A DNA stretch of 42,569 bases from Lentisphaerota bacterium. GTDB taxonomy: Bacteria; Verrucomicrobiota; Lentisphaeria; Victivallales; Victivallaceae. Of this stretch, positions 1-42,569 are shown in pieces (the first letter of the stretch is position 1; the number at the start of each line of letters is the position of its first letter). The position numbers and the translations under genes were made by a program. The notes under the pieces are model-generated. The model was not told where the DNA came from. It did not search any database and worked only from the letters and a program-made list of their open reading frames with translations. Location: contig SUVY01000016.1 in assembly GCA_015061775.1 (NCBI GenBank), forward strand, positions 1 to 42,569, read 5' to 3'.

Positions 1-12
1 AAAAAAGGAATC

Positions 13-107
13 GGCTATTGATTTTGGAACAAAATCAATAGCCAGAGGTGCAGGGGATTCTCCCCTGCCGGGAGATTTTTAAGAGGCAAGCAGCCTCTTA
101 AACTCCC
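13..107. repeat. Three consecutive perfect inverted repeats
   Basis: Three hairpins lie within 95 bp. Arms 13-25 and 31-43 (13 bp, loop GGAAC); arms 50-57 and 61-68 (GCAGGGGA/TCCCCTGC, loop TTC); arms 78-87 and 93-102 (10 bp, loop AAGCA), the last extended by an outer GGGAG/CTCCC pair at 70-74 and 103-107. All arms match perfectly. On the minus strand they follow the hydrolase stop at 131, and a T-run (complement of A1-A6) lies shortly after the last arm, so the final hairpin could terminate that gene. Three hairpins are more than a simple terminator needs; a repeated intergenic element is an alternative. Confidence 0.8.
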
Positions 108-130
108 TCACCATACGATGCTGAAACCTG

Positions 131-1024
131 TTACTTGACAGCTTTGGGAGAATTAACCTTATTATCCTTAACTACTTTTTGGGGAGTGGCTGATTTCTTC
201 TTTGCTGATTTTTTGGGATTCACGATTTTGTCGATCATCGCATAGCTCGGCGGAGCACATGATCCATGAGTTCCATACGGAATTCTGATGATCTTTATAT
301 TATCGTTTTTGTAAATACGTTTGAGTCGCGCAGCCAGCAGGGCATTTTCTTCGACGCGAGCAGGCCAGTCAAAATCGCTGTCTCCGACAAACAGTATCAT
401 GTTGGGAGCATTTTTCCCCGCATGGAAAATGGGGGCATACTCATCGATCAGGAAATCCGGAGTCTTGGGATCGACAGCGCGGCGTTCTCCGAGCACTCTG
501 AAGTGGGTGGTCATCTGACCTGAAACGGGAAAAAATCCTGCGATCTGGTGCGGATCGACTCCGAATGAATTGAGATACTTTTTATCGAGAGCGATCATTG
601 CGGTAAGATAACCTCCGGCAGAGTGTCCGGTAATATAGATCTTTTTGGGGTCGCCGCCGTACTTCTCGATATTCTTCACCACCCATGCGGTTGCCGCTGC
701 GGCATCGTAGATGTAATCGGGGCACTTGGCTTTGGGGCCGGAGAGGCGGTAATCCACGGCGACGTATGCAGCTTTATCGCGATTGATGTATCCGCAATAT
801 CCGCCTTTGCCGCGGCTCAGCCCTCCCCCGTGGAAATAAATAACGGTGGGAAATCCTTTGGGCGCATTGTCCGGAACAGAGAGTCTGAGTTTGCAACGCT
901 CGTTGCGGTACTCAACATTTCCCTGGGCAGGAGCACTTTTTTCGTAATACGAAATATCGTTGTACTCGGCGGCACACAGTCCGACAGCTGCGGCAAAAAT
1001 GGCAGCTACAAATATTTTCTTCAT
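131..1024 (-). CDS. Secreted alpha/beta hydrolase, esterase/lipase type
   Basis: The 297-residue protein starts with an N-terminal signal peptide (basic MKK, hydrophobic stretch to about residue 19, likely cleaved after CAA), so it is probably periplasmic or secreted. The oxyanion-hole motif HGGG is at 65-68 and the nucleophile elbow GHSAG at 133-137 (Ser135). Asp in GDSDFDW near 214-218 and His251 in GTHG complete a plausible triad. This is the BD-FAE / alpha-beta hydrolase-3 group, which includes lipases and carbohydrate esterases; the substrate cannot be read. The last 30 residues form a lysine-rich tail (KKSAKKKSA and onward), unusual for the fold. It is monocistronic, with a promoter at 1062-1090 and an AAGGAG ribosome-binding site 7 nt before the ATG. 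Near other glycan-active genes, carbohydrate de-esterification is a reasonable guess. Confidence 0.85.
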   Translation of the reverse strand: MKKIFVAAIFAAAVGLCAAEYNDISYYEKSAPAQGNVEYRNERCKLRLSVPDNAPKGFPTVIYFHGGGLSRGKGGYCGYINRDKAAYVAVDYRLSGPKAKCPDYIYDAAAATAWVVKNIEKYGGDPKKIYITGHSAGGYLTAMIALDKKYLNSFGVDPHQIAGFFPVSGQMTTHFRVLGERRAVDPKTPDFLIDEYAPIFHAGKNAPNMILFVGDSDFDWPARVEENALLAARLKRIYKNDNIKIIRIPYGTHGSCAPPSYAMIDKIVNPKKSAKKKSATPQKVVKDNKVNSPKAVK

Positions 1025-1061
1025 ACATTTTCTCCTTGTTTTTACGGTTGAAGAATGGCAG

Positions 1062-1090
1062 AATATACATCAAAACCGGCTGTTTTTCAA
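1062..1090 (-). promoter_or_regulatory. Promoter for the secreted hydrolase
   Basis: On the minus strand, TTGAAA (1085-1090) is followed after 17 bp by TATATT (1062-1067). Predicted transcription start is near 1055, giving a 5' leader of about 30 nt that carries AAGGAG before the ATG at 1024. Confidence 0.65.
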
Positions 1091-1140
1091 GATAAACCGT
1101 CAAAAAAAGAGGAATATAACATTTTTTTTAGACAAAACAT

Positions 1141-1169
1141 TTGCCGTAACGCAAAAAATGTGTTATATT
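1141..1169 (+). promoter_or_regulatory. Promoter for the purV operon
   Basis: TTGCCG (1141-1146), 17 bp, then TATATT (1164-1169), with TG just upstream (TGTTATATT, extended -10). The start would be near 1176, placing it about 50 nt before the ATG at 1225. It diverges from the hydrolase promoter. Confidence 0.6.
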
Positions 1170-1224
1170 TCATGTGTGTAATTTTATACATATAAAATCC
1201 TTAAAATATTTGGAGAAGAAAATC

Positions 1225-2343
1225 ATGGCAAAAGAGCTTTCACGTTCCAGCTATCTGGAAAAAAATGTTGGTGATTTTTCATCAGAAATCATCATCGACG
1301 GCCGCCGCTACGAAAAGGTCGATGACCTGCGTTACGGAACCAACCCCCACCAGCCTGCGGCTTATTACCGCGAAGTAGGCAAAGAGGGTGTTATCGGCGG
1401 AATGAAGATCCTCAAAAACGGCAAGAGCGGTCTCTCCCAGACCAACCTCGAGGACATTTCAGGTGCCCTCAATATCGTGAAGTTCTGCGACCGTCCCGCC
1501 TGCGCGGTGATGAAACACGTGAACCCCTCCGGAGCTGCGATCTCTCTTCCGGGAGAGACTCTGACCGAGGTTTATCTCAAAGCCAAGAACGCCGATGCCC
1601 GCGCCGCTTTCGGAAGCGTTGTCGCATTCAACGTCGAAGTCGGAGAAGATACCGCAAAAGAGATCATGTCCAGCTTTGTCGAGTGCGTCGTTGCTCCCTC
1701 ATTCACCGCCGAAGCCATCGCGGTCTTCAACGACGGAGAGACCTATAAGCTCAATAAACACATCCGTATCGTCCAGTGCGGAAATCCCTCCGACCTCCCC
1801 CGTTACACCGGCGAACCCGATGCCTCATACAACACCATCAAAGTCCTTGCGGACGGCTCGCTGATCGTTGCCTCTCCGCTCACGACCGCGATGCGTTCTG
1901 TCGATGACCTCAGCAAAGCCTGCGGAAGCAACAGCCGCTGCGGAGATCAGGAGTCAACCGTTGAACCCACCGAACAGCAGAAACTTGATATGCTCTTCTC
2001 ATGGTACGTCAACATCAGCGTCCGCTCCAACGGAGTTGTCATCGTCAAAGACGGTCAGACCCTCTGCGTCGGTACCGGCGAGCAGGACCGCGTCGGAGCC
2101 ATCGAGCAGGCTATCGCCAAATTCCGTCAGAAATACACCGGAACCGGAACTCTTGAAGGAGCAGTCATGTCCAGCGACGGATTCTTCCCGTTTGAGGACG
2201 GAGTCGAAGTCGCCGCCGCTGCCGGAATCAAGGCTATCGTCGCTCCGGCAGGTTCCCTGCGCGATGCCGACGTCATCAAACGCGCGAACGAACTCGGAGT
2301 CGCCCTTTGCCACGCTCCTGAGCGCATCTTCTCTCACCACTAA
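1225..2343 (+). CDS. purV: Stand-alone AICAR transformylase (C-terminal half of PurH)
   Basis: This enzyme transfers a formyl group from 10-formyltetrahydrofolate to AICAR to make FAICAR, the penultimate step of IMP synthesis. The 372 residues match only the AICARFT domain of bifunctional PurH (about 520 aa): RYGTNPHQ at 36-43, KSGLSQTNLED near 67-77, the KH motif as KHVNPSG at 97-103, and a typical C-terminus with FFPFEDGVEVAAAAG followed by GVALCHAPERIF. The N-terminal MGS-like IMP cyclohydrolase domain is absent, so FAICAR ring closure must come from a separate protein. The ATG at 1225 is chosen because GGAGAAG lies 7 nt upstream; an in-frame ATG at 1174 would sit at the predicted transcription start with no binding site. 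First gene of a run of four. Confidence 0.9.
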   Translation: MAKELSRSSYLEKNVGDFSSEIIIDGRRYEKVDDLRYGTNPHQPAAYYREVGKEGVIGGMKILKNGKSGLSQTNLEDISGALNIVKFCDRPACAVMKHVNPSGAAISLPGETLTEVYLKAKNADARAAFGSVVAFNVEVGEDTAKEIMSSFVECVVAPSFTAEAIAVFNDGETYKLNKHIRIVQCGNPSDLPRYTGEPDASYNTIKVLADGSLIVASPLTTAMRSVDDLSKACGSNSRCGDQESTVEPTEQQKLDMLFSWYVNISVRSNGVVIVKDGQTLCVGTGEQDRVGAIEQAIAKFRQKYTGTGTLEGAVMSSDGFFPFEDGVEVAAAAGIKAIVAPAGSLRDADVIKRANELGVALCHAPERIFSHH

Positions 2344-2364
2344 TTTTCAGAAGGAAAACTCAAA

Positions 2365-3042
2365 ATGTCCAACCAAGTCACCGATAAAAAAATCAACAAC
2401 GGAATGGGTGAAGCCCTGTTCAGCGACCGCGAACGTTTTGAAATGTGGTTCACCGAAAACTGGAAGAAGACCGCCTTCATCGCTCTCGGAGTTGTCGTCG
2501 TGTTTTCCGCTGCTTTCGGTATCGCCGGACACATCAAAGCCAAACGTATCGCCGGAGCCGCTGAACTCTCAGCCGCGACCACGATCGACACCCTCAAGGC
2601 TGCTCTGAAAAAGAATTCGGACAACCCCGCTTCATCGATTGCCAGACTGCGTCTTGCCAATATGCTTTTCGATGCGGAAAAATACACCGATGCCATCGAA
2701 TACCTCAACGCGATCGCTGCTGACAAGAACGCCGATCAGATGCTGGTGAACACTGCGAAACTCAACATCGCCAAAGCTCTTGAGCTCTCCGGCAAACTGG
2801 AAGAGTCCGCCGACGCCTTCTCGAAGTGTGCCGCAGCCTCCGGAGACAACATGTCCATCAAGGCTGAAGCCGCTTTCGGAGCAGCCCGTCTCTACGCAAA
2901 ACTCGGAAAAACCGCTAAAGCTCTTGCTGAGATCAACAATATCAAAAGCTCAGTAAAGGATGCGATGATGAACCCCTATGTTGCTGAAGCAGCTTCCCTT
3001 GAGGTTGCCATTCTCAACAAAGAGTACGGCAAGATCCAGTAA
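2365..3042 (+). CDS. Single-pass membrane protein with TPR-like periplasmic domain (YfgM-like)
   Basis: The 225-residue protein has a cytoplasmic N-terminus of about 35 residues and one membrane segment near 36-54 (AFIALGVVVVFSAAFGIAG). The rest is an alpha-helical domain with TPR-like pairs (ARLRLANMLFDAEKYTDAIE, LNIAKALELSGKLEESADAF, AAFGAARLYAKLGKTAKALA). This is the layout of YfgM / TPR_21 proteins, which bind partners at the Sec translocon in E. coli; that role is not shown here. AAGGA precedes the ATG. It lies 21 nt after purV and 8 nt before the methyltransferase, so it is co-transcribed. Function is otherwise unknown. Confidence 0.75.
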   Translation: MSNQVTDKKINNGMGEALFSDRERFEMWFTENWKKTAFIALGVVVVFSAAFGIAGHIKAKRIAGAAELSAATTIDTLKAALKKNSDNPASSIARLRLANMLFDAEKYTDAIEYLNAIAADKNADQMLVNTAKLNIAKALELSGKLEESADAFSKCAAASGDNMSIKAEAAFGAARLYAKLGKTAKALAEINNIKSSVKDAMMNPYVAEAASLEVAILNKEYGKIQ

Positions 3043-3050
3043 GTTTTATC

Positions 3051-3821
3051 ATGACACAGAACTCCCCCAGCCGCCGCGAATTGAGTTTGCTCCGCGCTCT
3101 GCTTACCAGAGGCGGACGCAAGCGTTCCAACTGCTGCCGCTGTGAGGGAGTCAGAGCTGTTGAAGAGCTGCTTGCCAGACGCAAGGACCTTGTGCAGTTC
3201 ATCGTCGCAACCCGGCGGGGTATAGACGCAATGAGGTGTGAACTTCCGGAAGTAAAGATTCTGTCTGAAGAGGAGTTTTCCCAATACTCCGACACCCTCA
3301 ACTCACAGGGAGTAATTGCTGTGGCAGAGATTCCGGAGTCGCCTGACACTCCTGTCGCGGGCGACTTCATCCTTGCACTCGATCAGCTCAATGACCCCGG
3401 AAACTTCGGAACAATTTCCCGCACCTACCGCGCCATCGGAGGTCAGGAGCTCTGGTACACAAAGGGCTCAGTAGATCCCTGGTGCGACAAAGCTATCCGC
3501 TCAGGAATGGGAGCTCAATTTTCGCTCAATGTAAGAAAATTCGATGATCTTCGATCGCTCTGCGACGCGGCGGAAAAAGCAGGATTCCAGACCATATACA
3601 TAGCCGATCCCCACAAGGGAGAGAGCTGTTTCACCGCCGAAAAACTCTTCAAAAAATCTGTTCTCGTTATCGGAAGCGAAGCTAATGGCGTATCAATGTT
3701 TCCGGAAAACTCCCGCAGCGTGATGATTCCCATGCCGGGGGATTACGAATCGCTGAACGCGGCTCAGGCGGCAACTGTTCTGCTGCTCGAATATGTACGC
3801 CGCAATACTCAATATATATAA
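3051..3821 (+). CDS. SpoU/TrmH-family RNA 2'-O-methyltransferase
   Basis: This 256-residue protein has the three SPOUT knot motifs in order: motif 1 DQLNDPGNFGTISR near 110-123, motif 2 VLVIGSEANGV near 208-218, and motif 3 MPGDYESLNAAQAATVLL near 228-245. These bind S-adenosylmethionine and form the trefoil knot. A short N-terminal region (residues 31-100, beginning CEGVRAVEELL) matches the SpoU substrate-binding domain. Family members methylate 2'-OH of rRNA (RlmB G2251 and relatives) or tRNA; the sequence does not say which. The extreme N-terminus is basic and cysteine-containing (RGGRKRSNCCRC). It sits 8 nt after the TPR gene, in the same operon. Confidence 0.85.
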   Translation: MTQNSPSRRELSLLRALLTRGGRKRSNCCRCEGVRAVEELLARRKDLVQFIVATRRGIDAMRCELPEVKILSEEEFSQYSDTLNSQGVIAVAEIPESPDTPVAGDFILALDQLNDPGNFGTISRTYRAIGGQELWYTKGSVDPWCDKAIRSGMGAQFSLNVRKFDDLRSLCDAAEKAGFQTIYIADPHKGESCFTAEKLFKKSVLVIGSEANGVSMFPENSRSVMIPMPGDYESLNAAQAATVLLLEYVRRNTQYI

Positions 3822-3822
3822 T

Positions 3823-4923
3823 ATGAAAAACATTCACCTCCTTTATCTTGCTGTTTTTGCCGGAAGTTGTGCGGCAACGCTTGTGCTCACTCCGGTTTTC
3901 CGCAAACTCGCGGTTATCACAAACTTTATGGATGTCCCGGCGGACAATCACAAAGGACATAAAAAATCAACTCCGCTCCTCGGAGGACTGGCGATGTTTA
4001 CAGCCTGGCTCTTCTGTATCGGAGCAGGTATCTGGGTTATCCACAGCCGTTTTGCCGACAGTTTTCCGCTCGATGCAGAACAGCTCAAAGGAGTAGCAAC
4101 TGTTTCCCGCGAACTGCTCTTTCTCATGGGAGGCGCGACGCTCGCGGTGCTCCTCGGCTTGATAGATGACAAAATAGCGATGTCCGCAAAAGTGAAGTTC
4201 ACAGGACAGTTCGTCATCGCCCTTATCGCAGTATTCCTCGGCGGAGTGAAATTCAATATTTTTCCGGAGTACCCTGTTTGCTCAACGGCGTTTACTCTCT
4301 TCTGGATCATGCTTCTGATGAACTCCATAAACTTCTTCGACAACATGGACGGTCTTGCCGTCGGAACAGTTGCTATCGCCATGGCTCTCTTTGCCGCCGT
4401 TGCCGCTCTCAACGGGCAGTTTCTGGTCGCAAGTTTCTCCGCCCTCAACTGCGGAGTATGCTGCGGCTTCTGGTTCTACAATGCCAACCCGGCAACTATA
4501 TTTATGGGAGACTCAGGAAGCCACTTCATCGGATACCTCGCTGCAATCATATCATCTCAGGTCACCTTTTTCGACAAGAGTTTCTCTCTTTCGCGCTTTC
4601 CCGTTCTTATGCCGATGTTCATTCTCGCCCTGCCCCTGTTCGACACCCTGATGGTCGTTTTGATCCGCACCCGCAACAAAAAGCCGTTCTGGATCGGAGA
4701 CCACAACCACATATCGCACCGTTTTGTCAGGATGGGACTCGACCGCAAACAGGCTGTCCAGCTCGTCCACCTTATGGCATTGGCAATCGGTATCGGAATC
4801 CTTCCGGTCTTCTGGGGAAACTTTACAACCGCCGCGATTTTGGTGTTTCAGTCGCTCATTCTGCTTTTGATCGTCACCTGCCTGCAGCTTTGGCTGTCGA
4901 AAAAATCTGACGCAAAAGAGTGA
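3823..4923 (+). CDS. WecA/TagO-like polyprenyl-phosphate sugar-1-phosphate transferase
   Basis: This integral membrane enzyme of the MraY/WecA superfamily transfers a HexNAc-1-phosphate from a UDP-sugar to undecaprenyl phosphate, starting O-antigen or other surface polysaccharide. In the 366 residues about ten hydrophobic segments alternate with family motifs: HKKSTPLLGGLAMF, the Mg-binding LLGLIDDK, NSINFFDNMDGLA, FMGDSGSHFIGY and the late IGDHNHISHRFVRMG loop that resembles HxxH of WecA/TagO rather than MraY. The ATG at 3823 is used because it begins just after the previous stop (3819-3821); an ATG at 3793 would overlap the methyltransferase. With kdsC and the Kdo-kinase-like gene it indicates lipopolysaccharide synthesis. 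The exact sugar is unknown. Confidence 0.88.
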   Translation: MKNIHLLYLAVFAGSCAATLVLTPVFRKLAVITNFMDVPADNHKGHKKSTPLLGGLAMFTAWLFCIGAGIWVIHSRFADSFPLDAEQLKGVATVSRELLFLMGGATLAVLLGLIDDKIAMSAKVKFTGQFVIALIAVFLGGVKFNIFPEYPVCSTAFTLFWIMLLMNSINFFDNMDGLAVGTVAIAMALFAAVAALNGQFLVASFSALNCGVCCGFWFYNANPATIFMGDSGSHFIGYLAAIISSQVTFFDKSFSLSRFPVLMPMFILALPLFDTLMVVLIRTRNKKPFWIGDHNHISHRFVRMGLDRKQAVQLVHLMALAIGIGILPVFWGNFTTAAILVFQSLILLLIVTCLQLWLSKKSDAKE

Positions 4924-4930
4924 TTGCGGC

Positions 4931-4959
4931 TTGAAAAATACCTTTTCAGGTGCTATTTG
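4931..4959 (+). promoter_or_regulatory. Possible promoter for the DUF1501 gene
   Basis: TTGAAA (4931-4936), 17 bp, then TATTTG (4954-4959), preceded by TGC as an extended -10. The -10 is weak, but spacing and the TGC context match the other promoters in the window. The leader would be about 40 nt. Confidence 0.45.
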
Positions 4960-5003
4960 TATAAAAAGAGAATAATTACTGATTTCCGAAAGGGGTGAAG
5001 ACT

Positions 5004-6314
5004 ATGAAAAGAAGAGACTTTCTCAAAGCCCTTGCCGCAATGGGCATCTACGGTGCTTTTTCGCCCTTCGCCAGCAACAAACTGGTGGGCAATACGATAA
5101 AAAAATCCTCCATATCCGGAAGCCGGGTAAAATCGGTCATAGAAATATGGGTGTGGGGCGGACCGTCCCAGCTTGAAACATTCGACCCCAAACCCAAAGC
5201 AGGTTTTGAATTCAACGGAGGTTTCGGAGCGATCCCCACCAACGTTCCCGGAGTGGAAGTCAGTCAATTCATGCCCAAGCTGGCGCAGCATGCAGACAAA
5301 TACTCCATCATACGCAGTATGACCCACAAGTATTTCGGCCACGAAGCTGCGACATACCTTATGCAGACCGGAAGAGTTCCGGGAGGAGGTCGCACCTACC
5401 CTGCGATCGGAGCATTGTTTGCCCGCTTCAAGGGACACGAATATCAGGGTAAACTTCCTCCGTATATCGCCCTTACGATCAACAAGGGACGCTTTTCTGA
5501 GAACGGTTTTCTGAGTGACCGCTACCGTCCGCTTGCCACCGGAGGAAATCCGGCAGCGCAGCGTTTTGTTGTCGATGGCTTTGTTCCTCCGGGTGACGCA
5601 ACTGCCCGGGAGATCAAAGCGCGCCAGGAGTTCGCAAGACAACTCGACGTCCTCGGCAGCGATATGCCCGATCACCCGGAGTTTGCCGCCTTCACCAAGG
5701 CTGGAGACGCGGCGCAGGAGATCATCAACGGTTCGGCAGCCCAGGCATTCAATCTTGCCCTCGAGAGCGAAGAGACCAGAAACTTCTACGGACGCAACAA
5801 GTTCGGACAATCCTGTCTGGTCGCCCGCCGTCTGGTCGAGGCTGGAGTTCCTTATATAACTATCAATGCCACGGGATGGGACACCCATATCCGCCATTTT
5901 GAAACATTGAACCGCATTGCTCCTGAAATGGATCAGGCTGTTGCGGCGCTGCTTTCAGACCTTCATCAGAAAAAACTTCTCGATCAGACCATCGTCTGGT
6001 GGAGCGGTGAATTCGGACGCACTCCGAAGGTCGATACCGAACCGCCGTGGAACGGAGGACGCAACCACTTTGCGACCTGTTTCTCTGCAATGGTTGCCGG
6101 AGGCGGTTTCGCCGGAGGAAAGGTGATCGGAGAGTCTGACGCCACCGCCGCCAATGTGGTAAACCGTCCGGTGGCTCCGCAGGATCTGCTCGGCAGCATT
6201 TATGAGCTCGCCGGAATAAATCCCGACGGAGATCTTCCCAACCCCATCGGTCTCAAAACAACCATTCTTCCGCAGGAGTCGAAAGCCGGCAGACTGCGTG
6301 AAATATATATGTAA
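5004..6314 (+). CDS. DUF1501 protein with Tat signal
   Basis: The 436-residue protein begins MKRRDFLKALAAMG, a twin-arginine signal (RRDFLK then a hydrophobic stretch), so a folded protein is exported. The rest matches DUF1501, a family with an alkaline-phosphatase/sulfatase-like fold that is greatly expanded in Planctomycetes and Lentisphaerae: IEIWVWGGPSQLETFDPK early, MTHKYFGHEAATYLMQTGR, GWDTHIRHFETL, VVWWSGEFGRTPK variant (IVWWSGEFGRTPK), and GRNHFATCFSAMVAGGG near the end. No enzymatic activity is established for the family. In planctomycetes it often sits beside DUF1549/DUF1553 genes; none is present here. The ATG at 5004 has AGGGGTG 6 nt upstream; a GTG at 4995 lies inside that site. 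A GT39-like gene follows 4 nt later. Confidence 0.88.
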   Translation: MKRRDFLKALAAMGIYGAFSPFASNKLVGNTIKKSSISGSRVKSVIEIWVWGGPSQLETFDPKPKAGFEFNGGFGAIPTNVPGVEVSQFMPKLAQHADKYSIIRSMTHKYFGHEAATYLMQTGRVPGGGRTYPAIGALFARFKGHEYQGKLPPYIALTINKGRFSENGFLSDRYRPLATGGNPAAQRFVVDGFVPPGDATAREIKARQEFARQLDVLGSDMPDHPEFAAFTKAGDAAQEIINGSAAQAFNLALESEETRNFYGRNKFGQSCLVARRLVEAGVPYITINATGWDTHIRHFETLNRIAPEMDQAVAALLSDLHQKKLLDQTIVWWSGEFGRTPKVDTEPPWNGGRNHFATCFSAMVAGGGFAGGKVIGESDATAANVVNRPVAPQDLLGSIYELAGINPDGDLPNPIGLKTTILPQESKAGRLREIYM

Positions 6315-6318
6315 TGTC

Positions 6319-7824
6319 ATGAAAAATTTTATTTGCAAGCTCTTTTCGCCGCTGTGGGACAATCCGCGTAACGGAGTGTTTCTGGTTCTGATTTTTACAG
6401 TTGCGGCATGGACGATACAATGTTCCTGCTTGCAAAGCGTCCTCGGACTCGATGTCCTTGAAGCGATTTCATGGGGAAAAAACTACGATACCTGGGGCAA
6501 CGTCAAACATCCTCCGTTGTCCGGCTGGATAGCGTTGGCGTTCACAACTCTTTCCGGAGGGAGAGACTGGTCACTCTACCTTGCCGCCCAGCTCTCACTT
6601 GCAACCGGCATCTGGTTCACCTATCTGCTGGGAAAAATGTTTCTGGATAAATATTCGGCAGCGGCGGGAGCAGTTCTGCTCGCGTCATGCTACTATTACT
6701 GTCCATCACTGCTTAAATTCAGCACATTTTTTGTTGAAACGGCTCTTGCTCCGGTCATCGCATGGAGTTTTTTCAAAGCTGTCAGAGAAAAGAAAGCTGT
6801 CTGGTACATAGTTCTCGGAGCCGTAAGTGCGGCTGGATTTCTCAACAAATACTCCATCGGACTCCTGTTTATTGCGCTTGCTGCCGTCATGTTTTCGACC
6901 CGGGAATACCGCCGGGAGCTGCGCAGTATCCGTCCCTATCTTTCCGCAGTCATTTTTATTCTGCTGATATCGCCGCACATCCATTGGCTGGTGAACAACG
7001 ATTTCATCTGCCTGAAACATATCGGGAACCGCCTCGATGAGGAATTCAGATGGTATGAACCCCTGATCGTAGCGGCAACGGCGGTATATCCTTTTGTACT
7101 CATGTATGCCGTCATGACAGCAGCAGCGTTTCCATTGAGAAAAAAGCTGGAAAAAATCTCTATCAACAAACCCGTATTCAAATGGAGCCTTATCCTTTCC
7201 GCCCTGCCCTGCGCGTTTTTACTGTTGAACAGTTTGTGCGGAAAAAGCGTGATCATGCTCTGGTTTTCCACTCTTGCCTCATTTTGCGGAATCCTGGCGG
7301 TTTCGCTGTTTCCGAGAAAAATCACCCGCGATCTCTACCGGAATATCCTCATTTTGATAATGGTGTATATGGTCGGAGTTTTTCTTGCTACAACCATCGA
7401 CCTCATGGTCAAAAGCCGTCCGAGACTCCACATGAAGCCGGAAGATGTCATCGCCGAAGTCAACAAAGTGTGGCAAAAAGAAAATCCCGGCAAACCGATT
7501 CCGCTTGTGCTCGGAGACCGCTGGTTCGGAAACATCATTGCCCATTATCATAAAGACGCTCCGGACTTCTGCGAATTTGATGAAGAGTTGAAAGATTACT
7601 GGAAAACCGGTAAATATATAGATAAAGCCCTCGCAAACGGAGCCGTTGTCATCAGCAGAAACCACCTGCTCTTTATGGAGTTCTCCTCTGAACTTGAAAA
7701 ACGCTGCGGACAAAGCATTGATTTCCACCACAACGCAATCATTCCATATAAATCCCTGTTCGGCAAACAAAAAGCACGAACTCTCTTTATCAGAGTTATC
7801 CGCGCCCACGCCTCAGAAAAATAA
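6319..7824 (+). CDS. GT39/ArnT-like membrane glycosyltransferase
   Basis: This 501-residue polytopic protein has the GT-C layout of dolichyl- or undecaprenyl-phosphate-dependent glycosyltransferases (PMT/ArnT, GT39). The first periplasmic loop carries the acidic motif LGLDVLEAISWGKNYDTW followed by KHPPLSGWIAL, where the Asp/Glu is the usual catalytic base and HPPL is diagnostic. About ten transmembrane helices follow, then a soluble C-terminal region of roughly 130 residues. Such enzymes add a sugar from a lipid carrier to lipid A, a glycan or a protein outside the membrane; the acceptor is unknown. Its ATG lies 4 nt after the DUF1501 stop with no clear ribosome-binding site, so translation may be coupled. 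A GTG at 6298 is the alternative start. It ends 6 nt from the convergent transferase gene with no terminator. Confidence 0.8.
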   Translation: MKNFICKLFSPLWDNPRNGVFLVLIFTVAAWTIQCSCLQSVLGLDVLEAISWGKNYDTWGNVKHPPLSGWIALAFTTLSGGRDWSLYLAAQLSLATGIWFTYLLGKMFLDKYSAAAGAVLLASCYYYCPSLLKFSTFFVETALAPVIAWSFFKAVREKKAVWYIVLGAVSAAGFLNKYSIGLLFIALAAVMFSTREYRRELRSIRPYLSAVIFILLISPHIHWLVNNDFICLKHIGNRLDEEFRWYEPLIVAATAVYPFVLMYAVMTAAAFPLRKKLEKISINKPVFKWSLILSALPCAFLLLNSLCGKSVIMLWFSTLASFCGILAVSLFPRKITRDLYRNILILIMVYMVGVFLATTIDLMVKSRPRLHMKPEDVIAEVNKVWQKENPGKPIPLVLGDRWFGNIIAHYHKDAPDFCEFDEELKDYWKTGKYIDKALANGAVVISRNHLLFMEFSSELEKRCGQSIDFHHNAIIPYKSLFGKQKARTLFIRVIRAHASEK

Positions 7825-7830
7825 TAACTC

Positions 7831-8682
7831 TTATCTGGAGTTTTTGACTATTTCACCGGGAAGCAGTTGAATTCCCTGCGACAGATAACGTCCGGGGTAT
7901 ATGGAAGTGTTTATTCCGGTATGGACGTTTTTCCCGATAACGGCACCGAATTTAGTGCGTCCAGTATCGATGAGTTTTCCATTGACCATGTATCTGTGAT
8001 TGGCTCCGTCGTGCCGGAAATTGGATATGATGGTTCCGGCTCCGAAGTTCACGTGACTTGCGATGATACTGTCTCCGGCATAAGAGAGATGGCTTATTGC
8101 CGTGTGGTCGGCGATGATGCAGTTTTTTATTTCGACAGATTGACCGATGCGGCAGTTATCACCGATAGAAGTGTTTCCGCGAATATAACAGTTGGGTCCG
8201 ATCTTGCAGTTTCTTCCGATGATAACATTGCCTTCGATATATACTCCGGGAAGAATCGTGCTGTTTTCTCCGAGGACTATTTTACCATTGACAACCGCTC
8301 TTTCGCTTATGTCTCCGGATATTTCATCAGCTTTTACAGCCGACACAGCAACTTCATTGAGGCGCAGCAGATCCCACGGATAACGCAAACGGACAGAGCC
8401 GGCATCGGGCTTGACTTTGATTGTTTCGGAACTTTCGACTTCCGCAAGGAGCGTTCCATCTTCCGGATCAGTAACGACCATCGGAACCGCTCCGGCAAGC
8501 TGCGCAGCAAGCTCCGGAGACGGTACAAAGTCAGCTCGAACAATAACCGTTCTCGCCATAGCTGCCGGAAAACGTCCGGAAATCAATGAGCCGACTGTCG
8601 ATGCCGCGACAGGAAAATCACCGATATTTCCGGTCAACGGATACATCTCTGATGATTCGACAGGTTTTATTATCAAAGGCAT
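7831..8682 (-). CDS. Left-handed beta-helix sugar-phosphate transferase (GlmU C-terminal-like)
   Basis: In this 283-residue protein, residues 125-275 form hexapeptide repeats (IVLGENSTILPGVYIEG, VIIGRNCKIGPNCYIRG, TSIGDNCRIG). The segment HLSYAGDSIIASHVNFGAGT closely resembles the GlmU acetyltransferase active site, where the equivalent His is the catalytic base. The N-terminal 100 residues show no nucleotidyltransferase signature (no G-x-G-T-R), though MYPLT resembles truncated GlmU-like sugar nucleotidyltransferases. It probably acts on a sugar-1-phosphate as acyltransferase, or as a degenerate bifunctional enzyme. The ATG at 8682 has GGAGAG 8 nt upstream; a GTG at 8712, right after the holB stop, would add ten residues. 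Last gene of tmk-holB-this. Confidence 0.75.
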   Translation of the reverse strand: MPLIIKPVESSEMYPLTGNIGDFPVAASTVGSLISGRFPAAMARTVIVRADFVPSPELAAQLAGAVPMVVTDPEDGTLLAEVESSETIKVKPDAGSVRLRYPWDLLRLNEVAVSAVKADEISGDISERAVVNGKIVLGENSTILPGVYIEGNVIIGRNCKIGPNCYIRGNTSIGDNCRIGQSVEIKNCIIADHTAISHLSYAGDSIIASHVNFGAGTIISNFRHDGANHRYMVNGKLIDTGRTKFGAVIGKNVHTGINTSIYPGRYLSQGIQLLPGEIVKNSR

Positions 8683-8712
8683 GGCAACTCTCTCCCGGGA
8701 AAAAGGCTTCAC

Positions 8713-9768
8713 CTACTGGTTTACCGAGATGTTCAAAACAAAAGTTCTTATCGCCAACTCTTCATTGACATTGAAATTCAAAGTTGATACAAGTTTCTCA
8801 GCTTCGCTCAAAATCTGGTCTCCGCGTTCAGGAGAGACTTTGCCCAAAGGACGGTCTCCGAGTATCTCACGGCTGGGAAGAGCATCGATATCAACTCCGC
8901 GTGAGAGCATGAATATCTGGAAACAGAAACATGATATGGCAGAGAGAAAGCTGCGGCGTTCCCGCATATAAGCTCCGTAAACGAGGTTATTCAGACGTTC
9001 ATCAAGTCTCTTTACCATGGAGTTGTCCTCCATGAGTTTGGCGGTCTTGACCAGCGTCTCGAACTTCTCCCCTTCGATGCGCTTAGCTTCGTCAAGAAGA
9101 GCTGAGGCGATTTTGATTATCTGTGATGCACAGCGTTCAGCGGTCACAAGGTCTCCGGGACCGAAGCAGCAGTCATAAAGAGCGGAAAAGAGCTCTCCGG
9201 CGCCGGGAAATGTGTACTCTAACTTTCCTCCGGCAAGAACGATATGCTGACAGCGGCTGCGGGTCGTCGGAAGAAGTGAGGTCGGATTTCCGGTGACCAG
9301 AATGATCGTAGTATCTTTCGGAGGCTCTTCCAAAGTCTTCAGCAATGCATTCTGAGCCTCTTTACCCATCCGGTCGCAATCATAGATGATTCCGATCTTG
9401 CGCCATGACTTCTGCCAGCTTGAAAGGTGAAATCCATTGATGAAATCGCGGACGGTGTTTGGCTCGGGATTGTTGCGGTCTCCGACCTGTATCTGATATT
9501 TTTTGCCTATCGGAGTCAATATATGCAGCTCAGGATAGACCTGACGCTCAAGTTTGCTGCAGCAGTCGCAATCATCGACCACCCTTCCCTCGCGGTCAAA
9601 CTCAGGACAGCCTGCGATCTGCGCAACGACGGTGGCAAAATCGTTGCGAACGGTTTCAGATGTACTTGAAATAAGAAATGCGTGAGCGAGCCTTCCGCCT
9701 CTGCGGGCATTTTCCAGATTGGAAACTACTTCCGGATAGAGCTCACGATATTTTGAATAGATACTCAT
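8713..9768 (-). CDS. holB: DNA polymerase III delta' subunit
   Basis: This is a clamp-loader subunit of the replicative polymerase. The 351-residue protein has the AAA+ clamp-loader layout. The LAHAFLIS segment is followed by a degenerate P-loop (STSETVRND instead of GxxGxGKT), as expected for delta' rather than DnaX. A zinc-module cysteine cluster lies near residues 70-88 (DDCDCC), and the sensor region reads NALLKTLEEPP followed by TRSRCQHIVL, the SRC motif shared by clamp loaders. The ATG at 9768 overlaps the 3' end of tmk by 26 bp, a common tmk-holB arrangement, and implies translational coupling. The C-terminal region is divergent but fits the collar domain. Confidence 0.85.
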   Translation of the reverse strand: MSIYSKYRELYPEVVSNLENARRGGRLAHAFLISSTSETVRNDFATVVAQIAGCPEFDREGRVVDDCDCCSKLERQVYPELHILTPIGKKYQIQVGDRNNPEPNTVRDFINGFHLSSWQKSWRKIGIIYDCDRMGKEAQNALLKTLEEPPKDTTIILVTGNPTSLLPTTRSRCQHIVLAGGKLEYTFPGAGELFSALYDCCFGPGDLVTAERCASQIIKIASALLDEAKRIEGEKFETLVKTAKLMEDNSMVKRLDERLNNLVYGAYMRERRSFLSAISCFCFQIFMLSRGVDIDALPSREILGDRPLGKVSPERGDQILSEAEKLVSTLNFNVNEELAIRTFVLNISVNQ

Positions 9769-10405
9769 CGATGATTTTTTCCACACATTGAGAAATTTCT
9801 TCGCGGCTGCGGTCAGCGTCAATAACTTTTATCCGTCCGCTCTCTCTTTCTGCGAGTTCAAGGAAAGCGGAACGCACCTTATGGTGAAAGGCGACATCCT
9901 CATTTTCAAAACGGTCGAATTTCCCCATCGTTTCCACCCGTTTTCCGGTACGTTTGAATCCGCTTTCCACCGGAAGATCAAGCAGAAAAGTCAAATCCGG
10001 ATGGCAGCCGTTGACCGCATAATCATTCAGCCAGTCGATGACTTTCATATCGACATCTCTGCCTCCGCCCTGATAGGCGCAGGTCGAGTCATAAAAACGG
10101 TCGCATATCACGCAAACTCCTCTTTCGAGTGCTGGACGGATAAGCTCCTCGACGTGCTGGACGCGCGCGGCTTCCATCAGAAGCAGCTCGGTTGCGGTAT
10201 GGAGTTTTTCACTGCTCTGGTGGTGCTTCAACACTCCGCGCAGCTGTTCGGCAAGCGGAGTTCCTCCGGGCTCGCGGGTGCGGATACACTCTCTGCCCCG
10301 GGAAACAAGATACTTTTCAATGGCTCCGGCAAGGGTGCTTTTTCCTGCCCCCTCCGGTCCCTCTATCGTGATAAAAAATCCGCGCTGTTCGGTTGCGATA
10401 CTCAT
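9743..10405 (-). CDS. tmk: Thymidylate kinase
   Basis: Phosphorylates dTMP to dTDP. The protein (220 aa, usual 205-215) has the P-loop GPEGAGKST at 16-24, the DR(Y/F) motif with TREPGGTPLAEQLR near 46-59, and CDRFYDSTCAYQGGGR in the middle. The LID region reads SGFKRTGKRVETMGKFDRFE. A GGGG motif 6 nt upstream supports the ATG at 10405 over an in-frame ATG six codons earlier. First gene of the tmk-holB-transferase operon; it diverges from the beta-helix gene across a 195-bp spacer that holds both promoters. Confidence 0.95.
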   Translation of the reverse strand: MSIATEQRGFFITIEGPEGAGKSTLAGAIEKYLVSRGRECIRTREPGGTPLAEQLRGVLKHHQSSEKLHTATELLLMEAARVQHVEELIRPALERGVCVICDRFYDSTCAYQGGGRDVDMKVIDWLNDYAVNGCHPDLTFLLDLPVESGFKRTGKRVETMGKFDRFENEDVAFHHKVRSAFLELAERESGRIKVIDADRSREEISQCVEKIIDEYLFKIS

Positions 10406-10441
10406 AAATAGCCCCATATACAAATATTAAATAACGTATAT

Positions 10442-10470
10442 AATATGACACGTCACAAGGAATTTTTCAA
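10442..10470 (-). promoter_or_regulatory. Possible promoter for tmk operon
   Basis: Minus strand: TTGAAA (10465-10470), 17 bp, then CATATT (10442-10447). The leader would be about 30 nt. TATTAT two bases further downstream is an alternative -10 with 19-bp spacing. Confidence 0.45.
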
Positions 10471-10530
10471 GCACATCTCTGATTATTCTTTTTCACGCAG
10501 CAGCGCCGGAAAATTATTGCTGAACTCAGC

Positions 10531-10559
10531 TTGCAAAAAACGTGAGTTGGTGATATGTT
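10531..10559 (+). promoter_or_regulatory. Possible promoter for the beta-helix gene
   Basis: TTGCAA (10531-10536), 17 bp, then TATGTT (10554-10559). The predicted start near 10566 gives a leader of about 35 nt with GAAGGGA before the ATG at 10601. Confidence 0.5.
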
Positions 10560-10600
10560 ATTGCCAACACTTATGTTTTCAATAAAGAAGGGAATAAACT

Positions 10601-13354
10601 ATGTTGAAAAAACTTGGAGTGATCATATTTTGTGCAGCGGCATTTTTTCTGTTTGCGGCAAAAAACGGGGCGGCAGAGAGTCCGCTTCTGCAAAACGAAA
10701 TGGCGCACGTGCTGGCAGGAGGACAGCCGTTTGTTGTATCCGGATATGACAGCTGCGCGATCTGGTTTGCCTCTGCAAAAGCTCAGAAACCCGTCTTTGA
10801 ATACCGCATAAATGATAAAAAAGAAAAGTGGATACAAATCAAAGACGTAAAATATTTTTCCAGAAAAATCAACGGCAAAGAGTACTCCGGATATTTCGCC
10901 AACATTCCGAAACTTTACTATCCTCCCAAGAGATACTCATCTCGCGCAGGCTTTGAGCAGGCACACGTCGCCTACGCGTTGCAAATCAAATGCGGAAACA
11001 AAATCATCCACAGCAGCAAATTCGTCAAAGTCAGCAAAAAGCGTCTCGACGTCATCAAGCCGGTCGCGTTGGGAAAACTCCTGCTGCGTCCGACCTTCAA
11101 CTCCTGCGGATTTTACTTCGGAACAAAACGGGTTGATAACATCGCTGTCGAATTCAAAAAGTCATCTGCCAAAAACTGGAACAAAGCTCTGGTTCCGGAG
11201 TTCTTTTTTGAATCACTTCCTCCGAAAATCATGTCGGAATATCGCGGAAGTATTGTCAAACTCGAAGAGGATACCTCCTACGACATACGCATCCTCAGCA
11301 ACGGAAAAAAGCTTGTTCAGGGAACTTTTAAAACCTGGAAAAGCGACGTTCCGGTCGCCAAAACTATCATCATCGATCCGGCAAAATTCAATTCGCGCAT
11401 AGTCATATCCGACAAGGGTACTCCGGACGGATGGATACGCTACACAGCTCCGAAGGGCACTGTGCTCAAAAGCAAACGTTCTGTTCCGATGATCGAAATA
11501 AGAAACGCCAGGTACGTTCTGCTCGATGACATGGTGATTTCCGGAGGTCCCTCCAAAGACGTCATCACCATCCACAACTCCGAGGCAGTCCGCATCCGCA
11601 ACTGCGAAATCACCAACTGGGGAATAATTGGAACTCCGCGCTATGACCAGTACGGACGCTATTTCACCAAACAGATGAACCGCAAGCAATACGGAATCAA
11701 CTGGAACGGAGCTATCGCCATCCATGAAGGAAGCAGCAAAGTCGTAGTAGAACGCTGCTATATCCACAGTCCCCGCAACCGGGCAAACAGCTGGTATTAC
11801 AGCCATCCGGCAGGTCCTCAGGCGATCATGCTTTACCGCCCTGCCCACTCCACGGTCATCCGCTACAACGACTTTGTCGGAAGCGACCGTCACCGCTTCA
11901 ATGACGCCGTCGAAAGCGTCGGAAACTTCGATGCCGACGGAGGAATCAACCGCGATGCCGATGTTTACGGCAACTACATGATCTATTGCAACGATGACAA
12001 TATCGAACTCGACGGAGGACACCAGAACGTCCGCTGTTACTGGAATCACTTCGAGGGAGCCCTCTGCGGAGTATCCATCCAGGGACTTATGACCAGTCCG
12101 GTTTACGTCTTTGAAAACATCTTTGCCGGAATGTGCGAACAATTCGGAATCGCAGGTCAGACCATCAAAACCACCGGCGTCCTCACCGGAGACAACGCCA
12201 CAGCATACATCTTCAACAACACCCTTGTCCGCGACGGAACCGGAGTTGATATCCACGAACGCATGAATATGATCCTCTACAACAATATTTTCAGTGACGA
12301 ACGCGAACGCATTTCCATCAAGCCGCATGATCCGTCTCCGCGCAGTATTTTTGTTGCCAATACGGTCGAGACCGACCGCCAGAATAAATGGCTTCCCGGA
12401 ATCACCAAAGGCAAAGTGCAATACAAAAACTATGCAAACGGAAACTATCTTCCGCTCAATGCTGAAAAAGCGGAAAAGATAGCAAACTTCCTGCCCGAAG
12501 GAGGAATCCGCGGAGCATTCCAGCTGAAAAACACGCTTGTACTTCCGATGCGCCCGATCCCGTTCACCCTTGACAGAACACGTATCGGAGAAGTCTCTCT
12601 CAAAAACGGAACAGCAACTCCGTCAGAAATCACCATCACCGCGACCGTCGGAGGCAAAAATTTCAAATCCGCCTACTCTGTCCGCCAAAATCCCGACTTC
12701 AACTGGTTTGAAGTTACTCCGTCAAAAGGAGTCATGAAGTCCGGAGACAAGATAACCTTCAAGGTGAAATTCATTCCGTCAAAGATGAAGGTCAGCCACA
12801 ATCTCCGCGGAGCTTTCCTCATACGCCTTGAAAACGGTTTCTCACGCCCGGTGACAGTTCTCGCCGAAACTGACTTTGTCGAACCCTTCAAATGCGATAA
12901 AAAAGGAGATTTTGCCATATACATCGACGCATTCAAACCCTCAAAAGTCTATCGCAAAAATGGCAAATCCGGAAAATTCAAGACCATCGAAGACAAACTC
13001 GGCAAAGACGGAAAGTTTGTCGTTCCGAGAAAAAGAAATATCTACGAGTACCAAGTCAACGTTCCGAAGGACGGACGTTACTACTTTATGCTCCACGGCA
13101 GGGCGGACAAGGGGATCCGCATCATGGCTTGCGTTGACAACGGAAAGTTTGAAACTTCCAAGCAGCAGTTCCGCAAAAACTACACGACATGGACTATGAT
13201 AACTCCCGGACGCAGCTTCGGCAACATGTGCCGCCACTACGATCTCAAAAAGGGAGTCCATACCCTGAAAATCACAGCTTCGGACGAAGGAAGTCCGGTC
13301 TATGACGGAATCGTGCTCACCGACAATCCGGAGTCGTTCGAGCCGCGTCCCTGA
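10601..13354 (+). CDS. Large secreted right-handed beta-helix protein
   Basis: This 917-residue protein has an N-terminal signal peptide (MLKKLGVIIFCAAAFFLF, cleavage probably near residue 25). Residues 30-250 are beta-rich and unassigned. Residues 290-600 carry parallel beta-helix repeats typical of pectate-lyase-like folds: short strands ending in N or G such as VRIRNCEITNWG, VVVERCYIHSP, VIRYNDFVGS, VRCYWNHFEGA and YIFNNTLVRDG. The stretch SDRHRFNDAVESVGNFDADG and DDNIELDGG supplies clustered acidic residues that could bind Ca2+ or act in catalysis. A C-terminal module from about 760 resembles carbohydrate-binding beta-sandwiches (YQVNVPKDGRYYFMLHGRAD, then YDGIVLTDNPE), like CBM35/CBM6. 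Probably polysaccharide lyase or glycosidase; family and substrate are unassigned. A hairpin follows the stop. Confidence 0.75.
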   Translation: MLKKLGVIIFCAAAFFLFAAKNGAAESPLLQNEMAHVLAGGQPFVVSGYDSCAIWFASAKAQKPVFEYRINDKKEKWIQIKDVKYFSRKINGKEYSGYFANIPKLYYPPKRYSSRAGFEQAHVAYALQIKCGNKIIHSSKFVKVSKKRLDVIKPVALGKLLLRPTFNSCGFYFGTKRVDNIAVEFKKSSAKNWNKALVPEFFFESLPPKIMSEYRGSIVKLEEDTSYDIRILSNGKKLVQGTFKTWKSDVPVAKTIIIDPAKFNSRIVISDKGTPDGWIRYTAPKGTVLKSKRSVPMIEIRNARYVLLDDMVISGGPSKDVITIHNSEAVRIRNCEITNWGIIGTPRYDQYGRYFTKQMNRKQYGINWNGAIAIHEGSSKVVVERCYIHSPRNRANSWYYSHPAGPQAIMLYRPAHSTVIRYNDFVGSDRHRFNDAVESVGNFDADGGINRDADVYGNYMIYCNDDNIELDGGHQNVRCYWNHFEGALCGVSIQGLMTSPVYVFENIFAGMCEQFGIAGQTIKTTGVLTGDNATAYIFNNTLVRDGTGVDIHERMNMILYNNIFSDERERISIKPHDPSPRSIFVANTVETDRQNKWLPGITKGKVQYKNYANGNYLPLNAEKAEKIANFLPEGGIRGAFQLKNTLVLPMRPIPFTLDRTRIGEVSLKNGTATPSEITITATVGGKNFKSAYSVRQNPDFNWFEVTPSKGVMKSGDKITFKVKFIPSKMKVSHNLRGAFLIRLENGFSRPVTVLAETDFVEPFKCDKKGDFAIYIDAFKPSKVYRKNGKSGKFKTIEDKLGKDGKFVVPRKRNIYEYQVNVPKDGRYYFMLHGRADKGIRIMACVDNGKFETSKQQFRKNYTTWTMITPGRSFGNMCRHYDLKKGVHTLKITASDEGSPVYDGIVLTDNPESFEPRP

Positions 13355-13378
13355 TTTACCTTATCAAAAAAACTAACC

Positions 13379-13410
13379 ACGGTACTGTTTTACTTCCGAA
13401 ACAGTGCCGT
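13379..13410 (+). terminator. Hairpin after the beta-helix gene
   Basis: Arms 13379-13390 and 13399-13410 (12 bp with one G-U pair), loop TACTTCCG. It lies 25 bp after the beta-helix stop and 22 bp before the yeiH-like ATG. There is no T-run after it, so it may be a weak terminator, an RNA stabiliser, or a partial block limiting read-through into yeiH-GH35. Confidence 0.5.
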
Positions 13411-13431
13411 AGCATTTATGGAAAATTCACC

Positions 13432-14418
13432 ATGATAAAAAAATTTCTTTTTTCAGCTTTAACGATCGCTTTCTTTGCCGTTCCCTGGATATGGAGCCCC
13501 GCGAGAGACTGGGCTCCGGGACTGGCAGTTCTTGCCGGAATAGTATTTTCCGTCTTATGGGGCAATCCCTTTGTTGAACGCACCTCTAAATATACCTCCA
13601 ATCTGCTCGGTGCGACCATCGTCGGAATGGGTTGCGGAATGGATCTCGTCAAAGTGCTCAAAGCCGGCGGAAGCGGTTTTCTTTACACCCTCACCGGAAT
13701 CATCTTCGGCATTACCCTTGCCGCTCTTCTCGGCAAATGGCTCAAAGTAACCAAAAACACCTCTTATCTTATCGGAGTAGGCACTTCCATCTGCGGAGGA
13801 AGTGCCATTGCGGCAGCGTCTCCGGTGCTTAAAGCCAAGGCCCATGAAACAGCCCTTGCCTCAGCGACGGTATTTCTGCTCAACGCAGTTGCGCTTTGGA
13901 TATTTCCTGTGATCGGCAGACATCTCGGATTCGATCAGCAGCAGTTCGGATACTGGGCTGCCCTCGGAATACATGACACAAGTTCGGTCGTCGGCGCAGC
14001 AATGGCTTACGGAGAAGAGGCGCTCGAAGTCGGAATGACTGTAAAACTTGCCCGCGCTCTCTGGATCGTGCCCGTCACCTTGTATCTCGCCTGGTTTGTG
14101 GCGGAAAAAGATGAAAATGACAAAAAATTCAAGCTCAAAGTTCCGTGGTTCATCCCCTGTTTTATCCTTGCATCGGCAGTTGTTACCCTGCTTCCCAAAA
14201 TGGTTCCGTCCTCTGCGGAAGAGGTTGCAGTATGCGGCTCATTCATAAAAAACCTCTCGAAATATCTCATGATTTCAACGTTGTTCCTTATCGGAGCAAA
14301 TTTGAAAAAGGACAAACTTAAAGAACTTGGAATACGCCCGTTTTTGCTCGGAATCATCCTGTGGTTGTTTTTGGCAGCGATGTGGTGCTGTGCGATTTAT
14401 TTCAAACTGGTTCCGTAA
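13432..14418 (+). CDS. YeiH/UPF0324-family membrane protein
   Basis: The 328-residue integral membrane protein has about ten hydrophobic segments. Family signatures are VGTSICGGSAIAAASPVLKA in the middle and ALGIHDTSSVVGAAMAYG after it; these are the best conserved parts of UPF0324 (PF03601). E. coli YeiH and relatives are annotated as putative sulfate exporters, an annotation with little direct evidence. The gene is followed 19 nt later by GH35, so the two are probably co-transcribed. I see no clear promoter in the 77 bp upstream, which holds only a hairpin, so it may be expressed by read-through. Transport substrate unknown. Confidence 0.85.
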   Translation: MIKKFLFSALTIAFFAVPWIWSPARDWAPGLAVLAGIVFSVLWGNPFVERTSKYTSNLLGATIVGMGCGMDLVKVLKAGGSGFLYTLTGIIFGITLAALLGKWLKVTKNTSYLIGVGTSICGGSAIAAASPVLKAKAHETALASATVFLLNAVALWIFPVIGRHLGFDQQQFGYWAALGIHDTSSVVGAAMAYGEEALEVGMTVKLARALWIVPVTLYLAWFVAEKDENDKKFKLKVPWFIPCFILASAVVTLLPKMVPSSAEEVAVCGSFIKNLSKYLMISTLFLIGANLKKDKLKELGIRPFLLGIILWLFLAAMWCCAIYFKLVP

Positions 14419-14437
14419 ATTCCCGAGGGGATTTCCA

Positions 14438-16240
14438 ATGAAACAAACAGTCTCTGTTGATGATAAAAACATTCTGATTGACGGCAAACCGGTGCAGATC
14501 ATATCCGGAGCGATCCACTATTTCCGCACCCATCACGATCTCTGGCGCGACAGACTTGAGCGCGCGAAAGCTATCGGAATAAATACCGTAGAGACCTATT
14601 TCTGCTGGGATCAGCACGAAAAACGCGAGGGCGTATTCGATAGCGCAGGAATTCTTGATTTTGAACGCTTCATCGACACAGCCAAAGAGCTCGGTCTCTA
14701 CGTCATCGTGCGCCCGGGACCGTTTATCTGCGGAGAGTGGAACAACGGAGCACTTCCGCCCTGGCTGTGTGCGCTTGAAAACTGCGAAGTCCGCCGTATG
14801 AATGAGGTTTACATATCCAAACTTGAGCGTTACTTCAACTGGCTTCTGCCCAAACTTGCCTGCCGTCAATACACCCGCGGAGGCAATATCATCATGGGAG
14901 TCGTCGAAAATGAGTACGGCTGGTATGGACGCGATACGGAATACCTGCGTCATGTGGCAAAGATTTTTGTTGACCACGGCTTTGATGTTCCGCTTGCGAC
15001 GGCAGACTGTCCAAAGTTTCCGATAACGCTGCTGGGAGGCTCTGTTCCGGAGCTTCCGGTAACCATAACAATCGGACCTGACTGCGACACCGAGAAGAGT
15101 TTTGCCATGCGCAAAGAGCTGTTTCCATACGGTCCTGAGTTCTGCATGGAATATTGGACGGGCGGCAACGGAGGCATCACCCATTGGGGGGTTCCGCGCA
15201 ACCGGGCAAACCTTGATGAACAGAAACATTTCTGCAGCGAACTGGATAAAATCCTCGCCCGCGGAGCATCGGTCAACTTGTATATGCTCCTCGGAGGAAC
15301 TAACTTCGGTTTCACCAACGGAGCAAATACAGAAACGCCTCCATTTGACAACTACGCCTGCGGAGTAACAAGCTACGATTATGACGCTCCCATGCAGGAG
15401 TGGGGAGATGCAGCTCCCAAATTCAAAGCTATCCGGGACGTGATAAGAAAGTATAATCCCGCGACTCCGGATGAGATTCCTGCACCGACGGTAAAACGCA
15501 GTTACGGAAAAGTCAAATTAACAGGTTCCGCGAGGCTGTTTGATGTATTGGGTGATATAACAACTCCAACGACCCACGCCGTTCCGCAAAAGATGGAGAG
15601 ACTCGGAATGCGTCAGGGGTATCTGCTTTACCGCACGACTCTGCGCGGTCCCCTCGGGCAAGAGACCATACGTCTGAGAAACCTGCGCGACCGGGCACAG
15701 ATTTGGGTGGATGGAGAGTTTGCCGGCTCCGTCTGGAGGAGCGAAGAGCGTGATTATGTCAATGTAAATATTCCAAACGCCGATGCTGTTCTTGATGTAC
15801 TGGTGGAGAACACTGGTTACGTCAACTACGGTCCCGCGTGCGGAACTGAACGCAAAGGAGTCGATCAGATACTGGTCAACTTTGAGCGTCAGGACAACTT
15901 CATCCATTACCCGCTTGAGATGGAAGATGATGTGCTGGACAAACTGACCTACCGGGAAACGATATCGCGCAAAGAGAACGATCCTGTGTTTGTCAAAGGA
16001 GTCTTTAAAGTTGACGAGATCGCCGAAACGTTCATCAGATTTCCCGGACATAAGGGCTGCATCTGGATAAACGGCTTCAACATAGGCAAATACTGGAACA
16101 TCGGACCGGACACCGCGTTATACGTTCCCTCCGCCCTGCTCCGCAAAGGAAGCAACGACATCGTGATCTTTGAACAGTACAAAATCAACGAAGAGATAAC
16201 CTTCCAGGACCACCCCGGTCTCGGAGACTTCTCAGAGTAA
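14438..16240 (+). CDS. GH35 beta-galactosidase, cytoplasmic
   Basis: The 600-residue enzyme hydrolyses terminal beta-galactosides. It has the GH35 signatures: IISGAIHYFR at 21-30, GLYVIVRPGPFICGEWNNG near 86-104, the acid/base Glu159 in VENEYG, and the nucleophile Glu238 in FCMEYWTGG. NLYMLLGGTNFGFTNGA and YDYDAPMQEWG are further conserved segments. The C-terminal third holds jelly-roll domains ending in GCIWINGFNIGKYWNIGP. No signal peptide is present, so the enzyme acts on imported oligosaccharides. The ATG at 14438 has GAGGGG 7 nt upstream; the frame is open further upstream but overlaps yeiH. It shares a transcript with the yeiH-like gene and ends at a bidirectional terminator. Confidence 0.94.
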   Translation: MKQTVSVDDKNILIDGKPVQIISGAIHYFRTHHDLWRDRLERAKAIGINTVETYFCWDQHEKREGVFDSAGILDFERFIDTAKELGLYVIVRPGPFICGEWNNGALPPWLCALENCEVRRMNEVYISKLERYFNWLLPKLACRQYTRGGNIIMGVVENEYGWYGRDTEYLRHVAKIFVDHGFDVPLATADCPKFPITLLGGSVPELPVTITIGPDCDTEKSFAMRKELFPYGPEFCMEYWTGGNGGITHWGVPRNRANLDEQKHFCSELDKILARGASVNLYMLLGGTNFGFTNGANTETPPFDNYACGVTSYDYDAPMQEWGDAAPKFKAIRDVIRKYNPATPDEIPAPTVKRSYGKVKLTGSARLFDVLGDITTPTTHAVPQKMERLGMRQGYLLYRTTLRGPLGQETIRLRNLRDRAQIWVDGEFAGSVWRSEERDYVNVNIPNADAVLDVLVENTGYVNYGPACGTERKGVDQILVNFERQDNFIHYPLEMEDDVLDKLTYRETISRKENDPVFVKGVFKVDEIAETFIRFPGHKGCIWINGFNIGKYWNIGPDTALYVPSALLRKGSNDIVIFEQYKINEEITFQDHPGLGDFSE

Positions 16241-16244
16241 AAAA

Positions 16245-16280
16245 ACGGAGCTTGGCGTTAGAAATGACGCTAAGCTCCGT
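16245..16280. terminator. Bidirectional terminator between GH35 and prmA
   Basis: A 14-bp stem (arms 16245-16258 and 16267-16280, one G-U pair) with loop TAGAAATG. A-run before it and TTTGATTATT after it give U-rich tails in both directions, matching its position between two convergent genes. Confidence 0.88.
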
Positions 16281-16297
16281 TTGATTATTGCTGACGC

Positions 16298-17182
16298 TTA
16301 TTTGATTTTGCGGAAGAGTCCGCTTGTCCACTCCCTCAGGGTGAAACGCTCTATCTCTTCAAAGCCTTTTTCACAGTAACAACGCGAAACTGCGTCAAAG
16401 TCAGAATTGAGAATTCCGGCGAGCGCAAGGTATTTTCCGTCTTTGACCCAGGTGGAGATGTTTCCGGAAAACGCTATAAGCAGGTGTCCGAGAATATTGG
16501 CGCAGACAAGATCATATTTCTCCGGTTTTCCAGCATACTCGGCTGCGTCTCCGACCGTCGGAACGATACGCGATTGTCCGTTGATTGCAAGATTTTCTTT
16601 GGCGACTTTCACGGCGTCAGGGTCGAAGTCAAACGCATCGACTTCTTCAAAGCCGAGTAATCCTCCTGCGATGGCGAGAATTCCTGAGCCGCATCCGGCA
16701 TCGAGCATGGTTTTAACGTCTTCTTCTCTTGAAAGGCGGTCGATCATCTGAAGGCAAAAGAGAGTTGTTGCGTGCTGTCCTGTTCCGAAACTCATTCCGG
16801 GGTCGAGCGTCAGAACCTGCTGCCCCGCCTTAGCCGGAGTATCTATCCAGCTCGGACGTATCAGGAGCTTTTCTGATATCTCGATGGGTTTGAAATACTT
16901 TTTCCACGCCTCTGCCCATTCGGACTTTTTCACTTCGCCGACTCCGCAAAACTCAAGGTCGGCGCCGAACTCTTTCCAGTTTTCGATTTCCTGTTTGACG
17001 CGCTCCACCATTCCGTCGCGTTCCTCAGGAGTTGGAAAATAAAGCGTGTGCAGAAACTTGCGGCTCTCCCGGTCCTCATAACTGCTGAAGTCACATTCAA
17101 ACGCTCCGAGCAGCTCGGGAACCAGCCCCTCAGCCTCTGACCAATCCTCAAGTTTTATGATATACAATATCTCGTCCTGCAT
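16298..17182 (-). CDS. prmA: Ribosomal protein L11 methyltransferase
   Basis: The enzyme trimethylates lysines and the N-terminus of ribosomal protein L11. The protein (294 aa; E. coli PrmA 293) has an N-terminal alpha/beta substrate-recognition domain, then LTLDPGMSFGTGQHATT, the SAM-binding LDAGCGSGILAIAG, DFDPDAVKVAKEN and the catalytic-loop VCANILGHLL, in place of the usual NI motif context. The ATG at 17182 has AGAGGA 8 nt upstream; an ATG at 17218 would coincide with the predicted -10/transcription start and has no ribosome-binding site. It diverges from rsmD over 129 bp. Confidence 0.93.
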   Translation of the reverse strand: MQDEILYIIKLEDWSEAEGLVPELLGAFECDFSSYEDRESRKFLHTLYFPTPEERDGMVERVKQEIENWKEFGADLEFCGVGEVKKSEWAEAWKKYFKPIEISEKLLIRPSWIDTPAKAGQQVLTLDPGMSFGTGQHATTLFCLQMIDRLSREEDVKTMLDAGCGSGILAIAGGLLGFEEVDAFDFDPDAVKVAKENLAINGQSRIVPTVGDAAEYAGKPEKYDLVCANILGHLLIAFSGNISTWVKDGKYLALAGILNSDFDAVSRCYCEKGFEEIERFTLREWTSGLFRKIK

Positions 17183-17218
17183 GGAAAAATCCTCTCTGTT
17201 GTTGTTTGTATTTGACAT

Positions 17219-17247
17219 AATGTAGCAGTTTATTGTAAAAAATGCAA
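17219..17247 (-). promoter_or_regulatory. Promoter for prmA
   Basis: Minus strand: TTGCAT (17242-17247), 17 bp, then TACATT (17219-17224), preceded by TGC (extended -10). The leader would be about 30 nt to the ATG at 17182. Confidence 0.55.
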
Positions 17248-17276
17248 TTTATCTGCCAAAAAAGGTGCAGGCAACT

Positions 17277-17305
17277 TTGCAAAGAGACGATATTGGTGCT
17301 ATCTT
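17277..17305 (+). promoter_or_regulatory. Promoter for rsmD, probably giving a leaderless mRNA
   Basis: TTGCAA (17277-17282), 17 bp, then TATCTT (17300-17305), preceded by TGC. The -10 box ends only 6 nt before the rsmD ATG (17312), so the transcript should begin at or within a base or two of the start codon. Confidence 0.6.
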
Positions 17306-17311
17306 TAGTAC

Positions 17312-17878
17312 ATGAACATCATATCTGGAACAGCAAGAAATATTGAACTATCCGTACCAGCCGGACTTGAGGTGCGTCCAACGTCCGGCAGAGCGCGGAA
17401 AGCTCTCTTCGACAGCCTCGGTTCTTTCGCAGGGATCGGGGTTCTCGACCTGTGCTCAGGTTCTGGAGCGCTCGCCCTCGAAGCCGCAAGCCGCGGAGCT
17501 GAACGGGCATTCATGGTCGAATTGTCTCCCATTCACTGCCGGATAATAAAGGAGAACATCGAGAAGGTGCGAAAAGCCGGAGTTGCCGCTCCGCTTGAAG
17601 TAATCAACTGCAGCATACTTGATGTCAGACGTTATCTTGACGCAGTATATTCCAGCAACCTGATATTTGCCGACCCGCCTTATGCCATATCGGCTGAACT
17701 CTTTTCGGAGATCTTCAAAAATCAGGACTTCACCTGTGCCGCATCCGGATGCACGGTCATCTGGGAGCTTCCGGACACGCCGGGAACCATCGGGGACTTT
17801 ATTGACAACCCCGCTTTTTCGGATTTTGAACTGCGCCGTTTTGCAACAACCACCTTTTTGAAGGGAATTGTCAAGTGA
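17312..17878 (+). CDS. rsmD: 16S rRNA (guanine-N2)-methyltransferase, RsmD family
   Basis: Methylates G966 of 16S rRNA in E. coli. The 188-residue protein shows MNIISGTARNIEL at the start, VRPTSGRARKALFDSL, the SAM-binding LDLCSGSGALALEAASRGA and the catalytic FADPPY, all diagnostic. Length matches the family (about 190). The start has no Shine-Dalgarno sequence and lies at the predicted transcription start. Its TGA overlaps the GTG of the next gene by 4 nt (GTGA). Confidence 0.92.
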   Translation: MNIISGTARNIELSVPAGLEVRPTSGRARKALFDSLGSFAGIGVLDLCSGSGALALEAASRGAERAFMVELSPIHCRIIKENIEKVRKAGVAAPLEVINCSILDVRRYLDAVYSSNLIFADPPYAISAELFSEIFKNQDFTCAASGCTVIWELPDTPGTIGDFIDNPAFSDFELRRFATTTFLKGIVK

Positions 17879-18894
17879 AGTGGACTTTTTCCGGCATAGA
17901 AGCTCAAAATCTTCTGGGAAATGATCCGGAAGCATGTTTGCTTGATCCTGTTCTGGTAAAAGAAAATCCGGTCCGCAAGGTGTTCAAGTGCGGAAAATTT
18001 TTCGTCAAACAGGATTTCAGGTTTTTCAACGGTCTAAAGAGTGAATTCCGCCACGCAATGCAGCTTGAGAAACACCACGTTCCCTGTGTTAAACACCTCG
18101 CAGTCAGCCGCAATATGCTTATCACCCTTGCCGAAGAAAACACCGTTGAGCTCGGGAGCTTTTTAAGAGAAAATACTCCAAGCGACGCGATGCTCGAAAG
18201 CTTCTGCGGTTTTATTGAGCTTATGATAAAAAGCAGGATGCGTCACACCGATCTCCACAGCGGAAATGTATTGTATGATCCGGAAAAAAACGCCTTCCTG
18301 CTTGTTGATCTGCGGAGTGCCTCTATTCCGTTAAAATGTTTCGCAAGCAAACCGGGTATCTATATGCACCTTGCCATGGAGCTGAGGCGCGATCTGCCCA
18401 AAGAAAAGATTTACAAGCTGCTCATCGCTTGCAAAAGCAGTTCTCCGGAGACTGATTTTGACATTATGCTCAACCAGGAGACCGTCAATATCCTCGCGTC
18501 GTGGAAAAAACGCAGACAGCAGATATTGACCGGATACCGCAAATTTGTCCGCCGCCGCGATGATTTGGTCATGCCGGCAGATGCTCCGGAGGATATCTCA
18601 AACGCTCAAATTATTTCCGGAAACGGAAAAGACTATCTGCTGCTGCACCATTATCTTGAACTCAACCATATTCCGCACCGTAAAGTCTGGGCTGTGACCG
18701 ATGACAAAATCTATCTCGCCCCCATGCCCGCAGGAGAAGCTCCGGAACTCGACGCGCTCTCTTCGGATTTCGGAATGCGTCTTGCTCTCTGCGGTATTCC
18801 GTCAACAGCAAACGATTGGGTAAAAACTGATAATAATTTGCTGTTCGTCAACCTGCAAACCGCTTTAAACAGCATCAATCTCATGGAGCTGTGA
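17875..18894 (+). CDS. Kdo-kinase/WaaP-like protein kinase-fold protein
   Basis: The 339-residue protein has the fold of small-molecule or lipopolysaccharide kinases in its first 200 residues: a candidate ATP-binding lysine in KFFVKQD (Lys45), the catalytic loop RHTDLHSGNVLYD at 123-135 with Asp126, and a DFG-equivalent VDLRSA at 144-149. The catalytic loop resembles LPS core heptose/Kdo kinases (KdkA, WaaP). The last 100 residues have no recognised fold. The GTG start overlaps the rsmD stop (GTGA) and has AAGGGA 8 nt upstream. Its neighbours (an rRNA methyltransferase and comM) give no hint of substrate; kdsC elsewhere in the window makes Kdo or LPS core a reasonable guess. Confidence 0.65.
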   Translation: MKWTFSGIEAQNLLGNDPEACLLDPVLVKENPVRKVFKCGKFFVKQDFRFFNGLKSEFRHAMQLEKHHVPCVKHLAVSRNMLITLAEENTVELGSFLRENTPSDAMLESFCGFIELMIKSRMRHTDLHSGNVLYDPEKNAFLLVDLRSASIPLKCFASKPGIYMHLAMELRRDLPKEKIYKLLIACKSSSPETDFDIMLNQETVNILASWKKRRQQILTGYRKFVRRRDDLVMPADAPEDISNAQIISGNGKDYLLLHHYLELNHIPHRKVWAVTDDKIYLAPMPAGEAPELDALSSDFGMRLALCGIPSTANDWVKTDNNLLFVNLQTALNSINLMEL

Positions 18895-18899
18895 CCTTT

Positions 18900-20453
18900 A
18901 TGCAAATCACCCGCACATATTCAGCCGCTGTCAACGGAATCGATGCCAAACTTGTTGAAATAGAAGTCAGCCAGTATGCCTCTCCATCGTCCTCTCAGGA
19001 CAGCTCAATATCCATAGTTGGACTTCCTGATGCCGCAGTCAAGGAGAGCAAAGAGCGGCTGTTGAGTGCATTCTGCAGCTCCGGATATACGCCTCCGCGC
19101 AGTTTTGCTGTAATAAATCTCGCTCCGGCTGACCTGAAGAAAGAGGGAGCGTCCTTTGATCTCGGTATCGCGCTTGCCCTGCTCGGAGCAAACGGAATCG
19201 TCAAAAGCCGGCATCTGCTCTTTGCCGGTGCAATAGGTGAGCTCTCTCTCGATGGTAAAGTGCGTCCGGTACGCGGAGCACTTCCCGTTGCAGACTGTCT
19301 CTCTAAAATGCCCGATATCAGAGCCCTGCTTGTCCCCAGAGAAAACGCCGCGGAGGCAGTTCTCGCCGCCTCAGGCAAACTGAAAGTATATGCCGTGGAA
19401 ACGCTTGCTCAGGCGGTCGATTTTATAAATACCGGCAATCTCACTCCGGTTCCGGAACCTGATTTCAGCTTCAATGATGCTTCTGTTGACGCTGATTTTG
19501 CAGATGTAAAGGGGCAGTATTCCGTTAAAAAGGCACTCGAAATAGCTGCCGCCGGAGGTCACAATATCATGATGATCGGCAGTCCCGGCACCGGAAAAAG
19601 TATGCTCGCCAAACGTCTTGCCGGAATCCTTCCGCCCATGACACGAGAGGAAGTCCTCGAAACCAGCCGTATCCACAGCGTCCTCGGTATGCTGGCGGGA
19701 AATCAGCAGATCCTGCGCAGCCGCCCATTCAGATCTCCGCACCACACAACTTCTGATATCGGACTTATCGGAGGTGGTCACGATCCGCGTCCCGGAGAGA
19801 TAAGCCTCGCCCATCACGGAGTCCTCTTTCTTGATGAGTTTCCTGAATTCAAACGCTCAGTGCTCGAAGTTTTAAGGCAGCCGTTGGAAAACGGAGAGAT
19901 CACAGTGTCCCGCGCCGCCGGAAACTGCACCTTCCCTGCCCGCTTCATGCTCTGCGCCGCGATGAATCCCTGTCCCTGCGGAAGGGGAAGTGTTGAACTC
20001 GGATGCAAATGCAGTGCAAACGAAATCCGCAAATATCAGAAACGCATATCCGGTCCCATGCTGGACAGGATCGATCTGATAATCGATGTGAAGCCGCTAT
20101 CTCCCAAAGAGTTGACCGCAGCTCCGACCGGAGAGAGCAGCAGGACTGTACGCGAAAGGGTCATCGCGGCAAGGAAAATCCAGCTTGCGAGATTTTCTGG
20201 AAGAAAAGCGTCATGCAACGCTGATATGAACAGCCGCGATCTGCGCGACTTCTGCCCACTCTCTCCTGCCGGAGAACAGATAATTCAAAATGCCATTCAG
20301 AAATTCCAGCTGAGCCCGCGCGCCTATGACAGGATTTTGAAAGTATCGCGCACTATCAGCGATTTGAAGCGGGAAGAAAATATCAGCACTCAGACACTGA
20401 GCGAAGCGATAGCTCTGCGTAAATCAAACTTCCTTGATCCTGATGCGGAATAA
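18900..20453 (+). CDS. comM: ComM/YifB Mg-chelatase-like AAA+ ATPase
   Basis: This helicase-like ATPase of the YifB/ComM family promotes branch migration during natural transformation in Vibrio and Haemophilus; it is also found in bacteria not known to be competent. In the 517 residues, the N-terminal ChlI domain (SIVGLPDAAVKESKERL, INLAPADLKKEGASFDL) precedes the Mg-chelatase AAA+ domain with Walker A GSPGTGKS at 227-234, Walker B VLFLDEFPE near 300, AMNPCPCG, and a C-terminal helical domain ending LSEAIALR. The ATG at 18900 is 5 nt after the kinase stop and has GGAG 11 nt upstream; a GTG at 18891 is too close to that site. It ends 14 bp from the convergent GH28 gene with no terminator. Confidence 0.94.
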   Translation: MQITRTYSAAVNGIDAKLVEIEVSQYASPSSSQDSSISIVGLPDAAVKESKERLLSAFCSSGYTPPRSFAVINLAPADLKKEGASFDLGIALALLGANGIVKSRHLLFAGAIGELSLDGKVRPVRGALPVADCLSKMPDIRALLVPRENAAEAVLAASGKLKVYAVETLAQAVDFINTGNLTPVPEPDFSFNDASVDADFADVKGQYSVKKALEIAAAGGHNIMMIGSPGTGKSMLAKRLAGILPPMTREEVLETSRIHSVLGMLAGNQQILRSRPFRSPHHTTSDIGLIGGGHDPRPGEISLAHHGVLFLDEFPEFKRSVLEVLRQPLENGEITVSRAAGNCTFPARFMLCAAMNPCPCGRGSVELGCKCSANEIRKYQKRISGPMLDRIDLIIDVKPLSPKELTAAPTGESSRTVRERVIAARKIQLARFSGRKASCNADMNSRDLRDFCPLSPAGEQIIQNAIQKFQLSPRAYDRILKVSRTISDLKREENISTQTLSEAIALRKSNFLDPDAE

Positions 20454-20467
20454 CATCTCAAGCTCAG

Positions 20468-21811
20468 TTACCGCACGATATTTTTAACGTCAAAAAACAC
20501 CTCTTTGGCAGAAGGTGCTCCAGTAAAAGAGCTTCCCGTGAGATCGAGGCCATCGACATTGCGGAAATACATCACGCATGGAACTCCCCACGCTTTGCGG
20601 AAAACATTCGGATCGGAGTTGATATCTTCTCTGATATCGTCGCGTGTCTGCTCAATGTTGACGTTTTTGAAAACAAGATTGCGCATACCGTATCCGGCAT
20701 TGCCGACGATTATGCTTCCGTTGGTCTGTTTTCCACAAAAATCTTTTACGACTATGTTGGAACAGAGTTTTTCTACCTTTTCGTCAAAGTGCCCTGTCCA
20801 GTCATTGTAATACCAGAAGGCGGCAAGTCCATCGAATTTGACGTTGCTGATATCTATATCTTTGATCTCGCAGTAACGTGATTTACCGTAACTCGCACAG
20901 AGACAAATTCCGGTACGGCTCTGGTAGATATCGAGATTGGAAAGTTTACAGTTGCGGATGACTCCTGTTCCGACTCCGAAACGCACCGCGCAAGTGGTAC
21001 TGCTCATGCGGCAGTTTTCAACGCGGATATCTTCGCAGACATTCTCGCGGCTCATCACTCCGCCTGTCTTGCGGTTTGTGCGGTCTCCATCAGCGCGGAT
21101 GGCTATGCTGTCGTCTCCGGTATATATATCGCAATCGTGTATGTAAACGTTTTTACAGGCATCTATATCCAACCCGTCTGTGTTGCGCACTGCACGATCG
21201 GCAACGATGGAGACATTGGATATCTCGGCATTTTCACAGCCGTAAAGGAAACAGTTCCAATACGGAGCATCTTTGAAAGTCACTCCGTCTATTTTTATAT
21301 TGCGGCTGTCGCATATCCAAACCATCTGGGACGGACGCCAATCCGGACGCTCATAGTAATGATGGTCTTTTCCGGTCACGACACAGTTGAAGATAGAGCG
21401 GGCATTGCCGTCGATTGTGCCTTCGCCTGTTATGGATATATCTTTGACGTTCAAGGCTACAATCAAATGGGCTCCGGAGGCTTTTTCGGCAACACTCCAC
21501 CAATTCTGCGGAGCAAAATCATTCTTATTGTAGTGATTTTTATCATTGGTTCCCAGAATGACCGCACCTTTTTCGAGATGGATACCGCTTCCTGAGCGCA
21601 TATAAAGGGTTCCCGTCAGGTATGTTCCGGCGGGGAAACGGACGATCTTACCGGTATCGAGTGCCTTTTGAATAGCTCCCATATCCAATGTTTTACCATC
21701 TCCGACAGCACCAAAATCACGAACGTTCACCATCTCATTACCTCCGCGGAAAACACAGCAGCCGCTCAAAAGCATAACTGCTATGAGAGCAGGCAGCAAA
21801 AAAATCTTCAT
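20468..21811 (-). CDS. GH28-family glycoside hydrolase, lipoprotein
   Basis: The 447-residue protein has a lipoprotein signal with lipobox LLSG-Cys18, so it is probably anchored to a membrane. The VNVRDFGAVGDGKTLDMGAI opening and beta-helix strands are typical of GH28 (polygalacturonases and related). Catalytic Asp candidates are in NTDG (Asp212) and TGDDS (Asp233, Asp234). The canonical GHG and RxK motifs are altered: the GHG position reads around TTCAVRFG and the RxK region reads QSRTGI. Activity may be on a different uronide or rhamnose-containing glycan. It lies 15 nt after the acetyltransferase gene, at the end of a long minus-strand operon. Confidence 0.85.
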   Translation of the reverse strand: MKIFLLPALIAVMLLSGCCVFRGGNEMVNVRDFGAVGDGKTLDMGAIQKALDTGKIVRFPAGTYLTGTLYMRSGSGIHLEKGAVILGTNDKNHYNKNDFAPQNWWSVAEKASGAHLIVALNVKDISITGEGTIDGNARSIFNCVVTGKDHHYYERPDWRPSQMVWICDSRNIKIDGVTFKDAPYWNCFLYGCENAEISNVSIVADRAVRNTDGLDIDACKNVYIHDCDIYTGDDSIAIRADGDRTNRKTGGVMSRENVCEDIRVENCRMSSTTCAVRFGVGTGVIRNCKLSNLDIYQSRTGICLCASYGKSRYCEIKDIDISNVKFDGLAAFWYYNDWTGHFDEKVEKLCSNIVVKDFCGKQTNGSIIVGNAGYGMRNLVFKNVNIEQTRDDIREDINSDPNVFRKAWGVPCVMYFRNVDGLDLTGSSFTGAPSAKEVFFDVKNIVR

Positions 21812-21826
21812 GTTTTACCAATATCC

Positions 21827-22309
21827 TCAATATATATTTTCTGATGACAAAAGAACTGCCGTTTCGTCACAGCAGTGGTATTTTGCACACTTGAGACAGT
21901 CAGCCCAAATCTTTTCCGGAAACATCTCCTTTTCGACCTCCTTAAATCCGAGAGAGATGAAAAATGCCGGAGTCATAGTGAGAGCAAAAAGTTTCCAATC
22001 AGCGACCTGCTGCTCGCGGAAACGGTTGATGAAAAAATTTACGATCGCTTTACCGATACCCTTTTTCTGAATGGAGGGATCGACCACCAGACTGCGAACC
22101 TCGTAAAGGTTGTTTCCGAAATGCCTTGCTGCACCGCATCCGCAGACTTTACCATCGATTTCCGCCACGACAAAATTGGCGATATAGCTCAAGATGTCCT
22201 CTTTGCTGCGGCGCAGCACTACTTTTGCCTCAGCATAAGGCTCAAGGAGTGCATGTATCGCGGAAACATCTCCGGCAGATGCGGCTCTTACTGAAACTAT
22301 CTTATCCAC
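21827..22309 (-). CDS. Short ArgA-type N-acetylglutamate synthase (GNAT)
   Basis: The 160-residue GNAT has the acetyl-CoA-binding loop QKKGIGKAIV and the signature FPEKIWADCLKCAKYHCCDE, with the cysteine/DE pattern seen in short arginine-pathway N-acetylglutamate synthases. These make N-acetylglutamate, the first step of arginine synthesis; no other arg gene is nearby. The start is GTG at 22309 with GAGG 8 nt upstream, just 3 nt after the accA stop, so it is co-transcribed with accA. A general GNAT is the fallback reading. Confidence 0.75.
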   Translation of the reverse strand: MDKIVSVRAASAGDVSAIHALLEPYAEAKVVLRRSKEDILSYIANFVVAEIDGKVCGCGAARHFGNNLYEVRSLVVDPSIQKKGIGKAIVNFFINRFREQQVADWKLFALTMTPAFFISLGFKEVEKEMFPEKIWADCLKCAKYHCCDETAVLLSSENIY

Positions 22310-22312
22310 AAA

Positions 22313-23287
22313 TCATGCCTCGTTTGCAGCCAACTCTTCGACTCTTCCCATAGCGCGGAATTTTGCATAACGCTGCTCTTTGATTTCTTCTCCGGAGAGT
22401 TTTCCGAGCTTGTCAAGATGCTTCTTCAAAACCGCCGCCAGAAGTTTTGCCGCTTCATCGAAATTGTTGTGAGCGCCTCCGAACGGCTCAGGAACGATTT
22501 CATCAGCGATTCCGAGCTCGATGAGTTTGTCGGCAGTAAGTTTGAGGGCCTCTGCAGCCTGCGGAGCATACTTGCGGTCTTTCCACAAAATGGCGGCACA
22601 GCCTTCGGGAGTAATAACAGAATAATAGGCATTTTCCATAACAAGAATACTGTTGCCGACTCCGAGTCCGATAGCTCCGCCGGAGCCTCCCTCGCCGATG
22701 ATAACGGCGATCACAGGAACGGTCAACTCAAACATATCGCGCAGATTTGCAGCAATAGCTTCTGCAATATGACGCTCCTCGCTGGCGATTCCGGGGAATG
22801 CTCCAGGAGTGTCTATCAGGCAAATCACCGGAACCCGTGCCTTATCAGCCAATCTCATAAGTCGGTTTGCCTTGCGGTATCCCTCGGGATGGGGCCAGCC
22901 GAAGTTGCGGTAAACATTGCTTTTCATGTCCCTGCCCTTCTGGGTTCCGATGACCATTACAGGCTGGTTGATAAACTTGGCGAAACCTCCGATGATAGCC
23001 TTGTCGTCTTTGAAACGGCGGTCTCCTGAGAGTTCGCAGAAATTATTGAATATGCGCTCAATATAATCCAGCGCATAAGGGCGTCCGGGATGGCGTGAAA
23101 GCTGTATTCTCTGCCACGCTGAAAGATTGGAATAGACTTCTGTTTTCATTTTATCGAGATGCTGATTCAACGCTTCGATCTGCTCGGAACAATCGATTCC
23201 GCTTGTTTTTGAGAAAGCTTCAAGTTCATTGATTTTTCCCTGAAGCTCGGAAATCTGTTTTTCAAAATCCAAAGTGTTTTCGTTCAT
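22313..23287 (-). CDS. accA: Acetyl-CoA carboxylase carboxyltransferase subunit alpha
   Basis: AccA with AccD transfers CO2 from carboxybiotin to acetyl-CoA to make malonyl-CoA. The protein (324 aa; E. coli 319) shows an N-terminal coiled-coil-like helix (FEKQISELQGKINELEAF), then the crotonase-like core: GRPYALDYIERIF, GTQKGRDMKSNVYRNFG, PHPEGYRKANRLM, LIDTPGAFPG, IIGEGGSGGAIGLG and YYSVITPEGCAAILW. AGGAG precedes the ATG. It lies 14 nt after the L,D-transpeptidase gene. Confidence 0.96.
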   Translation of the reverse strand: MNENTLDFEKQISELQGKINELEAFSKTSGIDCSEQIEALNQHLDKMKTEVYSNLSAWQRIQLSRHPGRPYALDYIERIFNNFCELSGDRRFKDDKAIIGGFAKFINQPVMVIGTQKGRDMKSNVYRNFGWPHPEGYRKANRLMRLADKARVPVICLIDTPGAFPGIASEERHIAEAIAANLRDMFELTVPVIAVIIGEGGSGGAIGLGVGNSILVMENAYYSVITPEGCAAILWKDRKYAPQAAEALKLTADKLIELGIADEIVPEPFGGAHNNFDEAAKLLAAVLKKHLDKLGKLSGEEIKEQRYAKFRAMGRVEELAANEA

Positions 23288-23301
23288 GGTACACTCTCCT
23301 G

Positions 23302-24504
23302 TCAGTCAGTTATTGTGACCGGAGTTCCCTCCGGAACAAGTTCATACAAAAGTTCGACATCGGCATTTTTCATGCGGATACACCCGCTGCTCACAGATTT
23401 CCCGACCGTACTTTCATCGGGAGTTCCATGTATGCCGTATCCGGCAAGCGGACGTCCGGGATTACCGGTCGCCGCAAGTTTCAAGAAGTATTTTCCAAGC
23501 TCATTGCCCTGCTCACCCGGCTCAAAAATGCTGCCGTCCGGAGCGTGCCATCTCGGGTCTTTTATTCTGCTTGATATGACAAATCCTCCGGAAGGAGTAC
23601 TGTTCAATCTGCCGACTCCGACCTCGAACACGGCAAACAAACTGTTGTCTTTGCCGTTTAAGAGTTTGAGCAGCCGTTTGCTTTTGGACACACTTATCTG
23701 CCACGGACCTTTATTTATCCGCAAGTTGCTGCCGACAAATATACGTCCGTTTTTGAGCTGATTGAAACGCATAAGTCCGGCAACTGTTGCGGAGTTGCGG
23801 CGGGCGATACGCGAGAGACTGTCTCCTCCGCGAACGCTGTAAACAAAAGTTACTCCGGGAACTCCGTCTTGCGAAAGGAGCAGACTCTTTTTGGCTTCAA
23901 GAAGATACTTGGCGGCGGTGCGGTAAACATCGCTGCCTTCATTTTCGCGGCTGATTATTTCAAGTGCCCTGGAGTTCAGCTGAACAAAATCTTTTTTATC
24001 CGCAAGGCTCTTAAGCTCATCGAGAACTGAGACATCGTTCCTGGCAGCGGATTTTTCCGGAACGTCATTGACAGGATCACCGACCCACACCTTGCCTTTT
24101 TCAGGAGCGGCTGTACCGGATAAAATCGGATCCTTTGCCGGATCAAAAGCCGGGATATCCTGCCCTTGACCGGAAACGATTGGAGTTTCCGGAGCTTTCT
24201 CATCGCCATTGGAGGCGGAAGTATTTTCTTTGCTCCCCGTCTCACCGGACGCAGCAGCAGCGTTTCCGTTATTTTCCGACTGTGGCTGCTGAGGATTTTC
24301 AGCAGAAGAGACCTTTTCTGTATTGGGCTTCTGAGCAGCTGGATCATCAACCTTTTTACCGCCGACTTTGGGAACCAACAGATAAATAACTCCCGCAGTC
24401 ACAGCGGATATCAGCAGAAAAATGCCCAACAGACGCAAACGGCGTTTGAGTTTGCGTCCATTATCATTTATTTCTCTGTTATATTGATATTCAAAACGGG
24501 GCAT
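23302..24504 (-). CDS. LysM + YkuD L,D-transpeptidase
   Basis: The 400-residue protein makes or anchors 3-3 peptidoglycan links in the periplasm. It has a basic cytoplasmic stretch, one membrane segment near 25-47 (LLGIFLLISAVTAGVIYLLV), a long disordered linker rich in Asn, Glu and Ala (about 50-190), a LysM domain (YSVRGGDSLSRIARRNSATV to LRI), and a C-terminal YkuD domain. The catalytic pair is visible as GIHGT followed by SSGCIRM, with the nucleophile Cys in GCIRM. It is upstream of accA and has its own promoter-like site inside the kdsC tail. Confidence 0.9.
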   Translation of the reverse strand: MPRFEYQYNREINDNGRKLKRRLRLLGIFLLISAVTAGVIYLLVPKVGGKKVDDPAAQKPNTEKVSSAENPQQPQSENNGNAAAASGETGSKENTSASNGDEKAPETPIVSGQGQDIPAFDPAKDPILSGTAAPEKGKVWVGDPVNDVPEKSAARNDVSVLDELKSLADKKDFVQLNSRALEIISRENEGSDVYRTAAKYLLEAKKSLLLSQDGVPGVTFVYSVRGGDSLSRIARRNSATVAGLMRFNQLKNGRIFVGSNLRINKGPWQISVSKSKRLLKLLNGKDNSLFAVFEVGVGRLNSTPSGGFVISSRIKDPRWHAPDGSIFEPGEQGNELGKYFLKLAATGNPGRPLAGYGIHGTPDESTVGKSVSSGCIRMKNADVELLYELVPEGTPVTITD

Positions 24505-24552
24505 CGTGTTTTTCCGTGATCAGATAAATTTACTGACAATCAACTTATATAT

Positions 24553-24581
24553 AATATACAGCTTGAAAGCACTTTTTTCAA
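24553..24581 (-). promoter_or_regulatory. Promoter for the L,D-transpeptidase operon, overlapping the kdsC stop
   Basis: Minus strand: TTGAAA (24576-24581), 17 bp, then TATATT (24553-24558). The -35 box covers the kdsC stop codon. Predicted start is near 24546, about 40 nt before the ATG at 24504. Confidence 0.6.
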
Positions 24582-25102
24582 CTGTCAACCCGGTAATAAT
24601 CAAGCTGTTGTTCCAGCTCTCCGCGCTCGGCAAGGAGTCGGCTGATAACTTCATAAAGCACACCGTCTCCGCCGCGGCGGGTCGTTCTCCAATCTATAAA
24701 CTCATCGAGCTGAGAGACTCCGTCGGCAGGAGCAACTGAAATACCAGCCCGGCGCATGACGGGAATATCGATCAGATCATCTCCGATATAAAGGCACTCT
24801 TCAGGAGCAAGAGTGTACTCATTGAGAATATTTTGAAACTCCTCACCTTTGCGGATGAAATCTTCGCGGCAGAATGTAACGTTGAGTTCCGCGGCACGTT
24901 TGGCATTGGCAGCACTCTTTCTGCCAGAAAGTAGTCCTACCATCAAACCTGCGCGCAGGGCAATACGTATCCATTGACCGTCTTTGTAATTGAAAAATTT
25001 GATGAAATCCGGAGCTCCGTATCCGACTTTGCCGTCGGTCAAAACTCCATCGATATCTGAAATTATAAGTTTGATTTTTTTGAACTGTTCTTTTGTTATC
25101 AT
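24578..25102 (-). CDS. kdsC: 3-deoxy-D-manno-octulosonate 8-phosphate phosphatase
   Basis: This HAD phosphatase dephosphorylates Kdo-8-P in the Kdo pathway for lipid A / LPS inner core. The 174-residue protein has the HAD motifs LIISDIDGVLTDGKVGYG near the N-terminus (motif I, DxDGVLTDG), VGLLSGRKS (motif II) and YIGDDLIDIPVMRRAG (motif III/IV), with APADG following. No cap domain, as expected for KdsC. GGGGAG lies 9 nt before the ATG. Presence of Kdo synthesis supports a Gram-negative outer membrane. It lies 27 nt after murJ. Confidence 0.92.
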   Translation of the reverse strand: MITKEQFKKIKLIISDIDGVLTDGKVGYGAPDFIKFFNYKDGQWIRIALRAGLMVGLLSGRKSAANAKRAAELNVTFCREDFIRKGEEFQNILNEYTLAPEECLYIGDDLIDIPVMRRAGISVAPADGVSQLDEFIDWRTTRRGGDGVLYEVISRLLAERGELEQQLDYYRVDS

Positions 25103-25129
25103 TTCAAATAACTCCCCGATATTAAAACT

Positions 25130-26752
25130 TCAAGCTTTTTTGCGGTGCTTTAATATATCTGAAAATTCCCTTACTTCAGGAGCCCGCAAAAGTGCTGATA
25201 ATCCGAAATAGCAAACAGAGAAAGATATTCCGACAACGCCAAGTTTGATGATAGACACCATCAAGTTATTTTCACCTGCAACAGCGAACTTGACCAATAG
25301 AGTTGCCAGAAATGCGGATACTGCAGCAACAATGACAGTCCGCAAAAGAGTCAATGCAAGCGGAGTTACCGCAGGAGCGAGAGCCTCTTTTTTCAGGACA
25401 CAGAACAGTATCGTACAGTTTACAACTGAAGCTGCCACCGTTGCCAGAGCAATTCCGCCCTGCTGCATAAACTGCATCAAAATAATATTGAGGATGATAT
25501 TCAGCACGATCGCACACAGCGAAGCATACAGGGTAATCTGCATCTTCTTTCGGGAATGAAATGCAGGAACCATGACTTTCAAAAGACAGAACACAGGAAT
25601 ACCTGCTCCGTAAAACATTGCCACCATTCTGGCTGCCTCGAGATCAGCAGCTGTATAACGTCCCCCCAGACAGAAGACGCTCATAAGTATATCGAAGAAG
25701 AAGATCACTCCTGCCGCCATGGGAACACAGAAGAAAAACACCTGACGGATAGCGAACTGCAGATCATTGACAAACAACTCCATATCCTCCTTCGCTGCAG
25801 AGCGCGACATCTCGGACATAAGAACATTGCAAATCGATATCGCGAAGATACCGATCGGAATATCTATCAGGCGGTCAACGTAAGTCAAGGCAGGCACTGC
25901 CCGGGCTCCGAGATAAACAGCCAGCATACGGTCAACCAGAAAACTGACATCAACAGCAATTCCGCCAATTATTCCCGGAAGTGCTGTCTTGAACAGTTTT
26001 TTTATGAGCGGGTTGGTGAAACTCTTAAAAGAAAATGTCTTTCTGAAATCCGGAAAACTGTTATTGCGGCGCAACAGAAGAAACATCAGAACCAACTGGA
26101 TAAAGCCGGACAGCAGAACCAGCCAAGCCAGATTTCCGAGCACTTTATGCAAATCATTCTGGTGAAAAAAGAACGCGGCTGCAAGCCCGGAAATAAGGAA
26201 GATGTTGAGCAAAAGAGCTCCAAGTGCAGGAAGGAAAAACTCCTTGCAGTAGTTCAGTACGCAGCCTGCAACTCCGACAAGGCACATAAAAAAACCATAC
26301 GGCATAAGCAGCGGAAGCAATCCCAGAATGATTTTCATTCTCTCTGTTCTGAACAACTCCATGCTCTGAATGAACTCCATCCTTGACACTGCAAAAGTTA
26401 TGAGTGAGACCAATAGAACTATTGCCGCAAGAATAAATCCCAGCACAAAAAAAACTGTGCCGAGACCTTTTTTCATCCCGTCTCTGTCACCGGAACCGTC
26501 TATTTCTGCAACGAGCGGCATAAGGGCTTGACCGAGTGCACCTTCACCGAGAATCTTGCGAAGCATATTTGGAATGGCAAATGCCAAAAACCAGCCAGAG
26601 GCGACATCTCCGCCGCCGAGTACATTGGCTTCCAATCTTACTCTGACCAGCCCCAACATACGGCTCAACAGAGTGGCAAAGGTGACTCCAAGCGAGGTTT
26701 TAAGCAATCCGGAATTCCGTTTTATATCTCCGGAATTTTTACCATCACTCAT
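25130..26752 (-). CDS. murJ: Lipid II flippase MurJ
   Basis: The 540-residue integral membrane MOP-superfamily flippase moves lipid II to the periplasm. The N-terminus has the MurJ signature (TLLSRMLGLVRVRLEANVLG, AIPNMLRKILGEGALGQALM), with many further hydrophobic helices, in agreement with 14 predicted membrane segments. The ATG at 26752 has GAGG 6 nt upstream and overlaps the stop of the upstream gene by 8 bp; an earlier in-frame start four codons upstream lies inside the neighbour. It is followed by kdsC, grouping envelope genes. Confidence 0.93.
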   Translation of the reverse strand: MSDGKNSGDIKRNSGLLKTSLGVTFATLLSRMLGLVRVRLEANVLGGGDVASGWFLAFAIPNMLRKILGEGALGQALMPLVAEIDGSGDRDGMKKGLGTVFFVLGFILAAIVLLVSLITFAVSRMEFIQSMELFRTERMKIILGLLPLLMPYGFFMCLVGVAGCVLNYCKEFFLPALGALLLNIFLISGLAAAFFFHQNDLHKVLGNLAWLVLLSGFIQLVLMFLLLRRNNSFPDFRKTFSFKSFTNPLIKKLFKTALPGIIGGIAVDVSFLVDRMLAVYLGARAVPALTYVDRLIDIPIGIFAISICNVLMSEMSRSAAKEDMELFVNDLQFAIRQVFFFCVPMAAGVIFFFDILMSVFCLGGRYTAADLEAARMVAMFYGAGIPVFCLLKVMVPAFHSRKKMQITLYASLCAIVLNIILNIILMQFMQQGGIALATVAASVVNCTILFCVLKKEALAPAVTPLALTLLRTVIVAAVSAFLATLLVKFAVAGENNLMVSIIKLGVVGISFSVCYFGLSALLRAPEVREFSDILKHRKKA

Positions 26753-27518
26753 TTTCAACCTCACTTATAACTTTCAATATATCCCGCAAGGTCGCATCAT
26801 CCGGAATTTGGTGTCCGGGAGAAATCGCAATTCTCGATTCTGCCGCACTCTTCATATCTGCTGCTTCAAGAAAATGTTTGAGCAATCCGCTGTTCAGTTG
26901 ATTTCCATGCTCAGGTTCATAACAAATCCTCCAGAAGCTGCGGTAAAATTTGAGTATTGCAAAATGCTTTGCCAGCTCTTCAAATGCGCCGGGCTCGTGT
27001 ATATGGAACTCAATGACCGTCTTCAGACGCGGATAAGAGATCTTTTTGCAGAAAGCGATAAGTCTTGTTATATCCGGACTTCCCGGAGGGCCCGGAAGCC
27101 TTCCGGAAATTGCGATATCAAGTTTATTTTCGTAAAAAGCTCCGATGGAGCTCTTCAACAATCCAATGAGTCCCGGTTCATATTCAGGATATTCGAGCGC
27201 ACGCATCACATCAAAAGCTGCTCCGGCAACCTCGGCACCGAGAGCTCCTGCCGCGCTGCAACGCTCATGGAGTTTGCGGTCGAACTCAAGCTTAACCTGA
27301 AAATTCTCGTTTTGAACAAGATGGACCAGTGCCGGATCGACGATGTCTTTAACTACAAGCGCACATCCTGCCTTGCGGACAGACTCAAGTTTCCGGCACG
27401 CAGACTCGGAGTCGAGCAGAGCTCCGGAAAACTCAATAAAATCAAATCCCGCACATTTCCGCACAGAAAGTTTATCAAAATGCTCATCAGCCGATATGCT
27501 CAATCCGTATTCTATCAT
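26745..27518 (-). CDS. Unknown protein, possibly a TIM-barrel isomerase-like
   Basis: The 257-residue protein has no signal peptide or membrane segment. I do not recognise a characterised family with certainty. Several features resemble sugar-phosphate isomerase/epimerase-type TIM barrels (xylose-isomerase-like): MIEYGLSISADEH with FIEFSGALL at the start, the FDVMRALEYPEYEPGLIGLL stretch, LKTVIEFHIHEPGAFEELA, and SPGHQIPDDATLRDILKVI at the end. There are no obvious catalytic signatures beyond scattered Glu, Asp and His. It is translationally coupled at both ends: its ATG overlaps the ribE TGA (TGATG) and its stop overlaps the murJ start. No function can be assigned. Confidence 0.6.
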   Translation of the reverse strand: MIEYGLSISADEHFDKLSVRKCAGFDFIEFSGALLDSESACRKLESVRKAGCALVVKDIVDPALVHLVQNENFQVKLEFDRKLHERCSAAGALGAEVAGAAFDVMRALEYPEYEPGLIGLLKSSIGAFYENKLDIAISGRLPGPPGSPDITRLIAFCKKISYPRLKTVIEFHIHEPGAFEELAKHFAILKFYRSFWRICYEPEHGNQLNSGLLKHFLEAADMKSAAESRIAISPGHQIPDDATLRDILKVISEVENE

Positions 27519-28180
27519 CAGATGAACCCCGCTTCACGCAATTTATCCATAGTGACAGTTCCGGAAGAGGATTTTTTTGCCGCTGGAGTGATCAAACCTG
27601 CTATCTCAAGTTGACGTCTGACATATTTGCCGAGGATATCGGTTTCGACATTCACGATACTGCCAGCCTTGCGCTCGCCGAGAACGGTGTCGGCAAGGGT
27701 CTGCGGAATAAGTCTTACCGCAAACTCTCCATCGGCTGCGCGGACGACGGTAAGTGATACTCCGTCGATGGCAACGCTCCCCTTCTCAACGACTTCCGGA
27801 GCAAGTTCCGGAGCAAGTTCGATTGCAAGCTCAAGGTCTCCGTCAGCCTGACGCGCAAGCGAGACAACTCTCAATGCGGCATCCACGTGCCCCTGCACGA
27901 TGTGTCCGCCGAGCCTTGAGCCGGAAGCAAGAGCGCGCTCCATATTGACCCGGGCTCCGACCGGAAGCGAACCGAGATTAGTTCTCCGCAGAGACTCAGC
28001 CATGGTGTGAAAAACAAGCTCCCCGGATGGAGTGACTTTTTCGAGTGTAAGACAACAGCCGTTTACAGCAATGCTTTCTCCGATGACGGGCTCTTCCAAA
28101 CGTTTTGAGGGCGCGATCATCAGAGCTCCGGAACTGCGTCCGGAAATTTTTCCGGTCATCTCAACCAATCCGGTAAACAC
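27518..28180 (-). CDS. ribE: Riboflavin synthase
   Basis: The enzyme dismutates two 6,7-dimethyl-8-ribityllumazines to riboflavin. In 220 residues, two lumazine-binding domains are visible as repeated motifs: FTGLVEMTG with GCCLTLEKV in the first, and GHIVQGHVD, then VAIDGVSLTVV in the second. The GTG at 28180 gives the family N-terminus M-F-T-G-L-V-E and sits 9 nt after AAGGAG; earlier TTG and GTG codons lie too close to that site. An internal 12-bp tandem duplication (TTCCGGAGCAAG at 27794-27817) encodes an ELAP repeat. Coupled to ribD upstream (2-nt gap) and the unknown gene downstream. Confidence 0.94.
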   Translation of the reverse strand: MFTGLVEMTGKISGRSSGALMIAPSKRLEEPVIGESIAVNGCCLTLEKVTPSGELVFHTMAESLRRTNLGSLPVGARVNMERALASGSRLGGHIVQGHVDAALRVVSLARQADGDLELAIELAPELAPEVVEKGSVAIDGVSLTVVRAADGEFAVRLIPQTLADTVLGERKAGSIVNVETDILGKYVRRQLEIAGLITPAAKKSSSGTVTMDKLREAGFI

Positions 28181-28182
28181 TT

Positions 28183-29223
28183 TCACCAACTCCTTTTAAG
28201 ATATCCGGATACGGCGATATCCCTGCCGTAAACCGCGGTTTTGACATATTCAAGTTCAAGTGCTTCGCACATTTTTTGCGGATCATCGCCATCAACAGAT
28301 GTGTGGCTGCCCGCACCTCCGAGGAGCCTCGGAGCAATATGAAACTCAACGTAATCTACGACATTGTTCCGCAGAGCATTGGAGGCGAGTTCCCCTCCCC
28401 CTTCGATCAGCAACGCGGTTATATTTTTTCTGCCCAACTCTTCGAGCAGCAAGTTCCAGTCATCCTGCGTTTTGAGCTTCACCACCCTGGCGTTGCCATC
28501 CGGAAAATATCCGTCGAGCTCCTCCTGAGTCATTGAATTTGAAGCAATAAGACGCAGAGGCTGATTTTGCCAATCCTCCGGCTCTCTGACATTGAGACGC
28601 GGATGGTCGGTTCTCACGGTGTTAGCTCCGACCATAATGGCTCCGGACAGGCGGCGGAGCTGCTGGACTCTTGCTCTTGCCTCGCTGCCGGTTATCCAGA
28701 AGGAGTCTCCTGTACAGGTGGCAGTTTTGCCGTCCAGAGTAGATGCCATTTTGAGCATCACAAACGGTTTACCGGTGGTGATCCAGGTAAAAAAGGAGGC
28801 GTTCAATTCGATGCACTCTTCTTCTGCAACTCCGCAAACGACCTCAATTCCGGCATCGCGTAAAATTTGAACTCCGCGTCCTGCGTGTTTTGGATTGGGA
28901 TCAAGACAGCCGATAACGGCTTTTCCCAATCCCGACCGTATGATGGCATCAGTACAGGCTGGAGTCCTGCCAACCGTAGAACACGGCTCAAGGGTAACAT
29001 ATATCACAGCTCCGCGAACATCGACTCCGGCAGCCGCAGCGTTGTTCAGGGCATCGACTTCGGCGTGTGCAGTTCCAGCCCGATGGTGAAATCCGGTTGC
29101 CAACACCTTTTCATCGCGCACGATGACCGCTCCAACCATCGGATTGGGAGAAGTCATGCCCCAGGCTTTTGCGGCGCACTCAAGGGCAAGACGCATGAAA
29201 GAGATGTCGGAAGCGGTATGCAT
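28183..29223 (-). CDS. ribD: Bifunctional riboflavin deaminase/reductase
   Basis: RibD deaminates the pyrimidine intermediate and reduces its ribosyl chain. The 346-residue protein has an N-terminal CMP/dCMP-deaminase-like domain with zinc ligands in AHAEVDAL and EPCSTVGRTPAC, and a C-terminal dihydrofolate-reductase-like domain (FVMLKMASTLDGKTAT, IMVGANTVRTDHPRLNVR, LLIEGGGELASNAL). The ATG overlaps the ftsY TGA by one base (TGATG); AGGAGGG lies 9 nt upstream. Part of pheS-pheT-ribH-nusB-ftsY-ribD-ribE. Confidence 0.95.
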   Translation of the reverse strand: MHTASDISFMRLALECAAKAWGMTSPNPMVGAVIVRDEKVLATGFHHRAGTAHAEVDALNNAAAAGVDVRGAVIYVTLEPCSTVGRTPACTDAIIRSGLGKAVIGCLDPNPKHAGRGVQILRDAGIEVVCGVAEEECIELNASFFTWITTGKPFVMLKMASTLDGKTATCTGDSFWITGSEARARVQQLRRLSGAIMVGANTVRTDHPRLNVREPEDWQNQPLRLIASNSMTQEELDGYFPDGNARVVKLKTQDDWNLLLEELGRKNITALLIEGGGELASNALRNNVVDYVEFHIAPRLLGGAGSHTSVDGDDPQKMCEALELEYVKTAVYGRDIAVSGYLKRSW

Positions 29224-30158
29224 CAGGCATTACCCTCCTGCTTTCCGAAAAGGGCATCTGCATAGAACTCCGGGCTGAACTCCTGAAGGTCCTCAGGCTG
29301 TTCTCCGAGTCCGACATAGAAGGTCGGAAGCTCAAATTCGCGGTGAAGTGCAACCGCCATACCTCCGCGGCCTGTTCCGTCAAGCTTGGTCAACACGAGA
29401 CCGGTGACATCAACGCATTTGGAAAACTCTTTGGCCTGACTGATGACATTCGCTCCCAGAGAAGCATCGACCGTGAGCCACACCTCGTTCGGGGCTGTCG
29501 GACAAACCTTCTGGATCGAGCGTTTGATCTTGGCAAGCTCTGCCATCAAGTCGCGCTGGTTCTGCTGGCGGCCTGCTGTATCGAGCAGCAGAAAATCAGC
29601 TTTCCTGGATATAGCACTCTGCATCGCATCATACGCGACACTTGCGGGATCTGCTCCGTGCTTTGAAGAGACGACATGTGCTCCGGTACGATTTCCCCAC
29701 AGCTGGAGCTGCTCAACTGCGGCGGCACGGAATGTATCACAAGCTCCGAGCACTACAGACTTGCCGTCAGAAATCAGGTTGTGGGCGAGTTTTCCGATGG
29801 TGGTTGTTTTGCCGCTACCATTTACGCCGACCATAAGGATGACTGTGGGAACTCCCTGTTCGGCATAGTTGATGGAGCGCTCGTGACGGTGCAGAAGAGA
29901 AGTGACCTGTTTGCGCAATTCAGCAACCAGGTCGGCATCAGTGGCGATCACTCCGCGATCGTAAAGATCTTTGAGTTCGGCAACGATCTCGACGCTCGCA
30001 GTAACTCCGAAGTCAGATGATATCAGCAATGCTTCAAGATCATCAAAACTCTCTGCGCTGTGTGCTTTTATACCGGTAAAGACGCTGGTAAACACACGCG
30101 AAAGTTTGGTCGCGCTCTTTTCAAGTCCGCGCTTGAATATTGAGAAAATCGAAGCCAT
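29223..30158 (-). CDS. ftsY: Signal recognition particle receptor FtsY
   Basis: This is the SRP receptor GTPase that docks ribosome-nascent-chain complexes at the membrane. The protein (311 aa) has a short acidic-free N-terminus, the N-domain four-helix bundle (residues 10-100) and the GTPase with G1 VGVNGSGKTTTIGKLA at 110-125, DTFRAAAVEQL, DTAGRQQNQ and TKLDGTGRGG. It lacks the long acidic A domain of E. coli FtsY. Start ATG at 30158 with AAGGAG 4 nt upstream; an in-frame TTG further up is not needed. 1 nt after nusB. Confidence 0.95.
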   Translation of the reverse strand: MASIFSIFKRGLEKSATKLSRVFTSVFTGIKAHSAESFDDLEALLISSDFGVTASVEIVAELKDLYDRGVIATDADLVAELRKQVTSLLHRHERSINYAEQGVPTVILMVGVNGSGKTTTIGKLAHNLISDGKSVVLGACDTFRAAAVEQLQLWGNRTGAHVVSSKHGADPASVAYDAMQSAISRKADFLLLDTAGRQQNQRDLMAELAKIKRSIQKVCPTAPNEVWLTVDASLGANVISQAKEFSKCVDVTGLVLTKLDGTGRGGMAVALHREFELPTFYVGLGEQPEDLQEFSPEFYADALFGKQEGNA

Positions 30159-30159
30159 C

Positions 30160-30636
30160 TTACTCCTTGACAATGGTATTTTTTACCGCATTGAGCACAC
30201 CGTTGATAAAGTTTCCGCCTTTTTCACCGGAAAAATCACGGGCGATCTCAACGGCTTCATCAATACTGACGATTTCCGGAACATCCGGAACAAAAAGCAT
30301 TTCCGCAATGGCAACCCGCATGATGTTGCGCTCGACAGCAGAAACTCTGTCCCAATCCCAGTTCTCGCAATGGCTGGAAATCAATCCATCTATCTCGTCT
30401 TTGTGAACAGCAACTTCATTATAGAGAGCGACCGCATACTCTTTCCCCTTACGGGCAAGGCGGTTGTCCCGAAGCTTGTATTCGCTGCTCACCGACTCAA
30501 AGAATGTATCGAACTGGGAGGCTCCCGGAGTCACATCCTGCATCTCGCAGCTGAAAAGGAACTGCATTGCAAGCTCACGTCCGAACCGCTTGGTATGCGG
30601 CTTGACGACATCTTCATTTTTATCAACAAAATCCAT
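30160..30636 (-). CDS. nusB: Transcription antitermination factor NusB
   Basis: NusB binds boxA RNA with NusE during rRNA antitermination. The 158-residue all-helical protein has RELAMQFLFSCEMQ near the N-terminus, WDWDRVSAVERNIMRVAIAE and the C-terminal VSIDEAVEIARDFSGEKGG followed by FINGVLNAVKNT, all canonical. The ATG is 1 nt after the ribH stop, which is the common ribH-nusB pairing. No strong ribosome-binding site is visible, so it may rely on coupling. Confidence 0.94.
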   Translation of the reverse strand: MDFVDKNEDVVKPHTKRFGRELAMQFLFSCEMQDVTPGASQFDTFFESVSSEYKLRDNRLARKGKEYAVALYNEVAVHKDEIDGLISSHCENWDWDRVSAVERNIMRVAIAEMLFVPDVPEIVSIDEAVEIARDFSGEKGGNFINGVLNAVKNTIVKE

Positions 30637-30637
30637 T

Positions 30638-31120
30638 TCAGCCGATCACTTTGGTAAGATTAGCCATTTCAATAGCAGCCAGAGCGGCATCAACGCCTTT
30701 GTTTCCGGCTTTGGTTCCGCTGCGCTCGATCGCCTGATCGAGGTTTTCAGCGGTGATCATTCCGTAGGTCACAGGAACACCGAACTCAAGACCGAGCTGG
30801 GCGACACACTTTGCGACCTCGGAGTTGATGTAACCGGCGTGACTGGTCGCGCCCTGGATAACGACACCGAGAGCGATGACCGCATCATACTTTTTGGTCT
30901 CAAGCATCTTCTTGATGGCAAACGGGATCTCGTATGAACCGGGAACATAAGCAACGCTGATATCGGAGGCGCTGCCTCCGTGGCGGGTGATGGCGTCAAC
31001 TGCTCCGGAAAGCAGTTTGCTCACAAAGAATTCATTGAAACGTCCGCAGACGATACCGAATTTGAGACCTTCGGCACAAAGGACTCCCTCGTAAACATTT
31101 CCAACGTTTTTGTCGATCAT
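30638..31120 (-). CDS. ribH: 6,7-dimethyl-8-ribityllumazine synthase
   Basis: Condenses 5-amino-6-ribitylaminouracil with dihydroxybutanone phosphate to the lumazine. The 160-residue protein has [53 protein letters not shown] and [18 protein letters not shown]. The conserved His after the GAT is kept, although the usual Phe-Asp after it is Ala-Gly. AAGGA precedes the ATG. It lies 22 bp after pheT. Confidence 0.93.
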
Positions 31121-31142
31121 AATAATATATCCTTATATGGGG

Positions 31143-33545
31143 TTATCTCAGTTCAACTTTCAAGTCGTTTTCCAGAGCCTTACGGAGTTTATCCATCGCA
31201 TTGTTGACTTCGTCGTCGCGCAGCGTTCTCTCGCTGTGACGGAACACAAGTTCATACGCCATGCTCTTCTTGTTCTGCTCGGCAAGTTCTTTGCCGGTGT
31301 AGATGTCAAACAGGCGGATGGACTCAAGGTTTGCGAGGTTGCGCTTGCGGATAAACTCGATGATCTTGCCGTTTTCCATCTCGGAAGGAACCAGCATCGC
31401 CACGTCGCGTGAGGTTGACGGGAACTGGGCGAGCGGCTTGAAGCTGCGGGAGGCTTTTCCGGCAGCATCATAGAGGCTCTGAGCTTCGAAGAGCGCGACA
31501 AAGACCTTGGACGTATGACGCCATCCGGAAGTGAGCTTTGCGTTGACCTCTCCGAAAACTCCGGCACGTCTTCCGTAGATATCGACGGCGACGGCATGAC
31601 CGGCTTTGAAGCGGTCATCGTTTTCGAGTTTGACGAAACGGTACTTGCTTACTCCGAGCTGTTCCATCAGATCTTCGACAGCACCCTTCATATCGTAGAA
31701 GTCATATTCAAGGGCATAGTCCTCGGAGAAACGGTCGGCATAGCGTTTTCCGGTCAGGAGCATGAGAAACTCATCGCGCTCCTCAGGAAATTTCTCGCTG
31801 TTGGCACAAAATACTTTATCAAGCTCGAAAAGACGCAGATTGCGGTTTCCGCGGGTGATGTTGCGCTCGGCGACTGCCAGCATTCCGCTGAAAAGGCTCG
31901 GGCGCATCACCGATGAATCGGGGTTGAGCGGATTATCCAGTTTGACGAGATCGCTCTCTTCAAATCTGGTATCAAGAAGTGCCTGCTGGACACCGGTGAT
32001 ACTGTATGTAACACACTCATAAAGTCCGAGAGATACTGCCATTTCGCGCAGATTCTGAACCTTGGTGTAAGCGTCTTCGCTCGCCGGATGACAGATCTTG
32101 CCGTTGACAGCGATCTGCGGAATCTTGTCGAGCCCGTCGATACGCGCAACCTCTTCGGCGAGATCCGCCTCTCTGACCAGATCAAGACGGAACAGCGGAG
32201 CAGTAACTTTGCATCCGCACTCGGTGATATCGCTGATGCCGAGGTGCAATTTGCTCAATATCTCTACGATGCGCTCATTGCTGACTCCGGAACCGATGAG
32301 GCTGCGGATCTTTTCGAAGCGGCACTCGATGACATTTTCCTGCGGACGTCCGGTGTTGATGTCCATCTTTGCGCTGGCGAGAGTTCCTCCGGCGATCTCA
32401 AGAATGAGCTGGGCTGCACGGTCGGAAGCGGTATCAGCCATATCGTAATCCACTCCGCGCTCGAAGCGGTAACTTGCATCGGTGGACACTCCGAGACGGC
32501 GGCTTGATGAGCGGATGTTTGACGGATTGAATACCGCGCTCTCGAGCAGGATATCGACAGTATCATCGTTGACTCCTGAAAACTCTCCGCCCATGATTCC
32601 GGCGAGAGCCATCGGTTTTGAAGCATCGGCGATCACCAGGTGCTCATTCTTGAGCTCGATAGTTCTTCCGTCGAGGATGGTTATCTTCTCTCCCTCTTTT
32701 GCGCGGCGGATGACCACACGGTTTCCGTCGAGGCGGTTGAGGTCAAAAGCGTGGAGCGGATGTCCAAGCTCGAGCATAACGAAATTGGTTATATCAACGA
32801 CGTTGTTGATGGAACGCAGACCGATGCTCTCAAGACGCTCGACCATCCAATCCGGAGAAGGACCGATCTTAACACCTTTGATTACCCTGCCGATATATCT
32901 GGGACAAAGCTCTTTGTCCTCGACAGTCACAAGCTCAGACACCTGCGTATCGCAGGCAGGAACCTTTATCTCCGGAAACACCGGCTCGACATCAAGCAGG
33001 CAGGAAACGTCACGGGCAACACCCCACATGGAGAGACAGTCAGGACGGTTCGGAGTAACTTCAAGTTCGATAAAAGTATCTCCGGGATAAAGTGATTTTA
33101 CCGGAGTTCCGAGCACAGTATCCTCGGGAAGGATCATCAAACCGGAGTTATCATCAGAAATTCCGAGCTCCTTTGCGCTGCACATCATACCGTTGGACTC
33201 AACTCCGCGAAGCTTTGATTTCTTGATTTTAAACTCGCCTTCCGCGTCCGCAAAGACAGTTCCAATCGTAGCGAGCGGAACTATTTTACCGGCGTCGCAG
33301 TTGGGAGCTCCGCAAACGATCTGGATGGTATTTGTTCCATCGTTGACCTGACAGACCGAGAGGTGATCTGAGTTGGGATGCACCTGGCGGTCGAGGATCT
33401 TTGCGGCGACGACTCCATCAGGAATCGTGGAGTTGTTTTCGACCGCTTCAACTTCGATACCAGCCATTGTAAGTTTATGACAGAGAGTTGCATCATCACA
33501 ATTGAGAGCAACATAATCAGAGAGCCATTTCCTTGAAATATCCAT
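31143..33545 (-). CDS. pheT: Phenylalanyl-tRNA synthetase beta chain
   Basis: The 800-residue beta subunit pairs with PheS to charge tRNA-Phe. Domains in order: N-terminal tRNA-binding OB fold (ILDRQVHPNSDHLSVCQV, CGAPNC), B3/B4 editing domain (ILLESAVFNPSNIRSSSRRL), B5, the catalytic-like core, and the C-terminal ferredoxin-fold anticodon-binding domain (ending RHSERTLRDDEVNNAM). Length matches the family. AAGGAG lies 7 nt before the ATG, 11 bp after pheS. Confidence 0.96.
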   Translation of the reverse strand: MDISRKWLSDYVALNCDDATLCHKLTMAGIEVEAVENNSTIPDGVVAAKILDRQVHPNSDHLSVCQVNDGTNTIQIVCGAPNCDAGKIVPLATIGTVFADAEGEFKIKKSKLRGVESNGMMCSAKELGISDDNSGLMILPEDTVLGTPVKSLYPGDTFIELEVTPNRPDCLSMWGVARDVSCLLDVEPVFPEIKVPACDTQVSELVTVEDKELCPRYIGRVIKGVKIGPSPDWMVERLESIGLRSINNVVDITNFVMLELGHPLHAFDLNRLDGNRVVIRRAKEGEKITILDGRTIELKNEHLVIADASKPMALAGIMGGEFSGVNDDTVDILLESAVFNPSNIRSSSRRLGVSTDASYRFERGVDYDMADTASDRAAQLILEIAGGTLASAKMDINTGRPQENVIECRFEKIRSLIGSGVSNERIVEILSKLHLGISDITECGCKVTAPLFRLDLVREADLAEEVARIDGLDKIPQIAVNGKICHPASEDAYTKVQNLREMAVSLGLYECVTYSITGVQQALLDTRFEESDLVKLDNPLNPDSSVMRPSLFSGMLAVAERNITRGNRNLRLFELDKVFCANSEKFPEERDEFLMLLTGKRYADRFSEDYALEYDFYDMKGAVEDLMEQLGVSKYRFVKLENDDRFKAGHAVAVDIYGRRAGVFGEVNAKLTSGWRHTSKVFVALFEAQSLYDAAGKASRSFKPLAQFPSTSRDVAMLVPSEMENGKIIEFIRKRNLANLESIRLFDIYTGKELAEQNKKSMAYELVFRHSERTLRDDEVNNAMDKLRKALENDLKVELR

Positions 33546-33556
33546 GACTGCACTCC

Positions 33557-34573
33557 TTAGAATTGTTCGAGAAATCTGACATCGTTCTCATAAAGGAAAC
33601 GCAAGTCAGGAATATGAAAACGAAGCATTGCCAGACGCTCAATGCCCAATCCGAAAGCGTAACCGCTCCACTCGTTGGGATCGTAACCGACATTGCGGAA
33701 AACCTGCGGATCGACCATTCCGGCTCCGGCGATCTCGATCCATCCGGAGTGTTTACAGACATTGCAGCCCTTGCCTCCGCAGACAACGCAGCTGAAATCG
33801 TACTCGACACTCGGCTCGGTAAACGGGAAAAAGTGGGGTCTCAGGCGGATGCGGACATCGGGTCCGAACATCTCGCGCGCAAAGTCCTGAAGAACGCTTT
33901 TGAGATCAGCCATCGACACATTGCGATCGACATAGAGTCCCTCGATCTGGTGGAAATTCATTCCATGAGTTGCATCGGGAGTGTCACGGCGGAACACACG
34001 TCCGGGAGCAACGATGCGCACCGGAGGCTCATGGGTCTCCATGACCCTGATCTGCACAGGAGAAGTCTGGGAACGGAGAATTCTGCCATCCGGAAAATAA
34101 AAGGTGTCCTGAGGATCGCGCGAGGGGTGATCCATCGGAGTATTGAGAGCATCAAAGTTGTGATATATACTCTCGATTTCAGGACCATCGACAGCAATAA
34201 ATCCCATTCTGCGGAAAATCGCCACGCACTCCTCGGCAAGACGGCTGATCGGATGCTTTCTTCCAGCCATCTGGCGGCGTCCGGGAAGTGTAAGATCTAT
34301 GGCATCATCATCCTGAGATGAATTTGCAAAACGCGCGACAGCTTCATCCATAAACTGCTGGATCGCGGTACGGCCGGTGTTGAATGCTCCGCCGGTTTCC
34401 CTGCGCTCTTCGGCAGGAATGCTGCCCATCTGGCGGGACAATTCAGGAAAAAGACCGTTCCTGCCGAGATAATCTATGCGAACAGCCTCGATCTCAGCTT
34501 GCGACTTGGCGGCGGAACAACGGCTTTCAGCCTCTTCCACAGCCCGATTGATAGCTTCAATTATTGTATTCAT
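33557..34573 (-). CDS. pheS: Phenylalanyl-tRNA synthetase alpha chain
   Basis: The 338-residue class II synthetase catalytic subunit forms phenylalanyl-adenylate and aminoacylates tRNA-Phe. An N-terminal coiled-coil helix (IEAINRAVEEAESRCSAAKS) precedes the catalytic core: HPISRLAEECVAIF, FDALNTPMDHPSRD, TSPVQIRVM (motif 2 region), FHQIEGLYVDRN, and motif 3 GYAFGLGIERLAML near the end. AGGAG lies 4 nt before the ATG. A promoter and possible small leader frame lie upstream. Confidence 0.96.
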   Translation of the reverse strand: MNTIIEAINRAVEEAESRCSAAKSQAEIEAVRIDYLGRNGLFPELSRQMGSIPAEERRETGGAFNTGRTAIQQFMDEAVARFANSSQDDDAIDLTLPGRRQMAGRKHPISRLAEECVAIFRRMGFIAVDGPEIESIYHNFDALNTPMDHPSRDPQDTFYFPDGRILRSQTSPVQIRVMETHEPPVRIVAPGRVFRRDTPDATHGMNFHQIEGLYVDRNVSMADLKSVLQDFAREMFGPDVRIRLRPHFFPFTEPSVEYDFSCVVCGGKGCNVCKHSGWIEIAGAGMVDPQVFRNVGYDPNEWSGYAFGLGIERLAMLRFHIPDLRFLYENDVRFLEQF

Positions 34574-34604
34574 ATTGCTCCTGTAAAGACCGCTTCACAT
34601 ACAA

Positions 34605-34679
34605 TCATTTTTTGTTGAAGGGTTTGTTCAAAACACCCGCAGAACGCAACTTGTCACTCTGCCTGAATTTCTGTGTCAT
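34605..34679 (-). CDS. Possible small leader frame before pheS
   Basis: A 24-codon frame starts at ATG 34679, preceded by GGAAGAG 7 nt upstream, and ends at TGA 34605-34607. The peptide is strongly basic (eight Lys/Arg) with two Phe (positions 5 and 22). It lies between the pheS promoter and pheS. It could be an attenuator leader, a small protein, or chance; I see no terminator hairpin between it and pheS, and the Phe content is low compared with E. coli pheM. An upstream in-frame ATG at 34697 would extend it by six codons. Confidence 0.25.
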   Translation of the reverse strand: MTQKFRQSDKLRSAGVLNKPFNKK

Positions 34680-34743
34680 GAACAAACTCTTCCACATGAA
34701 ATGCGCTTTTCAACGCATATTTGAGAAACAGCCCTTTTGACAA

Positions 34744-34774
34744 ATTATATCCGGAAATCCTGAACTCATGTCAA
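34744..34774 (-). promoter_or_regulatory. Possible promoter for the pheS-pheT-rib operon
   Basis: Minus strand: a perfect TTGACA (34769-34774) and a perfect TATAAT (34744-34749) with a 19-bp spacer, longer than optimum. Predicted start is near 34737, giving a leader of about 165 nt with a hairpin (ATGCG/CGCAT) and a small frame. Confidence 0.5.
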
Positions 34775-34807
34775 AATCACACCCGGAAAAAATCCCTTTA
34801 AAACACA

Positions 34808-34850
34808 AAACAGCTTGAATTCGGTGAAGAACACCAAAATCAAGCTGTTT
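34808..34850 (-). terminator. Terminator after rplT
   Basis: An inverted repeat built on AAACAGCTTGA (minus strand) and TCAAGCTGTTT, extended inward by an imperfect TTTTGGTG/CACCGAAT pairing, followed on the minus strand by TTTTGTGTTTT. It lies about 20 bp after the rplT stop and separates rplT from pheS. Confidence 0.8.
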
Positions 34851-34869
34851 CAGATCAGAAAATACGGTC

Positions 34870-35220
34870 TCAGGCCTTGGTGACCCGCTCGACCAACGCC
34901 TTGAACTCGGCGGGTTCGTTGACCGCCAGATCAGCGAGAACCTTGCGGTTCAGCTCGATATTGGCCTTCTTCAAACCATCCATAAAGCGGCTGTAGTTCA
35001 CGTCGAGAGCGCGGCAGGCGGCGTTGATACGCACGATCCAGAGTCCACGATACTGACGTTTTTTCTGTTTGCGGCCGACATAGGCGTGGCTGAGAGCCTT
35101 ATCGACTGCATCATAGACGTTGCGGATGTTGCGGCTGCTGTTGCCGTAAAAACCCTTCGCCATCTCCAGCGTGCGCTTGCGACGCTTGCGGGAGGGCACT
35201 GCATAAGTAGTTCTTGCCAT
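34870..35220 (-). CDS. rplT: 50S ribosomal protein L20
   Basis: The 116-residue protein is L20, an assembly protein that binds 23S rRNA and in E. coli and Bacillus represses its own operon. It shows the basic N-terminus (AVPSRKRRKRTLEMAKGF), YVGRKQKKRQYRGLWIVRIN and the C-terminal FMDGLKKANIELNRKVLADL. Ends at a terminator. It follows rpmI by 21 bp in the classic infC-rpmI-rplT order. Confidence 0.97.
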   Translation of the reverse strand: MARTTYAVPSRKRRKRTLEMAKGFYGNSSRNIRNVYDAVDKALSHAYVGRKQKKRQYRGLWIVRINAACRALDVNYSRFMDGLKKANIELNRKVLADLAVNEPAEFKALVERVTKA

Positions 35221-35241
35221 TTGTAATTCCCTCCTGTTCTA

Positions 35242-35442
35242 TCAGAGACCGTAAGGCAGTGCTGCCTTGATGCGGCTGTTCTCGGATGCGGACACCGCTG
35301 CGTCCTGACGCAGACGACGCTTGCGCTTCGCGTTCTTACAGGTCTTCAGATGCCGTGCACCAGCTCTGTGGTGACGGAACTTGCCGGTACCCGTCTGCTT
35401 AAGACGTTTCGCGGCACACTTTCTTGTTTTGAGTTTCGGCAT
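35242..35442 (-). CDS. rpmI: 50S ribosomal protein L35
   Basis: The 66-residue basic protein begins MPKLKTRKCAAKRLKQTGTG and contains FRHHRAGARHL, diagnostic of L35 (65 aa). GAAAGGA precedes the ATG. A possible promoter lies in the 89-bp gap after infC. Confidence 0.97.
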   Translation of the reverse strand: MPKLKTRKCAAKRLKQTGTGKFRHHRAGARHLKTCKNAKRKRRLRQDAAVSASENSRIKAALPYGL

Positions 35443-35459
35443 TGTTTTTTCCTTTCGTC

Positions 35460-35489
35460 TTTATAGACTTGTTAAACCGAGCCGGTCAA
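35460..35489 (-). promoter_or_regulatory. Possible promoter before rpmI
   Basis: Minus strand: TTGACC (35484-35489), 18 bp, then TATAAA (35460-35465). Predicted start near 35453 would leave a very short leader containing GAAAGGA. Confidence is limited because infC read-through also serves rpmI. Confidence 0.4.
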
Positions 35490-35531
35490 TGCTTATCACC
35501 GACTGCGGCCTTATTTCAGCACCCAAAAAAC

Positions 35532-36041
35532 TTATTTCGGCGCAAAATTCACAGATATATTTCGACCCAGAAGTTTCGGAGTTCCATCCGGATCAGCGTA
35601 CGGAGTCAAAGCCTCAGTCACCTGTTTCATCAGTTCAAAGGCCATATCCTGGTGAGCCATCTCACGTCCACGCAACGCAAGCGTGATCTTGACGCGGTAT
35701 TTCTTTTCCAGAAAATCCAACGCTTTCTTCAGCTTGGTCTCGTAATCATGCTGGTCGATGTTGATATGGAACTTGACCTCTTTGATCTTCTGCGCCATCG
35801 CATTCTTGCGCTGCGCCTTGATGTTTTTCTTCTGCTCATAACGGAGCTTGCCGAAATTCATGATGCGCACCACAGGAGGTGTAGAGCGATCAGATACCAG
35901 AACCAGATCCAATCCCGCCTCGGCAGCCAACTCTTTTGCGTTCGCGTAACTCACGACTCCGAGCTGCTCGCCCTCGGCACCGATCAGACGAACTTCTGTC
36001 AAAGTTATAGTCCGATCGTTGGGTTTCAACAACTTAGCAAT
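35532..36041 (-). CDS. infC: Translation initiation factor IF-3, probable AUU (or AUC) start
   Basis: IF-3 binds the 30S subunit and proofreads start-codon choice. Core motifs: TEVRLIGAEGEQLGVVSYA, LDLVLVSDRSTPPVVRIMNF, FGKLRYEQKK, and the C-terminal domain with KFHINIDQHDYETKLKKALD and RGREMAHQDMA. No ATG opens the frame. Reading upstream from LKPNDRT, the in-frame codons are TTG (36032), GCT-AAG, ATT (36041), GTT, ATC (36047), then a TAA at 36060-36062. ATT has AGGG 7 nt upstream; ATC has AAAGG 6 nt upstream; TTG lies 16 nt from AGGG, too far. E. coli infC also uses AUU, which IF-3 itself discriminates against for autorepression. I set 36041 (169 aa); 36047 (171 aa) and 36032 (166 aa) are possible. 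Promoter and hairpins upstream. Confidence 0.85.
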   Translation of the reverse strand: MAKLLKPNDRTITLTEVRLIGAEGEQLGVVSYANAKELAAEAGLDLVLVSDRSTPPVVRIMNFGKLRYEQKKNIKAQRKNAMAQKIKEVKFHINIDQHDYETKLKKALDFLEKKYRVKITLALRGREMAHQDMAFELMKQVTEALTPYADPDGTPKLLGRNISVNFAPK

Positions 36042-36059
36042 AACGATACCCTGCCTTTC

Positions 36060-36068
36060 TTACTTCAT
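36060..36068 (-). other. Two-codon frame ATG-AAG-TAA before infC
   Basis: On the minus strand GGGAG lies 5 nt before ATG (36066-36068), followed by AAG and TAA (36060-36062). The frame is the same as infC, whose probable AUU lies 18 nt beyond the TAA. A ribosome initiating here would stop after two codons next to the real start, which could feed reinitiation. It could also be chance. Confidence 0.45.
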
Positions 36069-36077
36069 TTAACTCCC

Positions 36078-36143
36078 GCCGGAAACCATTTCCGGCAAGG
36101 CAAAATCAATATCTGCACAGCATTTTTGCACTACTGTGCAGAT
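36078..36143 (-). promoter_or_regulatory. Structured infC leader: two perfect hairpins
   Basis: Two inverted repeats lie between the infC promoter and its start. Arms 36111-36120 and 36134-36143 (ATCTGCACAG/CTGTGCAGAT, 10 bp, 13-nt loop) and arms 36078-36085 and 36089-36096 (GCCGGAAA/TTTCCGGC, 8 bp, 3-nt loop). Both are perfect. The infC leader is a known target of L20 autoregulation in Firmicutes and E. coli; whether this one folds as such a leader cannot be told by eye. Confidence 0.6.
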
Positions 36144-36154
36144 GTACAATACAT

Positions 36155-36183
36155 AAGATAGCATCAAACTATCTTATTTTCAA
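36155..36183 (-). promoter_or_regulatory. Promoter for infC-rpmI-rplT, overlapping the thrS stop
   Basis: Minus strand: TTGAAA (36178-36183), 17 bp, then TATCTT (36155-36160), preceded by TGC. The thrS stop codon (36164-36166) lies in the spacer. A 9-bp perfect inverted repeat (36153-36161 and 36169-36177) covers the -10 box, so it may be an operator or a weak thrS terminator. Predicted start is near 36148. Confidence 0.6.
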
Positions 36184-37894
36184 CCTCATTTTGCATCTTT
36201 TTAGCAACTTCTTCCACACTCATGGCTCCGAGCTCGCCTTCACGGCGGGTTCTCAGAGAGACGCAGCCGGTTTCAGCCTCGCGTTCACCGAGCACCATAA
36301 GGTAGGGAACACGCTCGTTGCGGGCGGCGCGGATCTTGGCTCCAAGACCGGCAGCCTGCTCATCGACTCCAACGCGGAATCCCTTGGCGCGCAGCTCGGA
36401 TGCGACCTTCTTCGCAGCCTCGATTTGAGCGTCATTGACCGGAAGGATACGGGCCTGCTCAGGAGCGAGCCACAACGGAAACGCTCCGGCATAATGCTCG
36501 ACCAGGATTCCGAAGAAACGCTCAAGACTTCCGAGCAGAGCACGGTGCACCATGTACGGACGGTGCTTCTTGCCATCCTCTCCAATATAGGTCATATCAA
36601 AACGCTCGGGAAGATTGAAGTCGAACTGAATGGTGGTCGTCTGCCACTCGCGTCCGATCGCATCTTTGATCTTGAGGTCGATTTTGGGACCGTAGAAAGC
36701 GCCGCCTCCCTCATCGACTTCGCAATCAAGTCCGCATTTCTCGACCGCTTTTCGGAGACTGCGGATCGCAGTTTCCCAACGCTCGGGCTCGCCGACCGCC
36801 TTCTCGGGACGGGTCGAAAGGTACGGTTTGATAACAGTCGCCGAACCGAAGAAAGTACGGTTCATCTCAAGGCTGAAACGGAGAACTTCTGCAATCTCGT
36901 CCTCGATCGACTCCGGAGTACAGATGATATGTGAGTCATCCTGAGTAAATCCGCGGACACGCATCAAGCCGTGCAGCGCACCGGATTTCTCATAACGGTA
37001 AACGGTTCCGAGCTCCGCCCAGCGCAGCGGAAGTTCGCGGTAGCTGCGGAGACGTGAACGGTAAACCTCGATATGGAACGGACAGTTCATCGGCTTGACA
37101 TAATAGTCGCGCTCATCGATTTCCATGGGGCTGTACATTCCGTCACGGTAGAAGCCGAGGTGACCGCTGGTCTCCCAGAGCAGGCTCTGACCGATATGAG
37201 GAGTATAAAGCAATTCATAACCATTCTTGTAATGCTCCTCTTTCCAGAAGGTCTCGACAAGATGGCGGATAAGCGAGCCTTTGGGTCTCCACAAAACAAG
37301 TCCGGGACCGACGTTGTCGGAAAATCCGAAGAGATCAAGCTCAACTCCAAGTTTGCGGTGATCGCGTTTCGCAGCCTCTTCCTGCTGACGGATATAAGCC
37401 TGGAGCTCCTCCTCAGTCGGGAAAGCGATTCCGTAAATGCGCTGAAGCATCGGATTCTTCTCATCGCCGCGGAAATAGCTTCCGGCAATTCCAGTCAATT
37501 TGATCGCACCGATCTCTCCGGAGTTCTCCACATGGGGTCCGCGGCAGAGATCAAGGAAATCTCCAGTACGGTAAAAGCTGATAACATCCTCTTCGGCGAT
37601 ATCGGCGAGACGCTCAAGCTTGTAAGGCTGACCTTCGAGAAGCTTCTGCGCTTCGGCACGGTCAGTTTCAAAACGCTCAAACGGAAGCTTTCTGCCGATG
37701 AGTTTTTTCATGGCTTTCTCGATCGCCTTCAAATCCTCGGTAACAAGGCGATGTTCCATATCAAAATCATAGTAGAAGCCATTTTCGGTCGCGGGACCGA
37801 TATCAAATTTGGCGTCCGGATAAAGCTGTTTCACAGCAGCCGCCATAACATGCGCCGCGCTGTGACGGATGGTTGAAAGATCGTAGTTGCTCAT
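36164..37894 (-). CDS. thrS: Threonyl-tRNA synthetase lacking the TGS domain
   Basis: Charges tRNA-Thr and edits mischarged Ser. The 576-residue protein starts directly in the editing (N2) domain: HSAAH at 11-15 and Cys117/His121 in CRGPH form the intact editing site. The class II core has the zinc ligands Cys in MNCPFHIEVY and His in TQDDSHII and VHRALLGSLERF, the RYEKSGALHGLMRVRGFTQD motif 2 region, and the C-terminal anticodon domain (ARILPVNDAQIEAAKKVASE). E. coli ThrRS is 642 aa; about 60 residues of N-terminal TGS domain are missing, and no in-frame coding continues upstream. AGGA lies 9 nt before the ATG. It leads the thrS-infC-rpmI-rplT order. Confidence 0.95.
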   Translation of the reverse strand: MSNYDLSTIRHSAAHVMAAAVKQLYPDAKFDIGPATENGFYYDFDMEHRLVTEDLKAIEKAMKKLIGRKLPFERFETDRAEAQKLLEGQPYKLERLADIAEEDVISFYRTGDFLDLCRGPHVENSGEIGAIKLTGIAGSYFRGDEKNPMLQRIYGIAFPTEEELQAYIRQQEEAAKRDHRKLGVELDLFGFSDNVGPGLVLWRPKGSLIRHLVETFWKEEHYKNGYELLYTPHIGQSLLWETSGHLGFYRDGMYSPMEIDERDYYVKPMNCPFHIEVYRSRLRSYRELPLRWAELGTVYRYEKSGALHGLMRVRGFTQDDSHIICTPESIEDEIAEVLRFSLEMNRTFFGSATVIKPYLSTRPEKAVGEPERWETAIRSLRKAVEKCGLDCEVDEGGGAFYGPKIDLKIKDAIGREWQTTTIQFDFNLPERFDMTYIGEDGKKHRPYMVHRALLGSLERFFGILVEHYAGAFPLWLAPEQARILPVNDAQIEAAKKVASELRAKGFRVGVDEQAAGLGAKIRAARNERVPYLMVLGEREAETGCVSLRTRREGELGAMSVEEVAKKMQNEVENKIV

Positions 37895-38002
37895 ATTAAA
37901 AATTCCTGATAAAATTGTTTATCAAATAACATATATTCAAAAGTCTGATGAACCATGAAGCAATTTATGCTGCACACCATTCAATAAATGCAGCAAGTGT
38001 CA

Positions 38003-38021
38003 CCCGCGTCGGTGACGCGGG
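38003..38021 (-). repeat. GC-rich hairpin between rnhB and thrS
   Basis: Perfect 8-bp arms CCCGCGTC (38003-38010) and GACGCGGG (38014-38021) with a 3-nt loop, in an otherwise AT-rich 157-bp spacer. No T-run follows on the minus strand, so it is not a standard terminator. It could affect read-through or RNA stability; no thrS promoter of the local type was found nearby. Confidence 0.6.
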
Positions 38022-38051
38022 GGAGAACTCCATAATAATGTATAACAGACA

Positions 38052-38723
38052 TCATAACAACTCCAACTGCTCCGGAGGAGGATCAATGATCTCCCTCACA
38101 GGACGAAAACTTTTACGGTGTATCGGAGTAACTCCGTGCTTATGCAGCGCCTGCAAATGAGCCGCTGTGCCGTAACCTTTATGAACAGCAAATCCGTATT
38201 CCGGATAAAGCTTATCCATTTCAATCATAAAATCATCACGTGCAACCTTGGCGATTATACTGGCGGCGGCGATGCTTGCCGAGAGAGAATCTCCCTTCAC
38301 CAGGTTGCGGGACTCAACCTTGAACCCGCGGACTGCAAGTCCGTCAACCAGAACACAATCCACGTTTTCGAGCTGACTTACAGCCTCCCGCATAGCGCGA
38401 TGAGTCGCCTGCAAAATGTTTATTTCATCAATAACATCCGCATCCAGCAGGGATAAGCCTATCGACACTCCCGGAAGTGCATATATCTCATCCCTCAATG
38501 CGCGGCGTGATGAATCACTGAGCTGCTTGGAGTCAAAAACATCCGGCAACTCAATGCCGCGCGGCAAAACTACTGCCGCAGCCGCAACCGGACCAGCCAA
38601 TGGACCGCGTCCAGCCTCATCAACTCCGGCAATAAAACAAAACCCCTCCGCCCAGAGTTCGCGTTCCGGCCGGAGGAGTTCGTCGATACAGGGAGATTTC
38701 TCTCCCCGTTTTATTGAAGCCAT
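38052..38723 (-). CDS. rnhB: Ribonuclease HII
   Basis: RNase HII nicks at ribonucleotides in DNA. The 223-residue protein has the catalytic start FIAGVDEAGRGPLAGPVAAA, LPDVFDSKQLSDSSRRAL, VLVDGLAVRG (second Asp), GDSLSASIAAASIIAKVARD and YPEYGFAVHKGYGT. The four acidic residues of the DEDD set appear in place. The ATG at 38723 has AAGG 9 nt upstream, overlapping the rplS stop; a TTG at 38732 is too close. Last gene of rpsP-khpA-trmD-rplS-rnhB. Confidence 0.94.
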   Translation of the reverse strand: MASIKRGEKSPCIDELLRPERELWAEGFCFIAGVDEAGRGPLAGPVAAAAVVLPRGIELPDVFDSKQLSDSSRRALRDEIYALPGVSIGLSLLDADVIDEINILQATHRAMREAVSQLENVDCVLVDGLAVRGFKVESRNLVKGDSLSASIAAASIIAKVARDDFMIEMDKLYPEYGFAVHKGYGTAAHLQALHKHGVTPIHRKSFRPVREIIDPPPEQLELL

Positions 38724-38734
38724 CTTCAACAACC

Positions 38735-39082
38735 TTACTTGGTGCGAAGCTCCTTGACGCGGGCATCACGACCGATTTTGTCACGGAGATAGTAAAGTTT
38801 GGCGCGGCGGACATCTCCGCGGCGGACAACTTCGATCTTCGCGATACGGGGGCTGTTGATCGGGAACACACGCTCAACGCCCTGACCTGCCTGGACACGA
38901 CGGACGGTGAAGGTCTCTTCAATACCGCTGCCGCGACGGGCGATCACAACACCCTGAAACTGCTGGATACGCTCGGTGTTTCCTTCCACGATCTTAACGT
39001 GGATACGGATGGTATCACCGACGGAGAACTGGTGACGCTCTTCACGAACCTGCTCTTTGCGAATTTTATCCAATATCGTCAT
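38735..39082 (-). CDS. rplS: 50S ribosomal protein L19
   Basis: The 115-residue protein matches L19 over its whole length: [55 protein letters not shown] and [20 protein letters not shown]. It sits at the 50S-30S interface. 3 nt after trmD, in the usual order. Confidence 0.97.
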
Positions 39083-39085
39083 TTT

Positions 39086-39793
39086 TCAAACCTCTTTTTC
39101 TGTTTGACTTAAAAATTTTTTCCATAAATCCGGCCTGCGCTCTCGCGTCAGCCGCTCCATTTCCGAGCGTCGGTACGCTGCAACCTTCCCGTGATCTCCG
39201 CTCAGGAGAATTTCAGGAACTCCCTTGCCCCGGTAAACCGGAGGCCGGGTGTACTGTCCATACTCGAGCAAACCGTCAGAGTGTGACTCCTCACTGCTTG
39301 ACTCATCATCTCCGAGAACTCCCGGAAGCAAACGGATCACCGCATCGCAGATCACCATTGCCGCAGGAACCCCGCTGGACAACACATAGTCGCCTATCGA
39401 AACCTCTTCGTCGATCGCAAGCTCAATAGCCCGCTCATCGACGCCCTCGAAGTGCCCGGTCACCACCACAAGATGTTTGCATTTTGAAAAACGCTCAGCC
39501 ATCTTCTGATCGAACACCCTGCCCCTCGGAGTGGTCAGTATCACAAGCGAATCCTCACTCCGCACCGACTCCACGGCCTTGACCACCGGATCTGCCATCA
39601 TAAGCATACCGGGACCTCCGCCGTAAGGCTTCTCATCAACAGTACCACGCGCATCAACCGCAAACTTGCGGATATCATGCGCATTCAACTCAATCAACCC
39701 GCGCCCGGAAGCGCGACCGATCACACTCTCACCGAGCGGACCGGGAAACTGCTCCGGAAACAGAGTCAATATATCGACTTTGAACGGCGTCAT
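39086..39793 (-). CDS. trmD: tRNA (guanine37-N1)-methyltransferase
   Basis: Methylates G37 of tRNAs with G36, preventing frameshifting. The 235-residue SPOUT enzyme has VDILTLFPEQFPGPL, the trefoil-knot GGPGMLMMADPV, VVVTGHFEGVDERAIE, SIGDYVLSSGVPAAMVICDA, LLPGVLGDDESSSEE and YTRPPVYRGKGVPEILLSGD. The ATG at 39793 has AGGG 8 nt upstream; a GTG at 39802 would sit too near it. rimM, which normally lies between khpA and trmD, is absent; the gap is only 45 bp. Confidence 0.95.
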   Translation of the reverse strand: MTPFKVDILTLFPEQFPGPLGESVIGRASGRGLIELNAHDIRKFAVDARGTVDEKPYGGGPGMLMMADPVVKAVESVRSEDSLVILTTPRGRVFDQKMAERFSKCKHLVVVTGHFEGVDERAIELAIDEEVSIGDYVLSSGVPAAMVICDAVIRLLPGVLGDDESSSEESHSDGLLEYGQYTRPPVYRGKGVPEILLSGDHGKVAAYRRSEMERLTRERRPDLWKKFLSQTEKEV

Positions 39794-39838
39794 GCTATTC
39801 ACCCTGCGATACTCAACACAATTTCCGAAAACGTCTTA

Positions 39839-40150
39839 TCAGTCAAGCACATCGACAGAGATCCGTTTGCGCTGTCTTCCGGCAGCACTGCTGACCAGAG
39901 AACGGATCGCCATAATGATCTTGCCGTGTTTTCCGACGATCTTGCCGATGTCCTCTTTGCGGCAGCGGATCTGGATCGTCGCACCATCCTGATTATCAAC
40001 AGTAGTGATACTGACCTCATCGGGATAATCGACGAGCGACTTCACCACATACTCAACAAACCCTTCGACTTCACGAAGAGTTCCGGTGTTTGCCGCGCCG
40101 GATTTTTCACCGGAACCGCCAAACAAAAAACCGAATAATTTCTTGAACAT
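39839..40150 (-). CDS. khpA: KH-domain RNA-binding protein KhpA
   Basis: The 103-residue protein ends in a single KH domain: EGFVEYVVKSLVDYPDEVSI, the IRCRKEDIGKIVGKHGKIIM core with GKHG as the GxxG loop, and SLVSSAAGRQRKRISVDVLD. The first 25 residues (FKKLFGFLFGGSGEKSGAAN) are a short hydrophobic/flexible extension not usual in KhpA (about 76-80 aa). KhpA/KhpB bind RNA and affect division in Gram-positives. It lies between rpsP and trmD as usual. Confidence 0.9.
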   Translation of the reverse strand: MFKKLFGFLFGGSGEKSGAANTGTLREVEGFVEYVVKSLVDYPDEVSITTVDNQDGATIQIRCRKEDIGKIVGKHGKIIMAIRSLVSSAAGRQRKRISVDVLD

Positions 40151-40171
40151 ACCAAGTCACCCTTTGCGGAA

Positions 40172-40582
40172 TTACGCTTCGGGAGCAGCCTCCGCAGGAG
40201 CTTCTGCGGCAGCGGCAGCTTCAGCAGCTGCAGCCTCAGCGGCTGCTTTTGCTTCTGCCTCAGCAGCGGCCTTAGCCTCCGCCTCAGCTTTCGCGCGCTC
40301 GACAGCCTTCTTTGAGGGGGCAGCCTTGCGCTCAACATCGCGCAGGGTCTTGCCGGCGCGGACACGCTCGATCACATCAAGCACGGTGGGGGAGAAAACC
40401 GCACCGACGCTCTTCCAATAATCAGCACGCTCGACATTCACTGCTTCCTCTTTGGTACGGGGATTGTAAAAACCGAGCTCTTCGATCGCTTTGCCGTCGC
40501 GGCTGGAACGCTGATCCATAACCACAACACGGAAGCACACCGCATTGCGGGTGCCGGTACGCTTCAGTCTGACTCTAACCAT
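40172..40582 (-). CDS. rpsP: 30S ribosomal protein S16 with Ala/Glu-rich tail
   Basis: S16 is an early 30S assembly protein. Residues 1-80 match the family: MVRVRLKRTGTRNAVCFRVV, VMDQRSSRDGKAIEELGFYN, RADYWKSVGAVFSPTVLDVI. A C-terminal extension of about 50 residues is built almost only from Ala, Glu and Lys and then Ala and Pro; it would form a long charged helix or stay disordered. Length is 136 versus about 80-90 for most bacteria; extended S16 is known in some phyla. The ATG at 40582 has AAGG 11 nt upstream and gives the normal N-terminus; an ATG at 40600 has no binding site. First gene of the operon. Confidence 0.94.
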   Translation of the reverse strand: MVRVRLKRTGTRNAVCFRVVVMDQRSSRDGKAIEELGFYNPRTKEEAVNVERADYWKSVGAVFSPTVLDVIERVRAGKTLRDVERKAAPSKKAVERAKAEAEAKAAAEAEAKAAAEAAAAEAAAAAEAPAEAAPEA

Positions 40583-40603
40583 AACGTCATTTACCTTCAT
40601 TGG

Positions 40604-40623
40604 GACGCAAATAGCATTGCGTC
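40604..40623 (-). promoter_or_regulatory. Hairpin just before the rpsP start
   Basis: Perfect 7-bp arms GACGCAA (40604-40610) and TTGCGTC (40617-40623) with a 6-nt loop, about 20 nt before the rpsP ATG. It is in the long rpsP leader and could control access to the ribosome-binding site. Confidence 0.45.
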
Positions 40624-40794
40624 ACTTATTGATTGACTATAACACTAAAATTTCTTACAATCCAGATGCTGCCGCAGACGCCCCGAACAGCCACGTTTTA
40701 CGGAACATCCGCAAACACTTCTCTCAAAATCCCAGGCCCAAGAGGATGCGAGCCATAATCAGAAAAAAGCATTCTGCTACATTGAATTTCAAAT

Positions 40795-40823
40795 AATATA
40801 ATTCAAGTTCACCTTGTTTTCAA
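40795..40823 (-). promoter_or_regulatory. Promoter for the rpsP operon, long leader
   Basis: Minus strand: TTGAAA (40818-40823), 17 bp, then TATATT (40795-40800). Predicted start near 40788 gives a leader of about 205 nt. The 362-bp space 40583-40944 holds this promoter, the leader hairpin and the paaK promoter; I see no gene in it. A closer -10-like TATAGT at 40636-40641 lacks a good -35. Confidence 0.6.
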
Positions 40824-40864
40824 GTCTTTTTTGCAAAAAAAACACAATATTATCTTACATTGAC

Positions 40865-40893
40865 TTGCAGTTTTACGTTTCAAGTGTTACATT
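40865..40893 (+). promoter_or_regulatory. Promoter for paaK
   Basis: TTGCAG (40865-40870), 17 bp, then TACATT (40888-40893), with TG one base before the -10. Predicted start near 40900; AGGA lies before the ATG at 40945. Confidence 0.55.
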
Positions 40894-40944
40894 AACAGGA
40901 CGACACAATAGTTTTATCAATTTTTTAACAGGAAAAGTATTACA

Positions 40945-42267
40945 ATGGGACGCCTCTCTATCGATAACTGCGAAATGCTGGCGAAGGATTTCACCGACCA
41001 GACGATCCTCAGGGAACTCCAGCTTTGCAAGTTAAAAGAAATAGTTCGCCATGCTTATGACAATGTCGCTCTTTTCAGAAGCAGAATGGACGAACTCAAC
41101 CTGAAACCTTGCGATATCAAAGAACTCAGCGACCTGGCTAAACTGCCGTTTATGAAAAAGGTCGATCTGCGCGACACATATCCCTTTGGACTTTTTGCCG
41201 TGCCGCAGCGCGATATCGTGCGTCTCCATGCCTCAAGCGGAACCACCGGTAAACCGATCGTTGTCGCCTATACAAAAGAAGATATAGACGTTTGGAACGA
41301 AGTTATGTTCCGTGCCCTCGCCGGCGCCGGACTCGGCAAAGAAGATATCATCCAGGTCTCTTACGGATACGGACTCTTCACCGGCGGTCTCGGAGCCCAT
41401 TACGGTGCCGAAAAACTGGGTGCAACAGTGGTTCCGGCAAGCGGAGGCAACACCAGACGTCAGGTAATGCTTATCCGCGATTTCGGTGTAACTGCCATGA
41501 TGTGCACCCCCAGCTACTTCCTCCATTTGATCGAGGAAGCAGCAAGACAGGGCATCGACCTCAAAGAACTTCCGATCAAGGCAGGTATATTCGGTGCCGA
41601 GCCATGGACTGCAGGTATGAGAGAGCGCATCGAACAGGGTGCCGGAATTGAAGCATTCGACATCTACGGACTCTCTGAGATCATCGGTCCCGGAGTTGCC
41701 ATGGAGTGCCATGAACACGAAGGTCTGCACATTTACGAGGATCACTTCTATCCTGAAATCATCGATCCTGATACTGGAGAAGTACTTCCTGACGGCGAGA
41801 CCGGTGAACTCGTTCTCACCACTTTGAGCAAATATGCAATGCCGATGATCCGTTACCGCACCCGCGATATCACCCGCATCATCAGCGAACCCTGCAAATG
41901 CGGACGCACGATCCGCCGTATAGACAGAATAAGCTCACGCAGCGACGACATGTTCATCATCCGCGGAGTCAATGTTTTTCCGTCACAGATCGAAAGTGCC
42001 ATCCTTGCTATCGAGGGAACCACTCCGAACTACATCATCCGTCTCTACACTGAAAACGGAATGGACAATATCCAGGTTGACACTGAGCTCAGCCCTGAGA
42101 TGATGTCCAACGATGCAGAGCAGATGGAAAAGATGCGTAAACGCATTTCCTCTTCGATCGAGTCCATCACCGGACTCCGCGTCAAACTTCGTCTGGTTGA
42201 TCCCAACACCATAACCAGAAGTGAAGGAAAAGCCAAACGCGTATTTGACGAGCGTACCGCCAAGTAA
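40945..42267 (+). CDS. paaK: Phenylacetate-CoA ligase
   Basis: This AMP-forming enzyme activates phenylacetate to its CoA thioester. The 440-residue protein has the adenylate-forming P-loop-like motif HASSGTTGKP at 95-104, VSYGYGLFTGGLGAHYGAEK, the acyl-binding FDIYGLSEIIGPGVAMEC and a C-terminal domain with PMIRYRTRDI and CGRTIRRIDRISSRSDDMFI. No other paa catabolic gene is near, so in an anaerobe it more likely serves aromatic amino acid fermentation (with indolepyruvate oxidoreductase), an inference from gut genomes. Monocistronic, from its own promoter to a strong terminator. Confidence 0.95.
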   Translation: MGRLSIDNCEMLAKDFTDQTILRELQLCKLKEIVRHAYDNVALFRSRMDELNLKPCDIKELSDLAKLPFMKKVDLRDTYPFGLFAVPQRDIVRLHASSGTTGKPIVVAYTKEDIDVWNEVMFRALAGAGLGKEDIIQVSYGYGLFTGGLGAHYGAEKLGATVVPASGGNTRRQVMLIRDFGVTAMMCTPSYFLHLIEEAARQGIDLKELPIKAGIFGAEPWTAGMRERIEQGAGIEAFDIYGLSEIIGPGVAMECHEHEGLHIYEDHFYPEIIDPDTGEVLPDGETGELVLTTLSKYAMPMIRYRTRDITRIISEPCKCGRTIRRIDRISSRSDDMFIIRGVNVFPSQIESAILAIEGTTPNYIIRLYTENGMDNIQVDTELSPEMMSNDAEQMEKMRKRISSSIESITGLRVKLRLVDPNTITRSEGKAKRVFDERTAK

Positions 42268-42290
42268 GCACAAGACACTATCATATCCAG

Positions 42291-42320
42291 GCACCATCGC
42301 CCAGCGGTGGTGCTTTTTTT
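42291..42320 (+). terminator. Intrinsic terminator after paaK
   Basis: Ten-bp stem GCACCATCGC/GCGGTGGTGC (one U-G pair) with loop CCA, followed directly by seven T residues at 42314-42320. It lies 24 bp after the paaK stop. Confidence 0.93.
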
Positions 42321-42380
42321 CTGGTCATTTTGTTCCATCAGAAAAAAATTGTTAATGTCTCAAATGTTGTGAAGAAAAAT

Positions 42381-42503
42381 GACCGGCGGCGGTGCCCCGC
42401 GGTCAATCTCGCGCCTTGCATCTGCGGCGCGGCGGTCGTGTACAAAAGTACACTCCCTTGCTGTGCTCGATGCAAAACGCGACATTGTCTCACGGATGCA
42501 TCC
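42381..42503. other. GC-rich non-coding patch with several inverted repeats
   Basis: The 302-bp stretch after paaK holds the terminator, this patch and a promoter, and no credible gene. The patch is visibly GC-richer than its AT-rich flanks. It has an imperfect GACCG/CGGTC hairpin (42381-42404), CGCGCC/GGCGCG (42410-42415 and 42426-42431), a perfect GTGTAC-AAAA-GTACAC hairpin (42438-42453) and the palindrome GGATGCATCC (42494-42503). TTGCATC in the second loop (42416-42422) is complementary to GATGCAA at 42469-42475. A frame across it is open and Cys-rich but has no ribosome-binding site. Candidates: structured RNA, dispersed intergenic repeat, or relic. Confidence 0.5.
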
Positions 42504-42531
42504 ACCGAGGCAAACAAGCGTGTGGCGTATG

Positions 42532-42560
42532 TTGACAAAATATAACGAATGTGCTATATT
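42532..42560 (+). promoter_or_regulatory. Strong promoter for a gene beyond the right edge
   Basis: TTGACA (42532-42537), exactly 17 bp, then TATATT (42555-42560), preceded by TGC as extended -10. It is the closest match to consensus in the window. Its transcript would leave the window to the right. Confidence 0.7.
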
Positions 42561-42569
42561 TAAGCACAT

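Follow-up and report, generated by a model that had tools for sequence, protein, structure and literature searches.

A small non-autonomous transposon of gut Lentisphaeria with an internal hairpin, probably conserved as RNA, and an outward promoter motif

What is the structured, GC-rich patch that follows paaK at the very end of this stretch of DNA? The window, by which we mean the whole stretch analyzed (42,569 bp), is contig 63 (G000:C63:1-42569) of a gut Lentisphaeria genome of 2.70 Mb in 107 contigs. A preliminary description had noted a noncoding patch after the paaK terminator and offered three options for it: a structured RNA, a dispersed intergenic repeat, or the end of a mobile element. 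We find that the three hold together, the RNA option being a prediction from sequence. The patch (42381-42503) is indeed richer in GC than its flanks (62.6%, vs. 26.7% just upstream and 39.4% downstream; 50.2% over the whole window), and the terminator lies where it was placed. The perfect inverted repeat GTGTACAAAAGTACAC (42438-42453), the loop complementarity of TTGCATC at 42416 with GATGCAA at 42469, and the 10-bp palindrome GGATGCATCC (42494-42503) are likewise present. The four inverted repeats that had been counted do exist, but they are parts of one nested hairpin, not four separate ones. As read from its sequence, the patch is the middle of a 277-bp mobile element that begins at 42351. 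The features are as follows (window positions).

42289..42315, plus strand: intrinsic terminator of paaK, lying outside the element and shortly before the insertion point
42343..42350, unstranded: AAAAAATT, presumably the left copy of the 8-bp target-site duplication, at the position equivalent to the exact duplications of 18 of 28 intact copies
42351..42569, plus strand: MITE copy covering element positions 1-219 of 277, with 99% identity to intact copy L009:2844-3120
42351..42373, plus strand: 5' terminal inverted repeat GTTAATGTCTCAAATGTTGTGAA, matching, imperfectly and in inverted orientation, the 3' end GGTATTGTCCCAATTTTTGTGAA of intact copies
42387..42506, minus strand: predicted structured RNA core, a long imperfect hairpin of about 120 nt (covariance model R1, E 4.9e-28; covariation; G-U polarity)
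42438..42453, minus strand: apical stem-loop GTGTAC-TTTT-GTACAC (from sequence)
42532..42560, plus strand: sigma-70 promoter motif TTGACA-17-TATATT, its second hexamer preceded by TG (11 of 12 consensus matches)

We interpret the element as a MITE, that is, a small non-autonomous transposon, on the basis of its terminal inverted repeats, target duplications, copy number, and near-identical young copies. For this reading as a whole, in which a Correia/NEMIS-like MITE would carry both a hairpin RNA and a promoter, we put the probability at about 0.72. In intact copies the full unit is 277 bp, running from GTTAATGTCTCAAATGTTGTGAA to TTCACAAAAATTGGGACAATACC. This is below the size of about 500 bp that bounds MITEs, and the unit contains neither a transposase gene nor a conserved reading frame. 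Copies are many and dispersed, and imperfect 23-bp terminal inverted repeats are common to all intact ones. The target duplications are AT-rich and 8 bp long, and are exact in those 18 of 28 intact copies (e.g., TAAAAATT, TATTTTTG, AAATAATA, AATATCTC), to be read against a null in which non-partner flanks agree at seven or more of eight bases in 39 of 756 pairs. The hairpin is wholly or partly missing from seven short copies (120-184 bp), all of which keep the ends and exact 8-bp duplications. The contig stops within the element at 42569, so the window copy lacks the last 58 bp and with them the 3' terminal repeat; the right copy of the AAAAAATT duplication is not assembled in this contig.

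To learn more about the patch, the preliminary description had proposed a BLAST search of the organism's own genome and a covariance search. Run with 42370-42569, the former returned 44 matches (the window copy itself, seven others with 94-99% identity, and a remainder mostly at 80-93%), so the patch is not single-copy. The latter revealed strong covariation, and a model of the core has at least 46 matches in this genome. Because contigs of the genome are broken inside copies, these copy numbers are lower bounds. Several contigs begin or end inside repeat copies (the window at 42569, and C52:1, C58:5, C2:3626, C13:18523, C16:88210, and C78:33603 of the same genome, G000), and repeat copies of this kind break assemblies. 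Within the same taxonomic family, the covariance model found the core in 30 of 78 genomes; ten of these carriers, the window's genome included, hold from 42 to at least 46 core copies, and the remainder hold fewer. Among 289 sampled genomes of the phylum, matches occurred only in members of the family and, weakly, in two outliers. When GTDB genomes were scanned with a pattern, Lentisphaeria assemblies alone appeared among the matches listed, a number of them bearing the label sheep colon. Searches of viral contigs, plasmids, phages, and E. coli genomes yielded no match to the element, and no earlier report of Lentisphaerae MITEs or of the hairpin RNA was found in the literature searched.

As to how the element moves, its IS256-like ends together with the 8-bp duplication suggest an IS256-type transposase as the mobilizing enzyme. 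Ends of IS256-family elements from genomes of the same taxonomic family (GGTAGTGTCCGAAGTTTTGCGCA) agree with the MITE consensus (GGTAATGTCCCAAATTTTGTGAA) in 18 of 23 positions, and IS256-family target duplications are 8-9 bp long; in both respects the element may be akin to IS256-family IS and their MITEs. Unlike those IS, it has no transposase inside. When PF00872 (IS256 transposase) was looked for in the host genome, an assembly in 107 pieces that is fragmented at repeats, none was found. No IS with the exact ends was found either, and the search for an element combining matching ends with a transposase turned up only related IS256 ends in other genomes. A transposase recognizing the terminal inverted repeats would move the MITE in trans, duplicating 8 bp of AT-rich target.

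Within the element, conservation in the window's genome is highest in the hairpin, at 0.93 for the core against 0.75-0.88 over the rest (0.85 and 0.83 for the ends, 0.75 for the linker). An intact 277-bp copy folds better than 200 of 200 dinucleotide shuffles (z-score −5.7 with the plus strand taken as RNA and −7.1 with the minus strand). In an alignment of 33 homologous cores from relatives, compensatory two-sided changes are seen in 24 of 43 base pairs, although the sequences are related and such counts are therefore not of independent events. Standard pairs make up 88.3% of the minus-strand cells. Beneath the apical stem, a tandem G-A/A-G pair is kept in 31 of 33 and 33 of 33 sequences. The covariation score is 0.250, as compared with 0.125 for shuffled alignments and 0.027-0.091 when partners are slid, and none of 500 shuffles reached the observed value. 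Most of the aligned sequences were gathered by a pattern fixing CTCGYGCCTTGC and GCAAAACRCGA (with at most two mismatches each), so those columns are partly conserved through the choice of data; most covarying columns lie elsewhere.

The strand on which the hairpin would act can also be read from the alignment. The consensus folding energy is −34.2 kcal/mol for the minus strand and −10.7 kcal/mol for the plus strand. On the minus strand, G-U cells outnumber A-C cells by 73 to 8 with two invariant U-G pairs left out, a count in which the share of the outer helix leans minus-ward because that helix was placed with minus-strand folds in view; helix 2 and the apical helix are independent of this choice. 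Such an asymmetry is expected of an RNA and not of a DNA hairpin, and with it the aligned cores show selection on the hairpin as a minus-strand RNA. An Rfam search with the patch and its relatives gave no family above the gathering threshold and none matching the core, and the strongly conserved, RNA-like hairpin is undescribed. Gut-1 RNA (Rfam RF01706), known from gut metagenomes, is likewise a bacterial structured RNA. A Gut-1 match at L084:1768-1848, about 150 bp from a core copy, sits outside the core and is below threshold (28.6 bits vs. a gathering score of 50). A shared function as an intrinsic terminator was rejected: of the distinct cores, only 43% have a T-run of five or more after the hairpin when read on the minus strand, and 12% when read on the plus strand. 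An integron attC site was dropped by sequence appearance (no GTTRRRY ends, and no cassette genes between tandem copies).

Could the hairpin instead act as DNA, that is, as a cruciform or single-strand fold that a transposase or a host protein recognizes while the DNA is transposed or replicated, and have no function as RNA? We consider this unlikely. Its location inside mobile elements would fit, as would its loss from the seven short copies at points within or beside the palindrome, and the tandem G-A motifs, which are known to form in DNA too. It would also fit that no promoters point into the hairpin above shuffle on average (on the other strand of the 3' halves); lacking a promoter of its own, the hairpin would depend on read-through for minus-strand expression. 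However, a DNA hairpin predicts about equal numbers of G-T and A-C mismatches, which is far from the ratio given above and from the two invariant U-G pairs. In addition, the ends and duplications kept by the seven hairpin-less copies suggest that the hairpin is not needed in cis for a copy to be retained, with the reservation that the deletions may postdate insertion.

The hairpin behaves as a separate module, in that it is present in a second MITE type and also outside both types. The second type, in SIG93, is about 320 bp long and has the same core between the ends CACA[AG]ACATCTCA and CACAGCTGTCCCATAAAA; its 9-bp duplications are exact in 8 of 15 copies and agree at eight or more of the nine bases in 11 of 15 (null, 0 of 210). 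Elsewhere, the core is found in copies without either set of MITE ends, and other genomes have tandem arrays of cores with periods of about 110-132 bp. Arrays of three to five cores without MITE ends lie at L104:1811-2500, L105:351-850, and L162:2717-3187. It is conceivable, at somewhat less than even odds, that the ~120-nt hairpin is a gut Lentisphaeria RNA family selected for itself, carried as cargo by at least two MITE types and possibly trans-acting. That a trans-acting small RNA hitchhikes in MITEs, with the RNA as the selected unit and the MITE types as its vehicles, seems to us improbable. The same core in two types that differ in ends and duplication lengths, and again in TIR-less copies and tandem arrays, speaks in its favor, but neither a conserved promoter into the RNA nor a conserved terminator is seen, and a host sRNA would not usually be present in so many near-identical copies in one genome.

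The consensus promoter that had been described as lying further on from the patch is present at 42532-42560, but it is not a separate feature, being inside the same element. It is the best of six hits within 40500-42569. The motif, with its exact 17-bp spacing and a score of 10-11 of 12, recurs in 33 of the 36 distinct 3' halves compared, which come from several species, and the hexamer spacing is kept even where the spacer itself has diverged. It points out through the 3' end of the element, away from the hairpin. From this conserved sigma-70 promoter motif we infer probable promoter activity. Right-hand genes are co-directional with it in 14 of 22 cases in the window's genome, which is not significantly above half. 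In the 3' halves of several relatives (L079, L099, L124, L253) the promoter spacer contains an inverted repeat like TCACANNNNNTGTGA, which resembles a regulator or transposase site and has been lost in the window's genome.

Neighboring genes also bear on whether the hairpin might regulate downstream genes in cis, as a leader or a riboswitch-like element, an explanation that is largely refuted and that we regard as very improbable. The gene at the 3' side of the RNA is usually on the same strand in SIG96 (17:5), SIG93 (13:4), and SIG90 (4:0), but the bias is reversed in the window's genome (22 opposite vs. 6 same), and copies lie beside unrelated genes, tens per genome. Since gene orientation around the copies is inconsistent between genomes, a fixed cis-regulatory role was rejected. 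We give almost no credence to a decayed or small protein-coding gene: an open frame does cross the patch in the window, but core lengths vary between 118 and 121 nt, some sequences have stops in every one of the six frames, substitutions by codon position (0.096, 0.068, 0.073) do not favor the third, and changes follow base pairing, so the conserved coding frame that the preliminary description had named as counterevidence was not found, and its view that this is no decaying gene stands.

Among repeats of known kinds, Correia elements have a target duplication of TA, as against 8 bp here, and ERIC elements have a palindrome of about 120-130 bp. Correia/NEMIS of Neisseria are small intergenic repeats bounded by terminal inverted repeats, present in many copies, with a stable stem-loop in transcripts and an internal sigma-70 promoter able to drive neighboring genes (PMC10969869, PMC2229807). 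The MITE is similarly a many-copy, TIR-bounded intergenic repeat with a stem-loop and an internal outward promoter (here, a motif). Correia/NEMIS proper is ruled out by the different ends and the 8-bp duplication, and the hairpin here, unlike theirs, is a separate internal module with compensatory changes across species, not terminal repeats folding together. ERIC elements of enterobacteria are imperfect intergenic palindromes with tens to hundreds of copies (PMC10969869). The palindrome described here is of similar size, intergenic, imperfect, and in many copies, but it sits inside TIR-bounded elements with target duplications, and identity with ERIC is ruled out by the lack of a sequence match in E. 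coli genomes, which contain ERIC. The most likely reading of the element is a Correia/NEMIS-like MITE whose RNA cargo is unusually conserved.

If the Correia/NEMIS-like reading is right, then after insertion between genes, minus-strand transcripts crossing the MITE would contain a stable hairpin. By analogy with Correia/NEMIS (PMC10969869, PMC2229807), this could be a site of transcript processing, stabilization, or possibly termination. The element's promoter would start transcription into the neighboring gene. The element could in this way spread structure and transcription starts between genes, and where a genome holds tens of copies with outward promoters, its transcription could be rewired. 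In bacterial MITEs, a hairpin is usually formed from, or extends, the element's own ends and decays with the copies. In contrast, the hairpin here is internal and the best conserved part, covaries across species, has the polarity of an RNA, and occurs with two sets of ends, which together make it a testable case of a mobile element whose selected cargo would be an RNA.

Other repeats are found next to some of the copies. An unrelated second repeat with CCCGACAAAGGTAGGTAAAAGTAAATAAAA borders several MITE copies (flanks of L014, L018, L019, L021, L022, and L024). A near-perfect long hairpin, GGGGGAAGGGAAAAACTTTTTTTC...GAAAAAAAGTTTTTCCC, lies at L084:1922-2016, and similar sequences flank copies in L021, L142, and L179. 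From L100:1676 onward, short tandem repeats of about 40 bp (GGATGCAAATGTGCGTTTTGCGTTTTGTCACAAATAC) directly follow a core copy.
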